NCBI RefSeq assembly: GCF_000723165.1
Contig: NZ_HG322949.1
Location: forward strand, 4,990,747 to 5,054,746
Direction of reading: 5' to 3'
DNA from: Janthinobacterium agaricidamnosum NBRC 102515 = DSM 9628
GTDB taxonomy: Bacteria; Pseudomonadota; Gammaproteobacteria; Burkholderiales; Burkholderiaceae_D
DNA length: 64,000 nucleotides
The notes below the pieces were generated by a model that saw nothing but the letters and a program-made list of their open reading frames with translations, was not told the origin of the DNA and searched no databases. The position numbers and the translations under genes are program-made. Position 1 is the stretch's first letter, and each line of letters opens with the position of its first letter. Positions 1 to 64,000 of this stretch are shown piece after piece.

Positions 1-107
1 AAGGCGCGCGCGGCCACCGGCCCGATGCCGGCGCTATGCTGCAAACGCAGCCAGGCGGCCAGCTCGTGCTCGGTGATGGATGGCTGCCTGGTCTCCGTGG
101 CAGCCAC
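1..107 (-). CDS. dprA: DNA processing protein DprA, N-terminal fragment (cut by window edge)
   Basis: About 35 codons are visible, from a GTG at 107 running off the left edge. The reading ELAAWLRLQHSAGIGPVAAR resembles the helix-hairpin N-terminus of DprA/Smf, which loads RecA on incoming single-stranded DNA during natural transformation. The GTG lies 7 nt after the stop of the LysM gene, and a GGAG motif inside that stop region sits about 10 nt upstream, so I chose this start; no ATG is available in frame. LysM protein followed by dprA is a common betaproteobacterial order near def/fmt. The diagnostic Rossmann domain is outside the window, so the call rests on the N-terminus and context. Confidence 0.72.
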   Translation of the reverse strand, partial: MAATETRQPSITEHELAAWLRLQHSAGIGPVAARA

Positions 108-114
108 GGCGATG

Positions 115-1215
115 TTACTCCGGTGAAAGAACGGCGTCGCCGACTTGCACCGGCTCCGTCACTTGCATGATCAAGCCATACGAAATACGCTTGAACACAC
201 GGAAGATAAATACAGTGCCATATTGCTCGTCCGGCAATTTGACGGTCGGATTGCGCAGGCCAAACAAACCTTTGCTGGCGGTCGGATCGCTGACCGTCTG
301 CCCTTCATGATACAACTGCAGCACAGCGCCGCTATCGAGTCCGTCAACAACACCGCGATTGACGGTGACGATCTGGTTTTGGCCGGCATGGGTAACGCCG
401 CCGTAAATCGACATGATGCGTCCATCGATCTTTTGTTCGGGCGGGTGCGGCACGTAATTATTGAACGGCACCGGCGGCGTGGCCAGCAGGTAATCGCCGG
501 CGCCCATTTCCTGCTTGGCGCTGCCGACGATGAAGGTATGGATATCGGCCGGCGCCCTGGCGGCGGTCTTTAAATTGATGCTGCCTAAATAATAGGCTTC
601 ATAACCGAGCACGGCGCCGCTGACCGGGTCTTTCAACGCCTGGCCGGGACGGAACACCTGGAAGGCGTTGCCGCCATTTAAGTCGCCGCGCACATACGCC
701 TTGTCGCCGCGCCCCAGGAAGACATGGTTTTCCTCGGTCGCGACGATGCGCGGCGCGTGGGCCAATTCATCCTTTTCGATCACCAGCGGTTGCGACAGGA
801 ACGGTTCGATGACGCTCGGCGCGATCGCCGGCACCGCATCCTTGCCCAAACCTTCGGTGCGCAGTTGCGGCGACAGGCGTTGCTCCGGAGGCAAGGACGC
901 CGCATCGCTGGCGGCGACCGGGCTGCCCAGACGCAAGCGCCCGGCGCTGCGGTCGAAATAGACGATCTGGCCCGGATAAATCCAGTGCGGGTTGCGGATT
1001 TCTGCGCGGTTCAAGCCCCATACCTGGCCCCAGCACCATGGATGTTCCAGAAACTGGCCGGAAATATCCCACAAGGTGTCGCCCTTGACCACCACATGCT
1101 GGTCCGGCGCATTCGGCAAGAAGGCGCACGTGGCGGCCTGCGCGCCGGTGCACAAGGCCAGTGTAAAAAGCGCGGCAGCCACAATGCGCGGCCCGACTGT
1201 GCTAAAATTTTCCAT
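115..1215 (-). CDS. LysM peptidoglycan-binding domain protein, secreted
   Basis: 366 aa. The N-terminus has a signal peptide (hydrophobic VAAALFTLALCTGAQA) followed by a LysM domain containing VVKGDTLWDISGQFL and the later NPHWIYPGQIVYF, at roughly residues 40-95. LysM binds the glycan strands of peptidoglycan. The remaining ~270 residues form the conserved C-terminal region seen in betaproteobacterial LysM proteins encoded beside dprA; I recognise no catalytic motif in it. The start at 1215 is preferred over a longer frame from 1251 because it puts the signal peptide at the N-terminus. It is divergent from def and is probably co-transcribed with dprA, whose start is 7 nt downstream. Likely a periplasmic or outer-envelope cell-wall-associated protein. 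Confidence 0.85.
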   Translation of the reverse strand: MENFSTVGPRIVAAALFTLALCTGAQAATCAFLPNAPDQHVVVKGDTLWDISGQFLEHPWCWGQVWGLNRAEIRNPHWIYPGQIVYFDRSAGRLRLGSPVAASDAASLPPEQRLSPQLRTEGLGKDAVPAIAPSVIEPFLSQPLVIEKDELAHAPRIVATEENHVFLGRGDKAYVRGDLNGGNAFQVFRPGQALKDPVSGAVLGYEAYYLGSINLKTAARAPADIHTFIVGSAKQEMGAGDYLLATPPVPFNNYVPHPPEQKIDGRIMSIYGGVTHAGQNQIVTVNRGVVDGLDSGAVLQLYHEGQTVSDPTASKGLFGLRNPTVKLPDEQYGTVFIFRVFKRISYGLIMQVTEPVQVGDAVLSPE

Positions 1216-1568
1216 TAACAGATCCGATAAGTGCGCCGAAGTGTCCGGCATGGATGGAAAGCGCGAAACGCCTCCAGCTTGAACTGTATCACCCGGTGAC
1301 CGATAGCGCAGGTAAAACCCGGTCCTGCCAGCGATAAAAATTGCCGAACTGAATCAAATTTTGCCCACAAAAATTTGCACTGGCAAGCGAACTGGCAAAA
1401 TAAACAGCGCGCTGCTCACGCTGTTGCCTGTGAGGCCCTGACCAGCACTGGATTGTTTCGCAACAATGCCCGACCCGGTCCGATACAAGCCCGCACTGTT
1501 CTATACTTGATCGTGTAGTCACCACTACCAGCAACCAGCAACCATTAGCCGAAATTAGCCGAATTCGT
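1216..1568. other. Intergenic region between divergent LysM gene and def
   Basis: No convincing gene. The stretch is more AT-rich than its flanks and must hold promoters in both directions. A TATACT hexamer at 1502-1507 is a possible -10 for def, but no good -35 is present at 16-18 bp spacing. Confidence 0.4.
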
Positions 1569-2111
1569 ATGTCCATTTTAAATATCCTGCGTTACCCCGA
1601 TCCGCGCCTGCACACGGTCGCCAAACCCGTCACCGTATTCGATGAGAAACTGGCGGCGCTGGTCGCCGACATGGCGGAAACCATGTACGACGCCCCCGGC
1701 ATCGGCCTGGCCGCGTCGCAAGTCGATGTGCACCAGCAATTGCTGGTGATCGACATCACCGAAACCAAGGATGCGCTGCAAGTGTTCATCAACCCGGAAA
1801 TCATCTGGGCCAGTGAAACCAAGCAAGTCTACGACGAAGGCTGCCTGTCGGTGCCCGGCGTGTACGACGGCGTCGAACGGCCGGCCGAAGTCAAGGTGCG
1901 CGCGCTCGACCTGCACGGCAAACCGTTCGAAGTGGCGGCCGACGGCTTGCTGGCGGTGTGCATCCAGCATGAAATGGATCACTTGCTGGGCAAGGTGTTT
2001 GTCGAATACCTGTCGCCGCTGAAACGCAACCGCATCAAAACCAAGATGGTCAAGGAAATCCGTGGCCTGGAACGCGAAGCCAGCCTGCGCGCGCAAGGCC
2101 GCCGCTTCTGA
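1569..2111 (+). CDS. def: Peptide deformylase
   Basis: 180 aa. Removes the N-formyl group from initiator methionine of nascent proteins at the ribosome. All three family motifs are visible: GIGLAASQ (motif 1), EGCLSVPG (motif 2, metal-ligand Cys) and [12 protein letters not shown] (motif 3, the HExxH metal site). Length and the N-terminus [20 protein letters not shown] are typical of type 1 PDFs. fmt follows after a 77-nt gap, the classic def-fmt pair that adds and removes the formyl group. Confidence 0.97.
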
Positions 2112-2188
2112 TTCCGCCGGCCCGGCCCATGGCGCCAGCCGCGGACCGGGCAAAACGCGCACTGCGCAAAGACACACCAGGGAATAAT

Positions 2189-3145
2189 ATGAAAGTGATC
2201 TTCGCGGGCACGCCCGAATTCGCCGCCACCGCCCTCAAGGACTTGCATGAAGCGGGTTTCGAGATCCCGCTGGTGCTGACCCAGCCGGACCGCCCGGCCG
2301 GACGCGGCATGCAACTGCACGCTTCGGCCGTCAAGCAATATGCGCAGCAGCATGGCATCGACGTCTTGCAGCCGCTGTCGCTGCGCATGGACAGCAAGGA
2401 CCCGCAACGCGCCGCCGAAGCAACCATCGCCCATCAACGCTTGCTGGCCACCGACTACGATGTAATGGTGGTCGCCGCCTATGGCCTGATTTTGCCGCGC
2501 AGCACGCTCGAGATCCACCCCTGCATCAATATCCACGGTTCGCTGCTGCCGCGCTGGCGCGGCGCCGCGCCGATCCACCGCGCCATCGAGGCCGGCGACG
2601 ATGAAACCGGCATTACCATCATGCACATGGATGAAGGCCTGGATACCGGCCCGATGCTGGCGATCGAACGGGTGACCATCGAAGCGGCCGACTCGACCGC
2701 CACGCTGCACGACAAGCTGGCGGCGCTGGGCGGCAAGATGATCGTCAATACCTTGCGCAAGATGCGGCAAGGGCCGCTGGAAGCCGTGCCGCAACCGGAA
2801 GCGGGCATTACCTACGCGGCCAAGATCGGCAAGGAAGAAGCGGCGCTCGACTTCAGCCTGCCGGCGCTGGAACTGGGCTTGAAAATCCGCGCCTTCAATC
2901 CCTTCCCCGGCGCGCACGGGCAAATCGGCGGCGTCACCGTCAAGCTGTGGGCCGCCGAAGTGATCGAGGCCGACAGCAAGCAGGCGCCGGGACAAGTACT
3001 GGCGGCCGACGCCCAGCACGGCATCGTGGTGGCCTGCGGCAGCGGTTCGCTGCGCCTGACCGCCTTGCAAAAGCCGGGCGGCAAGCGCTTGCCGGCGGCC
3101 GAATTCATCAAGGGCTTTGCGCTCGACGGCCTGCGTTTCTCATAA
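2189..3145 (+). CDS. fmt: Methionyl-tRNA formyltransferase
   Basis: 318 aa. Transfers a formyl group from 10-formyl-tetrahydrofolate to Met-tRNAfMet. The N-terminal formyltransferase fold starts [19 protein letters not shown]; the folate-binding/catalytic region shows [20 protein letters not shown] (Asn-His...) with the distal catalytic Asp in [11 protein letters not shown]. The C-terminal tRNA-binding domain begins near residue 205. The ATG at 2189 is chosen because [11 protein letters not shown] is the family N-terminus and GGAATA precedes it; an in-frame start at 2129 would add an unconserved tail. Confidence 0.97.
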
Positions 3146-3163
3146 GACTACAGCGCAATAAAA

Positions 3164-3195
3164 AAGGCCGGACAGTGTCGCCACTGCCCGGCCTT
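3164..3195 (-). terminator. Rho-independent terminator of the metallopeptidase gene (possibly bidirectional)
   Basis: A 14-bp stem (AAGGCCGGACAGTG / CACTGCCCGGCCTT, one A-C mismatch) closes a 4-nt loop. Read on the minus strand it is followed by TTTTTTATTG. It lies between the convergent ends of fmt and the metallopeptidase and could also serve fmt, though the plus-strand tail is not U-rich. Confidence 0.85.
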
Positions 3196-3244
3196 CCATC
3201 CTTTGCAGCCGCCGCGGCGGCTGCCTTTCCCTGTCTACTATCAA

Positions 3245-5728
3245 TTACTGGTTCGGCACCCGCACCAGGCGCGCCTTCAGCGCAGTCGCCAGGCTGACTT
3301 CAAACGTGCCGCCGCCGGCCAGGCTGCGCACGTCCAGCGTTGCGCTGCCGCCGCTCAGCGACGACGCCAGCACGCTGCGGCTGCCGTTCGCGGCCACATA
3401 CGATACCGCCACATTCGGTTCCGCCGCGGCATTCCAGGTCAAGCTCAGTTTGCCATTGGCCAGCGACGTGCTGACATTGGCGGCATCGGTCTTGCTGACC
3501 TTGCGCTGCCCCAGTTGCGGCAAGGCCTTGTCTTGATCGAATACCTGCAAGTCGCTGATATCGCCCGGATTGACCAGGCTGACCCAGAAATGGCTCATCT
3601 CGCCGCCATGGTCGGCCAGGCTGGCCGCATTGAATGGCACGTCGATGGTTTGCCCGGCGCCGGTGGTCACGCGCAAGGTGTAATGATGGCTATTGCTCAT
3701 CACTTCAGCTTGCAGACGCGCGCCGGACGCCACCGGCGCATTCAATTGCACGCCGCTGGCAGTGATCTTGCCGGAAATGGTCAGGAAGCCGTTTTCCGGC
3801 ACCAGCACGCTGGCCGCCAGCAAACTTGCCTGGGCATTGGCAACACTGCGGTTGCTCAGGAATTGCTGCACGCGGGCATAACTGTAGTCGGAGAACCAGG
3901 AACCGCCGCAATAACTCATCACGTCCTTCATCTGGGTGCTGGTGCCGTTGGCGTTATTGGCCGGCTTGCTCAACTGGCCCAGCTGGGTATCGCCATACAG
4001 GCTGTTGTAGATGCCCTTGCTGCCCAGGTTGCCGTTCGGGTAAGGATACGCCGGATCGACGCCGGCCGGCGAACCGCAATCGACGTGCAGCAGCGAATGG
4101 TTGTGGCCGATTTCATGCACCAGCGTGGTCAGCCACTCGGGCCAGGCGTTGCCGAACGGATCGGTCGATACCTGGAAAGTCCAGCGCGCGTCGAGGCCGA
4201 CCGCCGAACTCCATGCGGTGCCGCTGGCGCGGTCGCCGATATAAGCCAGGCCGGCGGTGCGGGTGGTCGATGGATCGCTGGCCAGGCCGTAATAAAACGC
4301 GCCCGTATCTTCTTGCTTGCGCACCGATTCCAGCTGGCTCAGCGTGGCTTCCCACCAGCTATTGTCGCGGCTGCTGCCGGCCACTTGCAGCGGCGCGCGC
4401 TGGGTCACCGTGATATCGGCGGCCGCATACGGATACACCCGCGCCAATGCATCGCGGATCTTGCCCATGTCCGGCACCTGCGAGGTACCGGTGGCGGAAA
4501 TCAGCGGCACCAGCACCACCCGGATCTTGGCGGCGTTCGCCACCGCCGGCGTGGCCGACTGGCTGATCGCGGCGCTGCCGTCGCTTTGCGCGGCGATGAT
4601 TTTCACTTGCAGGCCGGGCTGTACCCAGGCGGCCGGCAAGACCGTATTGAAGGTGGTCGACAAGGCATAGTCATCTTTACTCAGAGGCAAGGTCGCAGGA
4701 CCGCTCATGGTCAGGCGGCCCAGCAAGATGCCTGTCTTCGAGCTGGCTTCCAGCGTCACCAGCGGGCTGGCCCGGCCGGCGCCGGTATTGGTCAGCACCG
4801 CCGCGCGCACCGCCGCAGGTTTGCCTTGCGACAGTTTTAATGCGGCGTCGCTGGCATTCACATTGTAGACCTGGTCAAAATCGATGCTGCCGATGTTGAA
4901 CACCGAAATCGTGCCGGCGTTGACATCGATGCGCGACGGCGCGCTCAACACCACGTTGCCGGTGCTGCCCAGCGCGGCCGACAACACCAGCTGGGTGTCG
5001 CTGGCGCTGACGATGCTGGCTGTGGCCGCACCGACCTTGGCGCCGGTCACGCTGCCCAGGTTAGTACCCAGCACGGTAATCGACAAGGCGTTGCCGCTGG
5101 CCTGGCTGGACAGCGAACTCACCGTCGCCACCGGCAATACCGTGTACGGGCTGCTGGTGGTGAACTGGTTGTAAGTGCCGATGAAGGTCAGGTTGCCGCT
5201 GGCCGCACCGGCCGGCACCACGAAGCTGACGCTGCTGTCGCCATGCGGGCTGGCCACGGTGGCGCTGCTGCTGTTGGCAAATTGCACACTGGTCAGCGCC
5301 GACAGGCCGCTGCCGGTCACGGTCACGGTGGAACCGGCGCCGCCGGTGGCCGGGCTGACATCGGTGACGGCCAATGGCACATAGGCGTTCAACTGGAACA
5401 CGGTGTTGCTGGTGCCGGAACCCGACACCAGCGCCAGCAGACCGGAAACCGGGGCCGATGGCATGGTCAATGTCGCTGTCGTTTTGGCGGCACTGACGAT
5501 TTTTAAAACCTGGCCGGCCAATTCAAAACGGCTGACATTATCCAGATTGCTGCCATTAACTACTATATTAGTATTGACCGGGCTATTCGCATTAGTAACA
5601 CTGGTCACGCTGGAGGATGTCACCACCGTGCTATTGGTACTGGAAACGGCCCCGGAATCGGATCCGCCGCCGCCGCATGCGGACAGGCTCAGCAGAGTGA
5701 AAAGGGTGATCAGAAAACGATTTTTCAT
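3245..5728 (-). CDS. Secreted lipoprotein zinc metallopeptidase with IPT/TIG repeats (M66/metzincin-like)
   Basis: 827 aa. The N-terminus MKNRFLITLFTLLSLSACGGG has a lipobox (LSAC), predicting a lipid-anchored exported protein. Residues ~50-290 carry Ig-like IPT/TIG repeats with phrases such as PATGGAGSTVTVTGSGLSAL and NALSITVLGTNLGSVTGAKV. The catalytic part holds HEIGHNHSLLH at residues 538-548, an HExxHxxxxxH zinc site, and MKDVMSYCG with a likely Met-turn at Met604; this pattern is metzincin-like and close to M66 (StcE-type) peptidases. The usual Gly in HExxHxxGxxH is Ser here. The C-terminus resembles a fibronectin-like module. ATG 5728 is preferred over 5809 because it gives the lipoprotein signal. 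Monocistronic, divergent from metH. Substrate unknown. Confidence 0.8.
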   Translation of the reverse strand: MKNRFLITLFTLLSLSACGGGGSDSGAVSSTNSTVVTSSSVTSVTNANSPVNTNIVVNGSNLDNVSRFELAGQVLKIVSAAKTTATLTMPSAPVSGLLALVSGSGTSNTVFQLNAYVPLAVTDVSPATGGAGSTVTVTGSGLSALTSVQFANSSSATVASPHGDSSVSFVVPAGAASGNLTFIGTYNQFTTSSPYTVLPVATVSSLSSQASGNALSITVLGTNLGSVTGAKVGAATASIVSASDTQLVLSAALGSTGNVVLSAPSRIDVNAGTISVFNIGSIDFDQVYNVNASDAALKLSQGKPAAVRAAVLTNTGAGRASPLVTLEASSKTGILLGRLTMSGPATLPLSKDDYALSTTFNTVLPAAWVQPGLQVKIIAAQSDGSAAISQSATPAVANAAKIRVVLVPLISATGTSQVPDMGKIRDALARVYPYAAADITVTQRAPLQVAGSSRDNSWWEATLSQLESVRKQEDTGAFYYGLASDPSTTRTAGLAYIGDRASGTAWSSAVGLDARWTFQVSTDPFGNAWPEWLTTLVHEIGHNHSLLHVDCGSPAGVDPAYPYPNGNLGSKGIYNSLYGDTQLGQLSKPANNANGTSTQMKDVMSYCGGSWFSDYSYARVQQFLSNRSVANAQASLLAASVLVPENGFLTISGKITASGVQLNAPVASGARLQAEVMSNSHHYTLRVTTGAGQTIDVPFNAASLADHGGEMSHFWVSLVNPGDISDLQVFDQDKALPQLGQRKVSKTDAANVSTSLANGKLSLTWNAAAEPNVAVSYVAANGSRSVLASSLSGGSATLDVRSLAGGGTFEVSLATALKARLVRVPNQ

Positions 5729-6226
5729 GACAGCGATCCTGTTCTGCGTGGCGCACTGGCACGAGCGAATAATCGAAACGAAAAAGTAGGCGGGAAAGTC
5801 ATATATCACTTTAAAAGGATGGAATACTCACCATTATCCACGCCTTCAATTCCTGAAGGCAACTATTAATACCCATTACTTAATTAAATAAATAAATAAT
5901 TCAGCCGGAATATTTACCGAAAATTAAGTTGAATCTCTCCAAATTTCACAAATTCTCACCAAATCTCACTATGAAAATAAATATTTTTTCTTGCAACTAT
6001 TCGCCAATGAATAGACTTGAAAAAAGTTTGAAAAATATGTGACGGTGATGTCTTTCTGGAACTTGTTTCCAGCATGTGAAATGGCAAAAATGAAAAGTGC
6101 GACGCGGCAACAGCGCCAGCGGCCAGCCGATGGCCATTGCTCAAAACTAAAGCAGCCTGATGCCGTATAATTTTAGGCCCGGTGACATCCACCGCCGCAG
6201 CCCCAGTCGCCTCTTGAAAGCCTGAC
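5729..6226. other. Intergenic region between metallopeptidase gene and metH
   Basis: About 500 bp without a convincing gene, AT-rich at 5800-6050. A TATAAT hexamer at 6166-6171 is a possible -10 for metH, without a well spaced -35. I looked for a cobalamin riboswitch (B12-box) or an SAH-type riboswitch, both common before metH in other bacteria, and recognised neither. Confidence 0.4.
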
Positions 6227-10036
<3,810 letters not shown>

Positions 10037-10050
10037 TTGAACTTTTTTCG

Positions 10051-10080
10051 CGCCGGGCGTACTAACTCAGTACGCCGGCG
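10051..10080 (+). terminator. Hairpin downstream of metH
   Basis: CGCCGGGCGTACT and AGTACGCCGGCG pair around a 5-nt loop with a single bulged G. No U-run follows on the plus strand, so it could be an mRNA 3'-end stabiliser or a weak terminator rather than a classical intrinsic one. Confidence 0.45.
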
Positions 10081-10136
10081 GGAGCTTGCGTTGTACTCCC
10101 CGGCCTGGCATTTTCATGACTAGCTTAGGAGGCAAT

Positions 10137-10514
10137 ATGGCAATCAATCAATCGCTGAAACGCTGGCAAGACCAGCTGATCCTGGTACTCGGCTTATGGC
10201 TGATCGTATCGCCGTGGGCGTTCGCCGATGCCGCGGACAGGCCCGAAGTGGCCAATGCCGTCATTTCCGGCCTGGTCATCGCGGTGCTGGCCGCCTTCGA
10301 TTTGTACAAGACCTATTTCTGGGCGGTGGTGCTCAACCTCGCGCTGGGGATCTGGGTCGCGGTGTCGCCGTGGGTATTGCAAATCGCCGACCGCGGTCCG
10401 ATGACGTGGAACTCCTTGATCGTCGGCATCGCGGTAGCGGTACTGGCCTTGTGGGAATTACGTACCGATCCGGAATTGCTCAAGCATTGGCCGGGCGCCG
10501 GCGCGGCAACCTGA
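10137..10514 (+). CDS. SPW-repeat integral membrane protein
   Basis: 125 aa. Four hydrophobic segments, with the two signature motifs of the SPW family (WLIVSPWAF and GIWVAVSPWVL), each at the end of a transmembrane helix. Function of SPW proteins is unknown; the family is named for the Ser-Pro-Trp motif. The ATG at 10137 is chosen because GGAGG lies 5 nt upstream and the first helix then starts near residue 14; an upstream in-frame start at 10086 has no such site. It stands alone between metH and a convergent EAL-HDOD gene. Confidence 0.85.
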   Translation: MAINQSLKRWQDQLILVLGLWLIVSPWAFADAADRPEVANAVISGLVIAVLAAFDLYKTYFWAVVLNLALGIWVAVSPWVLQIADRGPMTWNSLIVGIAVAVLALWELRTDPELLKHWPGAGAAT

Positions 10515-10540
10515 TGCCTTGCGTACCCTCTAATAAAAAA

Positions 10541-10560
10541 CGGCGCCTCGCAAGGCGCCG
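10541..10560 (-). terminator. Rho-independent terminator of the EAL-HDOD gene
   Basis: Perfect 8-bp stem CGGCGCCT / AGGCGCCG with a 4-nt loop. On the minus strand it runs into TTTTTTATTA, a strong intrinsic terminator between convergent genes. Confidence 0.9.
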
Positions 10561-10581
10561 CTTGAATCAATTATTCCCCAC

Positions 10582-11892
10582 TCAGACCGCGTAGCGCACC
10601 ACGTTGTCGCTCCATTCGTACGCCGCCATTTCCAGCTCGACCAAATCGTCCGGCGACATCGCCAGTTCGCGCAAGGTCGGCACGATCTGGTCTTCCAGGT
10701 CTTCGATGCGTTCGATGCATTCGGCCAGGCGCAGCAAGTCGCCATAAAAACCTGTGCGCGTCAGCAATGCTTCGGCCACTTCATCGATCACGGGAATCTG
10801 TTTCAGGATGTCTTCCATCGAGACGCCGAACAGCGTATCCATCAGCGACATGATGCCGACCGTGAAGGCGACATCGGCCGAATGGGCATGATTCGGACGT
10901 AATTTATGCGCCAGCAATTCGAGCAAGCGGCCACGGGTGGTCGCCAGCATCAGCAGCGGCGTCATGCTGTGGCCGCGCTTGCTCGGTTCGGCGTACAGCA
11001 TGATTTGCAGCCAGCGCTGCAATTGACGGCGGCCCAGCACCGTCACCGCCTGGCTCAGCGAATCGATGCGCTGGCGCGCGCCGACGGCTGGCGTATTGAC
11101 CAGGCGCAGCAAGTTCAAGGCCAGCGACACATCGCCCTTGATGGCGCGTTCAATGTCCAGGTTATCGGCGTCCGATGTGACCAGGGTCATCAATTCCATC
11201 ACCGCCAGTTGCGACGGCGACAGTTTTTTACCCGTCATGATGGCCGGCTTGGCAAAATAATACCCCTGGAAGTAATCGAAGCCCAGCTCCAGGCCGGTCC
11301 TGAATTCTTCGCGGGTTTCGACTTTTTCGGCCACCAGCTTTTTCTTGTCGAGCTTGAAGCGCGGCGCCAGCGTGGCCAAGGTCGCCGGATCGACGCTGCT
11401 CATGTCCATCTTGACATACTCGACCAGCGGCAGCAATTGCTGCACTTGCTGGCTGTCGTTGACCACGTTTTCGAGCGCAAACGTGAAGCCGTGGCCGACC
11501 AGTTCAGTGATACGCTGGTAAATCTCGGGCGTGACTTGCATCGATTCAACGATTTCCAGCACGACTTTTTCGCGTGGCAAGAAAACAAAGATATCGCTCA
11601 TGATCACGTCGGCATCGACATTGACGAAGCCGAGCGCATCGCCGATGACCTTTTCCATGCCCAGTTGCGAGGCATGGGCGATCACGGACGCGGTGGCCGA
11701 CAAGTCGCTGGTGATATTGGCCGGGCCGACCGGGGCGTTGCGGAATAGCAACTCATAGCCAAACAAGGCTTGATTCCGGTCGAGGATCGGTTGGCGGCCC
11801 AAATAAAATTCGCGCACGCGCAAAGGTTTGGGGGTCGGGTCGGTGTTGGAAATATCGATCATTAAATCTTTATCATTCATGTCGAGTGACAT
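10582..11892 (-). CDS. EAL-HDOD signalling protein with degenerate EAL domain
   Basis: 436 aa, EAL-like domain at ~25-225 and HDOD domain at ~230-425 (YuxH/CdgJ architecture). The EAL part begins FYLGRQPILDRNQALFGYEL and keeps EKVETREEF and FDYFQGYYF, but the signature EALLR is ELLFR and the metal-binding DDFGTG region reads LENVVN, so c-di-GMP hydrolysis is unlikely. HDOD domains have an HD fold without catalytic residues and act in protein interaction; relatives influence motility and c-di-GMP signalling. Single gene with its own terminator. Met1 and Met5 are both possible starts and neither has a strong ribosome binding site. Confidence 0.88.
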   Translation of the reverse strand: MSLDMNDKDLMIDISNTDPTPKPLRVREFYLGRQPILDRNQALFGYELLFRNAPVGPANITSDLSATASVIAHASQLGMEKVIGDALGFVNVDADVIMSDIFVFLPREKVVLEIVESMQVTPEIYQRITELVGHGFTFALENVVNDSQQVQQLLPLVEYVKMDMSSVDPATLATLAPRFKLDKKKLVAEKVETREEFRTGLELGFDYFQGYYFAKPAIMTGKKLSPSQLAVMELMTLVTSDADNLDIERAIKGDVSLALNLLRLVNTPAVGARQRIDSLSQAVTVLGRRQLQRWLQIMLYAEPSKRGHSMTPLLMLATTRGRLLELLAHKLRPNHAHSADVAFTVGIMSLMDTLFGVSMEDILKQIPVIDEVAEALLTRTGFYGDLLRLAECIERIEDLEDQIVPTLRELAMSPDDLVELEMAAYEWSDNVVRYAV

Positions 11893-12027
11893 GCGTCAAA
11901 CTGCACGCCATGGTTGAATATTGATAATACTGTACCTGATTTGTGTCGGCTTGATGGTTAATTTGTGTCGGCTTGGTAAATATTTTGGCAGTAATGCCTG
12001 CCCTTGTCGTTGAGAAATGACGATAGA

Positions 12028-12807
12028 TCACGCTATCGGCGCCGGTTCAGGCCATCCATCGACAAATAATTTCAACTCGCCAGGTAAAAATGCGGTCCAG
12101 ATTTCATTGGTGGTCAACGGCTGGGTGACGATCACGGCGACACGATCGTCCGGCGTGGTCACTTGCGAAAAATCAACACTGACATCTTCATCAGACAGTT
12201 TAGCAGTGACGAAAGGATGTTGCCGCACTACATAAAACAAGTTCGTCGAACAATGGGCAAACAATTCCGTACCGCTCGACAACAGCATATTGAAAGTGCC
12301 GTGGGCCGCGATGCCGGCCACGATGCCGCCCAGTGCCGCATGCAGCTCGCCGCGCGACGGCGGCACAGCGCCGAAACGGGCCTGCAACTGTTGCAGCAGA
12401 TAACAGAAAGCCCGCTCGCTGTCGGTGCAGCCGACCGGCCGGTAGCTGCCATCGAGCACGGGCGCAAAGTCTTTCAAGTCGCCATTGTGGGCGAATACCC
12501 AGTAGCGCCCCCACAGTTCGCGCACGAAGGGATGGCAATTTTCCAGCGCCACCCGGCCCTGGGTCGCCTTGCGGATATGCGCAATCACGTTGGTGGACTT
12601 GATCGGGTAATGTTTGATCAGCTCGGCCACCGGCGACGCGATGGCGGCCTGGTGGTCGACGAAATGGCGCACCCCGGCGCCTTCGAAAAACGCGATGCCC
12701 CAGCCATCATGGTGGGTATCGGTGTGGCCGCCGCGCATCGCGAAGCCGGTAAAACTAAACACAATGTCGGTAGGGACATTGCAATTCATTCCTAGGAGTT
12801 GGCACAT
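12028..12807 (-). CDS. Class II glutamine amidotransferase (YafJ-like)
   Basis: 259 aa. The start is fixed by the N-terminal nucleophile: the protein begins MCQLLGMN, and Cys2 is the glutaminase nucleophile after removal of Met1. GATase_4-type motifs follow: GGHTDTHHDGWGIAFF, the Arg-containing IAHIRKATQG, and FAHNGDL, which binds glutamine. No synthetase domain is attached, so the ammonia acceptor is unknown; E. coli YafJ is the analogue. A frame extending to 12855 would bury the catalytic Cys and is rejected. Monocistronic. Confidence 0.9.
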   Translation of the reverse strand: MCQLLGMNCNVPTDIVFSFTGFAMRGGHTDTHHDGWGIAFFEGAGVRHFVDHQAAIASPVAELIKHYPIKSTNVIAHIRKATQGRVALENCHPFVRELWGRYWVFAHNGDLKDFAPVLDGSYRPVGCTDSERAFCYLLQQLQARFGAVPPSRGELHAALGGIVAGIAAHGTFNMLLSSGTELFAHCSTNLFYVVRQHPFVTAKLSDEDVSVDFSQVTTPDDRVAVIVTQPLTTNEIWTAFLPGELKLFVDGWPEPAPIA

Positions 12808-12939
12808 GGTTGCTTGACTGCTGTTCGATACAGGTAACAGGAACAACCTTACCACGCCGCTGCGCGCTCGCGGGAAAGAAGCGGTCCGACAACGTTAAAT
12901 TTAGCAACATTTAACGCTGGCGGGCCGGCAGGATGATTT

Positions 12940-13197
12940 TTAATGCAATAGTACCGGCTGGCTCATCAACGATTCGTAACTTCCAAGAAACTCATCGATT
13001 TCCTCCATGCTCGGTTCGCTGGCGATCAACTGGTTGACGTCGCGCCGGAAGTTTTGCGCCAGCACGCCGGCAATAAAGGTTTCGCGTTTGCCACCCTTGT
13101 CGACGATTTCATAGCCGCCGAAGCGCAACGCTTCCAGGTCGCGGTCGGCGCCGAATTCAACCACGCTGTATTGCTCGCTGTTATAGATGAGGTTCAT
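12940..13197 (-). CDS. DUF3567 family protein
   Basis: 85 aa. MNLIYNSEQYSVVEFGADRD, GGYEIVDKGGKRETFI and EIDEFLGSYESLMSQPVLLH match from memory the betaproteobacterial DUF3567 family, a short soluble protein of unknown function. No enzymatic motif or membrane segment. Its neighbours do not suggest a pathway. The full length is present. Confidence 0.85.
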   Translation of the reverse strand: MNLIYNSEQYSVVEFGADRDLEALRFGGYEIVDKGGKRETFIAGVLAQNFRRDVNQLIASEPSMEEIDEFLGSYESLMSQPVLLH

Positions 13198-13330
13198 TTT
13201 GCTTCCTTCGCTCTATCAAGGTGAGGGGGATACCTTGTCTTTCCACCGTCTCTTTCAGCACTGAGGTGGGGTTGGCGCCCGCCTTTTCAAGTAGCGCCCT
13301 CCCCTGCCAATTGTAACGGCTTGCTACCGA

Positions 13331-13717
13331 CTATGCTTGCACCGCCAAATCCGGTTCCAGCCGCAGGTAGGCGTCGTACGGCGGCGCCAGCAGCCACGCG
13401 CGTAATTGTTCCAGGTGGGTGGCGTTGGCCAGGCTGATGAACAGTTGCTCCGGAGGGTGGCGCAGCAAGCGGTTCAGGGTCACCCGCAACACCAGGTTAC
13501 CGGCGCAGCACAGGCAGCCGGGGGCGATGCGCAGTATCTGGGGAGCGACCCCGGGCGGCAAATCGGCCAGTGTCGAATTGCCGTCTGATAAGCCTTCGAG
13601 TATCGCGGCGCTAGCCACGCCGCTCAGCAGGGCCGCGCCGATGGCCGTTTCGCGCTGGCTGGCGCGGCCGCCGACCACCAGCGTGGTGGCCAGCGGCGCC
13701 GTGATGCCGGCGGTCAT
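13331..13717 (-). CDS. CobW-like protein fragment or mini-protein with CxCC motif, P-loop absent
   Basis: 128 aa. Middle motif GCLCCAGNLVLRVTLNRLL matches the metal-binding GCxCC segment and following helix of CobW/YjiA-type GTPases (G3E family). The N-terminal strand TTLVVGGRASQRETAI occupies the P-loop position but lacks GxxGxGKT, and the GTPase switch and C-terminal domains are missing, so GTP hydrolysis is unlikely. Its ATG overlaps the TGA of the ntrX-like gene (13714-13717), indicating translational coupling. Could be a metal-sensing or metal-binding remnant under the same promoter. Function not established. Confidence 0.6.
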   Translation of the reverse strand: MTAGITAPLATTLVVGGRASQRETAIGAALLSGVASAAILEGLSDGNSTLADLPPGVAPQILRIAPGCLCCAGNLVLRVTLNRLLRHPPEQLFISLANATHLEQLRAWLLAPPYDAYLRLEPDLAVQA

Positions 13718-14436
13718 ACTCCTTTTTTGGCCAGCCGGCCGGGCTCGACGCCCAGTTGCTTCAGTTTGCGGTACAAATGGGTGCGTTCCAGGCCGGTCTT
13801 TTCCGCCACCCGCGTCATGCTGCCGCCTTCGCGGCCCAGGTGATGTTCGAAATACATGCGTTCGAACGCATCGCGCGCCTCGCGCAGCGGCAAATCGAAG
13901 GACAGGTTGAACAGCTGGTTGTCGCCGCCTTGCTGCGGCGCCACGCCGGGACGCACCACCACATGTTGCGGAGGGGCATTATTGCTGAAGCTGGGCGCCT
14001 GGTTGCTGACATGCTCTTCGACCGCCGCCGGCAATGGGCGCGGCGCGGCGGCCGGCGCGCGCGGGGTTTCCTGGGCGCGCGTCAAACCCTGTTGCACCGC
14101 TTTCAGCAGTTTTTGCAAGGCAATCGGTTTTTCCAGGAAGTTCAGCGCGCCGATGCGGGTCGCTTCGACCGCCGTATCGATGGTGGCATGGCCGGACATC
14201 ATGATGACCGGCATCGTCAGCAAACCGTCGCGCTGCCATTCCTTGAGCAGGGTCACGCCATCGGTATCGGGCATCCAGATATCGAGCAAGACCAGGTCCG
14301 GCGCACCGGCGGCGCGCGCTTCCCGGGCCTGCTGCGCGTTTTCGGCCAGCTGGATCGCATGTCCCTCATCGCCCAAGATTTCCGAGAGCAATTCGCGGAT
14401 ACCCATTTCATCATCAACTACGAGAATGTTTGCCAT
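13714..14436 (-). CDS. NtrX-like response regulator lacking the sigma-54 AAA+ domain
   Basis: 240 aa. Receiver domain at 1-120 (ILVVDDEMGIRE, phosphoacceptor Asp52 in LVLLDIWMPDTDG, conserved Thr/Lys region ALNFLEKPIA). A Pro/Ala/Gln-rich linker of ~65 residues follows, then a Fis-type helix-turn-helix at ~195-235 ending MTRVAEKTGLERTHLYRKL. Classical NtrX is ~450 aa with a central sigma-54-interacting ATPase; that domain is absent here, so it should act as an ordinary DNA-binding regulator. It lies 90 nt downstream of the NtrY-like kinase gene, its presumed partner. The next gene overlaps by 4 nt. Confidence 0.88.
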   Translation of the reverse strand: MANILVVDDEMGIRELLSEILGDEGHAIQLAENAQQAREARAAGAPDLVLLDIWMPDTDGVTLLKEWQRDGLLTMPVIMMSGHATIDTAVEATRIGALNFLEKPIALQKLLKAVQQGLTRAQETPRAPAAAPRPLPAAVEEHVSNQAPSFSNNAPPQHVVVRPGVAPQQGGDNQLFNLSFDLPLREARDAFERMYFEHHLGREGGSMTRVAEKTGLERTHLYRKLKQLGVEPGRLAKKGV

Positions 14437-14526
14437 CTATCCCTGCCTTCCTCATTTCGCCGTGTCCGTTGCAACCATAATAGTATGCACCTTCATGACA
14501 GCTATGATTTTATTAGTTTTTAAGCG

Positions 14527-16809
14527 TTAAGCCAGATTATCCGGGGCTAACTTTAACAGCAAAATGACGACTGACGCGCCACTTCCGTCGCTCCGGTTCT
14601 CGATATCGATCTTGCCACCGTGTTCATCGATAATTTTTTTGACCATGGCCAAGCCCAATCCGGTGCCGCGGGCCTTCGACGTGACATACGGTTCGAAGGC
14701 GCGGGCCAGGATTTTCGGCGCAAAACCAGGGCCATTGTCAGTGATCGCCAAGCGCACGGCAATATTCACGCCGCCGTCCGCGCTACGATAATGGATTGCT
14801 TCGGTCGTCACGTCAATCCGTGGATGCATGGCGCCGCTCTGGTCGGCCATCGCGTCTTGCGCGTTCTGCAGCAAATTATGGATCACCTGCCGTAATTGTG
14901 TCGCATCGCCCATCACCGCCGGCAAATGCGGCGCCAGGTTCGGGTGGATGATGTCGCCATCGTCGCCGCGCAGGTACAAGTGCAGGATTTCCTCGATCAG
15001 GTCGTTCAGGCTGAGCAGCGACAGCACCGCCGGCGGCGTCTTCGCATAGTCGCGGAAATCGTCGACCATGCGCTTCATCGCCGCCACCTGGTTGACGATG
15101 GTGCTGGTGCTCTTGTTCAGCAAATCCATCTCCGGCTGCTCCAGCTTGCCATCCAGCTTCATTTGCAAACGTTCGGCCGACAACTGGATCGGCGTCAGCG
15201 GATTCTTGATTTCATGCGCCAGGCGGCGCGCCACCTCGCCCCAGGCGATCGAGCGCTGCGCCGAAATGACGTCGGAAATATCGTCGAACACGACGATGTA
15301 GCCGCTGCCCGATTCCAGCGGCAGGCGCGAACCGCGCGCCAGCAGGGTGATGTCGTGCTCGTCGGCGCTGCTGCCGCTGCGGCGCGGGATTTCGATTTGC
15401 TGCTGCCAGTGCAAGCGCTGCAGATTGCGGCCGGACGCCGATTGCGCGCTTTGCGCGGTGAAGGCGCTGACGATCGCGCCGCCGAATTCGCGCATGCCGT
15501 CGATATTGGCCAGCGGCTGGCCGACCATCGTCACGCCGGCGTGCTGCAAGATGCGCTCGACCGATTCATTACAGGTGACCAGTTTGAAATCGCCGTCCAG
15601 CACCATCACGCCGGCCGACATATTGGCCAGCACCGATTCCAGGTGGGCCTTGGCGTTTTGCAGCGCGGCGCGGTTGCTTTCGACCGCCGTGCGGGCTTCG
15701 AACAATTGCCGCGTCATGGTATTGAACGATTGCGTCAGCGTACCCAGTTCATCCTTGGTCGCCAATATCGGGCGCGGCGACAAGTCGCCCTCGGCCACCG
15801 CGCGCGTGCCTTCGGCCAGCAGCAACAGCGGCTGCGCCAGGTTGCCGGCGATCAGGAAGGCGCTGGCGATGGCGCCGAAAATCGCCAGCAGCAAGGTCAG
15901 CGTCAGCGTTTCGATATACATCTTGCGCAAGCCGACCCGCGCCACGAAACGGGCCTTGTATTCGCTGTAGGCGTCGCGCAGGATTTCGCCATTGGTGGCC
16001 AGGCTGGGCGGCACGCTCTGTAACAGTTGCAGATAACGCAAAGAGCCGGAACGGCCGGGAATCGGCACCAGCACCCGCAGCCGCAGCCCGGTGGCCACGT
16101 CGGGCACGGCCGGCGCCACCGCGCGAATGCCGGCGCCGCCGGACTCCTTGCTATCGTCGCGCAATTCGATGCCGCCTTCGGCCGCCGCGTAACCGGCCGG
16201 CGTCAGCGCCTGGGCCAGCATGGCCGGGGTCGGCAAGTCGGCGGCCGGATGGTCGCCTGCGCTGGCCAGCAGCACCCCGCTGTCGTCGACCAGCAGCGCA
16301 TTTTGCATGCCCGGATCGCGCAACAGGCTGTTCAGCGTGGTCTGGGTGGCCGGCGGCGGCACGCTGGACAGCGAAGCCACCGCGTGTTTGGCGCGGCCAT
16401 TCAATTCCACCAGCGCCGCATCGAGACCGGCGCGGCCCAGGTTCAGGCCGGATTCCAGCGCCGCCTCGATCTTGACATTGAACCACGACTCAATCGAATG
16501 CGATACAAATTGCACCGACACCAGGAAGATCACCACGCCGGGCAGGATGCCGATGGCGGCAAACAGCAGCACCAGCCGGGTCATCAGTTTCGAGCCGAAC
16601 TTGCCGCTCTTGTAACGGGAATACAGGCGCGCCAGCGACAGGCCGACCAGCACCAGCAGCGATACCGCGACGGCCGCGTTGAGCCCCAGCAGCCAGGAAT
16701 AATAACGGTCGAAGAAGCCGGAATTATCGGACGCCGAAGCCAGCAGGAACAGCAGGATGCTGACAATGCCGCCGCCGACCACCAACACATACCGCAAGGC
16801 CTGGGTCAC
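14527..16809 (-). CDS. NtrY-like sensor histidine kinase
   Basis: 760 aa. Three N-terminal membrane helices (about residues 7-27, 40-62, 83-105), a periplasmic region, a fourth helix near 305-325, HAMP at ~325-380, PAS at ~390-480, then HisKA with LAHEIKNPLTPIQLSAERL (phosphoacceptor His532), and HATPase_c with N, G1 and G2 boxes (VIHNLLQNAQDAM, ITDNGPGF, GTGLGLAMVKKIIDEHGG). This is the NtrY layout; NtrY-NtrX pairs respond to nitrogen or redox status in proteobacteria. It starts 3 nt after the DUF4390 gene, so rsmB-DUF4390-ntrY-ntrX probably form one transcript. Confidence 0.92.
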   Translation of the reverse strand: MTQALRYVLVVGGGIVSILLFLLASASDNSGFFDRYYSWLLGLNAAVAVSLLVLVGLSLARLYSRYKSGKFGSKLMTRLVLLFAAIGILPGVVIFLVSVQFVSHSIESWFNVKIEAALESGLNLGRAGLDAALVELNGRAKHAVASLSSVPPPATQTTLNSLLRDPGMQNALLVDDSGVLLASAGDHPAADLPTPAMLAQALTPAGYAAAEGGIELRDDSKESGGAGIRAVAPAVPDVATGLRLRVLVPIPGRSGSLRYLQLLQSVPPSLATNGEILRDAYSEYKARFVARVGLRKMYIETLTLTLLLAIFGAIASAFLIAGNLAQPLLLLAEGTRAVAEGDLSPRPILATKDELGTLTQSFNTMTRQLFEARTAVESNRAALQNAKAHLESVLANMSAGVMVLDGDFKLVTCNESVERILQHAGVTMVGQPLANIDGMREFGGAIVSAFTAQSAQSASGRNLQRLHWQQQIEIPRRSGSSADEHDITLLARGSRLPLESGSGYIVVFDDISDVISAQRSIAWGEVARRLAHEIKNPLTPIQLSAERLQMKLDGKLEQPEMDLLNKSTSTIVNQVAAMKRMVDDFRDYAKTPPAVLSLLSLNDLIEEILHLYLRGDDGDIIHPNLAPHLPAVMGDATQLRQVIHNLLQNAQDAMADQSGAMHPRIDVTTEAIHYRSADGGVNIAVRLAITDNGPGFAPKILARAFEPYVTSKARGTGLGLAMVKKIIDEHGGKIDIENRSDGSGASVVILLLKLAPDNLA

Positions 16810-16812
16810 TGC

Positions 16813-17376
16813 TTATTCCGCCTTGTAGAGGAAAGTTTTTTTATTCGACGCCAGGCGCCAGTCGCTATTATTAAAAGCGTTGACCTGGATCGGCTTCGGC
16901 AGGTAATCGCGATCCATGCCCATGGTCAGCGTGACGTTGTAGATCTCGCCGACCTTCAGCGCGCCGCGCGGCGCCACTATCCAGCGGCTCGGGCGGCGGA
17001 TCAGGAACAGCGCATCGTCCAGCGTCGGGAAGCTTTGCTGCAGGCTGCCGCTGGTCGATACATGGTATTGACGGGTCAGCACATTGTAGGAAATCCGGCT
17101 GGTTTGCTTGGCAACGATGGCCTTTTCATCAAACCAGTACCAGCGCGGCCGCGTCAATTCGATCTCGGTCGTGAAAAACAGCGGCACGCCATGCTGCACC
17201 GCGTCTTCCAGGCCATGGTTCAATTCAAACGAATAGCTGGCGGCCAGCCGGTAGCCCTCGTCGGAAGCTTCGATATACGCCCGCGTGATATCGACACCGT
17301 CAGCCGCACGCGCCGGCAGCGTCATGCAAGCCAGTGTCAGCAACAGGGTGAGGAGGCGGAAAAATCGTATGGTCAC
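16813..17376 (-). CDS. DUF4390 family exported protein
   Basis: 187 aa. Signal peptide (FFRLLTLLLTLACMTLPARA) then DGVDITRAYIEASDEGYRLA and RPRWYWFDEKAI, as in the DUF4390 family encoded between rsmB and ntrY in betaproteobacteria. Function unknown; an envelope location is inferred. I chose GTG at 17376 because the signal peptide then starts at residue 3 and the gene begins after rsmB; an ATG at 17544 would overlap rsmB by more than 100 nt and add an unconserved segment. The gap to ntrY is 3 nt. Confidence 0.8.
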   Translation of the reverse strand: MTIRFFRLLTLLLTLACMTLPARAADGVDITRAYIEASDEGYRLAASYSFELNHGLEDAVQHGVPLFFTTEIELTRPRWYWFDEKAIVAKQTSRISYNVLTRQYHVSTSGSLQQSFPTLDDALFLIRRPSRWIVAPRGALKVGEIYNVTLTMGMDRDYLPKPIQVNAFNNSDWRLASNKKTFLYKAE

Positions 17377-17425
17377 GAGTGGGCCGGTGTTTAATAAGTC
17401 CGTTGGAAAATAAGGGGCGCAAGCA

Positions 17426-18838
17426 CTACGCCGCATTTTTTTGGAACAGCGCATAAAACAAGCCGTCGTGATCTTGCTCCACGGCACCAGTCGGCAACAA
17501 TTGGCCGGGCGCCGCCAGTCGTGTCGCATTATTGCGCACGGCAAACGCCGCCGCCTGCGCCTCGGACTCTTGCGGCCATAAGGAACATGTCACGAACAGC
17601 AATTTACCATCGGGCGCCAGCATCTGCCAAAGATTGTCGAGAATTTTGGCAGAAAGTGTTGCAAGTTGGAACGCATCGCCCTTGCGGCGCAGCCAGCGGA
17701 TGTCCGGATGGCGCCGCACGATGCCGGACGCGGTGCACGGCACGTCGGCCAGAATGCGGTCGAACGGCTGGCCATCCCACCAGGCGGCCGATTGGGCGTC
17801 CTGCGCCTTCAGCGTGGCGTCCAGGCCGAGACGCTGCAAGTTCTCGGCGATGCGCGGCAAGCGCTTGGCGTCGGCGTCGATCGCCGTCAAGGCCACGTCG
17901 GCCAGTTCCAGGATATGGCACGTCTTGCCGCCCGGCGCCGCGCAGGCGTCCAGCACGCGCATGCCGTCTTGCACATCGAGCAAGGGCGCGGCCAGTTGCG
18001 CGCCGGCGTCCTGCACCGACACATGGCCCTGGTCGAAGCCGGGGATCAGGCTGACGCCGACCGGCTTGGCCAGCCGCACCGCCGACGGTCCGACCCGGGC
18101 CGCGTCGATGCCGGCCGCGTGCAATGTCGCCAGGAAAGCCTCGACCGTGGTCTTGCGGCGGTTGACGCGCAGCGTCAGCGGCGGTGCGGCATTGCCGGCC
18201 GTTAAAATCGCCTGCCAGTCGCGCGGATAGGCGGTACGGGCGGCGTCGATCCACCATTGCGGGTAATTCCACTGGGCCAGCGGCTGTTGCAGCGCGCTGG
18301 CCAGCAATTCCTTGCGTTCGCGCAAGAAACGCCGCAATACCGCGTTGACCATGCCCTTGGCGTGCGCCAGGTCGGGATGCGAGGTGGCCACCGTGACGGC
18401 CTGGTCGACCACCGTGAATTCTTCATACGGCTGCTGGCCAGGCTCGGCCGACATCAGGCTCAGCGCGCAAGCGAGCAAACCGGCCAGCATCGGCGGTTCC
18501 GGTGCCTTCGACGTCATCAGGCCGATCAGCGTATCGCTGCGGCCCAGCTGGCGCATGGTGCGGTAGGCGATATCCTGGATCGCGCCGCGCGCCTGCGGGC
18601 TGGCGTCCGACTGGACAAACACCTTGGCCAGCGCTTGCGGCAAGGCGGTGCCGCCGCGTACCTGGGCCACCGCGTTGGCGGCGCCGAGCAGGCAGAACGC
18701 CAGCGAGTCGGCCCGTAAATCGGGCTGGAAGCGGGGTTGCAGCACTGGTTTGAGATCCGGATGGTAGCTTGGGCGCAATTTAGGCGCAGGCGCGGGCTTC
18801 GAGACGACTTTCAATTTAAGCGTTGGGCGCTTTTCCAT
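17426..18838 (-). CDS. rsmB: 16S rRNA m5C967 methyltransferase RsmB
   Basis: 470 aa. Methylates C967 of 16S rRNA. The N-terminal NusB-like RNA-binding domain covers ~40-180 after a Pro/Lys-rich 38-residue tail. The Rossmann methyltransferase domain has DACAAPGGKTCHILE (SAM binding), the motif IV Cys in ADVPCTASGIVRRHPDI and the motif VI Cys in FVTCSLWPQES; these two cysteines catalyse methyl transfer and enzyme release. First gene of the rsmB-DUF4390-ntrY-ntrX unit, an arrangement common in betaproteobacteria. Confidence 0.95.
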   Translation of the reverse strand: MEKRPTLKLKVVSKPAPAPKLRPSYHPDLKPVLQPRFQPDLRADSLAFCLLGAANAVAQVRGGTALPQALAKVFVQSDASPQARGAIQDIAYRTMRQLGRSDTLIGLMTSKAPEPPMLAGLLACALSLMSAEPGQQPYEEFTVVDQAVTVATSHPDLAHAKGMVNAVLRRFLRERKELLASALQQPLAQWNYPQWWIDAARTAYPRDWQAILTAGNAAPPLTLRVNRRKTTVEAFLATLHAAGIDAARVGPSAVRLAKPVGVSLIPGFDQGHVSVQDAGAQLAAPLLDVQDGMRVLDACAAPGGKTCHILELADVALTAIDADAKRLPRIAENLQRLGLDATLKAQDAQSAAWWDGQPFDRILADVPCTASGIVRRHPDIRWLRRKGDAFQLATLSAKILDNLWQMLAPDGKLLFVTCSLWPQESEAQAAAFAVRNNATRLAAPGQLLPTGAVEQDHDGLFYALFQKNAA

Positions 18839-19363
18839 AAGATATCCGGTATTGGGCGATGCTGGTGATCACATGCGGTGCACGCGGCGGCGAAAACCAC
18901 GCAGGCGCACCATAAAGGGTCGATTGTAGCGTTTGTAGGCGACTCTGAGCTAAGTCCCCCCCAATAAATTATTGTGATTTCTGACTTCCATCACCGGCGC
19001 CCTGCGGTGTTGCCCGCTGCTAGCAGTGCTCGCACTGCGTCGCAACGGGCGCCTTGCAGCGCATCCGGTTCTGTTTGTCATAAATTCCCAATAATTTCTC
19101 GGGGAATACTTCAACGATTTCGCCATTGCGGCAAATTATTCAATGTCACCGCCATAAGATATTATATATTTACAAATGCGTTATAAATGCGCGACCAGTG
19201 CGCTGAAAAGGCGGCGCCCGCGCGCGCGGCTGCCCGGCAAGCGTATTGTTCGTGCTTGCAAACCAGTATAATTACCGCTGTCCGGACCGCGCCTGGAGAT
19301 TAGCTGGCGCCGTCCGTTTAGCCTTCAGTATCAATTTAACGCGGCCCGGCCGCCACCTCGCAC
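18839..19363. other. Intergenic region between divergent rsmB and argS
   Basis: About 525 bp with no convincing gene. It is AT-richer around 18955-19190. A candidate argS promoter is TTGTTC (19246-19251) and TATAAT (19267-19272), with a short 15-bp spacer. That would leave a leader of about 85 nt. No riboswitch or T-box was recognised. Confidence 0.4.
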
Positions 19364-21076
19364 ATGCTCGCCCACCAAAAACAAGAAATCGTCGCCCTGT
19401 TCCAGGCCGCCCTGACTCCCCTGCTCGCCGATACCGGCTTGAGCGCCAATGTGGTGCTGGAACGCCCGCGCGACGCCAGCCATGGCGATATCGCCTGTAA
19501 TATCGCGATGCAGCTTGCCAAGCCATTGAAGATGAACCCGCGCGAGCTGGCGCAAGCCGTCGTCACGGCCGTGCTGGCCAATCCGGCCGGCAAGGGCCTG
19601 GTCGAATCGGCCGACATCGCCGGCCCGGGTTTCATCAACCTGCGCGTGGCGCCGGCCGCCAAGCAGGCGGTGCTCAAGACCATCCTGCAGCAGCAGGCCG
19701 CGTTCGGCGGCAGCAGCAGCGGCGCCGGCAAGAAAGTGGTGATCGAATTCGTGTCGGCCAATCCGACCGGCCCGCTGCACGTCGGCCACGGCCGCCAGGC
19801 CGCGCTGGGCGATGCGCTGTCGTCGCTGTTCGCCTCGCAAGGCTACGACGTGACCCGCGAGTTTTATTACAACGACGCCGGCGTGCAAATCCAGACGCTG
19901 GCCAATTCGGTGCAGGCGCGCGCGCGCGGCTACAAGCCGGGCGATGCCGCATGGCCGGAATCGGCGTACAACGGCGACTATATTGCCGAGATCGCCAACG
20001 ATTTCCTGGCCGGCAAGACCGTCTCCGCCAGCGACGGCCAGCCCGCCACCGCCAACGGCAAGCTGGACGACCTGGAATCGATACGTCCGTTCGCCGTCAC
20101 CTACCTGCGCAATGAACAGGACATCGACTTGCAGGCGTTCGGCGTCAGGTTCGACAATTATTACCTCGAATCGTCGCTGTACGCCGACGGCAAGGTCAAT
20201 ACCGCCGTCGACACCATGGTCAAGGCCGGCCACACCTATGAACAGGATGGCGCGCTGTGGCTGCGCACCACCGACTATGGCGACGACAAGGATCGCGTGA
20301 TGCGCAAGTCCGACGGCACCTACACCTATTTCGTGCCGGACGTCGCCTATCACGTCGTCAAATGGCAGCGCGGCTACGGCCAGGCCATCAATATCCAGGG
20401 CAGCGACCACCACGGCACCATCGCCCGCGTGCGCGCCGGCCTGCAGGCGGTCGACATGGGCATCCCGCAAGGCTACCCGGACTACGTGCTGCACAAGATG
20501 GTCACCGTGATGAAGGATGGCGAAGAGGTCAAGATCTCGAAACGCGCCGGCTCCTACGTCACCGTGCGCGACCTGATCGAATGGTCGGGCGGCGGCGACA
20601 TCGTCAAGGGCCGCGACGCGGTGCGCTTCTTCATGATTTCCCGCAAGGCCGACACCGAATTCGTGTTCGACGTTGACGTCGCGCTGAAAACCACCGATGA
20701 AAACCCGGTGTATTACGTGCAGTACGCCCATGCGCGGATTTGCCGCATCCTGGAAAACTGGGGCGGCGACGCGACCGCGCTGGCCGGCGCCGACCTGTCG
20801 CCGCTGACCGCGCCGACCGAAGCGACCTTGCTGGCGACGCTGGCGTCGTATCCGGAAATGCTGGCGCGCGCGCAAGCGGAACTGGGCCCGCACCAGATCG
20901 CCTTCTACCTGCGCGACCTGGCCAGCAACCTGCACAGCTTCTACTTTGCCGAAAAAGTGCTGATCGACGATAACGAAGCGCTGAAACTGGCCCGCCTGGC
21001 GCTGGTGGTCGCCGCGCGCCAGGTATTGCGCAACGGCCTGGCGCTGATCGGCGTTTCCGCTCCCACCACCATGTAA
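19364..21076 (+). CDS. argS: Arginyl-tRNA synthetase
   Basis: 570 aa. Charges tRNA-Arg. The Arg-specific N-terminal domain (~1-110) is followed by the class I catalytic domain with [20 protein letters not shown] (HIGH variant HVGH) and [15 protein letters not shown] at the KMSKS position. The C-terminal anticodon-binding domain contains [13 protein letters not shown] and ends FRNGL-like [17 protein letters not shown], typical of ArgS. First gene of a plus-strand series; the SPOR gene follows after 20 nt. Confidence 0.97.
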
Positions 21077-21096
21077 TCGCAAAGGTTTAACCGCTA

Positions 21097-21804
21097 ATGA
21101 ATTTCGATTCCCGCTACTCCCCTTCCCTGCGCCAGCAAGGCAATACCCTGGTCGGCATCATCATCGGCCTGGTGATCGGCCTCGGCATCGCCGTGGTGGT
21201 CGCGCTGATGATCACCAAGGGCGCGACGCCGTTCACCGACAAGGCCGGCAAGGCGGGAAAATCGAGCGAGCCGACCTCCGGCCAGATCGCCGATCCGAAC
21301 AAGCCGATGTACGGCAACAAGGATGCGGCCAAGGAAGCGGCGCGCGATTATTCGAAGGAGCCGCGCGCGCCGGAACCGGACGCCTTGCAGGAATTGGTCG
21401 GCAGCCTGAAGGATGCGAAACCTGAGGCCAAGCCGGCGCCAGTCGCTGCGGCGGCTCCCGCGACGCCGGCCGCCCCGGCCGCGCCGCTGGTGGAAAAAGC
21501 CAGGCCGGCGGCCGCGGCGCCGGCCGCCGCGCCGGCAGTTGCGGCCAAGGCCGATGCAGGCGAAGACAAATGGGTCTATTATTTGCAGGCTGGCGCTTTC
21601 CGTGAAGTCGCCGACGCTGAAAGCACCCGCGCCAAACTGGCGCTGCTGGGGTTCGAAGCGTCGATTTCCGACCGCAGCACCGATACCGGCGTGCTGCACC
21701 GGGTCCGCATGGGCCCGTTCACCCAGATCGATGCGATGAACCGCGCCCGCACCAAGCTGTCTGAAAACGGCGTCGATGTCGCCGTCGTCCGCAACCAAAA
21801 ATAA
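21097..21804 (+). CDS. SPOR-domain inner-membrane protein (FtsN-like)
   Basis: 235 aa. Short cytoplasmic N-terminus, one transmembrane helix (TLVGIIIGLVIGLGIAVVVA, ~14-36), a long Ala/Pro/Lys-rich periplasmic linker, and a C-terminal SPOR domain (~158-235) with YYLQAGAFREVADAESTRAK and VRMGPFTQIDAMNRAR. SPOR domains bind denuded glycans at the septum. This layout is that of FtsN-type division proteins located beside argS in many proteobacteria; the short length and context make it FtsN-like, but I cannot confirm the FtsA-binding motif. dsbA follows after 12 nt. Confidence 0.85.
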   Translation: MNFDSRYSPSLRQQGNTLVGIIIGLVIGLGIAVVVALMITKGATPFTDKAGKAGKSSEPTSGQIADPNKPMYGNKDAAKEAARDYSKEPRAPEPDALQELVGSLKDAKPEAKPAPVAAAAPATPAAPAAPLVEKARPAAAAPAAAPAVAAKADAGEDKWVYYLQAGAFREVADAESTRAKLALLGFEASISDRSTDTGVLHRVRMGPFTQIDAMNRARTKLSENGVDVAVVRNQK

Positions 21805-21816
21805 CCTGGAGTGAGT

Positions 21817-22488
21817 ATGCGTTTGTTGAAAAAAGTTTTGCTGGCAGCAGCCTTGCTGGGCGCCAGCGTGGCCGCCATGGCGTCGCCGTCCGATCCCAAG
21901 CTGGGCGTCGAATACACCGTGCTGCCGACCCCGCAAAACACCGAGTCGGGCAAGAAAATCGAAGTCACCGAATTCTTCGCGTATTACTGCCCGCATTGCA
22001 ACGCATTCGAGCCGGAACTGGAAGCGTGGGTCAAGAAACAGGGCGACAATATCTCCTTCAAGCGGGTCCACGTGCAGCTCAACGACGCCGTCGCGCCGCA
22101 GCAGCGCCTGTACTTCACGCTGGAAGCGCTGGGACTGGTCGAGCAATACCACCGCAAGGTGTTCAACGCCATGCACGTCGAACATAACCGCTTGAATACC
22201 GACGCCGCCGTGCTCGACTTCGCCACCAAGCAAGGCATCGATCCCAAGAAATTCAGCGCCACTTACCGCTCGTTCGGCGTCGACGCCAAGATCCGCCGCG
22301 CCAATGCGATGATGGAATCGTACCAGGTCAGCTTCTGGCCGATGATCGCCATCGACGGCCGTTATGTGACGTCGCCGTCGCAAGCCGACCAGGGTGGCAA
22401 GGCCGCCAAGAACGAAGCCGAAATGGGCGCCGAAGCATTGACCGTGATGGATATCCTGGTCGCCAAGGCCAAAGCGGAAAAGAAATAA
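21817..22488 (+). CDS. dsbA: Thiol:disulfide interchange protein DsbA
   Basis: 223 aa. Periplasmic oxidase that introduces disulfide bonds into exported proteins. Signal peptide KKVLLAAALLGASVAAMASP, then the thioredoxin-fold active site FFAYYCPHCNAFEP with the CPHC pair, the alpha-helical insertion, and SFWPMIAIDGRYV at the usual cis-Pro strand. The ATG at 21817 with GGAG 5-9 nt upstream is preferred to the in-frame GTG six bases earlier. Confidence 0.95.
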   Translation: MRLLKKVLLAAALLGASVAAMASPSDPKLGVEYTVLPTPQNTESGKKIEVTEFFAYYCPHCNAFEPELEAWVKKQGDNISFKRVHVQLNDAVAPQQRLYFTLEALGLVEQYHRKVFNAMHVEHNRLNTDAAVLDFATKQGIDPKKFSATYRSFGVDAKIRRANAMMESYQVSFWPMIAIDGRYVTSPSQADQGGKAAKNEAEMGAEALTVMDILVAKAKAEKK

Positions 22489-22519
22489 GCATGCCGCGCA
22501 TCCGTTTGGCTGGCGCCTG

Positions 22520-23281
22520 ATGCAGCGGGTCTTCATCACCGGCGCATCGAGCGGCCTGGGCGCCGCGCTGGCCGTCGACTATGCGCGACAGGGCGCGCGC
22601 CTCGGCTTGCTGGGGCGCCGCGCCGACGCCCTGCAACAGCTGATCGCCGGCCTGCCGAATCCGCAACTGCACCGCGCCTACCCGGTCGACGTCTGCGACC
22701 ACGCCGCGCTGCACCGGGCGGCAGATGATTTTCTGGAATACGCCGGCGGCATCGACGTGGTGATCGCCAGCGCCGGCGTGTCCTACGGCACGCTGACCGA
22801 ACAGCCGGAAGACCTGGCCGCGTTCGCCGCCATCCTGGCGGTCAACGTCACCGCCACCGTCGCCACCTTCGCGCCCTTCATCGGCGCCATGAAACGGCAG
22901 GGCGGCGGCCGGCTGGCCGGCATCGGCAGCGTGGCCGGCATCCGCGGCTTGCCCGGCGCCGAAGCGTATAGCGCCTCGAAGGCGGCGGTGATCAGCTACT
23001 GCGAATCGCTGCGCCTGGAACTGAAACCATACGGCATCAAGGTGGTCACCATCACCCCCGGCTACATCGATACGCCGATGACCCGGCATAACGCCTACCG
23101 CATGCCGTTCCTGATGCCGGCCGAACAATTCGCGGCCAAGGCCGCCGCCGCCATCGCCAGCGGCACCAGCTACCGTGTCATTCCGTGGCAAATGGGGCTG
23201 GTCGCCAAGCTGCTGCGGGCCTTGCCCAATCCGGTGTACGACCTGGCCTTCGCCAACGCGCCGCGCAAGGCCCGCAAATAA
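22520..23281 (+). CDS. SDR-family oxidoreductase
   Basis: 253 aa classical short-chain dehydrogenase. Cofactor motif TGASSGLG near residue 8, NAG-like segment IASAGVSYG, catalytic Ser in GIGSVAGIRG and YSASK with the catalytic Tyr and Lys near 155-159, then TPGYIDTPM. Residue 33-34 region GRRAD favours NADP(H). Substrate cannot be predicted. It sits between dsbA and birA in the same direction with short gaps, probably co-transcribed. Confidence 0.9.
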   Translation: MQRVFITGASSGLGAALAVDYARQGARLGLLGRRADALQQLIAGLPNPQLHRAYPVDVCDHAALHRAADDFLEYAGGIDVVIASAGVSYGTLTEQPEDLAAFAAILAVNVTATVATFAPFIGAMKRQGGGRLAGIGSVAGIRGLPGAEAYSASKAAVISYCESLRLELKPYGIKVVTITPGYIDTPMTRHNAYRMPFLMPAEQFAAKAAAAIASGTSYRVIPWQMGLVAKLLRALPNPVYDLAFANAPRKARK

Positions 23282-23298
23282 AGGCAAGAATCGTCACC

Positions 23299-24105
23299 AT
23301 GCAGACACAATTCCAGCAAACCCTGAGCGCCGCCGCGATCCACGCCCGCTGCGCGGCCAGCGCCGCGCAGGTCGCCATCGAAGTGGTGGCCGAAACCGGC
23401 TCGACCAACGCCGACCTGCTGCAGCGCGCCGCCGCGCACGGCCTGGACGGCCCGACGCTGCGCATCGCCGGACAGCAAACCGCCGGCCGTGGCCGCGCCG
23501 GGCGGCCATGGCTGTCGGAACCGGGCGCGACGCTGATGTTTTCGCTGGCCTGGCATTTCAAGGGACCGCTGCAACAGCTGGCCGGCCTGCCGCTGGTCGT
23601 CGGCGTGGCGCTGGCAGAAAGCATGGAAGCGCTGAGCGTGCCGGTACGGCTGAAATGGCCGAACGACTTGATGAAAGATGGCAGCAAACTGGCCGGCATC
23701 CTGGTCGAAACCCAGGCCGCGCCGGATCAAGGCATCTGGGCCGTGATCGGCGTCGGCATCAACCTGGTCATGCCCGACGCGCTGGAACAGCGCATCGGCC
23801 GCAGCGTGTCGGCGGTGCCGTGGCTGGCGCAAATGGAACGCAACGACTTGATGGCGGCGCTGCTGAACCGGCTGGCGGCGCTGCTGGCGGAATTCGACGA
23901 TACCGGCTTTGCCGCGTTCGGCGAACGCTGGAACCGGCTGCACGCCTACCAAGGCAAGGCCGTCAAGATCCTCGACGGCGGCCAGCTATTGCAGCAAGGC
24001 GTGGCGCTCGGCGTCGACCACGGCGGCCGGTTGCTGCTGCAAGGCGAGCATGGCGTCACAGCGGTGATGTCGGGCGACGTGTCGCTGCGGCTGAGCGAGG
24101 ATTAA
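23299..24105 (+). CDS. birA: Biotin--[acetyl-CoA-carboxylase] ligase, without repressor domain
   Basis: 268 aa. Activates biotin as biotinyl-AMP and attaches it to the biotin carboxyl carrier protein. Motifs: ETGSTNADLL, GRGRAGRPWLSEPGATLM (biotin/ATP loop), KWPNDLM, GILVET and GVGINL. C-terminal SH3-like domain from ~220. It begins directly with the catalytic domain, so unlike E. coli BirA it has no winged-helix and cannot repress bio genes itself. Start at 23299 fits this domain boundary; an in-frame start at 23185 would overlap the SDR gene. coaX follows after 3 nt. Confidence 0.95.
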   Translation: MQTQFQQTLSAAAIHARCAASAAQVAIEVVAETGSTNADLLQRAAAHGLDGPTLRIAGQQTAGRGRAGRPWLSEPGATLMFSLAWHFKGPLQQLAGLPLVVGVALAESMEALSVPVRLKWPNDLMKDGSKLAGILVETQAAPDQGIWAVIGVGINLVMPDALEQRIGRSVSAVPWLAQMERNDLMAALLNRLAALLAEFDDTGFAAFGERWNRLHAYQGKAVKILDGGQLLQQGVALGVDHGGRLLLQGEHGVTAVMSGDVSLRLSED

Positions 24106-24108
24106 GCG

Positions 24109-24870
24109 ATGCTGCTGCTGATCGACGCCGGCAATACCCGGATCAAATGGGCGCTGGCCGAGACCGGCTCGGCGCCCGGCGACTGGCTGGCCAGCGGCGC
24201 CGCGGTCCATGCCGAACTGGCGCAACTGGCGCCGGCCTGGTCCCGGGCCCTGGCCGGCGGCACGCTGTCCCGCGTGCTGGTTTCCAACGTCGCCGGCCCC
24301 GCCATGCGCACACGGCTGGAACAGCTGCTGCGCGGCTATCCGCAACAGGGCAGCGTCGGCTGGTTCGCCTCGCTGCCGCGACTGGCCGGCGTGCGCAACG
24401 GCTACCGCAACCCGGCGCAACTGGGCTGCGACCGCTTCGCCGCCGCCATCGGCGCGCATGCGCTGGCGCCCGGCCAGCCGGTCATCGTCGCCAATTGCGG
24501 CACCGCCACCACCATCGACGCGGTCAGCGCCGACGGACATTTTGTCGGCGGCATGATCTTGCCGGGCCTGCAATTGATGGCCAGTTCGCTGGCGCGCAAT
24601 ACCGCGCAATTGCCGCAGATCGCCTATCAAGCGGCGCTGCCGACCGGCTTCGCCGACAATACCGATGACGCGATCCTCAGCGGCTGCCTGGCGGCGCAAG
24701 CCGGCGCCATCGAACGCGCGGTGGCCGCCCACAACGCTGGCGCCTGTATCCTCTCGGGCGGCGCGGCGCCGCATATCGCGGCGGCGTTGACGGTAGCGCA
24801 CCGGCTGGTCGACAATATCGTCATGATCGGCTTGCATGCCGCGACGGTGGATGGAGGTGGAGTATGCTGA
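24109..24870 (+). CDS. coaX: Type III pantothenate kinase
   Basis: 253 aa. First step of coenzyme A synthesis, pantothenate to 4'-phosphopantothenate. ASKHA-fold motifs: N-terminal LLLIDAGNTRIKWAL, the pantothenate-binding region NPAQLGCDRFAAAIGAH, and the phosphate 2 motif NCGTATTIDAV. birA-coaX adjacency is common in betaproteobacteria. The last 7 nt overlap the following SPOR gene. Confidence 0.96.
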   Translation: MLLLIDAGNTRIKWALAETGSAPGDWLASGAAVHAELAQLAPAWSRALAGGTLSRVLVSNVAGPAMRTRLEQLLRGYPQQGSVGWFASLPRLAGVRNGYRNPAQLGCDRFAAAIGAHALAPGQPVIVANCGTATTIDAVSADGHFVGGMILPGLQLMASSLARNTAQLPQIAYQAALPTGFADNTDDAILSGCLAAQAGAIERAVAAHNAGACILSGGAAPHIAAALTVAHRLVDNIVMIGLHAATVDGGGVC

Positions 24871-25571
24871 AATTCGGTTTCTGGCTGCTGCTGGGCGTGA
24901 ACCTGCTGGTGTATGCGCTCGGCCAGGGTTACCTCGGCAATTACCGCAGCGAAGTGCGCGAACCGGCGCGGCTGCAAAACCAGCTCAATACCGGCCAGCT
25001 CAATCTGATCAGCCAGGACCAGGCGCTGCGGGCGGCCTTGCCGCCGCAGGAAGCGGCGCCGCCCGTCCCCGAGCTGGCCAGCGCGCCGGCGCCGGCCAGG
25101 CAGCAACTCTATGCCTGCACCGAAGTGGGTAATTTCGTGCTGGCCGACGCGCGCCGTTTCGAAGCCCAGTTGGAAGTGCTGGACCTGGGCGACCGCCAGT
25201 CGCGCCGCAATGTCCCCGGCCAGGATATTTCCAGCTATATCGTCTACATCCCGCCGCAAGGCAACAAGGAAGGCGCCGACCGCAAGGCCAATGAATTGAA
25301 GCAGCTCGGCGTGACGAATTATTTCATCATGTCGGACAATACCCCGATGCGCTGGGCGATTTCACTGGGCGTGTTCAAGCAGGAAGCGGGCGCGCAGGCG
25401 CTGCTGGCGGCGTTGATGCGCCAGGGCGTGCACAGCGCCAAGGTCGGCCCGCGCTACACGCCGAGCAAGCAGCTGTCGTTCCAGTTCCGTAACCTGGATG
25501 GCGCGACCCGGGCGCGCCTGGAACGCATCAAGCAGGCATTTCCTGATCAGGAAATGCGCAGCTGTAAATAA
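24864..25571 (+). CDS. SPOR-domain protein with N-terminal membrane anchor
   Basis: 235 aa. One N-terminal helix (FGFWLLLGVNLLVYALGQGY), a linker rich in Pro/Ala, and a C-terminal region with YFIMSDNTPMRWAISLGVFK and LLAALMRQGVHSAKVGPRYT that fits a SPOR domain, including the ISLGVF strand. Proposed peptidoglycan-binding inner-membrane protein. Start overlaps the end of coaX, suggesting coupled translation. Convergent with rlpA, itself a SPOR protein; the palindromic element lies between them. Confidence 0.8.
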   Translation: MLKFGFWLLLGVNLLVYALGQGYLGNYRSEVREPARLQNQLNTGQLNLISQDQALRAALPPQEAAPPVPELASAPAPARQQLYACTEVGNFVLADARRFEAQLEVLDLGDRQSRRNVPGQDISSYIVYIPPQGNKEGADRKANELKQLGVTNYFIMSDNTPMRWAISLGVFKQEAGAQALLAALMRQGVHSAKVGPRYTPSKQLSFQFRNLDGATRARLERIKQAFPDQEMRSCK

Positions 25572-25582
25572 ATTGCAAGCTT

Positions 25583-25742
25583 AGAGCCTATCCCAGTAGA
25601 TGAATACGCCCTCTTCTGGCGCTCCTCAGGAACGGGGACTGCGTTGATCGTCGTCGCGTGGCGCGCCACGCTTGCTCCTCACGCCTGGTCCGCGCTCCTG
25701 ATGCGCGGCCAGAACAAGACGCTCACTACTGGGATAGGCTCT
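25583..25742. repeat. 160-bp palindromic MITE/REP-like element
   Basis: Perfect 17-bp terminal inverted repeats (AGAGCCTATCCCAGTAG at 25583-25599, complement at 25726-25742) enclose an imperfect palindrome whose centre is the perfect 16-bp GCGTGGCGCGCCACGC. No coding capacity. It fills the gap between convergent genes, and its right end touches the rlpA stop codon, so it may also terminate transcription from both sides. Confidence 0.75.
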
Positions 25743-26863
25743 TAACGCTGAATCACGATGGCGCGTAAACTTAATCCATCCGGCAACCCCTGCGCCGCCT
25801 GCAAGGCGTCGGCGCGGCTGGCGAACGGGCCGCCGAACACGCGATACACGCCGCCGCTCTGCACCACGTCCAGGCTGCCCAGCCGTTCGGCGTGCGGCAA
25901 CAGCCGCGCACGCGCCGCGTCGGCATTATTGGACTGGGAATACGCGCCCAACTGCAAATAAAAACCGCCGGCCACGGCGGCGGCCGGCGCAGCAGCAGCG
26001 GGAGCGCCGGCCGAGCTGGCCGCCACCGGCACCAGCGTGGTTTCCGGTTGCAGCACTGCGCCGGTTTGCGGCGTGGCCGGCGGCTGATCAGCCACTGGCG
26101 GCGGCGGCGACTTCAGCACCGGCACCGGCTCCGGCGGCGGCACCACGACCTGCACCGATGGCGTCAACTGGCGCTGCGGCTGGCCGCGCGCGGCGACGAT
26201 GCGGTCGATATCATCCGGCAGCAGGCGCTCGACCAGCACTTCATGGCTGCCCTTGGCCAGCAAGCCCAGTTTCAGCGCCGCCGTGTACGACACGTCGATC
26301 ACCCGGCTGGCGTGGAACGGGCCGCGGTCGTTAATCCGCACGATCACCTGCTTGCCGCTGTCGATGCTGGTAATACGCGCATAGGACGGAATCGGCAAGG
26401 TCGGATGGGCGGCGGTCATCTTGTACATATCGTACAGTTCGCCCGACGAGGTGCGCTGGCCATGAAATTTCTTGCCATACCAGGTACCGGTGCCGCGCTG
26501 CGAAAACGGCTGCAGGTCGGTGATCGGCGTGTAAGTCTTGCCCAGTACGGTATACGGCCGGTTGGCGCGCGGCAGCGGCGGATCGTTGCGCACCTCGGCG
26601 TCCGGCACGTCGGCCAGGTTCGGCGGCGGATTGTCGCCCGGGCCGTCATCCTTGTAATAACCGCCGCGGCCGGAACCGGCCGGCGGCAGCACCGGCAGCG
26701 ACGGATCCTGGCGCGGCGGGGTCTTGACGCCGGACGGTGCCGCCGGCCTGGTGCCTTGCTGCTGCACGGTGCCGCAACCGGCCAGCGCCAGCAAGGCCAG
26801 CAAGACCGCGCCGCGCGACAGGCGCGTTGGAGTGACAGCCGGAGTAACAAGCCGGCGCATCAA
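25742..26863 (-). CDS. rlpA: Septal ring lytic transglycosylase RlpA
   Basis: 373 aa. Lipoprotein-like N-terminus (LLALLALAGCGTVQQQG, lipobox LAGC). Double-psi beta-barrel domain ~125-215 with GTGTWYGKKFHGQRTSSGE, the catalytic-type Asp in VRINDRGPFHASRVIDVSY, then a Pro/Ala-rich linker and a C-terminal SPOR domain (~300-373) with YLQLGAYSQSNNADAARARL. RlpA cleaves denuded glycan strands in species where this was tested; activity here is inferred. Start overlaps the end of rodA by 4 nt (ATGA). Last gene of the elongasome operon. Confidence 0.93.
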   Translation of the reverse strand: MMRRLVTPAVTPTRLSRGAVLLALLALAGCGTVQQQGTRPAAPSGVKTPPRQDPSLPVLPPAGSGRGGYYKDDGPGDNPPPNLADVPDAEVRNDPPLPRANRPYTVLGKTYTPITDLQPFSQRGTGTWYGKKFHGQRTSSGELYDMYKMTAAHPTLPIPSYARITSIDSGKQVIVRINDRGPFHASRVIDVSYTAALKLGLLAKGSHEVLVERLLPDDIDRIVAARGQPQRQLTPSVQVVVPPPEPVPVLKSPPPPVADQPPATPQTGAVLQPETTLVPVAASSAGAPAAAAPAAAVAGGFYLQLGAYSQSNNADAARARLLPHAERLGSLDVVQSGGVYRVFGGPFASRADALQAAQGLPDGLSLRAIVIQR

Positions 26864-27975
26864 GTTTGCACCAGCTTACGGTGGCGTTGTATGCTCATCA
26901 GGATTCCCGCTGCGAGGCCCAGCGTCAACAAGGCGGTGCCGCCATAGCTCATGAAGGGCAACGGCACGCCGACCACCGGCACTATCCCGCTGACCATGCC
27001 CATGTTGACGAAGGCGTAGGTGAAAAAAATCATCGTGATCGCGCCCGCCAGCAGGCGCGTGAAAAAGCTCGGCGCATTGGCCGCGATCATCAGGCCGCGG
27101 CCGACCAGCAGCAAGTACAGCAGCAGCAAGACCAGGTTGCCGACCAGGCCGAATTCTTCCGAAAACACCGCGAAGATGAAGTCGGTGGTGCCCTCCGGCA
27201 GGAAGTTCAAATGGGCCTGGGTGCCGTGGGTCCAGCCCTTGCCGGTCAGTCCGCCGGAACCGACCGCGATGGTCGACTGGATGATGTGGAAACCCTTGCC
27301 GAGCGGATCGCGGGTCGGATCGATCAGCGTCAGCACCCGTTCGCGCTGGTAATCGTGCAAGATGGTCCATACCAGCGGCAAGCTGCCGAGGAAGGTGAGG
27401 AACAGCCCGGCCAGCATTTTCCACGACAGCCCGGCCAGGAAAATCACCGTGAAACCGGCCGCCACCACCAGCATCGCGGTGCCGAGGTCGGGCTGCTTGG
27501 CGATGAACGCCACCGGCGTGGCCAGCAGCGCGGCCGCGATCAGGAACGATTGCCAGCGCAGCGAACCGGCGTTTTGCTGGAAGAACCAGGCCAGCATCAG
27601 CGGCGTGGCGATCTTCAGGAATTCGGACGGCTGGATGTCGATCACGCCGATATGCAGCCAGCGCCGCGCGCCCAGCTTGATGGTGCCGAACAGCGCCACC
27701 GCCACCAGCAGCAGCAGCGACACGGTGTAGGCCGGCACCGCGATACGCATCATCATTTGCGGACTGACGTTGGCCGCCATCCACATCACCAGGAACGACA
27801 GGCAGATATTGCGGAACTGATCCTCGACCTTGCCCGGAATGCCCAGGCCGGCCGAGTACAAGGTCACCAGGCCGGTCGACAGCAGCAGCAGCAGGATCAG
27901 CGTCAGCGGCGGATCGAACACCGCCAGGTAGGGTTTGGCCCGGCGCCACAGCGAGCGTCTTTCATTGATGGACAT
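26860..27975 (-). CDS. rodA: Rod-shape-determining glycosyltransferase RodA
   Basis: 371 aa SEDS-family membrane protein with about ten hydrophobic segments. Polymerises lipid II into glycan strands together with PBP2. Signature regions: SAGLGIPGKVEDQFRN, ATPLMLAWFFQQNAG, KQPDLGTAMLVVAAG (containing the conserved Asp of the SEDS active site region) and VGVPLPFMSYGGTALLTLGL. Located 12 nt after mrdA, its partner transpeptidase gene. Confidence 0.96.
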   Translation of the reverse strand: MSINERRSLWRRAKPYLAVFDPPLTLILLLLLSTGLVTLYSAGLGIPGKVEDQFRNICLSFLVMWMAANVSPQMMMRIAVPAYTVSLLLLVAVALFGTIKLGARRWLHIGVIDIQPSEFLKIATPLMLAWFFQQNAGSLRWQSFLIAAALLATPVAFIAKQPDLGTAMLVVAAGFTVIFLAGLSWKMLAGLFLTFLGSLPLVWTILHDYQRERVLTLIDPTRDPLGKGFHIIQSTIAVGSGGLTGKGWTHGTQAHLNFLPEGTTDFIFAVFSEEFGLVGNLVLLLLYLLLVGRGLMIAANAPSFFTRLLAGAITMIFFTYAFVNMGMVSGIVPVVGVPLPFMSYGGTALLTLGLAAGILMSIQRHRKLVQT

Positions 27976-27987
27976 GCGGCGGTTTCC

Positions 27988-29982
27988 TTAATCGTGAACG
28001 TGCGGCGGCGGCGGCAGGTTCGGCCTGGCCGCGCCGGCGGCGACCTGCTCGTCGTTGAACTCTTCCAGCGTTTGCACTTCGTCGGCGTCTTCCTTCGGCA
28101 CCTTGGTGGTTTCCCTGGTGGTCGGGCGCTTGCCGAGCAAATAATAATCGAGCGCCTTGCGCACGATAGGCGCGGCCACGCCGGCGCCCCAGCCGCCGTT
28201 CTCGACCACCACGGCGATCGCGATGCGCGGCTTGTCGGCCGGCGCGAAGGCGGTAAACAGCGCATTGTCGCGCAGCCGCTCGGCGATCAGCTTGGCGTTG
28301 TATTTCTCGTTCTTGCGTATCCCGATCACCTGGGCGGTGCCGGTCTTGCCGCCCACCGTGTAGCCGGCGCCGGCGAACACTTTCGACGCCGTGCCCTCCC
28401 CTTCGGTGGTCACGCCGACCATCGCCGCCTTGATGACGTCGATGTTTTCCTGCTTCAGCGGGATGCGGTAGCTTTCCTTCGGCACCGTCAGCGTGCGCGC
28501 GTGGCTGCCGCCGTCTTCGATGATCTTGACCAGGTGCGGCTTCATCACCACGCCGTTATTGGCCAGGTTGGCCACCGCGTGGGCGATTTGCAGCGGCGTG
28601 TACGAGTTGTAGCCGGAGCCGTTGCTGACCGAGACGGTGTCGCCGGCAAACCATTTTTGCTGGCCCGGATTTTTCTTGAAGCGGTTGCGTTTCCAGGCCG
28701 TCGACGGCAGCACGCCACGGCTTTCGCCGCTCAGGTCGATGCCGGTGATGGCGCCGAAACCGAACGGTTCCATGAAATCGTGGATCGAGTCGATACTCAT
28801 GTCGACGCCCAGGTTGTAATAATAGGTATTACAGGACACCACGATCGAACGGTGCATATTCACCGTGCCGTGGCCGCCGACCTTATCGTCGCGGAACTTG
28901 TGGCCGCCGACCATCAGGAAGCCCGGGTCGAAGATCGATTGCGCCGGCGTGCGCTTGCCCAGTTCCAGCGCGGCCAGCGCCATGAACGGCTTGAAGGTCG
29001 AACCGGGCGCATACAGGCCGGAAATCGGCCGGTTCACCATCGGCCGGTCGAGCGAGGTATTCAATTCATTCCAGCTTTGCTGGTCGATGCCGTCGACGAA
29101 CAGGTTCGGGTCGTAGCCCGGTTTCGACACATAGGCCAGGATGTCGCCGGTCGATGGATCGATCGCCACCAGCGCGCCGCGCCATTCGCCGAACGCTTCC
29201 TCGATCACTTTTTGCAGCTCGATGTCGATCGACAGGATCAGGTTGCTGCCCGGCACAGGCGCCTTGCGCGACAGCGTGCGCATCGCGCGTCCGCCGGCCG
29301 ACACTTCGACTTCTTCATAGCCGGTGGTGCCGTGCAATTGCTTTTCGTAGCTCTTTTCCAGGCCTTCCTTGCCGATATGGTCGGTGCCGTTATAGTTGGC
29401 GGCGTCCTCGCTCTCGTCGATGGCTTGCGATTCGTTGCGGTTGATGCGGCCGATGAAACCGACCACGTGCGACGCTATTTCGCCCATCGGATACTGGCGG
29501 AACAAGCGGGCCTGCACTTCGACGCCGGGAAAGCGGAAGCGCTGGGCCGTGAAACGCGCCACTTCCTCGTCCGTCAACCGGGTGCGCAGCGGCACGCTGA
29601 CGAAATTCTTCGATTCTTCCAGCAGTTTCTTGAAGCGGCGCCGGTCTTTCACGTCGACCTGGATCAGCTTCGACAATTCATCGATCACCGAATCGAGGCT
29701 CGCTTCCAGCTTCGACGGCGTGATTTCCAGCGTATAGGCCGAATAATTACGCGCCAACACCACGCCGTTGCGGTCAAGGATCAGGCCGCGATTCGGCACC
29801 ACCGGCACGATGGTAATGCGGTTCTGCTCCGCCTGCGCCGCGTAATCCTTGTACTTGATCACTTGCAGCCAGATGAAACGCGCCAGCAGCAGCGAAAAAC
29901 AGAGGAACACCACGCCGCCCAGCACGGTCAGGCGCAAACGGAAAAAGTGCAGTTCGCGTTCGTTGTTTTTGAGTTCGGTCAT
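27988..29982 (-). CDS. mrdA: Penicillin-binding protein 2 (elongation transpeptidase)
   Basis: 664 aa. Single N-terminal membrane helix (LTVLGGVVFLCFSLLLARF), pedestal domain, and transpeptidase domain with the catalytic motifs SXXK (GSTFKPFM, Ser near residue 329), SXN (VSCNTYYYN) and KTG (GGKTGTAQVIG). Crosslinks peptidoglycan during cell elongation with RodA. mreD ends 26 nt upstream and rodA starts 12 nt downstream. Confidence 0.97.
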   Translation of the reverse strand: MTELKNNERELHFFRLRLTVLGGVVFLCFSLLLARFIWLQVIKYKDYAAQAEQNRITIVPVVPNRGLILDRNGVVLARNYSAYTLEITPSKLEASLDSVIDELSKLIQVDVKDRRRFKKLLEESKNFVSVPLRTRLTDEEVARFTAQRFRFPGVEVQARLFRQYPMGEIASHVVGFIGRINRNESQAIDESEDAANYNGTDHIGKEGLEKSYEKQLHGTTGYEEVEVSAGGRAMRTLSRKAPVPGSNLILSIDIELQKVIEEAFGEWRGALVAIDPSTGDILAYVSKPGYDPNLFVDGIDQQSWNELNTSLDRPMVNRPISGLYAPGSTFKPFMALAALELGKRTPAQSIFDPGFLMVGGHKFRDDKVGGHGTVNMHRSIVVSCNTYYYNLGVDMSIDSIHDFMEPFGFGAITGIDLSGESRGVLPSTAWKRNRFKKNPGQQKWFAGDTVSVSNGSGYNSYTPLQIAHAVANLANNGVVMKPHLVKIIEDGGSHARTLTVPKESYRIPLKQENIDVIKAAMVGVTTEGEGTASKVFAGAGYTVGGKTGTAQVIGIRKNEKYNAKLIAERLRDNALFTAFAPADKPRIAIAVVVENGGWGAGVAAPIVRKALDYYLLGKRPTTRETTKVPKEDADEVQTLEEFNDEQVAAGAARPNLPPPPHVHD

Positions 29983-30008
29983 TGCATCACGTCTTCAGTG
30001 GCGGGTCG

Positions 30009-30521
30009 TCAAATCGGCCGGGTATGGTCGCGGTCGACCGCGCGCCGCTGCGGCGCCAGCAAGATCCAGGTGACCAGCGGCCACAGCGCGACCGCCACGA
30101 AGCTTTCGATGAAATGCAGCCAGCCGCCAAAACGGCCCGACGCCAGGAAGCGCGTCAGCATTTGCAGCGCCTGCGTCATCAGCAGCAGCGGCAGCACGTG
30201 CAGCGCCTGCGTCAAGACCGGGAACCACAGCACGCGGCGGTGCATCATGATGGCGAAATACGACAGCAGCGTGTACGCCAGCGCGTTTTCGCCGAGCAGC
30301 GTCGAGTCGTGCACATCCATCAGCAAGCCCATGAAAAAGGCCAGGCCGATGCCGACCTTGCGCGGCTGGTGGATGCCCCAGAAGATCAGCACCAGCGCGA
30401 CAAAATCGGGCGCGCCGACGAATTGGCCCCACGGCAGCAAGTTCAGCAAGAATGCGCAAACCAGGCTGAAGCCGATGAACAGCGGGCTGACCGGCAGCAA
30501 AATATAATGCGGGCGGCTCAT
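30009..30521 (-). CDS. mreD: Rod-shape-determining protein MreD
   Basis: 170 aa with five to six hydrophobic helices. Sequence features such as LPWGQFVGAPDFVALVLIFW, GIGLAFFMGLLMDVHDSTLL and GENALAYTLLSYFAIM fit MreD, the membrane component of the elongasome. The start overlaps the stop of mreC by 4 nt (ATGA). Confidence 0.94.
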   Translation of the reverse strand: MSRPHYILLPVSPLFIGFSLVCAFLLNLLPWGQFVGAPDFVALVLIFWGIHQPRKVGIGLAFFMGLLMDVHDSTLLGENALAYTLLSYFAIMMHRRVLWFPVLTQALHVLPLLLMTQALQMLTRFLASGRFGGWLHFIESFVAVALWPLVTWILLAPQRRAVDRDHTRPI

Positions 30522-31579
30522 CGGGCGGCTTCCTTGGGTGTCGCGGCGGCAGCGGCCGGCGCGGTGGTTTTGGCGGGTTGTCTGGCGGCCGGTGCGGCCG
30601 GAATCGCCGGGTTTGCGGCCGGCGCGGCAGGTGCGCCGCCTGGCGCCGCAGGCGGCGTGGCGGGCGGATTATCCTTGATCGGCGCCATCTTGCCGGCCAC
30701 CCGCTTGCCGGTCTTGATTTCCTCGACTGGCGGACGCGGCGGGAAATTCTGCCCCGCCATCAAGACCAGTAATTGGGTATTGCGTTCGATGCCGGCCAGC
30801 GGCTGGCATACCACGCGGCCGAACGGGCCGTGCGAATTGCGCTCGACCAGCGTGACCCGCGCCACCGCCAGCCCGGCCGGATAAATGCCGTCCAGGCCGG
30901 ACGTGATCACCACGTCGCCGACCTGGATGTCGGCGGTCGGCGCGGTGAAGCGCAATTCCAGCGTGCCCGACTTGCCGCGCCCGTAAGCGACGCTGCGCAC
31001 GCCGTTGCGCAGCAATTGCACCGGGATCGCCTGTTCCTCGTCGGTCAGCAAGGTTACTTCGGAAGTAAACGGGAATACCCGCGTCACCTGGCCGACCACG
31101 CCCAGGTTGTCGATCACCGGACGGCCCAGTTCCACGCCATTCTGGATGCCGCGGTCGAGCACGATCTTGCGGGTCGCGCCGTCGCGCGTGTCGTACAGGA
31201 TTTCAGCCAGCAGCGACTTGACGGGAATGCGTTCGCGCGCATCCATCAAATTGCGCAAGTGCCTGTTTTCGGCGATATTGAGCTGCGCCTGCTGCATCAT
31301 TTGCGCGGACGCGATCTGCTGCTGTTTCAAGTCGCGCACTTCGCGCTCCAGCGTCGACAGCGACGAAAAATAACTGCCGGCGCCCAGGATCAGGTCGCGC
31401 GGCATCAGCGCCGCCATCTGCACCGGGTACAGCACCGTGCCGACGGCCTGGCGCACCGTGCTCAGCGCGTGCACCCGCGAATCGGCAATCAGCAGGCCGA
31501 TCGAGATGCAGGCGAACACCATCATTTTGACCCGGGCGGAAGCGCCTTGTTTAAAAAGTGGCGGAGGACTGTATTCCAT
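30518..31579 (-). CDS. mreC: Rod-shape-determining protein MreC
   Basis: 353 aa. Cytoplasmic start, one membrane helix (VKMMVFACISIGLLIADSRV), a coiled coil (~65-110) and the MreC beta-barrel domain to ~275, followed by an unusually long Pro/Ala-rich C-terminal tail of about 70 residues. Scaffold that binds PBP2 in the periplasm. The ATG at 31579 (MEYSPPPLFKQG, a typical MreC N-terminus) is preferred over a TTG nine bases upstream. Confidence 0.95.
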   Translation of the reverse strand: MEYSPPPLFKQGASARVKMMVFACISIGLLIADSRVHALSTVRQAVGTVLYPVQMAALMPRDLILGAGSYFSSLSTLEREVRDLKQQQIASAQMMQQAQLNIAENRHLRNLMDARERIPVKSLLAEILYDTRDGATRKIVLDRGIQNGVELGRPVIDNLGVVGQVTRVFPFTSEVTLLTDEEQAIPVQLLRNGVRSVAYGRGKSGTLELRFTAPTADIQVGDVVITSGLDGIYPAGLAVARVTLVERNSHGPFGRVVCQPLAGIERNTQLLVLMAGQNFPPRPPVEEIKTGKRVAGKMAPIKDNPPATPPAAPGGAPAAPAANPAIPAAPAARQPAKTTAPAAAAATPKEAAR

Positions 31580-31700
31580 GACATCCAATAATCCGGCGCG
31601 GACGCGCCAACGAGCGGGCTCTCGGTTTCCACCTCAGCCAAAACAGTTCAGCCAAAACCGCGATGGGCCGTAACGATCTGGTTACGGCCCATCTGTCATC

Positions 31701-33073
<1,373 letters not shown>

Positions 33074-33376
33074 ATGTCCCTGACACTATCCGACGTAAAA
33101 CGCATTGCCCATCTGGCACAACTTGAGTTGAAAGAAGAGCATGCCGCAAATGCACTCGATCAACTGAACGGTATTTTCGCGCTGGCCGAGCAAATGCAGG
33201 CGGTCGACACCACCGGCGTGGAACCGCTCAGCCATCCGCTGGCGGCGCATATGAATAATATCGCCTTGCGTCTGCGTGAAGACGCCGCCACCGAAGCGAA
33301 CCGCCGCGAGGCCTACCAGGCGGTCGCGCCGGCCACCCAGGACGGTTTGTATTTAGTGCCTAAAGTGCTGGATTAA
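33074..33376 (+). CDS. gatC: Asp-tRNA(Asn)/Glu-tRNA(Gln) amidotransferase subunit C
   Basis: 100 aa. [20 protein letters not shown] and the end [20 protein letters not shown] with [11 protein letters not shown] are characteristic of GatC, which wraps around GatA and stabilises the GatCAB complex. First of three genes in order gatC-gatA-gatB. The organism therefore likely makes Gln-tRNA and/or Asn-tRNA by transamidation. Confidence 0.96.
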
Positions 33377-33427
33377 TTGCACTATCCAGCCCTCGCCTCC
33401 CCTGCCGAACCGATTTAGAAAATAGCC

Positions 33428-34912
33428 ATGCATACAAAATCCATCAAAGAGCTGTCCACGCTGCTGCAAAACAAAGAAATTTCCGCCACCGCGCTGGCGA
33501 CGCATTTCCTTGACCGCATCGAAGCGAGCGGCCTGAATTCCTTCCTGCACGTCGACCGCGGATTGACGCTGGCCCAGGCCGCGGCCGCCGACGCCAGCAT
33601 CGCCGCCGGCACGTCGACCCCGCTGACCGGCGTGCCGATCGCGCACAAGGATATCTTCGTCACGCGCGACTGGCGCTCGACCGCCGGCTCGACCATGCTG
33701 GCCAATTACACCAGCCCGTTCAACGCCACCGTGGTTGAAAAACTGAACGCGGCCGGCATGGTCACGCTGGGCAAGCTGAACTGCGACGAATTCGCCATGG
33801 GTTCCGGCAATGAAAACTCGGCCTTCGGCGCCGTGCAAAACCCATGGGACACCAAGGCCGTGCCGGGCGGTTCGTCCGGCGGTTCGGCCGCCGCCGTCGC
33901 CGCGCGCCTGACGCCGGCCGCCACCGGCACCGATACCGGCGGTTCGATCCGCCAGCCAGCCGCGTTTTGCGGCATCACCGGCATCAAGCCGACCTATGGC
34001 CGCGTGTCGCGCTTCGGCATGATCGCGTTTGCCTCGTCGCTGGACCAGGGCGGCCCGATGGCGCGCAGCGCCGAGGATTGCGCCTTGCTGCTGTCGGCCA
34101 TGGCCGGCTTCGACGAACGCGATTCGACCAGCCTGACGCCGGAACAAGGCGGCGTGGCGGAAGACTTCAGCCGGGATCTTGAGCAAGCGCTGACCGGTTT
34201 GCGCATCGGCGTGCCGCGCGAGTATTTCGGCGAAGGCCTGGCCAAGGACGTCGAAGAGGCCGTGCGCGGCGCGCTGGCCCAATATGAAAAACTGGGCGCC
34301 ACGCTGGTCGACATTTCGCTGCCGAACACGGCGCTGTCGATCCCGGCGTATTACATGATCGCGCCGGCCGAGGCCTCGTCCAACCTGTCGCGCTTCGACG
34401 GCGTGCGCTACGGCCACCGCGCCGCCGAATACAGCGACCTGTCGGACATGTATAAAAAGACCCGCGCCCAGGGTTTCGGCCCGGAAGTGCAGCGCCGCAT
34501 CATGGTCGGCACCTACGTGCTGTGCCACGGTTATTACGATGCCTATTACCTGAAGGCGCAAAAAATCCGCCGCCTGATCGCCCAGGATTTCGCCGCCGTG
34601 CTCGATGGCCCGAACGCCGTCTGCGACGTCATCATGGGACCGGTCGCGCCGACCGTGGCCTGGGACCTGGGCGACAAGACCGACGATCCGGTCGCCAACT
34701 ACCTGGCCGACATCTTCACGCTGTCGACCAGCCTGGCGGGCTTGCCCGGCATGTCGATACCTTGCGGTTTCGGCCAGGGCGAGAAAAACAGCCAGCGCCC
34801 GGTCGGCCTGCAAATCATCGGCAATTATTTTGCCGAAGCGAAGCTGCTCAATGTCGCGCACCAGTTCCAGCAAGCGACCGACTGGCATTTGCGCTCGCCG
34901 GCAGGCATTTAA
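33428..34912 (+). CDS. gatA: Asp-tRNA(Asn)/Glu-tRNA(Gln) amidotransferase subunit A
   Basis: 494 aa amidase-signature enzyme that releases ammonia from glutamine. The Ser-cisSer-Lys triad is placed at Lys74 (IAHKD), Ser149 ([10 protein letters not shown]) and Ser173 ([14 protein letters not shown]), each exactly five residues before the S. aureus GatA positions. 51 nt after gatC and 71 nt before gatB. Confidence 0.97.
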
Positions 34913-34983
34913 TAACGAATACGTACCCGAAGGTACACGACGAATTCGGCGCAACGCGCCAACGAGAAAAAAGCGAGAACACT

Positions 34984-36444
34984 ATGCAATGGGAAGTCGT
35001 CATCGGTCTTGAAAACCACGTACAACTCACGACCGAATCAAAAATTTTCAGCGGGTCGCCGATCAAGTTCGGCGCCGAGCCGAACACCCAGGCCAGCCCG
35101 GTCGACCTGGCATTGCCGGGCGTGCTGCCGGTGATGAACAAGGCCGCCGTCGAGCGGGCGATCCGCTTCGGCCTGGCGGTCGGCGCCACCATCGCGCCGC
35201 AATCGATTTTTGCGCGCAAAAACTACTTTTATCCGGACTTGCCGAAGGGTTACCAGATCAGCCAGTTCGAAGACCCTGTGGTGCAAGGCGGCAGCCTGAC
35301 TTTCGGCTATGAAAAGGATGGCGAATTCGTCACCAGGACCGTCAACTTGACGCGCGCCCACCTGGAAGAAGACGCCGGCAAATCGCTGCATGAAGATTAC
35401 CAGGGCATGACCGGCATCGACTTGAACCGCGCCGGCACGCCGCTGCTGGAAATCGTGTCGGAGCCGGAAATCCGCAGCGCCGCCGAAGCGGTGGCCTACG
35501 CCAAGGCGCTGCACTCGCTGGTGATGTGGCTCGGCGTTTGCGACGGCAATATGCAGGAAGGCTCGTTCCGCTGCGACGTCAACGTATCGGTGCGCCCGGT
35601 CGGCCAGAAGGAATTCGGCACCCGCTGCGAAATCAAGAACTTGAACTCGTTCCGCTTCATCGAAGAAGCCGTGCACGTCGAAGTGCGGCGCCAGATCGAG
35701 CTGATCGAAGACGGCGGCACGGTGCAGCAAGCTACTCGCCTGTACGATCCGGACAAGAAGGAAACCCGCGCCATGCGCAGCAAGGAAGACGCGCAGGATT
35801 ACCGCTACTTCCCGGACCCGGACTTGCCGCCGCTGACCATTTCGCCGGAATGGATAGCCCGTGTGAAGTCGGACATGCCGGAATTGCCGGGCGCGATGCG
35901 CACGCGTTTTTCGCAGGAATACGGCTTGTCCGATTACGACGGCCTGATCCTGACCCAGTCGCAAGCGAGCGCCGCGTACTTCGAAGCCGTGGTGGCCAAG
36001 GCCGGCAAGGAACACGCCAAGACCGCCGCCAACTGGCTGATGGGCGACGTCGCCTCGACGCTGAACCGCGAAAACGTCGACATCGCCGATTCGCCGGTTT
36101 CGGGCGTGCAGCTGGCATTGCTGATCCAGCGCATCGCCGACGGCACCATCTCGAACAAGCTGGCCAAGGAAGTCTACGCCGGCATGTGGCAAGCCAGGTC
36201 CGGCGATGAAAACCTGGCCGACATCGTCATCGAAGCCAAGGGGCTGAAACAGATTTCCGACAGCGGCGCGCTGGAAGCGATCGTCGACGAAGTGCTGGCG
36301 GCGAACGCCAAATCGGTCGAGCAATACCGCGCCGGCAAGGAAGCGGCGATCAACGCGCTGATCGGCCAGGCGATGAAGGCGTCGAAGGGCAAAGCCAACC
36401 CGGCCCAGCTGACCGAATTGCTGAAAGCGAAACTGGAAGGGTAA
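34984..36444 (+). CDS. gatB: Asp-tRNA(Asn)/Glu-tRNA(Gln) amidotransferase subunit B
   Basis: 486 aa. Phosphorylates Glu-tRNA(Gln)/Asp-tRNA(Asn) and transfers ammonia. N-terminal kinase 'cradle' domain begins [13 protein letters not shown] with [14 protein letters not shown] (here [14 protein letters not shown]) and [15 protein letters not shown]; the C-terminal helical and YqeY-like tail end [22 protein letters not shown] 34984 gives the family start; the open frame extends further upstream into gatA but that part is not GatB. Confidence 0.97.
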
Positions 36445-36470
36445 GCGCCGTAGGAAGGCAGCATACAGAA

Positions 36471-36494
36471 AGGACGCTCCGGCGTCCTTTTTTT
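36471..36494 (+). terminator. Rho-independent terminator of gatCAB
   Basis: AGGACGC / GCGTCCT stem with a 4-nt loop, followed by an uninterrupted run of Ts. It marks the end of the core operon and the left limit of the AT-rich accessory segment. Confidence 0.93.
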
Positions 36495-36618
36495 ATTGGG
36501 CGGCATTGTGACAGTGTGTGGATTTTTTTACATAAGCCACTGCTATTATATTTCTTTTATACAATTTTTATTTCATTCATTTAATTTTTATGAGATCGAT
36601 CTTCAGAAAGACGGACAT

Positions 36619-37437
36619 ATGACGGCACCAGACTGGCTTACAGGCCTGATACAAACAGAAATTAATGACGCAATTAGCAATGATAATCGTACCACTTCAA
36701 CAACTTTTTTGGGCTACCCTAGGGATAGGGTGTTCACGGACATTATTATGGGAGGCCAGGCAGACTTTGACCATCCATTACCGCAATGGAAATTAAAGGC
36801 AGCCGATGTAGTTCTACTGTACGCAAAATACAATCAAGGGCGACATTTGGATGAGCTCATACATGCCTTTAGCAGCCTGCTCGGCCCTAACCAGAAAATC
36901 ACCAAACCAACCATTCTAGATATCGGCTGTGGACCGTTTACCGGCGGGCTGGCATTCGCGGCGATTCAAAACTCCGATGAACCCTTTCGGTATTTTGGCG
37001 TTGATCGCTCAAAAGCCATGATTCAGCTAGGCGAATCATTGGCGGAGGCAGCGAAAGCACGCGGGGCATTTCATCCCAAGACTACATTTAAATTCGATAC
37101 CGATCTTGCTAACTTTGACTTTGGCCCAATCCGTGGTGAAATGACTATCGTTATTGCCTCATATTTGCTGGCAAGCCCCAGTCTAGACGTGAAATCTCTT
37201 GTTACGTCGGTTAGCGACGCCTTGGCTCGCATCGGTCCAGGACCGTGTGCCATTCTCTATACGAATAGCTCACGTCCCGAGGCAAGAGAAAAATTCCCTT
37301 CCTTTAAAGAAGCGCTTTTAAGACTGGGTTTTAAGTTAGTAACCGAGGACATCGCCCCATTTCATCATACGAGCAAAAAAGTTCTCGATCTGCACTATGC
37401 GTTGCTATTGAGGACCGAAGCTTCAATTTTTTTATAG
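36619..37437 (+). CDS. Class I SAM-dependent methyltransferase, first gene of accessory three-gene operon
   Basis: 272 aa. Motif I is DIGCGPFTGGLAFA starting at Asp101, the acidic ribose-binding residue is Asp129 in YFGVDRSKAM, and a motif IV-like segment follows in TIVIASYLLAS. The N-terminal ~95 residues (GYPRDRVFTDIIMGGQADF) have no signature I know. No target-recognition domain or NPPY-type DNA-adenine motif is visible, so the substrate (protein, tRNA, DNA or small molecule) is open. ATG 36619 is used; upstream codons to 36496 are AT-rich leader. The ribosome binding site (AGAAAG) is weak. Gene 2 starts 7 nt downstream. Base composition is clearly lower in GC than gatB. Confidence 0.75.
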   Translation: MTAPDWLTGLIQTEINDAISNDNRTTSTTFLGYPRDRVFTDIIMGGQADFDHPLPQWKLKAADVVLLYAKYNQGRHLDELIHAFSSLLGPNQKITKPTILDIGCGPFTGGLAFAAIQNSDEPFRYFGVDRSKAMIQLGESLAEAAKARGAFHPKTTFKFDTDLANFDFGPIRGEMTIVIASYLLASPSLDVKSLVTSVSDALARIGPGPCAILYTNSSRPEAREKFPSFKEALLRLGFKLVTEDIAPFHHTSKKVLDLHYALLLRTEASIFL

Positions 37438-37444
37438 GAAAATA

Positions 37445-38530
37445 ATGGATTTACCTAATCTCAATGACCTGATCGAAGAGCAGTTCATAGTCTACGATCA
37501 ACCACCTGAACAAAATCTATTTGTTGCAGGACCACCGGGTTCTGGCAAAACAAGTCTAGCTGTTATGCGTGCCGTTTTCCTTAAGAATAAGGGCCTAAAA
37601 ACCGTTTTGATCACTCGCAACAAGTTGCTTGCAGAACTAGGCAAACAACTTGGCAGTGACGGAATTGAAACCAGTACGCTTAGTAGTTTTATCTGGCATT
37701 CATACAAAGCCGATATCGGCCAAGAGGTACCGCAATTTACGAGCTATGTATATGACTGGGACCAAATTATAGCGAACTATGCTGCTATTAATTTCTCCCC
37801 TGCACTGGATCACTTGATTGTTGACGAAGGTCAAAATCTACCTGCAGGATTCTTCAAGTGGGCCTATCGATATGGGGCAAAAAGCCTGACAGTATTCGCG
37901 GACGAAGATCAAACTACTGATGCGCAGCGCTCGTCGCTCAATGACATCTGCAATGCAGGTCTACCAGCTCCCATAAGGCTTAAAGTAAACCATCGGAATA
38001 CTGCAGAAATTGCAGATGTTGCCGAGCACTTTCATCGTTTACAGAAATTACCTCCAGGCGTAGTACAGCGTGGACGGGGTGGCGAGTTGCCCAGAATGAC
38101 CGCCCTCAAAACGTGGGATGAACTTGCCTCTTTAGCATCAACCAGACTAACAAACAGAAACGAAGCCATCGGAATTATCGTTTATCTTCAAGACGAGGTG
38201 TTGTTGTTGCGGCAGAAGCTCGTTGATCTGTTACCATCAGGAACCCGTGTCGATGCGTACGTGAGTAAAATCGGGGCGGCTAGCGGAATACGCTTGCTTC
38301 AGCCTGGAATTACCATACTGAGCAGCGAATCAGCTATTGGTCTCGAATTCAATACCGTATACTTGCAGGATCTATGGCGCTCCCTACCGTGCTCCTCAGT
38401 GGACGATTTTCGGAGGATGTATATGCTGTGTGCACGAGCACGGGATAACTTAATACTGATTGACGGTCCCCATACACTTTCTCAGAGTCAAATAGCTGAT
38501 CTGCCGGGCCCTGAATTGCTTGAACGATGA
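37445..38530 (+). CDS. Compact superfamily 1 (UvrD-like) helicase/NTPase, second gene of accessory operon
   Basis: 361 aa. Motifs run in SF1 order: Walker A GPPGSGKT at 29-36 (Lys35), motif Ia TVLITRNKLLAEL, Walker B variant DEGQ at 127-130, motif III FADEDQ (Asp153-Gln156), motif IV-like KVNHRNTAEI, motif V ILSSESAIGLEFNTVYL, motif VI YMLCARARDNLIL with Arg331/Arg333 as arginine fingers. All ATPase motifs are kept, but at 361 aa there is little room for the 1B/2B insertions of processive UvrD/Rep/PcrA helicases. Likely a nucleic-acid-dependent NTPase or remodeller. Soluble, no nuclease motif. Its TGA overlaps the ATG of the next gene by 4 nt. Confidence 0.8.
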   Translation: MDLPNLNDLIEEQFIVYDQPPEQNLFVAGPPGSGKTSLAVMRAVFLKNKGLKTVLITRNKLLAELGKQLGSDGIETSTLSSFIWHSYKADIGQEVPQFTSYVYDWDQIIANYAAINFSPALDHLIVDEGQNLPAGFFKWAYRYGAKSLTVFADEDQTTDAQRSSLNDICNAGLPAPIRLKVNHRNTAEIADVAEHFHRLQKLPPGVVQRGRGGELPRMTALKTWDELASLASTRLTNRNEAIGIIVYLQDEVLLLRQKLVDLLPSGTRVDAYVSKIGAASGIRLLQPGITILSSESAIGLEFNTVYLQDLWRSLPCSSVDDFRRMYMLCARARDNLILIDGPHTLSQSQIADLPGPELLER

Positions 38531-40725
38531 ACCAAACTCCTCCGATACAAATGAACCTTTCCTTGCACTCTGAGAAGACGCTTGAGAAATCCGATACTGC
38601 GCCGGCGAACGCGCCGATAAAGCTAGTGGTGACGCTGGACCACCGTGCATGGCTGCAACTGCTTGTTGATGAATGGTGGCCGTTGCAGGAGGGTGTAAAA
38701 GGCATTTGTCTCGGAGTTAACTCCTCAGTCAGCTATGTAAATACCGATGACAGACGCATTGCTGTCAGCGCATGGATTGACCATCGGCTACTGCCCCGCA
38801 GTATCATTCCAATTCTGAGAAATGGCACATGGGCGGAAAATACGCTCGACAGCTTGTCTGCAGAAGATCTACAAATATACTGGCCGGGCCCAATCCCCTT
38901 GTTCGCCATCACGACATTCAGCGTATCCTCGCACGATGAGCGTGATCGCCTGTTGGCGATGTGCAAAGGATTTGCCAATGTCGAGTTACCAAGGCAGCCG
39001 ATTCTGATTACGGTAACTGAGGGAGAGGGCTGGGGATTGCAGGAACCAAGCGCAACGATGTCATTCCTGCCACCAGCCAGATGGAACCGCATTCGCGGTG
39101 CCGCCGCAATGGCAATCTGGGCAGTTCCCAAAATAGCTCCATGGCTGGATATGCTATGTTACTCCTTATCACCTACTTCAACTGAAATCGGGTCAGATGC
39201 GGCCGTGTTGGAGGCTGACTGGCTAATGTATCCCGTATGGTGCGACTCGGCAGAGAACATGCAGCAATCGCCGATGTGGCGCGCAATTATCGAAACCTTC
39301 GAGACAGTCCACCTCCAAAAAGAATGGCGCCCAATCACAGTACTTAGCCAGATTGCGGCAACGGCTGAAAAATATGGTGTGCCTTTGAATAGCCTTGATG
39401 ATCTCACGCGTAGAACCAGAGACATTCTGAATGACCGGGCATCAATTGATATAAGCCTCGCAACAGCTGACCCTCTTGGCTTCTCGTTGCAACTAGTATT
39501 ACTGCGTCCGAGAGCAACCGCATACAAATCATGGGCAATTGAATTTCCTGGCATGCCTCCAGCAGCTTGGTGGACAGGAGCTATCCTTTCTGGCTTCTTG
39601 GAAGGCTATCGAGACTTGCTGCCGCAATTCCGTGGTTCTCCGGAAAGCAGACGCGTATTGGCTCTGCGCACATGGGGCCTCAAGATGAATGGATCTCCTT
39701 GGTCCGACGATGTGACGCTTAATCTTTGTTGGCGTATTTGTGATGGCATGATTCAGTTCCTTGAAGGCGATCAGGTATGGGCAACTCGAAAATGCAACAA
39801 CCGTGGCAATTGGTATATTGCAAACTACGACGACACCGAAGTGCAAGCGGAAGCTTTGGCAATTGCGAAGATCCTTTATAAGGATGGCGTTCAAAAAACA
39901 CTACTCTTGAATAATCAAACGCTGCAAATTTCAGGCGATGGGAGTCTGACAATTGATACCACCAATTCAAGCCTGACAGCTAATGGGAAAATTCACCTGC
40001 ATTTAAACGCCGACTCGAAAATTTTCGATGCTCTCCATGTCGAAAAGTTCCGCGCCTGGATAGCCAAAGGCAGCATTGCTAAATTGCTGCCGGCGCCACC
40101 GTCCGTGCGGGTAGTCGAAGAGGCAATGCCACAACCCGCAATGTCCCTTTCCGGCCTAGTATCAGTACCTGTCGCGAATGGCCCACAGGGATTGGTGGCG
40201 ATATCTGAATTCCTTTCCAAGGAAGAAGAGAAAGAACTTATCATAGCCGTCGATAGCGTGCAGTGGCTCGATGAGCTATCGCGCCGTGTACAGCACTATG
40301 GCTGGAAATATGATTACAAGGCCCGCAAAATAACTCAATCCGCTTTTATCGGAGCGCTCCCCGACTGGGCTGCCAAAATTGGACAGCGGCTACTTGAGGC
40401 GGGCCTTGTAGACGAACTTCCGGATCAAGTGATCGTCAATGAATATATAGGTAATCAGGGTATCAGCAAACATATTGACTGCGCTAGCTGCTTCCGTGGT
40501 CCAGTAGTCACAATCAGCCTTTGCGAATCATGGGGGATGACATTCCGCGGCCCGGACAGTGCGAAGTTTGAATGTATTCTTGACCGTCGTAGTGCTGTCT
40601 CGATAAGCGGACCAGCACGATCCGTCTGGTCGCACGAAATTCCAAAACGTAAAAAGGAAGCGTTCGGATTGCGAGGGAGGAGGGTATCGCTGACCTTCCG
40701 TAAAGTCGACCTCACCAGCTCCTGA
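38527..40725 (+). CDS. AlkB-type Fe(II)/2-oxoglutarate dioxygenase fused to a large uncharacterised N-terminal region
   Basis: 732 aa. Residues ~555-732 form an AlkB domain: NEYIGNQGISKHIDCASCF with the iron ligands His649 and Asp651, FRGPVVTISL, SGPARSVWSHEIP with the third ligand His703, and RVSLTFR with the two 2-oxoglutarate arginines Arg719 and Arg725. All catalytic residues are present, so oxidative demethylation or hydroxylation is plausible. Residues 1-545 are soluble, rich in Trp, and show no motif I recognise; they are about three times the size of the catalytic part and may bind the substrate or the partners. Starts inside the stop of the NTPase gene (ATGA). AT-rich codon use. Confidence 0.82.
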   Translation: MNQTPPIQMNLSLHSEKTLEKSDTAPANAPIKLVVTLDHRAWLQLLVDEWWPLQEGVKGICLGVNSSVSYVNTDDRRIAVSAWIDHRLLPRSIIPILRNGTWAENTLDSLSAEDLQIYWPGPIPLFAITTFSVSSHDERDRLLAMCKGFANVELPRQPILITVTEGEGWGLQEPSATMSFLPPARWNRIRGAAAMAIWAVPKIAPWLDMLCYSLSPTSTEIGSDAAVLEADWLMYPVWCDSAENMQQSPMWRAIIETFETVHLQKEWRPITVLSQIAATAEKYGVPLNSLDDLTRRTRDILNDRASIDISLATADPLGFSLQLVLLRPRATAYKSWAIEFPGMPPAAWWTGAILSGFLEGYRDLLPQFRGSPESRRVLALRTWGLKMNGSPWSDDVTLNLCWRICDGMIQFLEGDQVWATRKCNNRGNWYIANYDDTEVQAEALAIAKILYKDGVQKTLLLNNQTLQISGDGSLTIDTTNSSLTANGKIHLHLNADSKIFDALHVEKFRAWIAKGSIAKLLPAPPSVRVVEEAMPQPAMSLSGLVSVPVANGPQGLVAISEFLSKEEEKELIIAVDSVQWLDELSRRVQHYGWKYDYKARKITQSAFIGALPDWAAKIGQRLLEAGLVDELPDQVIVNEYIGNQGISKHIDCASCFRGPVVTISLCESWGMTFRGPDSAKFECILDRRSAVSISGPARSVWSHEIPKRKKEAFGLRGRRVSLTFRKVDLTSS

Positions 40726-40727
40726 TA

Positions 40728-40913
40728 GTGCCCGTCACCGTGTCCTACGACATCGATACCGCTGGTAAGACAACGTCCTCGAACGTAATCAAGAGCATCG
40801 GCTCCCCTGTCCCCGATGAGGCCGTGCACGAGGGCATTGCCAACTGCAGCTTCACACTGGCCTTAGCTGACGGCATACCTGTCAATTCCACCTTCAAGAT
40901 GCAGTACGTATGA
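40728..40913 (+). pseudogene. Fragment resembling a TonB C-terminal domain
   Basis: 61 codons from a GTG just after the AlkB-fusion stop. PVTVSYDIDTAGKTTSSNVI, SIGSPVPDEAVHEGIANCSF and ADGIPVNSTFKMQYV follow the pattern of TonB_C domains (xVxFxIdxxGxvxxxxVxxSxGxxxxDxAAxxxvxxxxFxPAxxDGkpV). The membrane helix and proline-rich spacer of a working TonB are absent, so I call it a remnant; a small free-standing protein is less likely. It may be a scar of the insertion that brought the accessory operon. Confidence 0.5.
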
Positions 40914-40998
40914 TCCATGGACACATCATTCGCAGCAGCAGCGCCACCGCCCGCTTGCGGGTATGATCATGCTATCTCCAACGCACAATGAGCATGCC

Positions 40999-42036
40999 AT
41001 GAACAAAATCAAAACCGGCCTGGTCGGCTACGGTTTTGCCGGATCGACCTTTCACGCCCCGGTATTGACGGCGGTCGAGGCGCTGGAATTGACGGCGGTG
41101 GCGTCCAGCAAACCAGAACTGGTGCACAAGGATTATCCGCACGCCACCGTGTACGCCGAGCCGGCGCAACTGTACGCCGCCCCGGAGATTGAACTGGTGG
41201 TGATCGCCGCACCGAACGATGTGCATTTCAGCCTGGCGCAGGCCGCGCTGCTGGCTGGCAAACACGTGGTGGTCGACAAGCCGTTCACCATCACCAGCGC
41301 CGAAGCGCAGACGCTGATCGCGCTGGCGAAGGAACGCAAGCTGGTGCTCAGCGTGTACCAGAACCGGCGCTGGGACGGCGACTTCCTGACCGTCAAAGCG
41401 CTGCTGCAACAAGGCACGCTGGGCGCCATCGCCAGCTTCGAATCGCATTTCGACCGCTTCCGTCCGGAGATCAAGCAGCGCTGGCGCGAATCGGCTGACG
41501 TTGGCGGCGGCTTGCTGTACGACCTGGGCCCGCACATGCTGGACCAGGCGCTGCAATTGTTCGGCAAACCGCAACGCCTGTACGCCGATATCGCCTTGCA
41601 GCGCAACGGTGCGGCGGCGGTCGATTATATGCATCTGGTGCTGTATTACGGCACGCTGCGGGTGGTGCTGCAAGCCGGCTGCCTGGTCAAGGCGCCGACC
41701 GCGCGCTTCGCCGTGCACGGCGACCGGGGCAGTTTTGTGAAGTTCGGCCTCGACCCGCAGGAAGACGCCTTGAAAGCGGGCGGCAAGCCGGGCCAGCCGG
41801 GCTGGGGGATCGATGCGGTCAAGGGCGCGCTGCACCTCGGCACGGCGCCGGACGGCCACTGCGAGCATGTCGCCTTGCAGGCTGGCCGCTACCAGGATTT
41901 TTATCAAGGCATGGCCGACGCCATCCGCCATGGCGCGGCCGCGCCGGTGGCGCCCGAAGACGCCTTGCTGACGATGCGCCTGATCGAACTGGCGCTGCAA
42001 AGTTCCAGCCAAGGCCGGGTGGTAGAAGTCAGCTGA
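40999..42036 (+). CDS. Gfo/Idh/MocA-family oxidoreductase
   Basis: 345 aa. N-terminal Rossmann domain with TGLVGYGFAGSTFHAPVL and AAPNDVHFSLAQAALLAGKH, then the VVDKPF motif (Lys of the EKP triad), and C-terminal alpha/beta domain with DVGGGLLYDLGPHMLDQALQ, where the conserved Asp and His of the family active site sit. NAD(P)-dependent oxidation of a sugar or polyol is likely; closest described analogue by memory is E. coli YdgJ. ATG 40999 gives the normal N-terminus; an upstream in-frame ATG at 40963 is not conserved-looking. High GC returns here. Confidence 0.9.
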   Translation: MNKIKTGLVGYGFAGSTFHAPVLTAVEALELTAVASSKPELVHKDYPHATVYAEPAQLYAAPEIELVVIAAPNDVHFSLAQAALLAGKHVVVDKPFTITSAEAQTLIALAKERKLVLSVYQNRRWDGDFLTVKALLQQGTLGAIASFESHFDRFRPEIKQRWRESADVGGGLLYDLGPHMLDQALQLFGKPQRLYADIALQRNGAAAVDYMHLVLYYGTLRVVLQAGCLVKAPTARFAVHGDRGSFVKFGLDPQEDALKAGGKPGQPGWGIDAVKGALHLGTAPDGHCEHVALQAGRYQDFYQGMADAIRHGAAAPVAPEDALLTMRLIELALQSSSQGRVVEVS

Positions 42037-42041
42037 AGAAG

Positions 42042-42374
42042 TCAGCTGATCTCGAACGCCAGCACCACGGCGCCCAGCGCCAGCATGCCGAGGCCGGCGA
42101 TGAACAGCAGCTCGGCCCACGATTCGTACTGGCCGCTGGCCGGGCGCGGCCGCAGCGACATGAAGGACAGCACGGCGCTGACCAGGAAGACCAGCGCATC
42201 GATCGCCAGCAGCTTGTCGATCAGTACCCGGACTTCGCCGCGCGGGCCCAGATGGCCGATCGACAGCACCGTCATGCAGACGCCGATCATGGTCGCCGAG
42301 GTCGGCAAGATATGCGCCGACAGGCCACGCCCGCGCCCGCTCGCGTTATTCCATTCGTGTGGCGCGGAGGCCAT
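42042..42374 (-). CDS. Small membrane protein, unknown function
   Basis: 110 aa with three hydrophobic segments (ATMIGVCMTVLSIG, AIDALVFLVSAVLSFMSL, LLFIAGLGMLALGAVVLAFE). Its ATG at 42374 shares one base with the TGA of the upstream exported-protein gene, so both are probably made from one transcript with coupled translation. No family recognised with certainty. Ends 5 nt from the convergent oxidoreductase gene. A longer open frame continues upstream to 42857 but is out of register with the real upstream gene. Confidence 0.7.
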   Translation of the reverse strand: MASAPHEWNNASGRGRGLSAHILPTSATMIGVCMTVLSIGHLGPRGEVRVLIDKLLAIDALVFLVSAVLSFMSLRPRPASGQYESWAELLFIAGLGMLALGAVVLAFEIS

Positions 42375-42826
42375 CAGGGCTGGCCTTGATTGGTGCCGGC
42401 CGGCCAGACCAGCACCACCCGCGCTGGCGCACCCGCCTTGATCCGCACCTGGCGCTGCAAGCTCTTGCCGGCCAGCGTCGCTTGCAGGCGGTAACTGCCC
42501 GGCGCCAGCCTGGCCAGCAAATACGGACCGCCGGCGGTGGCTTGCAAGACCAGCACGCCTTTCGCATCGTGCACTTCGACCTTGACGTCGGACGCGAACT
42601 GCGCGCGCTGCGCCGATTGCACCGAGAATTCCAGCGTCAGCGGCCACGACTTGCTGGCGCTCTTGATCGCCGTCGACTCGTCCAGGCCGATGCCGCCGCT
42701 TAAATATTCCACCGCCCCGCTCTTGTGAATCGCCGGCAAAGCGCTGTCGCTTTGCGCCAGCGCCGCGCCTGAGCACAACATGCCCAACATCGCCGCCGCG
42801 GCGGCCTTGCTTTTCCAGTGTGTCAT
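42374..42826 (-). CDS. Exported protein with carboxypeptidase-regulatory-like (Ig-fold) domain
   Basis: 150 aa. Signal peptide (KAAAAAMLGMLCSGAALAQ), then a segment SGAVEYLSGGIGLDESTAIK and a C-terminal beta-sandwich with VKVEVHDAKGVLVLQATAGG and LLARLAPGSYRLQATLAGKS, typical of carboxypeptidase regulatory-like repeats that present beta-strands outside the cell. No catalytic residues. Probably periplasmic. Translationally linked to the small membrane protein gene that follows. Confidence 0.75.
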   Translation of the reverse strand: MTHWKSKAAAAAMLGMLCSGAALAQSDSALPAIHKSGAVEYLSGGIGLDESTAIKSASKSWPLTLEFSVQSAQRAQFASDVKVEVHDAKGVLVLQATAGGPYLLARLAPGSYRLQATLAGKSLQRQVRIKAGAPARVVLVWPAGTNQGQP

Positions 42827-42887
42827 GTCTATCTCCTTGGTGAGTCACAGCCTGCAACTACTATGGAACGCGATGCTTAGGTGGCGC

Positions 42888-43757
42888 TTAGCCGGGGCTT
42901 AGCCGATTCCGCAGCCAGCCCAGTACCTGTCCAAAAATGACGTCGCGATTCAGTTCGTTGAAATTCTCATGGTAGTTGGACGGGTAAAAATGATAGTCCA
43001 GCAATTCCGCCGGCACCGTCTTCAATATCGCCGCACCGGCCGTGCTATCGGCCAGCTTGTCGTCGCCGGCCAGCACCGCGAACAGCGGGAAACGCCAGGC
43101 GGCCAGTCCAGCGCCGCCTGACAGCGCCGCCTGGGCCGACGTCAGCGCATGCGCAAAACGCACCGTCACTTCGGTGGCGCGGAGATTGTCGCGCTCGTCG
43201 GCCAAGTGGCGCTCGGTGATGTCGCGGTCGTGGGTCAGCAGCATGGTCAGCGACGCCAGCGGCACTTTCATCGTCGGCGCGACTTTGGCCAGCAAACCCG
43301 ACAGCCAGTGCAGCGGCGCCGCCACCTTGATCGCATTCACATAATACGGCGACGAGATAATGAAACCCTGGATATCGCTGTCGCCGGCAAAGCGCCCCAA
43401 GCCCAGGTGCGTGGCGAGCAAGCCGCCCATCGAGTGGCCCATGATGAAAATCGGCAGCCCCGGATACGTGATTTTCACCCACAGCAAAAACAGTTCGGCA
43501 TCGTCGAGCAAGGTGTCGAAGCCGGGAATATCGACGCGTTTTTTGGCGTCGTGGCCGTGCATGTCGAAGCTGACCAGGGCAAAACCGTGGGCCCGGAAAT
43601 AGCGCGCCGGTTCGACATAATCGCCCGCATGCGCCATGCCGCCGTGCAGCGCCATGATCACGGCGCGCGGCTTTTGCTCCGGCCGCCAAATGTGGATGGT
43701 GCGCTCCACCAGGTCGCAGCACTTCAGCGTCGCCAACTCGTCTTCCGAAAATCTCAT
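42888..43757 (-). CDS. Alpha/beta hydrolase (monoacylglycerol lipase/lysophospholipase-like)
   Basis: 289 aa. MALHGGMAHAGDYVEPARYF oxyanion region, SFDMHGHDAKK, nucleophile elbow MGHSMGGLLATHLGL (GxSxG Ser near residue 113), acidic residue in AVLAGDDKLAD and terminal His in SNYHENFNELNRD. The HGHG-like and GHSMGG pattern places it with serine-aminopeptidase S33/monoglyceride lipase-type hydrolases. ATG 43757 has GGGGAGTG upstream. It begins 4 nt after the LysR gene, unusual for a target usually transcribed divergently, so the two are likely co-expressed. Confidence 0.87.
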   Translation of the reverse strand: MRFSEDELATLKCCDLVERTIHIWRPEQKPRAVIMALHGGMAHAGDYVEPARYFRAHGFALVSFDMHGHDAKKRVDIPGFDTLLDDAELFLLWVKITYPGLPIFIMGHSMGGLLATHLGLGRFAGDSDIQGFIISSPYYVNAIKVAAPLHWLSGLLAKVAPTMKVPLASLTMLLTHDRDITERHLADERDNLRATEVTVRFAHALTSAQAALSGGAGLAAWRFPLFAVLAGDDKLADSTAGAAILKTVPAELLDYHFYPSNYHENFNELNRDVIFGQVLGWLRNRLSPG

Positions 43758-43761
43758 CGTG

Positions 43762-44667
43762 TCACTCCCCACTCGTGGTTTGGATTTCTTCAACTAATTG
43801 TCGAGTGTATAACGGTAGTTCATCGAACTGGCGCACGCATATGGTCAAGTTGCGCACCGACCAGGCGTCGGACAGCCCGACAATCCGGATCGCCATGGTC
43901 AGCGCGCAGCGCAGCGCAGCCGATTGCGGCACCACGCTGATGCCGACGCCGTTTTCGACCATGCGGCAAATCGCATCGAAGCTGCGCAGCCGCACCCGCA
44001 CTTTCAGGCGCCGCCCGGCGCGCGCCGCATGCAGGCTCAAATACTGGTGCAGCGCGCTGCCGCCGGCCAGGCCGATGAAATCGAAATCGAGCAAGCCGGC
44101 AAAGTCCACCGTGCCATGCTCGCCGGTCGTGAGATTGGCCGCCTGATTGGCCGCGACGATGGCCACCAGCCGGTCCTGGCGGAAGGGAAAGGTCTGCAAG
44201 CCGGACATGTCGACCGAATCGGAAACGATGCCGACATCGGCGGCACCGTCGACCACGGCCTTGACGATGTCGTCGCTGAGGCGCTCTTCCAGGTCGACGT
44301 TCACGTTCGGATAACGCTCCATGAACGCGCCCAGCGCTTCGGGCAGGAATTCGCTGAGCGCGGCGGTATTCGACAGCAGCCGGATATGCCCTTTCAAGCC
44401 TTGCCCATACTCGCCCAGTTCGCCGCGCATCTTGTCGATTTGGCGCAGCACCAGCCGCGCATGGTGCAACAAGGTTTGTCCGGCCGGCGTCGGCGCCACG
44501 CCGCGCCGGCCGCGCACCAGCAGGGGCATGCCCAGTTCCTCTTCCATGCCGCGCACGCGCGCGCTGGCCGACGCCAGCGCCATGTGGCTGCGTTCGGCGC
44601 CGGCCGTCAAACTGCCGGTTTCGGCCACCTGCAGGAATAATTGAAGATCCACCAGATCGAAGCGCAT
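43762..44667 (-). CDS. LysR-family transcriptional regulator
   Basis: 301 aa. N-terminal winged helix-turn-helix at ~3-60 (DLQLFLQVAETGSLTAGAER, ALASASARVRGMEEELGMPL, then GVAPTPAGQTLL) and a LysR substrate-binding domain from ~90. ATG 44667 with AAAGGAGA upstream is the start. Divergent from the TauE-like permease gene across about 108 bp, so that permease and the downstream hydrolase are candidate targets. Inducer unknown. Confidence 0.92.
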   Translation of the reverse strand: MRFDLVDLQLFLQVAETGSLTAGAERSHMALASASARVRGMEEELGMPLLVRGRRGVAPTPAGQTLLHHARLVLRQIDKMRGELGEYGQGLKGHIRLLSNTAALSEFLPEALGAFMERYPNVNVDLEERLSDDIVKAVVDGAADVGIVSDSVDMSGLQTFPFRQDRLVAIVAANQAANLTTGEHGTVDFAGLLDFDFIGLAGGSALHQYLSLHAARAGRRLKVRVRLRSFDAICRMVENGVGISVVPQSAALRCALTMAIRIVGLSDAWSVRNLTICVRQFDELPLYTRQLVEEIQTTSGE

Positions 44668-44775
44668 CGCCGTCTCCTTTGACGACATGATAACGCGCCA
44701 GCCTCAGCTCAGTCCGAAGCCTGGCTCAAATTCTTCCGCATTTTCAAGCGCAGTCTTATAGGACAGAATCATTGC

Positions 44776-45555
44776 ATGGAAAATTACCTGCCTCTGTCCC
44801 TGCTGAATCCACAATCGGCGACGCTGCCGCTGGCGATCGGCGCCAGTTTCATGCTGGCCGGCCTGGTCAAGGGCGTGGTCGGCCTCGGCTTGCCGACAGT
44901 CGCGATGGGTTTGCTGAGCCTGCTGATGCCGCCGATGGAAGCGGCCGCGCTGCTGATCGTGCCGTCGATGGTGACCAATGTCTGGCAATTGGCGGCCGGC
45001 CCGGGCCTGGCGCCCTTGCTGCGGCGCCTGTGGCCGATGCTGCTGGCGGTTTGCGGCGGCACGCTGGCCGGCGGCGCGCTGCTGCCGCGCGATGGCGGTC
45101 CGGCGGCGGCCATCGCGCTGGGACTGGCGCTGGTGCTGTATGCGCTGGCCGGCCTGGCCGCGGTGCGCATGGCGGTGCCGCGCGCGTGGGAAGCGCGGCT
45201 GGCGCCGCTGATCGGCCTGGCCACCGGCGCGCTCACCTCGGCCACCGGCGTGTTCGTGCTTCCGGCGGTGCCGTATTTGCAGGGCCTGGGATTGGCAAAG
45301 GATGCACTGGTGCAGGCGCTGGGACTGGCGTTCACGGTATCGACCATGGCGCTGGCGGCCAGCCTGGCGCTGCAGGGCGCGTTCTCGGCCGGCGCGGCCA
45401 GCCACTCGCTGTATGCGCTGCTGCCGGCGCTGGGCGGCATGTTGATCGGCCAGTGGCTGCGCCAGCACCTGCAGCCGGCATTGTTCCAGCAATGCTTTTT
45501 CGCCGGCTTGCTGCTGCTGGGCCTGCACTCCACGCTGCGCCCGCTGCTGGCATGA
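44776..45555 (+). CDS. TauE/SafE-family membrane permease
   Basis: 259 aa with seven to eight hydrophobic helices arranged in two halves. Family hallmark at the N-terminus: FMLAGLVKGVVGLGLPTVAM, and the second-half repeat LIGLATGALTSATGVFVLPA. Proposed exporter/permease for sulfite, sulfonates or other organic anions in studied members; substrate here is unknown. Divergent from the LysR gene; the next gene overlaps by 4 nt (ATGA). Confidence 0.9.
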   Translation: MENYLPLSLLNPQSATLPLAIGASFMLAGLVKGVVGLGLPTVAMGLLSLLMPPMEAAALLIVPSMVTNVWQLAAGPGLAPLLRRLWPMLLAVCGGTLAGGALLPRDGGPAAAIALGLALVLYALAGLAAVRMAVPRAWEARLAPLIGLATGALTSATGVFVLPAVPYLQGLGLAKDALVQALGLAFTVSTMALAASLALQGAFSAGAASHSLYALLPALGGMLIGQWLRQHLQPALFQQCFFAGLLLLGLHSTLRPLLA

Positions 45556-45797
45556 ACGCCATCCAGGCCGCGCCGGGACTCAGGATAGAAGATGCCGGGC
45601 ATCTGCTGTACGCCTATGTGGCCGGCGAACAGGTCGCGGCGCTGGACTTCACGGCCAGCGGCGACAACGTGACGGTCAACGTCATTTACGTCAAACCGTG
45701 CTGGCGGCGCCAGGGCATCGCGACCGCCCTGACCCGCCACTTACTGCGCCGATATCCACACGCCGCTATCGGCGCGGATCGAACTTATACCCCGTAA
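45552..45797 (+). CDS. Short GNAT-fold acetyltransferase-like protein
   Basis: 81 aa. Contains [20 protein letters not shown], a strand followed by the acetyl-CoA pyrophosphate loop (R-R-Q-G-I-A) and helix of GNAT enzymes. It is about half of a usual GNAT domain, so it may be a minimal YjdJ-like member or a truncated gene. Start overlaps the TauE stop by 4 nt. Its 3' end runs 13 nt into the convergent pyrE gene, which may have shortened it. Confidence 0.65.
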
Positions 45798-46447
45798 CGA
45801 CCGCGATAGGCCGATACCGCTTCTTTATGCTGCAGCAATTCCGGATCGGCGCCGCCGCCGTTCAGGTAGCTGAACAAATCGTCAAGATTGCCGATCGAGA
45901 TGACAGGAATGCCATATTGCCTGCTGACTTCCTGCACCGCCGAACTCGGCGACAACTGGCCGTCCGGGCCGGAGCGCTCCATGCGGTCCAGCGCGATCAG
46001 CACCGCGCACGGCTCGGCGCCGGCGGCGCGTATCATGTCGACCGATTCGCGCACCGAGGTGCCGGCCGAAATCACGTCGTCGATGATCACGACCTTGCCC
46101 TGCAATTTGGCGCCGACGATGGTGCCGCCTTCGCCATGGTCCTTGGCTTCCTTGCGGTTGAAGGCGAACGAGGTGTTGCGGCCCTTGCCGGCCAGCGCCA
46201 CGGCGGTGGCCGACGCCAGCGTGATGCCCTTGTAGGCGGGTCCGAACAGCATGTCGAATTCGACGCCCGAGTCGAGCAGCGTCTGCGCATAGAACTGCGC
46301 CAGCTCGGCCAGCGTGGCGCCGTCATGGAACAAGCCGGCATTGAAAAAGTATGGCGACTGGCGCCCGGCCTTGGTGGTGAACTCGCCGAACCGCAAGACT
46401 CCCTTGGATACTGAAAACGCGATAAACTGCTGGCGTAAATTATTCAC
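45785..46447 (-). CDS. pyrE: Orotate phosphoribosyltransferase
   Basis: 220 aa. Converts orotate and PRPP to orotidine monophosphate in pyrimidine synthesis. N-terminus [20 protein letters not shown] with [24 protein letters not shown]-binding motif [17 protein letters not shown] near residues 125-140. The GTG at 46447 is the start: it aligns with the E. coli N-terminus, and the nearby ATG is out of frame. Divergent from the exodeoxyribonuclease gene. Confidence 0.96.
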
Positions 46448-46547
46448 ATGAGCCTCATTATTTGAAAGTGCCTGTATTTTAATCCCGGCGCACCGGCGAG
46501 ACAATCCGTTCCGCTGTCCGGCTCCGCCCTACTTTTACCGAATCCCT

Positions 46548-47327
46548 ATGCCAAAAATCATCTCCGCCAACCTGAATGGCATCCGCTCCGCCGCCAAAAA
46601 AGGCTTTTTTAACTGGATGGCGACGCAAACGGCCGATTTCATCTGCGTACAAGAGTTGAAGGCGCAACTACCCGACATGACGCCGGAATTCCTCAACCCG
46701 GGCGGCTATCATGGCCATTTCCACTATGCCGAGAAAAAGGGCTATTCGGGCACCGGCATCTACAGCAAGGTCGAACCGGACGCGGTGCACATCGGTTTCG
46801 GCAGCCCGGAATTCGATGCCGAAGGCCGTTATGTGCGCTGCGATTTCGGCAAGCTGACGGTGATTTCCGTGTATTGCCCCTCCGGTTCGTCCGGCCCGGA
46901 ACGCCAGGAAGCCAAGTTCCGCTTCATGGACCTGTTCTTGCCGCACCTGCTGCAATTGAAGTCCGAAGGCCGCGAAATCGTCATTTGCGGCGACTGGAAT
47001 ATCGCCCACCACGAAATCGACTTGAAAAACTGGAAAGGCAACAAGAAGAATTCCGGCTTCCTGCCCGAAGAACGGGCCTGGCTGACGCGCGTGTTCGACG
47101 AACTCGGTTATATCGACGTGCATCGCGGCCTCGACAAGCGCGAAGAACAATACACCTGGTGGAGCAACCGCGGCCAGGCCTACGCCAAGAACGTCGGCTG
47201 GCGCATCGATTACCACGTCGCCACCCCCGGCATCGCAGCCCAGGCCCATACCGTCAGCGTCTACAAGGATGAGCGTTTTTCGGACCATGCGCCGCTGATC
47301 ATCGATTACACGCCAAGAACCGCATAA
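46548..47327 (+). CDS. xthA: Exodeoxyribonuclease III (AP endonuclease)
   Basis: 259 aa exonuclease-endonuclease-phosphatase fold. Motifs: ISANLNGIRSAAKKG, CVQELKAQ (metal-binding Glu), GYSGTGIYSK, the catalytic GDWNIAHHEIDLKN, WWSNRGQAYAKNVGWRIDYH and C-terminal FSDHAPLIIDY (catalytic His). Cleaves DNA at abasic sites in base-excision repair. The symbol is used for the family; exoA is an equivalent name. Confidence 0.94.
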   Translation: MPKIISANLNGIRSAAKKGFFNWMATQTADFICVQELKAQLPDMTPEFLNPGGYHGHFHYAEKKGYSGTGIYSKVEPDAVHIGFGSPEFDAEGRYVRCDFGKLTVISVYCPSGSSGPERQEAKFRFMDLFLPHLLQLKSEGREIVICGDWNIAHHEIDLKNWKGNKKNSGFLPEERAWLTRVFDELGYIDVHRGLDKREEQYTWWSNRGQAYAKNVGWRIDYHVATPGIAAQAHTVSVYKDERFSDHAPLIIDYTPRTA

Positions 47328-47330
47328 ACA

Positions 47331-48242
47331 CTACAGGCTGCGGCGGCTCTCGAAATGGCGCCGCAGGCCGCTGAGCGGGTCGATGAAGCTGATCGCCCGC
47401 GCCAGCAATTGCAGCGGCTGCGACACGTCGTCTTCCTTGCACGGCAGCGCGACCGGATAAAACGCATCGTTGAGGATCGGGATGCCGAGCGCCGCCAAGT
47501 GCACCCGCAACTGGTGCTTGCGGCCGGTGTGCGGCCGCAGCCGGTACAACGTCGCATCGGGCCGGTGCTCGATGATATCGATCACCGTTTCCGAATTCGG
47601 CTCGCCGGCCTCTTCGCGCATCAGGAAAAACTTGTCGCCTTCGACCATGCGGCTGCGGTAAGTGAACGGAAAGGCGCGGCCGGCCAGACGCGGCGCCAGC
47701 GCCTCGTATTCCTTGTCGACTTCACGGCGCTGGAACAGCGACTGGTAAGCGCCCCGGCTCTGCTGGCGGCACGAAAAAATCACCACCCCGGCGGTCTCGC
47801 GGTCGAGCCGGTGGATCGGCGTCAAGTCTTCCAGCCCCAGCTTGTTTTTCAGCCGCACCAGCAAGGTCTCTTGCAGGAAGCGGCCGGTCGGTATCATCGG
47901 CAAGAAGTGCGGCTTGTCGACCACCACCAGGTGCTCATCCTGGAACAGGATCTCTTCGTGGAACGGGATCGGGGTTTCCTGCTCCAGCTCGCGGTAATAA
48001 AAGATGCGCATGCCAGGCCGGAACGGGCTGTCCGGGTACAGTGCCTGGCCATCGCCATCGACCACTTCGCCGCGCGCCATACGGCTGCGCCAGCCGGCCA
48101 TACCGACCTGCGGAAAACGTTCCAGCAGAAAGCTGAGCATGTCCGGCCAGCTGCCTTGCGGCAGCCACAGATAGCTGGGCGCGACGCCGTCGCGCATCGG
48201 CAACGGCGCCGGAGTTCGCGTTGAGGCGTTGGTCGGCTTCAA
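47331..48242 (-). CDS. RluA-family pseudouridine synthase
   Basis: 303 aa. Catalytic Asp in HRLDRETAGVVIFSC, preceded by LVVVDKPHFLPMIPTG and followed by QSLFQRREVDKEYEALAP and the C-terminal RPHTGRKHQLRVHLAALGIP. N-terminal region (~25-85) is a short S4-like or linker segment. Isomerises specific uridines of 23S rRNA or tRNA; which site cannot be told. Start overlaps the stop of the M48 peptidase gene by 4 nt. Confidence 0.92.
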   Translation of the reverse strand: MKPTNASTRTPAPLPMRDGVAPSYLWLPQGSWPDMLSFLLERFPQVGMAGWRSRMARGEVVDGDGQALYPDSPFRPGMRIFYYRELEQETPIPFHEEILFQDEHLVVVDKPHFLPMIPTGRFLQETLLVRLKNKLGLEDLTPIHRLDRETAGVVIFSCRQQSRGAYQSLFQRREVDKEYEALAPRLAGRAFPFTYRSRMVEGDKFFLMREEAGEPNSETVIDIIEHRPDATLYRLRPHTGRKHQLRVHLAALGIPILNDAFYPVALPCKEDDVSQPLQLLARAISFIDPLSGLRRHFESRRSL

Positions 48243-49171
48243 TTTTCCGCCAGCGTGGCGCCGCGGTACGGCGGCAATTGCGCGACACTGAGCCCCTTGC
48301 TGCGCGCATACACCGGCAGCAATTGCGCCATATAGCGGTTCATTTCATCGATGCGGTCGGCGCCCGATGGATGGGTCGACAGCCAGGCCGGCGGCGCGCC
48401 CTGGTTCAGCGCGCCCATTTTTTGCCACAGCACCACGCCGGCGCGCGGATCGAAACCGGCGCGCGCCGCCAGGTCCAGCCCGACCAGGTCCGCTTCTTTT
48501 TCATCGCCGCGCGAAAAGCGCAGGCTGATGCCCTTGGCCGTCATGTCGGACAGCGTATCGGTGATGCGCGGATCGACGCCGAACAGCGCCGACACGCCGG
48601 CGCCGAACAGCTTGGTCCCCATCGCGGTGACGCCGGACTTGGCGGCCTGTTCGCGGCCATGCTCGCGCAGCGCGTGGGCGATTTCATGTCCCATCACCAC
48701 CGCCACTTCATCGTCCGTCAATTTCAAGGTGGCCAAAATACCGCTGAAAAAGGCGATGCGTCCGCCCGGCATGCAAAAGGCGTTCACTTGCGGCGAATCG
48801 AGCAGGTTGACTTGCCACTGCCATTGCGCGGCGTCTGCATTCCAGCGCGTGGCGTGCGGAATCAGCCGCTTGGCGATGGCCCGCAAGCGCACGACTTGCG
48901 CATTGCTGGCCGGGACCAGCACGCCTTTCTGCTGCGCTTCGCCGAGCAGCGCCGCGTATTGACTTTGCGCCTGCTGGTCGACCTGGCGCGCGTCTTGCAG
49001 GTTACGCCAGCGCGACAGCGGCTTGACGGCGATGCCGTCCTGGACTTCGACCGTGCCGGCATTTTTGTTCGTGACCGGGCCGCCAATCTGGCCCGGGATA
49101 GGCTGCTGGGCCAGCGCCATGCCGCTGCCGGCCATCAGGCTCAGCGCGATGACTGTTTGTTTCAATTTCAT
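48239..49171 (-). CDS. M48-family zinc metallopeptidase, exported
   Basis: 310 aa. Signal peptide (KQTVIALSLMAGSGMALAQ), zinc motif VVMGHEIAHALREHGREQ (HExxH) with the third ligand Glu in the GDEKEADLVGLDLAARAGFD segment. Resembles periplasmic LoiP/YcaL-type M48 proteases acting in envelope quality control. ATG 49171 gives the signal peptide; the longer open frame to 49561 overlaps ampG and is not plausible. Overlaps both neighbours by 4 nt. Confidence 0.92.
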   Translation of the reverse strand: MKLKQTVIALSLMAGSGMALAQQPIPGQIGGPVTNKNAGTVEVQDGIAVKPLSRWRNLQDARQVDQQAQSQYAALLGEAQQKGVLVPASNAQVVRLRAIAKRLIPHATRWNADAAQWQWQVNLLDSPQVNAFCMPGGRIAFFSGILATLKLTDDEVAVVMGHEIAHALREHGREQAAKSGVTAMGTKLFGAGVSALFGVDPRITDTLSDMTAKGISLRFSRGDEKEADLVGLDLAARAGFDPRAGVVLWQKMGALNQGAPPAWLSTHPSGADRIDEMNRYMAQLLPVYARSKGLSVAQLPPYRGATLAEN

Positions 49172-50415
49172 GATGGTCGGGCACTCCACGGTGCGATTTT
49201 CGGCAGCATCATCATGGCAGGAAACGCCAGTACGAAGCACACGATAAAAAAGGTGAACCAGCCGGTTTCGGCGACGATATAACCGACCGAGGAATTGATC
49301 AGCGTGCGCGGCACCGCGGCCAGGCTGGACAGCAGCGCATACTGGGTCGCCGTATAGCGCGGGTCGGTCGAGCGCGACAGGAAGGCGACAAACGCGGCCG
49401 CGCCCAGGCCGAGGCTGGCGAACGCCTCGAAGCCGATCACGGCGCTCAGCAGCGCGGTATTGGCGCCAACCTGCGCCAGCCAGGCGAAGCCGAGGATGGC
49501 CAGCGCCTGCAAGGCGCCGAAGACCCACAAGCCCCGGTTGATGCCCAGCTTGACCATCCACAGACCGCCGACGATGCCGCCGGCCAGGCTGGCCCAGAAG
49601 CCGGTGGTATTGGCGGCCAGGCCGATTTGCGTCATCGAAAAACCGAGGTCCAGGTAAAACTTGGTGGCCAGCGCGGTGGCCATGCTGTCGCCGATCTTAT
49701 ACAGCAGCACGAAGGCCAGCATCCACAGCGCATGCGACCAGCCGTCGCGCTTGATGAATTCCTTGAACGGCAACACAATCGCCTCTTGCAGCGTCTTCGG
49801 CGGCGCGCCGTACAGCGCCGGCTCCTTGATCAGCAAGGTGCACAGCAAGCCGGGCAGCATGAAGGCGGCGGTAATCCAGAACACCGGCTGCCACGGCATG
49901 CGGTCGGCCAGGATCAGCGACAAGGCGCCCGGCACCATGCCCGCCACCTTGTAGGCGTTGACGAAGACCGCCGCGCCGAGCCCCTGCTGCTTATCGCTGA
50001 GGATTTCGCGGCGGTAGGCGTCGATGACGATGTCCTGGCTGGCCGACAGGAAGGCCACCCCGGCGGTGGCGGCCGCGATCAAGCCGACTTGCGTCAGCGG
50101 ATCGAGCATGCCCATGGCGCCGATCGCCAGGAACAGCGCCGACTGGGTCAGCGCCATCCAGCCGCGGCGCCGTCCGAGGCCGGCAAAGTTGTAGCGGTCC
50201 ATCAGCGGCGACCACAGGAATTTCCAGATATACGGAAATTGCACCAGCGCGAACAGGCCCAGCGCCTTGATGTTCAGGCCCGACTTGGCCAGCCATGCCT
50301 GCAGCAGGTACAGCAAGATGAACAGCGGCAGGCCGGAGCTGAAGCCCAGGATCAGCACCACCAGAAAGCGCCCGTTCAGATAGGCGCGCCAGCCCGCCGC
50401 CGTGGTTTCTTGCAT
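49168..50415 (-). CDS. ampG: AmpG-type MFS muropeptide permease
   Basis: 415 aa with about twelve hydrophobic helices. FLVVLILGFSSGLPLFILLY, FPYIWKFLWSPLMDRY and SASQDIVIDAYRREIL are typical of AmpG, which imports anhydromuropeptides for cell-wall recycling. The middle SLILADRMPWQPVFWITAAF and the Arg/Asp pattern fit. Begins 1 nt after the metW stop and ends within the M48 start, part of one minus-strand transcript. Confidence 0.9.
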   Translation of the reverse strand: MQETTAAGWRAYLNGRFLVVLILGFSSGLPLFILLYLLQAWLAKSGLNIKALGLFALVQFPYIWKFLWSPLMDRYNFAGLGRRRGWMALTQSALFLAIGAMGMLDPLTQVGLIAAATAGVAFLSASQDIVIDAYRREILSDKQQGLGAAVFVNAYKVAGMVPGALSLILADRMPWQPVFWITAAFMLPGLLCTLLIKEPALYGAPPKTLQEAIVLPFKEFIKRDGWSHALWMLAFVLLYKIGDSMATALATKFYLDLGFSMTQIGLAANTTGFWASLAGGIVGGLWMVKLGINRGLWVFGALQALAILGFAWLAQVGANTALLSAVIGFEAFASLGLGAAAFVAFLSRSTDPRYTATQYALLSSLAAVPRTLINSSVGYIVAETGWFTFFIVCFVLAFPAMMMLPKIAPWSARPS

Positions 50416-50416
50416 A

Positions 50417-51028
50417 TCAGTGCGCCGCTTTCTTACGCAGGCGGAATACCGCCAGGTCGCCGCGCAGATTCGGCAGCAGCGACACTATTTTACCTTCGGC
50501 CAGCGCGACGCATTCGATCACTTCCAGGCCGCATTCCTCGGCCAGTTCGCGGAAGTCGTTGATCGTGGCGCAGCGCACGTTGGGCGTGTCATACCATTGG
50601 TACGGCAGCGATCTGGAGACCGGCATACGGCCCTTCAGCAGCGCCCAGCGGTGCGGCCAGTGGGCAAAGTTCGGGAACGACACGATGGCTTCACTGCCGA
50701 CCCGCACAATGTCGCGCAACAGCGGTTCGACCTGCTTCATCATTTGCAGCGACGACAGGCACAGCACGGTGTCGAAGCTGTTGTCGCCGAAGACCGCCAG
50801 GCCTTTTTCCATGTCTTGCTGGATCACGTTGACGCCCCGTTTGGTGCTGGCCAGTACCTTGTCGTCGGCGATCTCGATGCCGTAGCCGCTGCAGGCCTTG
50901 TCGCTTTGCAGGTATTGCATCATGACGCCGTCGCCGCAGCCGACGTCGAGCACGTGGGCGTTTTGCGGGATCCAGTGGGCGATGAAGGCGAGGTCGGGAC
51001 GCAGCGCGCTCAAGTCGTTGAAATTCAT
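50417..51028 (-). CDS. metW: MetW methyltransferase-like protein
   Basis: 203 aa. SAM-binding motif [17 protein letters not shown] and [20 protein letters not shown] with [13 protein letters not shown] characterise MetW, always paired with MetX in betaproteobacteria and needed for full homoserine acetyl/succinyl-transferase activity in those tested. Starts inside the metX stop (ATGA, 51025-51028). ATG 51028 gives [16 protein letters not shown]; an in-frame upstream codon at 51091 lies within metX. Confidence 0.95.
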
Positions 51029-52212
51029 GCGTACTCCTTGCTGCGGACCGCTTGCGTTGGGGTCGATCCGGCGCCGCCAAGCTCGTTCCACACTTGTTCA
51101 TAATAGGCGCGCACCATATTCATGTAGCGCGCATCTTCCAGCAAAAATGCATCGTGGCCGTGCGGCGCGTCGATTTCGGCATACGTCACCTGGCGCCGGT
51201 TGCTGACCAGCGCCTGCACGATTTCGCGGCTGCGCTCGGGTGAAAAACGCCAGTCGGTCGAGAACGACGCGAGGAAGAACTTGGCCTGGGTGTTGGCCAG
51301 CGCCAGCGCCAGGTCGCCGCCGTGGGCGCGCGCCGGGTCGAAATAGTCGAGCGCCTTGGTGATCAGCAGATAGGTGTTGGCGTCGAAGTATTCCGAGAAT
51401 TTGTCGCCCTGGTAGCGCAAATACGATTCGATCTCGAAGTCGATGCCGAAGCCGAACTTGTAGTCGCCGGTCTCCGCTGCGTCGCGCAGCTTGCGGCCGA
51501 ATTTCTCGGCCATGTCGTCGTTCGACAGATAAGTGATATGGCCGACCATGCGCGCCACGCGCAGGCCGTTTTTCGGCACCACGCCGAATGCGTAGAAATC
51601 GCCGCCGCGGTAATCCGGGTCGGACAGGATCGCTTGCCGCGCCACGTCATTGAAGGCGATGTTTTGCGCCGACAGCTTGGCGGTCGAGGCGATCACCACG
51701 CAATGGCGCAGCCGGTCCGGGTACATGATGCTCCACGCCAGCGCCTGCATGCCGCCCAGCGACCCGCCCATCACGGCGGCGAATTGCCGGATGCCGAGCT
51801 GGTCGGCCAGCCGGGCCTGGGCCGCGACCCAGTCTTCCACGGTGACCACCGGGAAGGCGGCGCCGTACGGTTTGCCGGTGGCCGGATTGGTGTGCATCGG
51901 CCCGGTCGAGCCGAAGCACGAGCCGAGGTTGTTGACGCCGATGACGAAGAATTTGTCGGTGTCGAGCGGCTTGCCGGGACCGACCATATTGTCCCACCAG
52001 CCGACGTTTTTCGGCTGGTCGGCGTAGCGGCCGGCCACGTGGTGCGACGCGTTCAGCGCATGGCACACCAGCACGGCGTTCGACTGGTCGGCGTTCAGCG
52101 TGCCGTAGGTTTCATACATCAGGTGATAATCATGCAGCGAGGCGCCGCTTTGCAAGCGCAGCGGTTGCGGGAAATGCATGGTTTGTGGCGATACGATTCC
52201 AATGGAAGACAT
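51025..52212 (-). CDS. metX: Homoserine O-acyltransferase MetX
   Basis: 395 aa alpha/beta hydrolase-fold enzyme acylating homoserine, the committed step of methionine synthesis. Conserved GCSFGSTGP-like segment is [20 protein letters not shown], the nucleophile elbow is [12 protein letters not shown], catalytic Asp/His lie in [15 protein letters not shown] and [12 protein letters not shown]. Acyl donor (acetyl- or succinyl-CoA) is not assigned here. ATG 52212 ([18 protein letters not shown]) matches betaproteobacterial MetX; metW follows with 4-nt overlap. Confidence 0.95.
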
Positions 52213-52335
52213 GGGTTTGACGGATAATAAGCGTGGCCCCGCGGGCCGATAACGGATGCGCAGCCGCGAGGATGGGCGGCGCAAGGTAAAGTATCCGTCG
52301 CGGCGCAACCCCACGGGCCGTGGCCGCGACGAATC
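52213..52335 (-). promoter_or_regulatory. Structured GC-rich leader of metX
   Basis: The RNA upstream of metX can fold a 9-bp arm (CGTCGCGGC / GCCGCGACG, genomic 52323-52331 with 52296-52304) containing a small CACGG/CCGTG hairpin, then a GGCCC/GGGCC hairpin near the start codon. It resembles no SAM, SAH or T-box class that I can recognise. Regulation by it is speculative. Confidence 0.4.
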
Positions 52336-52361
52336 GGGACAGCTCGAAAACCGAGCTGCCC
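52336..52361 (-). terminator. Hairpin after ptsI
   Basis: An 11-bp stem with one A-C mismatch (GGGCAGCTCG / CGAGCTGTCCC on the minus strand) and a T-rich loop lies 12 nt downstream of the ptsI stop. No U-run follows, so termination would be partial; it may protect the 3' end of the ptsI mRNA. Confidence 0.5.
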
Positions 52362-52373
52362 ATAAGGTGAATC

Positions 52374-54116
52374 TTACATCACCTGCAGCTGCTGGACTGC
52401 CTCGGCGATCACATTTGGCTCCATCGAGCGCATGATTTTACGCATTTGCGGCGCGATCAGGCCCAGGTCGCTATTCAGGATCTCTTGCTTGACCGACAAA
52501 AGCTGCGCCGGATGCATCGAGAACTCGCGCAAGCCCAGCCCCAGCAAGAGCCGGGTCAGCTTGACGTCGCCCGCCATTTCGCCGCACACCGCGACGTCGA
52601 TGCCGGCCTTGTGGCCGGCCGCGATGGTCATCGCAATCAATTGCAGCACCGCCGGATGCAGCGGATTGTACAAATGGGCGACTTCGTAATCGACGCGGTC
52701 GATCGCCAGCGTGTACTGGATCAGGTCGTTGGTGCCGATCGACAGGAAATCCATGCGCTTGACGAACATCGGCAGCGCCAGCGCGGCGGCCGGGATTTCG
52801 ATCATCGCGCCGACGTCGACGTTTTCATCGAACTTGACGCCTTCCTCGCGCAAGGACGCCTTGGCCTGTTCGATCATCGCCAGCGACTGGTCGATCTCGA
52901 ACGCATGCGCCAGCATCGGGATCAGGATGCGCACCTTGCCGAACGCCGACGCGCGCAGGATGGCGCGCAACTGGGTCAGGAACAGTTGCGGCTCGGCCAG
53001 GCAATAGCGGATCGCCCGCAAGCCCAGCGCCGGGTTCAGCGCGGTATGATCGGCCTGGTCGAGCGGCTTGTCGGCGCCGATGTCGAGCGTGCGGATGGTC
53101 ACCGGACGGCCCTTCATCGATACCACGGTATTGCGGTAGGCCTCGAATTGCTCGTCTTCCGACGGAATCTTGTGGCCGCGTCCCATGAACAGGAATTCGG
53201 AACGGAACAGGCCGACGCCGGTGGCGCCGGACTCCAGCGCGAACGGGCAATCGTCCGGCAATTCGATATTCGCCAGCAGCGTCACGGCGGTGCCGCACTT
53301 GGTGACGGCCGGGGTTTTCTTGAGCTTGTTGAGCTTCTTGCGGGCGCGCTGCATCGCCGCCTGGCGCTCGCGGTACTGTTCCAGCACCAGCGCGCTCGGA
53401 TTGGCGATCACCACGCCGGCGTCGCCGTCGATGATCAGCCAGTCGTCCTGCTCGATCAGCGTCGACGCCTGCGACATGCCGACCGCGGCCGGAATGTCCA
53501 GGCTGCGCGCGACGATCGCCGTGTGCGAGTTCTGGCCGCCGACGTCGGTGACAAAGCCGATGAAGGACCGGTCGCGGAATTGCAGCATATCGGCCGGCGA
53601 GATATCGTGCGCGACGACGATCATCTGCGCCATGAAACCGTCGTCGCCGGCGGCTTTCGGCAACAGCGGCTCGCTGCCCAGCAACACCTTCAACACCCGT
53701 TCCGCCACTTGCTGGATATCGGCCTTGCGCTCGCGCAGGTAGGCGTCCTCGATTTCGTCGAACTGGGCCGACAATTCATCGATCTGCGTCAGCAGCGCCC
53801 ATTCGGCGTTGTAATGGCGCGAACGGATGATGTCCAGCGGCGCCTCGGAAATCATCGGGTCGGACAGGATCAGCGCATGCACGTCGATGAAGGCGCCCAG
53901 TTCGGTCGGAGCATCCTTCGGCAAGTCGTTCCACAAGGTTTGCAATTCCTTGTGCACCGCCGCGATGGCGTTCTGCAAGCGCAGCACTTCGGCTTCCAGC
54001 TGCTCTTCGGCCACCAGGTAATGCTTGACGTCGAGCGCGGCCGGCGCCAGCAAGTGGGCGCGGCCGATCGCGATGCCGCGCGAAACCGGAATGCCGTGGA
54101 GCGTGAACGATGCCAT
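52374..54116 (-). CDS. ptsI: PTS Enzyme I (phosphoenolpyruvate-protein phosphotransferase)
   Basis: 580 aa. N-terminal HPr-binding/phosphohistidine domains with [20 protein letters not shown] (active-site His), and C-terminal PEP-binding TIM barrel with [49 protein letters not shown] and CGEMAGD. Takes phosphate from PEP to HPr. ATG 54116 ([18 protein letters not shown]) is the family start. No sugar permease gene is nearby, so the relay may be regulatory. Confidence 0.96.
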
Positions 54117-54163
54117 GGGTGCACCTGTCGGGATACGGCTGCGGCTGCTGCGTTCGGAAGGCA

Positions 54164-54433
54164 TTACTCGCCTTCGCCAAACCTGTCATTGACCAATGCG
54201 GCGAGCGCCTCGATGCAAGCTTGCTCATCCGCGCCCTCCGCTTCCAGCGTGACCTTGGCGCCCTTGCCGGCGGCCAGCATCATGACGCCCATGATGGACT
54301 TGGCGTTGATGCGGCGCGCATTGCGGGTCAGCCACACGTCGCTCTTGAACTTGGCCGCCAATTGGGTAAATTTGGCCGAGGCGCGCGCATGCAGCCCCAG
54401 CTTGTTGATGATTTCTAGTTCTTGTTGAATCAT
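54164..54433 (-). CDS. ptsH: HPr phosphocarrier protein
   Basis: 89 aa. Active-site GLHARAS with His15, and the Ser46 region MGVMMLAAGKGAKV with Ser46 in NAKSIMG, which would be a target of HPr kinase. Relays phosphate between Enzyme I and EIIA proteins. 47 nt upstream of ptsI and 111 nt downstream of the EIIA gene. Confidence 0.96.
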   Translation of the reverse strand: MIQQELEIINKLGLHARASAKFTQLAAKFKSDVWLTRNARRINAKSIMGVMMLAAGKGAKVTLEAEGADEQACIEALAALVNDRFGEGE

Positions 54434-54544
54434 TTTTATATCGTCTCAATCCCAATAAAGCGCGTCATCGAACTATTGCTAGCGCCGCCAGAGACGGCGG
54501 CAGCCATATCTAATATACCTAATTTTTTACTGACCCTTGCTATA

Positions 54545-54952
54545 TTAACTCTCTCCGACCCGAATCCGGTTATCTACGCGTACCGCGCCGCTTTGCGCGC
54601 CGGCGAGTGCCATTTCCACCACAACATCGAGCGTATCGCGGCGATAAGTGATGGCGCGCAGCAACATCGGCATGCTGATGCCGGCGATCACTTCAACCCG
54701 TCCGGCGTCGGCCAGCTTGTTGCAGCAATTGGCCGGGGTGCCGCCCTTGATGTCGGTGATCACCAGCACGCCGGAACCGTCGTTGAGGCGGGCAATCGCC
54801 GCCTCGGCCAGTTTTTGCACTTCCTGCAAGTCCTGGTCGGCCACCACGTCGATCGCTTCGAAACGCTCGGTCGGTCCGCGGAACACGTGGGCGCACGCGG
54901 CGATGAAAGCTTGCCCCAGCGGAGCATGCGTCATGAGCAAGATGCCAACCAT
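54545..54952 (-). CDS. PTS EIIA protein, mannose family
   Basis: 135 aa. MVGILLMTHAPLGQAFI carries the phosphorylatable His9, and LVITDIKGGTPANCCNKLA and VIAGISMPMLLRAI are EIIA-Man signatures. No EIIB, EIIC or EIID gene is adjacent, as is usual for this conserved betaproteobacterial cluster, so it probably signals rather than transports. Follows gshB after 15 nt. Confidence 0.93.
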   Translation of the reverse strand: MVGILLMTHAPLGQAFIAACAHVFRGPTERFEAIDVVADQDLQEVQKLAEAAIARLNDGSGVLVITDIKGGTPANCCNKLADAGRVEVIAGISMPMLLRAITYRRDTLDVVVEMALAGAQSGAVRVDNRIRVGES

Positions 54953-54967
54953 TATCGGCCCGCCTCG

Positions 54968-55924
54968 TTAAGCATGCGCAGGATGCAGCACATCCTGCTC
55001 GAGCGCGTCGATGAACATCGCCGCGACGTCAAAACCGGTTTGCTGCATAATTTCTTGGAAGCAAGTCGGGCTGGTGACATTCACCTCGGTCAGGTAATCG
55101 CCGATCACGTCCAATCCGACCAGTAACAAGCCGCGCCTGGCCAGGATCGGGCCCAGCGATTCGGCGATTTCCAGGTCGCGTTCGGTCAGCGGCTGGGCCA
55201 CGCCGGTGCCGCCGGCCGCCAGGTTGCCGCGCACTTCGCCGGCTTGCGGAATGCGCGCCAGCGCGAATGGCACAGGCTTGCCGCCGATCACCAGGATGCG
55301 CTTGTCGCCTTTCGAGATAGCCGGAATAAAACGTTGCGCCATGATGGTACGGGCGCCGTTCAGCGTCAGCGTTTCGATGATGGCGCCGAGGTTCAAGCCA
55401 TCGGACTTGACCCGGAAAATGCCGCTGCCGCCCATGCCGTCGAGCGGCTTGAAGATCACGTCCTGGTGCTTGGCGTGGAAGGCGCGCAGGCGCGCTTCGC
55501 TGGCCGTGACGAGGGTAGGCGCGGTAAATCCGGAAAACTGGGCAATCGCCATCTTTTCATTATTGTCGCGGATCGCCGACGGTTTGTTGAATACGCGCGC
55601 GCCCTGGTTTTCCGCCAGTTCCAGCAAATACGTGCCGTACACATATTCCATGTCGAATGGCGGGTCCTTGCGCTCGATGATGGCGTCGAATTCGGATAGA
55701 CGGGTTTCCTGGCGCGCATCGGCGCGGAACCAGTCGTCGGCCTCGCCGGTCAAAGTGATGCGTTGCGCGTTCGCGCTGACGATGCCTTCATCGAGCGCCA
55801 TGTCTGTTTGCTCGAAAGCGTAAATGTCATGGCCGCGCTTGGCCGCCTCGGCCATCATCGCGTAGGTCGAATCTTTGTAAGTCTTGAAGCCTGCCAGCGG
55901 ATCGGCAAGGAAAGCGATTTTCAT
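54968..55924 (-). CDS. gshB: Glutathione synthetase
   Basis: 318 aa ATP-grasp enzyme joining gamma-glutamylcysteine to glycine. Typical regions: IAFLADPLAGFKTYKDSTYA, IIERKDPPFDMEYVYGTYLL, RDNNEKMAIAQF, VIFKPLDGMGGSGIFRV, MAQRFIPAISKGDKRILVIG and the C-terminal GLDVIGDYLTEVNVTSPTCF. Lies 91 nt downstream of gshA in the same direction, upstream of the PTS genes. Confidence 0.97.
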   Translation of the reverse strand: MKIAFLADPLAGFKTYKDSTYAMMAEAAKRGHDIYAFEQTDMALDEGIVSANAQRITLTGEADDWFRADARQETRLSEFDAIIERKDPPFDMEYVYGTYLLELAENQGARVFNKPSAIRDNNEKMAIAQFSGFTAPTLVTASEARLRAFHAKHQDVIFKPLDGMGGSGIFRVKSDGLNLGAIIETLTLNGARTIMAQRFIPAISKGDKRILVIGGKPVPFALARIPQAGEVRGNLAAGGTGVAQPLTERDLEIAESLGPILARRGLLLVGLDVIGDYLTEVNVTSPTCFQEIMQQTGFDVAAMFIDALEQDVLHPAHA

Positions 55925-56015
55925 GGTCGAGTCCAGTCGAAGTAATGCTTGATTCTAGCCGAGATTGACGCTGGCTACCTGAGGCCACCAGCGCCGGCGG
56001 CTATTCCGTTAGCGG

Positions 56016-57314
56016 TTAATAAACTTCGGGGTTGGGATCGGTGCGTTCCATTTCGAGCGAAGCGGCCAGCAGCGCCAGCCGCGCCACCACGCCATAGACA
56101 TAAAACCGGTTCGGTGCGGCGGTGCCCGGCTTGGCCTTCAAGTCGGGCACCGCATGCTGCTGGGCAAACGCCAGCGGCACGAATTGCTTGCCCGGCGCAT
56201 TCAGGTTCTGGTCCACGCCGCGTTCGCCATGCACGCGGTAAAAACCGCCGACCACATAACGGTCGATCATGTACACCACCGGCTCGGCCACCGCATCCTT
56301 GATGCTTTCAAAGGTCGGCACGCCTTCCTGGATGATCAGGTCGGTGACCAGCTTGCCATCCTTGACCACCGACATCTTGTCGCGCTGCTTGCGCGACAGG
56401 TCGCGCACTTCGCTGGCGTCCTTGACCGTCATGATGCCCATGCCATAGGTGCCGGCGTCCGGCTTGACGATGACGAACGGTTTTTCCTTGATGCCGTATT
56501 CCTTGTATTTCTTGCGTATCTTGGCCAGCAAGACGTCAACGTTGGCAGCCAGGCAATCCTCGCCCTCGCCTTCGGCAAAATTGATGTCGCTGCATTTGGC
56601 GTGGAACGGGTTCAGCATCCACGGATCGACGTCGATCATCTTGCCGAATTTCTTGACCACTTCATCGTAGGCGCTGAAATGGTTGCTCTTGCGGCGCAAC
56701 GCCCAGCCGGCATGCAGCGGCGGCAACAAGCTTTGTTCATGGATATTTTGCAAGATGTCGGGGATGCCGGCCGACAAGTCGTTATTCAGCAAGATCGTGC
56801 ACGGGTCGAAATCCTTCAAACCGAGGCGGCGTCCATTATTGCTGCGCACCAGCGGTTCGATGACCAGCATATTGCCATCCGGCAAAGCCAACGGAGTCGG
56901 CTGAGTAATCTCCGGCGACCAGGAACCGAGCCGCACGTGCAGCCCGGTCTGGCGAAAGATTTGCATCAGCCGCGCCACGTTTTGTAAATAATACTGATTG
57001 CGCGGCTCGATTTCAGGAATCAGCAGCAGGTTGCGCGCATCCGGGCAATACTTGTCGATCGCGGCCATCGCGGCTTGCACCGACAGCGGCAACATTTCGG
57101 TTGCCAAATGATTAAAGCTGCCAGGGAATAAATTGGTATCGACAGGGGCCAGTTTATATCCGGCGTTACGCAAGTCTACGGAGCAATAGAATGGCGGCGT
57201 ATGCTCTTGCCATTCCAGGCGGAACCAGCGCTCAATGGCCGGCGTCGCGGCCAGGATCTTCTTTTCGAGGTCGAGCAGCGGTCCGGTCTGGGCCGTGACG
57301 AGATGGGGTACCAT
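56016..57314 (-). CDS. gshA: Glutamate--cysteine ligase (proteobacterial GshA of the ferrooxidans type)
   Basis: 432 aa. Not the E. coli-type GshA: the conserved regions WFRLEWQEHTPPFYCSVDLR, LLPPLHAGWALRRKSNHFSA, FVIVKPDAGTYGMGIMTVKD and VYMIDRYVVGGFYRVHGERG fit the ATP-grasp-like family found in betaproteobacteria and Acidithiobacillus. Makes gamma-glutamylcysteine; gshB is the next gene, completing the pathway. Probably the first gene of gshA-gshB-EIIA-ptsH-ptsI. Confidence 0.92.
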   Translation of the reverse strand: MVPHLVTAQTGPLLDLEKKILAATPAIERWFRLEWQEHTPPFYCSVDLRNAGYKLAPVDTNLFPGSFNHLATEMLPLSVQAAMAAIDKYCPDARNLLLIPEIEPRNQYYLQNVARLMQIFRQTGLHVRLGSWSPEITQPTPLALPDGNMLVIEPLVRSNNGRRLGLKDFDPCTILLNNDLSAGIPDILQNIHEQSLLPPLHAGWALRRKSNHFSAYDEVVKKFGKMIDVDPWMLNPFHAKCSDINFAEGEGEDCLAANVDVLLAKIRKKYKEYGIKEKPFVIVKPDAGTYGMGIMTVKDASEVRDLSRKQRDKMSVVKDGKLVTDLIIQEGVPTFESIKDAVAEPVVYMIDRYVVGGFYRVHGERGVDQNLNAPGKQFVPLAFAQQHAVPDLKAKPGTAAPNRFYVYGVVARLALLAASLEMERTDPNPEVY

Positions 57315-57440
57315 GGTTACATCCTTAAAGTATGTGCTGTCGGCACACGGAACTGTCGCGAATCTATCTCTATATTACCGTGCAAGTACCCCAAATCGGG
57401 GCAAAAACCTTGTTTTAAAGATGTTGGTCAGGCGTAAACG

Positions 57441-57471
57441 AAAAAAAGCGCCTCTTGCGAGACGCTTTTTT
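57441..57471 (-). terminator. Rho-independent terminator of amtB
   Basis: An A-run, GCGCCTC / GAGACGC stem (one mismatch) and a T-run form a symmetrical intrinsic terminator. It lies 44 nt downstream of the amtB stop and separates that operon from gshA. Confidence 0.88.
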
Positions 57472-57514
57472 CAGCCCGCTTGCGCGGGACATTATCTAAT
57501 AGATAATCAGGCCA

Positions 57515-59074
57515 TCAGGAGTGGTAAGCCGATTCGCCATGGCTGGTGATGTCCAGCCCTTCGCGCTCTTCTTCTTCCGGTACCCGCAGGCCGATGACCA
57601 GGTCCACCAGCTTATAAGCGATCACCGAGATCACCGCCGACCAGATAATCGTGGTGCCGACGGCTTGCGCCTGTATCCACACCTGGCCGCCGATCGAATA
57701 GGCATCGGCCGACATTTTATTGGTGGTGTAGTCGAAAATGCCTTGGCCGCCCAATTGCGGTGCAGCGAACACACCGGTCAGCAAGGCGCCCAGGATGCCG
57801 CCGACGCCATGCACGCCGAACACATCCAGCGTATCGTCGGCGCCGATCAAACGTTTCAAGCCATTCACGCCCCACAGGCAGACGATACCAGCCAGCAAGC
57901 CCATCACCAGGCCGCCCATCGGACCGACAAAACCGGCCGCCGGAGTGATCGCGACCAGGCCGGCCACGGCGCCGGAAGCGCCACCCAGCATCGATGGCTT
58001 GCCCTTGGTAATCCATTCGCCGAACACCCACGACAGCGTGGCGGCGGCGGTGGCCAGCAAGGTATTGATGAAGGCCAGCGCGGCGACGTCGCCCGCTTCC
58101 AGCGCCGAACCGGCGTTGAAGCCGAACCAGCCGACCCACAGCAGCGACGCGCCGACCATGGTCATCGTCAGCGAATGCGGCGCCATCGATTCACGGCCGT
58201 AGCCGACACGCTTGCCGATCATGATGGCGCCCACCAGGCCGGCAATCGCGGCGTTGATGTGCACCACGGTGCCGCCGGCAAAGTCCAGCGCGCCTTTTTG
58301 CCAGATCCAGCCGGCCTTGGCGGTTTCGGCAGCCAGCGTGGCCGCGTCCTTGATCGAATCAGGACCGTTCCAGAACCAGACCATGTGCGCCACAGGCAAG
58401 TAGCCGAAGGTGAACCACAGCACCACGAAAGCCAGCACGGCGGTGAATTTGGCGCGTTCGGCGAAGGCGCCGACGATCAGGCCGCAGGTAATCGCGGCGA
58501 AGGTGCCCTGGAAGGCGACAAACACGAATTCAGGAATCACCACGCCTTTGCTGAACGTGGCGGCGGTCGAGAAGGTGGCTTTGACCGGGTCCCAGATACC
58601 GTTCAGGAATACGCGGTCGAACTTGCCGTAGAAGGCGTTGCCCTCGGTAAAGGCCAGCGAATAACCGTAGATGCACCACAAGACGATGATCAAGGCAAAG
58701 ATCATGAATACTTGCAGCAAGACGGACAACATGTTTTTCGAGCGTACCAGGCCGCCGTAAAACAGCGCCAGGCCGGGGATGGTCATCAAGATCACCAGCA
58801 GCGTGGCGACCATCATCCAGGCGGTGTCGCCCTTGTTCGGGGTCGGTGCGGCGGCAGGCGCAGCGGCAGCCGCTTCAGCGGGAACGGCGGCGGCAGGAGC
58901 GGCGGCGACCGGCGCCGGGGCAACGGCGGGGGCAACAGCCGCAGGAACGGCAGTAGCGGCGCTTGCAGCGGCGGCATCCGGCTTGGCCGGCGCATCGGCA
59001 AAGCTCGGCGCCGACAAGCCGAATGCAAACAGACAGGCTATCCCAGCGAGCAATCTTGTTATATTTTTATTCAT
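57515..59074 (-). CDS. amtB: Ammonium transporter AmtB with extended Ala/Pro-rich N-terminus
   Basis: 519 aa. Signal-like N-terminus (LLAGIACLFAFGLSAPSFA), then ~50 residues composed almost entirely of Ala, Pro and Val, then eleven membrane helices. Transporter signatures: IPGLALFYGGLVRSKNMLSV, GTFAAITCGLIVGAFAERAK, FAGGTVVHINAAIAGLVGAI (first pore His) and LDVFGVHGVGGILGALLTGV (second pore His). The C-terminal tail binds GlnK in E. coli. Last gene of the TorF-like porin - glnK - amtB unit. Confidence 0.95.
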   Translation of the reverse strand: MNKNITRLLAGIACLFAFGLSAPSFADAPAKPDAAAASAATAVPAAVAPAVAPAPVAAAPAAAVPAEAAAAAPAAAPTPNKGDTAWMMVATLLVILMTIPGLALFYGGLVRSKNMLSVLLQVFMIFALIIVLWCIYGYSLAFTEGNAFYGKFDRVFLNGIWDPVKATFSTAATFSKGVVIPEFVFVAFQGTFAAITCGLIVGAFAERAKFTAVLAFVVLWFTFGYLPVAHMVWFWNGPDSIKDAATLAAETAKAGWIWQKGALDFAGGTVVHINAAIAGLVGAIMIGKRVGYGRESMAPHSLTMTMVGASLLWVGWFGFNAGSALEAGDVAALAFINTLLATAAATLSWVFGEWITKGKPSMLGGASGAVAGLVAITPAAGFVGPMGGLVMGLLAGIVCLWGVNGLKRLIGADDTLDVFGVHGVGGILGALLTGVFAAPQLGGQGIFDYTTNKMSADAYSIGGQVWIQAQAVGTTIIWSAVISVIAYKLVDLVIGLRVPEEEEREGLDITSHGESAYHS

Positions 59075-59085
59075 CGATTTTCTCC

Positions 59086-60191
<1,106 letters not shown>

Positions 60192-60271
60192 GATTTCCTT
60201 TTGCTTGAACTTTTAAAGCGGTTGAGGTTTAAAATCTGGCCTGGAGATCGAAAAGCGTTCATCTACCCTTT

Positions 60272-60288
60272 AGCAGAATGCGTGCCAG
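60272..60288 (-). promoter_or_regulatory. Sigma-54 (RpoN) promoter of the porin-glnK-amtB operon
   Basis: Minus strand reads CTGGCACGCATTCTGCT, matching the -24/-12 consensus TGGCACG-N4-TTGC with one mismatch (C for the first T of the -12). It lies about 80 nt upstream of the porin start. Confidence 0.85.
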
Positions 60289-60380
60289 CTAATATTGTCT
60301 GCTTGATAGATGACTTTCCGTCCACACATAGCTGGCGCGCCTTGTGTGGCGATAGAAACAAGTAGCGCGACAACATCAGG

Positions 60381-60428
60381 CGCACCAAATTCGCACCACA
60401 TTAACGCCGACGTGCACCGCAATGGTGC
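60381..60428 (-). promoter_or_regulatory. NtrC-like enhancer sites
   Basis: TGCACC-N4-TGGTGC at 60413-60428 is a near-perfect dyad of the NtrC consensus. A second, less symmetrical pair (CGCACCAAATTCGCACCA) is at 60381-60398. They are about 95-155 bp upstream of the sigma-54 promoter, the usual distance for enhancer binding. Confidence 0.75.
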
Positions 60429-60463
60429 GTTGCACGTCCCGCTCCAGCCCACCAAGGACCAAC

Positions 60464-60712
60464 ATGGACATGAATAATTTTTTTAACGACTTGCATGGCA
60501 AGATCAGCCAGGCCATCGAAAACTCGCCGGTCAAGGACATCGAAAAGAACGTCAAATCGATGATGACACAGGGTTTTTCCAAGCTGGACCTGGTGACGCG
60601 GGAAGAATTTGATGTGCAGGCGCAAGTACTGGCCAAGACCCGCAGCAAGCTGGAAGCGCTGGAACAGCGCGTGGTCGAGCTGGAAGCACGCCTGAGCGCG
60701 CCACAGAAGTAA
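60464..60712 (+). CDS. ubiK: Ubiquinone biosynthesis accessory factor UbiK
   Basis: 82 aa. MNNFFNDLHGKISQAIENSP and the C-terminal coiled coil VLAKTRSKLEALEQRVVELE characterise the BMFP/UbiK (YqiC) family, which assists the ubiquinone-synthesis enzymes. ATG 60464 is 6 nt after AAGGACC; Met3 is an alternative. Divergent from the porin operon; the NtrC-like sites lie upstream of this gene too. Confidence 0.9.
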   Translation: MDMNNFFNDLHGKISQAIENSPVKDIEKNVKSMMTQGFSKLDLVTREEFDVQAQVLAKTRSKLEALEQRVVELEARLSAPQK

Positions 60713-60981
60713 GCGCTGCCAGTGCACCGTCTTGGCGCCCGCCAGGTGCCAAGACGGTGCAGCAAGAAATGATTGCATTTTTATTATTTCTTGCCTCCTT
60801 GCGATTCTTCGGCCACAACAGTGTCGGGTCGGTTTCCGGATCGCCCGGCGCGCCGATCGACACCGGGAACAGACTGGTGGATGAGAAGATACTGACAGCG
60901 TGTGTCCCGCCTTGGCGCATCTCAATGCGCCGGAATCCGCCAGCCAGTACGATTCCAGCAGCAGTCCTGCCGGGGAATCCC

Positions 60982-62499
60982 ATGAGCTTAGCTGTCTTGA
61001 AAAGCCGCGCGCTGGCCGGCATGGATGCGCCGGAGGTGAGTGTCGAAGTTCATCTCGCCAACGGCTTGCCCTCGTTCACCATCGTTGGCTTGCCCGATAC
61101 CGAAGTCAAGGAGTCGCGCGACCGGGTGCGCGCCGCGCTGCAAAATTGCGGCTTTGACATGCCGGCGCGGCGCATCACCGCCAACCTGGCGCCGGCCGAC
61201 TTGCCGAAGGAATCCGGCAGGTTCGATTTGCCGATTGCCTTGGGCATCCTGGCCGCGTCCGGCCAAATCCCCGGCGAGCGTTTCCATGAATATGAGTTTG
61301 CCGGCGAACTGTCGCTGTCAGGACAATTGCGGCCGGTGCGCGGCGCCCTGGCGATGACCTTTGCGATGCAAGGTGGCGACGGCGATGTCGCGCGCGCATT
61401 CATCTTGCCGCAGGCAAACGCCGACGAAGCGGCGCTGGTCAAAGATGCCAACATCTTCCCTGCCAGCACTTTGCTGCAGGTGTGCGCCCACTTCGCCGCG
61501 CGCGACCCGCAAGCGATGTTGCAACGCCATCATTCGGCGATCGCCGTAGCCGTATTCGATTATCCGGACTTTTCAGATGTGAAAGGCCAGCAACAAGCCA
61601 AGCGCGCATTGGAAGTAGCGGCCGCCGGCATGCACAACGTGTTGATGGTCGGCCCGCCGGGCGCCGGCAAGAGCATGCTGGCGGTGCGCTTCCCTGGCTT
61701 GTTGCCACCGATGACAGATAAGGAAGCGCTGGAATCGGCGGCGGTGCAATCGCTGAGCGGTAATTTTACGGTCGCCAACTGGAAGAGGCGGCCGTATCGG
61801 GCGCCGCACCATACTTGTTCCGGCGTGGCGTTGGTGGGCGGCGGCAATCTGCCGCGTCCAGGAGAAATTTCCTTGGCCCATTGTGGTATTTTATTCCTTG
61901 ATGAAATCGCCGAATTCGACCGGCGCGTGCTGGAAGTCTTGCGCCAGCCGCTGGAATCGGGCCACATCACGATTTCGCGCGCGGCGCGCCAGGCCGATTT
62001 TCCGGCGCGCTTTCAACTGATTGCCGCGATGAATCCATGTCCATGCGGATTCCTCGGAGCGGCCTCGGCACAATGCCGTTGCACGCCGGACGCCATCCTG
62101 CGTTATCACAGCCGCTTGTCGGGTCCCTTGCTCGACCGCATAGACATGCAGATTGAAGTGGCCGCGATGATACCCTCATCGCTGAGCGCCAGGGCTGAAG
62201 GCGAAAGCACGGCCGACATCCGGCACAGAGTGATGCGCGCCTTTGAACTGCAACTTGCGCGCCAGAATAAATCCAACCAGCACCTGAGCACCCGTGAAAT
62301 CGACCGCTATTGCACACTCGATATCGCTGGCGAACAATTGCTGCAAACGGCGATGGTGCGTCTGCACTGGTCGGCACGCGCTTATCACCGGGTGCTCAAG
62401 GTAGCCCGTACCATCGCCGACCTGGCCGCGGCGCCGGCGATACAACGCCAGCATATTGCCGAAGCCATCCAATATCGCCGTGCCTTGCGCGAGCGCTGA
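60982..62499 (+). CDS. YifB/ComM-family Mg-chelatase-like AAA+ ATPase
   Basis: 505 aa. N-terminal Lon-protease-like domain (~5-125, SLAVLKSRALAGMDAPEVSV, then GLPSFTIVGLPDTEVKESRD), AAA+ module with Walker A VGPPGAGKSMLAVRFP, RAPHHTCSGVALVGGG, Walker B ILFLDEIAEFDRRVLEVLRQ and sensor PCPCGFLG zinc-like cysteines, and C-terminal Mg-chelatase domain ending ADLAAAPAIQRQHIAEAIQY. ComM is a branch-migration helicase for transformation in Vibrio; that role is inferred here. ATG 60982 is used; the longer frame from 60757 adds unconserved sequence. Confidence 0.94.
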   Translation: MSLAVLKSRALAGMDAPEVSVEVHLANGLPSFTIVGLPDTEVKESRDRVRAALQNCGFDMPARRITANLAPADLPKESGRFDLPIALGILAASGQIPGERFHEYEFAGELSLSGQLRPVRGALAMTFAMQGGDGDVARAFILPQANADEAALVKDANIFPASTLLQVCAHFAARDPQAMLQRHHSAIAVAVFDYPDFSDVKGQQQAKRALEVAAAGMHNVLMVGPPGAGKSMLAVRFPGLLPPMTDKEALESAAVQSLSGNFTVANWKRRPYRAPHHTCSGVALVGGGNLPRPGEISLAHCGILFLDEIAEFDRRVLEVLRQPLESGHITISRAARQADFPARFQLIAAMNPCPCGFLGAASAQCRCTPDAILRYHSRLSGPLLDRIDMQIEVAAMIPSSLSARAEGESTADIRHRVMRAFELQLARQNKSNQHLSTREIDRYCTLDIAGEQLLQTAMVRLHWSARAYHRVLKVARTIADLAAAPAIQRQHIAEAIQYRRALRER

Positions 62500-62551
62500 T
62501 AGCGGATAAACGGCGATTGCCCGATACTTGCATGACTGCTACCATCGGCAC

Positions 62552-63097
62552 ATGTTAAAACTTTCACTTCCCGCTATCGTGGTCAGCTGCGTGGTAGCCC
62601 TGGTCTTGACCGCGTGCAGCCCGAAATTCGACTGGCGCGATTACCACAGTCCCGATGCGCCATACACCGCGCTGTTCCCAAGCAAGCCGGCAACTTTCAG
62701 CCGCGACATCGACCTCGATGGCGTCAAGGTGAATATGACCATGACCGCCAGCGATATCGATGGGATTACCTTCGCCGTCGCCAGCGCGCTGATGGCCAAC
62801 CCGGCGCAAGCTCAGGCGGCGCTGCTCGCGATGAAAACGGCGCTGCTCAGGAATATCAATGGCGTCGTCAAAAGTGACAAAGCGGCTTCGGCGGCGATCT
62901 CCTCGGGAACCGGCTCCAGCCAGAATGCCACGATCGAGATCCAGGCAAGCGGCACGCAAAACGGCAAACCCATCTTGCTGATCGGCCGTTTTGTCGCTCG
63001 CGACAATAGAATTTATCAAATTATCATCCTCGGCGAAGAAAAACACCTGTCGCGCGAGAACATCGATACTTTCATGGACTCGATCAAGCTCAACTGA
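62552..63097 (+). CDS. Small lipoprotein, unknown function
   Basis: 181 aa. Lipoprotein signal LKLSLPAIVVSCVVALVLTA with Cys of the lipobox (LTACS), then a domain with FDWRDYHSPDAPYTALFPSK and the C-terminal DNRIYQIIILGEEKHLSREN-type strand, which resembles beta-rich periplasmic proteins of unknown role. Met at 62552 puts the signal at the N-terminus. 52 nt after the YifB-like gene, possibly co-transcribed. Confidence 0.75.
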   Translation: MLKLSLPAIVVSCVVALVLTACSPKFDWRDYHSPDAPYTALFPSKPATFSRDIDLDGVKVNMTMTASDIDGITFAVASALMANPAQAQAALLAMKTALLRNINGVVKSDKAASAAISSGTGSSQNATIEIQASGTQNGKPILLIGRFVARDNRIYQIIILGEEKHLSRENIDTFMDSIKLN

Positions 63098-63305
63098 TAC
63101 CTGGATATATCCTTAACGCAGACTTAAACCGGCAGGTTTCGCACGCGCACAAGCTGCTTAGCCCCTTGTATTCCACGATGGCGTCCACCAGATGATCTCG
63201 TCGCATCCTTTTTCCTATGGGCAACCAAATCAAAAGGCAGCGGCTGTGCAAAATACTCACTCATGATATTGTCTCGTCACAAATAACAAGTTACAGAAAG
63301 CACTT

Positions 63306-63647
63306 ATGTTGATCTCCTTCAAATCCAAATCTTCCCCTGAAGTCTTGATGTACCAAGAGCACGCCCAGCGCATCCTGGACATCTTGCACAAGAGCCCGAC
63401 CCGCGGCGTCATCACTGCTGCCGAAGCAGGCCAGGCGCTGGCCTTGCTGGAAAAAGAAGTAGCAGAAACCAAGCTGCATCCGGAAAACGATGTCGAGCAC
63501 GATATCCATGCCCATGAGCAAGAAGAAGGCGAGACGCTGGAACACGCACTCGCACAACGTGTCGGCTTTTCAGCGCGCGCTTTCCCACTGCTGGAAATGC
63601 TGCGTCACGCCAAAGCGGATGGCGACAATATTATGTGGGGCATCTGA
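63306..63647 (+). CDS. DUF1840 family protein
   Basis: 113 aa. MLISFKSKSSPEVLMYQEHA, SPTRGVITAAEAGQALALLE and the end RVGFSARAFPLLEMLRHAKA fit DUF1840, a small soluble proteobacterial family of unknown function. Monocistronic; followed by a bidirectional terminator shared with the rRNA gene. Confidence 0.88.
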   Translation: MLISFKSKSSPEVLMYQEHAQRILDILHKSPTRGVITAAEAGQALALLEKEVAETKLHPENDVEHDIHAHEQEEGETLEHALAQRVGFSARAFPLLEMLRHAKADGDNIMWGI

Positions 63648-63672
63648 AGTGTGAATCAACTTCTTCCAGGCG

Positions 63673-63736
63673 AAAAAAATCCCGCCAGGCTCAAGATGAC
63701 ATCATGGCATCTTCGGCACTGGCGGGATTTTTTATG
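63673..63736. terminator. Bidirectional terminator between DUF1840 gene and 5S rRNA
   Basis: AAAAAATCCCGCCAG and CTGGCGGGATTTTTT form a 15-bp stem; between them an inner hairpin AAGATG / CATCTT. T-runs follow on both strands, so it can end the plus-strand gene and the minus-strand rRNA transcript. Confidence 0.92.
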
Positions 63737-63755
63737 GGTTACCCCATTAATAACT

Positions 63756-63871
63756 AGCCTGACGATAACCTACTTTCACACTGGTTGCAGCACTATCATC
63801 GGCGCAGAGTTGTTTCACGGTCCTGTTCGGGATGGGAAGGGGTGGTACCAACTTGCTATGGTCATCAGGCA
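63756..63871 (-). rRNA. rrf: 5S ribosomal RNA
   Basis: About 116 nt. The minus strand begins TGCCTGATGACCATAGCAAG, continues with the conserved CCATCCCGAACAGG loop and ends GTTATCGTCAGGC, which pairs with the 5' end. Ends are within a few bases. The following sequence to the window edge (63872-64000) has no 23S match yet and is probably the 23S-5S spacer, meaning the rRNA operon continues to the right. Confidence 0.95.
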
Positions 63872-64000
63872 TAACTTGCAAAACTACTTGCTCCCGATGG
63901 GGCAGCAAGCGGTCTAATCTGAGGAGGCAAATTATACTGCCTTTAAAGAAAAATAGGGTAAAAATATGTCTGATTCAGGTATTTTGGAAGAAGAATCTCC

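Follow-up and report, generated by a model that had tools for sequence, protein, structure and literature searches.

Three genes of the window (the whole 64,000-nt stretch that was analysed, from a genome that is a single contig of 5.95 Mb) form one recurrent unit that moves horizontally. They encode a class I SAM methyltransferase, a compact SF1-type NTPase and a protein that joins a large N-terminal region to an AlkB-type oxygenase. We read the unit as a mobile conflict cassette, probably anti-phage or anti-plasmid, in which two older modules were joined and which would methylate and oxidise a target that is likely RNA; we give this reading a probability of about 0.45.

All three genes lie on the + strand: gene 1 (36619..37437) encodes the methyltransferase of 272 residues, gene 2 (37445..38530) the HelD/UvrD-like NTPase of 361 residues and gene 3 (38527..40725) the 732-residue fusion, with an N-terminal region of ∼540 residues. 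The intergenic gaps are 7 nt between genes 1 and 2 and −4 nt between genes 2 and 3. The GC content of the trio is 0.489, compared with 0.627 and 0.639 in the 10-kb flanks, and the lowest value for any 4107-nt segment of the window (0.482 at 36501, in 100-nt steps) coincides with it. GC3 is 0.43–0.51 in the trio genes, 0.84 in gatA and 0.81 in gfo.

The trio is a clean insertion of ∼4.2 kb between gatB and a truncated gene that we take to be TonB-like. The left edge is the gatB terminator, recognised in the sequence as a GC-rich inverted repeat with a T run (36471..36494, + strand). Among 19 same-genus loci, similarity extending through gatB reaches 36494–36499 in 10 and ends at 36436–36449 in nine. 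The AT-rich leader that follows (36500..36618, + strand), delimited by comparison with relatives and presumed to contain the promoter, has no match among the 19 loci. The right edge is the 3′ remnant of the TonB-like gene (40732..40914, + strand), which is outside the system. In the same-genus genome G012 (locus L056), this gene is intact (124 aa) and lies between gatB and gfo, whereas the window retains its 3′ part only, beginning right after the stop of gene 3. With these two edges, the cassette spans ∼36500–40731 and consists of the leader and the three genes; gfo follows at 40963 (gatB and gfo were named by eye). A gfo match lies within 1.5 kb of gatB in eight of the 19 same-genus loci, and in five of the eight (L044, L045, L050, L055 and L061) the two homologies are less than 100 bases apart; the 1.5 kb covered in the other 11 contains no gfo match. 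These differing layouts indicate that the site is variable. The first-pass annotation had described three coupled genes in AT-richer DNA with different codon use, set between a gatB terminator and ordinary chromosome, and both the composition and the edges placed by means of relatives agree with it.

Gene 1 carries the motif DIGCGP and has generic methyltransferase matches in Pfam. In our fold comparison, it is closest to METTL17, a mitochondrial small-ribosome assembly protein. Since the matches of its profile to PDB sequences are weak (trans-aconitate methyltransferase, E = 6e-4; METTL17, E = 0.006), the link to METTL17 depends on the fold, and Pfam Rsm22 does not rise above its cut-off in gene 1. 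By eye, the DNA amino-methyltransferase signature is not seen in the gene 1 alignment, making RNA a better guess than DNA as the target. The best match in PADLOC-DB 2023 is C3a159 (41.4 bits), presumably a type III CRISPR-associated candidate; the label does not occur in the main text of the PADLOC paper. In a metagenome protein of 469 residues (P0213), the gene 1 sequence is continued by the NTPase's C-terminal half, through either fusion or an assembly deletion.

Gene 2 has PhoH/SF1-type matches in Pfam, with GPPGSGKT at residue 29 and DEGQ at residue 127. All of motifs I–VI, in the numbering and consensus that we assume for such NTPases, are found (GPPGSGKT, DEGQ, ADEDQ, NHRNT, SESAIGLEF and CARARD). 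By these motifs, the protein is an SF1 helicase-type NTPase, for which unwinding is predicted. HelD is the best profile match in the PDB (E = 1.2e-21), and RTasNERD-Hel (40.3 bits) is the best in PADLOC-DB 2023.

The C-terminal domain of protein 3 (40156..40722, + strand) is assigned to the AlkB-type 2OG-Fe(II) oxygenases by Pfam, PDB sequence matches and fold. Pfam family 2OG-FeII_Oxy_2 (PF13532) matches residues 593–725 with E = 1.3e-15 and 58.6 bits (cut-off, 31.2), and it is the sole Pfam match in the protein at E ≤ 1. HxD, the distal His and RxxxxxR are kept in 25 of 26 homologs, the 26th (P0026) being without an AlkB domain. The best PDB sequence match is ALKBH8 (3thp, E = 3e-23). ALKBH8 and ALKBH6 also head the fold lists for protein 3, which are filled by matches of the AlkB domain; the lead of ALKBH8 is small (Z = 22.6 and 21.3, compared with 21.2 for ALKBH3). 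For the N-terminal ∼540 residues, Pfam gives nothing at E ≤ 1, and the best PADLOC-DB 2023 match of gene 3 is CARF_2OG (E = 0.017). In three cases (P0019, P0022 and L037, 11685–14492), the fusion protein has ∼200 extra residues C-terminal to AlkB; the extension of L037 appears unlike that of P0019 and P0022.

The complete trio, in identical order, is present in all seven loci read in which the NTPase profile matches with E < 1e-90 (the window, L025, L026, L032, L037, L066 and L067), and its association is therefore not due to chance. Protein searches at E ≤ 1e-3 returned at least 26 fusion homologs, 632 NTPases and 400 methyltransferases, the window's own included. The fusion and NTPase searches scored only candidates sharing most words, and the third gene of L025, which is plainly in the DNA, is absent from the matches, so that 26 is a lower bound. 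Judged by eye among the matches listed (the best 120 each for NTPase and methyltransferase), 10 of the 26 fusion homologs, counting the window's own, have both partners on their contig, six have one and 10 have neither, seven of the latter being on contigs shorter than 11 kb. Carriers of all three genes include Ralstonia, Burkholderia, Paraburkholderia and Melittangium. Protein distances correlate across 16 complete sets (r = 0.88–0.93), nine of which were assembled from the listed contig assignments and not from DNA reading.

The distribution is sporadic. In genome sets that overlap, the NTPase occurs in 1 of 399 genomes of the order (its own; E ≤ 1e-30), 3 of 294 of the family (E ≤ 1e-20) and 6 of 369 of the class (E ≤ 1e-30; its own, one close and four distant). 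At E ≤ 1e-40, it is found in 2 of 40 genomes of the window's genus and in 3 of 74 of the genus of G527, which belongs to the same family; one of four genomes in the order of G908 also has it. The fusion protein matches 17 of 100 relative genomes (E ≤ 1e-3), over its whole length only in its own genome and G038 and over part of the AlkB domain in the other 15. The sites of the trio differ: one copy is near kdtA and one near gyrB (both by eye), and others follow an M17 peptidase gene, share a contig with a plasmid-type RepA, lie two genes from a DUF3732 gene or adjoin a DUF5131 gene. In the last case (L067, 4104–7116), the DUF5131 gene and two more, which by eye are three-Cys-motif partners, are directly downstream of the trio. 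In the window, L025, L026 and L032 (L025 and L026 by eye), the surroundings are housekeeping-like and not a defence island.

The NTPase and the N-terminal half of protein 3 look like an older module of their own. Distant relatives of the NTPase directly follow DrmA–DrmB in five loci: L021, a Deinococcus plasmid (NTPase, 31%); L022, a Streptomyces plasmid (32%); and L033, L034 and L036 (profile E = 5e-58 to 2e-46). In four of the five (not L022), the next gene encodes a protein that we call X, and the locus also contains a gene for a NERD helicase. In L035, an NTPase (E = 2e-44) and X occur without DrmA or DrmB beside them. The X proteins of L034, L035 and L036 are strongly linked by BLAST (E = 1e-18 to 5e-76), and those of L021 and L033 are weakly linked to other X proteins (best E = 3e-6 and 1e-5). 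Of the five X proteins, the fusion profile matches those of L036 (E = 2e-5) and L035 (E = 1e-3) and not those of L021, L033 and L034. An hhalign comparison of X with the first 515 residues of the fusion gives a score of 58.8 (E = 1.5e-6; probability, 90%) over 294 columns, with homology confined to the aligned residues 74–389 (38746..39693, + strand). Controls reach at most 21.4 in 100 column shuffles, 18.7 for the reversed profile, 16.3 for the methyltransferase and 14.6 for the NTPase alignment. Conversely, the X profile matches six of 359 proteins, all of them fusion proteins (E = 2e-5 to 5e-3); these are six of 32 fusion proteins, the window's own not among them. Searched with the X alignment, a phylum set containing no known positive gave 0 of 249; plasmids gave no match to X of L036, and the X profile has no clear match among PDB sequences (best E = 0.085). 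In the NTPase tree, five trio loci and 31 close homologs cluster together (support, 100/99), separately from the NTPases of the DrmA–DrmB and pair loci; long branches are flagged, and the branching order among the distant sequences is unsure.

2CompART (PF22546) is an ADP-ribosyltransferase family. One of the five X proteins matches it below threshold (L034, residues 6–121, E = 7.5e-4; 20.1 bits, cut-off 27), and window protein 3 has no match. Since residues 6–121 of L034 mostly precede the stretch shared with protein 3, this hint may be irrelevant to the trio. The arrangement of DrmA–DrmB, NTPase and X with a NERD helicase (L021, L033, L034 and L036) is possibly an undescribed DISARM-related layout, and in L033 an HhH-GPD protein (12671–13348; 'REase_II' in PADLOC) adjoins X on its downstream side.

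The methyltransferase and AlkB likewise look like a second older module. On the Picosynechococcus plasmids pAQ6 and pAQ5 and on a PCC 7003 plasmid, a methyltransferase gene is followed by a lone AlkB gene. The methyltransferase has low similarity to gene 1 (24% identity, E = 9e-9 to 1e-7), and the lone AlkB is 44% identical with the window's AlkB domain. The pair is preceded by a WYL gene, with an AAA_33 domain in both of two tested; further upstream are Cmr genes on two plasmids and a reverse transcriptase gene on one. On pAQ5 (L039, 3801–9483), one strand encodes, consecutively, reverse transcriptase, a hypothetical protein, the AAA_33–WYL protein, methyltransferase and AlkB. Lone AlkB genes are common: pAQ6 AlkB matches 163 plasmid records, in six of which the neighbours were read. 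Other plasmid AlkB matches (Roseobacter, Streptomyces and Bradyrhizobium) have no annotated methyltransferase adjoining in the PLSDB gene table, which is incomplete. The adjacency of methyltransferase and AlkB in two contexts whose NTPases are unrelated suggests a shared substrate.

The searches of viral contigs gave no relative of the NTPase or of the cyanobacterial methyltransferase; one viral locus matches protein 3 and at least four match gene 1, one of them on the same contig. Phages have no match to any of the three trio proteins or to the cyanobacterial methyltransferase. In two IMG/VR loci (L071, 6851–9131; L072, 6546–10549), a gene that is kinase-like by eye precedes one for a compact SF1-type NTPase that is distantly related (27% and 35%, respectively), with a third gene in L072; the layout is similar with another first enzyme.

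These results sustain part of what the first-pass annotation had proposed. Neither outcome that it had named as refuting, a trio that fails to recur or three proteins that all fall within one named system, was observed. Its single unit recurs, in the same order in every close locus read; the catalytic motifs that it reported as intact were found in all three proteins; and its analogy to ALKBH8 agrees with sequence and fold. What it missed are the NTPase–X and methyltransferase–AlkB pairs.

We suggest that protein 3, through its X half, likely forms with the NTPase an ATP-driven platform for sensing or delivery, and that the methyltransferase and the X-tethered AlkB domain would modify the same target by methylation and oxidation, possibly within one complex. 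Judging by the likeness to ALKBH8 and by the METTL17 fold, the target is probably RNA, most likely tRNA or rRNA of host or invader, although a shared fold alone reveals no substrate. The two reactions could run towards hypermodification or towards erasure. An immune outcome would fit the kinship of both modules to defence-type loci; the housekeeping-like surroundings of four copies and the lack of a single matching PADLOC system speak against it. More specifically, the cassette might represent a new immune class, in which a compact SF1 motor, with X as its platform, delivers paired RNA methylation and Fe(II)/2OG oxidation; this is possible but doubtful. If true, it would give a role to at least some bacterial ALKBH8-type enzymes. 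AlkB oxidation would then be an effector chemistry met in no defence system in the open-licence literature searched, and the NTPase–X module would connect it to DrmA–DrmB loci. With dedicated methyltransferase and motor partners in a transferable cassette, the substrate question of bacterial ALKBH8-like enzymes becomes directly testable.

Alternatively, the trio may hypermodify tRNA or rRNA in stress or adaptation, with an alkyl mark set by the methyltransferase and hydroxylated by AlkB, after the manner of ALKBH8, while the NTPase opens structured RNA, and have no immune role. ALKBH8 as the closest solved relative by sequence, a methyltransferase fold shared with a mitochondrial-ribosome assembly protein and the pairing of methyltransferase and AlkB twice, with different NTPases, are consistent with this. 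Nevertheless, the sporadic, mobile distribution and the kinship to DrmA–DrmB and CRISPR-adjacent modules make it unlikely. We consider it decidedly unlikely that the methyltransferase protects host nucleic acid while AlkB and NTPase strip or oxidise the methyl marks of an invader. The layout of methyltransferase, motor and effector resembles restriction-type systems, the NTPase–X module accompanies DrmA–DrmB, and a review (PMC7824862) suggests a resetting of methyl marks by the AlkB enzymes that occur sporadically in phages; however, by eye the gene 1 alignment shows no DNA amino-methyltransferase motif and no nuclease family is among the Pfam matches to the three proteins, so that a DNA methyltransferase or restriction reading is not our first choice.

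An alkylation damage repair island, suggested by AlkB family membership, is less likely than a conflict cassette and very unlikely in itself. PMC4051686 reports that DNA lesions are repaired in vitro by the ALKBH8s assayed there, some more than others, but that an Agrobacterium ALKBH8 mutant is unchanged in tRNA-Gly(UCC) and in survival of MMS and CAA; its authors state that bacterial ALKBH8-like oxygenases have an unidentified physiological substrate and favour an RNA; a methyltransferase, moreover, would not be an obvious repair partner. Least probable is a toxin–antidote pair, in which AlkB, under NTPase control, would undo the methylation of an essential RNA by gene 1: the opposed chemistry within one operon and the strict co-inheritance fit, but an AlkB that is tied to a motor and shares its chain with a large N-terminal region would be unlike a simple antidote.

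Returning to the conflict cassette, its parts belong to known superfamilies, and its composition and both module links are new as far as we found. The three proteins match no single system's models in PADLOC-DB 2023, and we found no description of the methyltransferase–NTPase–AlkB composition, nor of either module link, in the open-licence literature, in keeping with the earlier statement that no such system is described. The main text of PMC12458937, which describes the classes ARMADA, BRIGADE and TALON, mentions neither AlkB nor dioxygenase.

ALKBH8 is a tRNA wobble hydroxylase, acting on mcm5U of tRNA-Gly(UCC) and composed of RRM, AlkB and methyltransferase. The trio AlkB domain is 37–38% identical with it over 163–170 aligned residues, shares HxD…H and RxxxxxR and also has a methyltransferase partner. 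In contrast to ALKBH8, this methyltransferase is a separate gene with a fold closest to METTL17, there is no RRM match, and AlkB shares its chain with the ∼540-residue region and is linked to an SF1-type NTPase. ALKBH8 proper, with RRM and C-terminal methyltransferase in the chain, was rejected since PF13532 stands alone in protein 3. Motor motifs are shared with HelD/UvrD-type SF1 enzymes, but the trio NTPase has only 361 residues, which would leave little room for the large HelD/UvrD inserts. A homologous compact NTPase adjoining a homologous X gene is common to the trio and the DISARM-related DrmA–DrmB loci, whereas these loci have no match to the trio-type methyltransferase or AlkB fusion at E = 1e-3. 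Membership in DISARM was rejected, as the three proteins have no DrmA or DrmB match and are flanked by gatB and gfo. The Picosynechococcus loci share with the trio a methyltransferase followed by an adjacent ALKBH8-like AlkB, and the pAQ6 methyltransferase, like gene 1, matches PADLOC C3a159. They differ in having an AAA_33–WYL partner in place of the SF1-type NTPase and an AlkB that is a lone protein of 204 residues, encoded beside type III CRISPR or reverse transcriptase genes.
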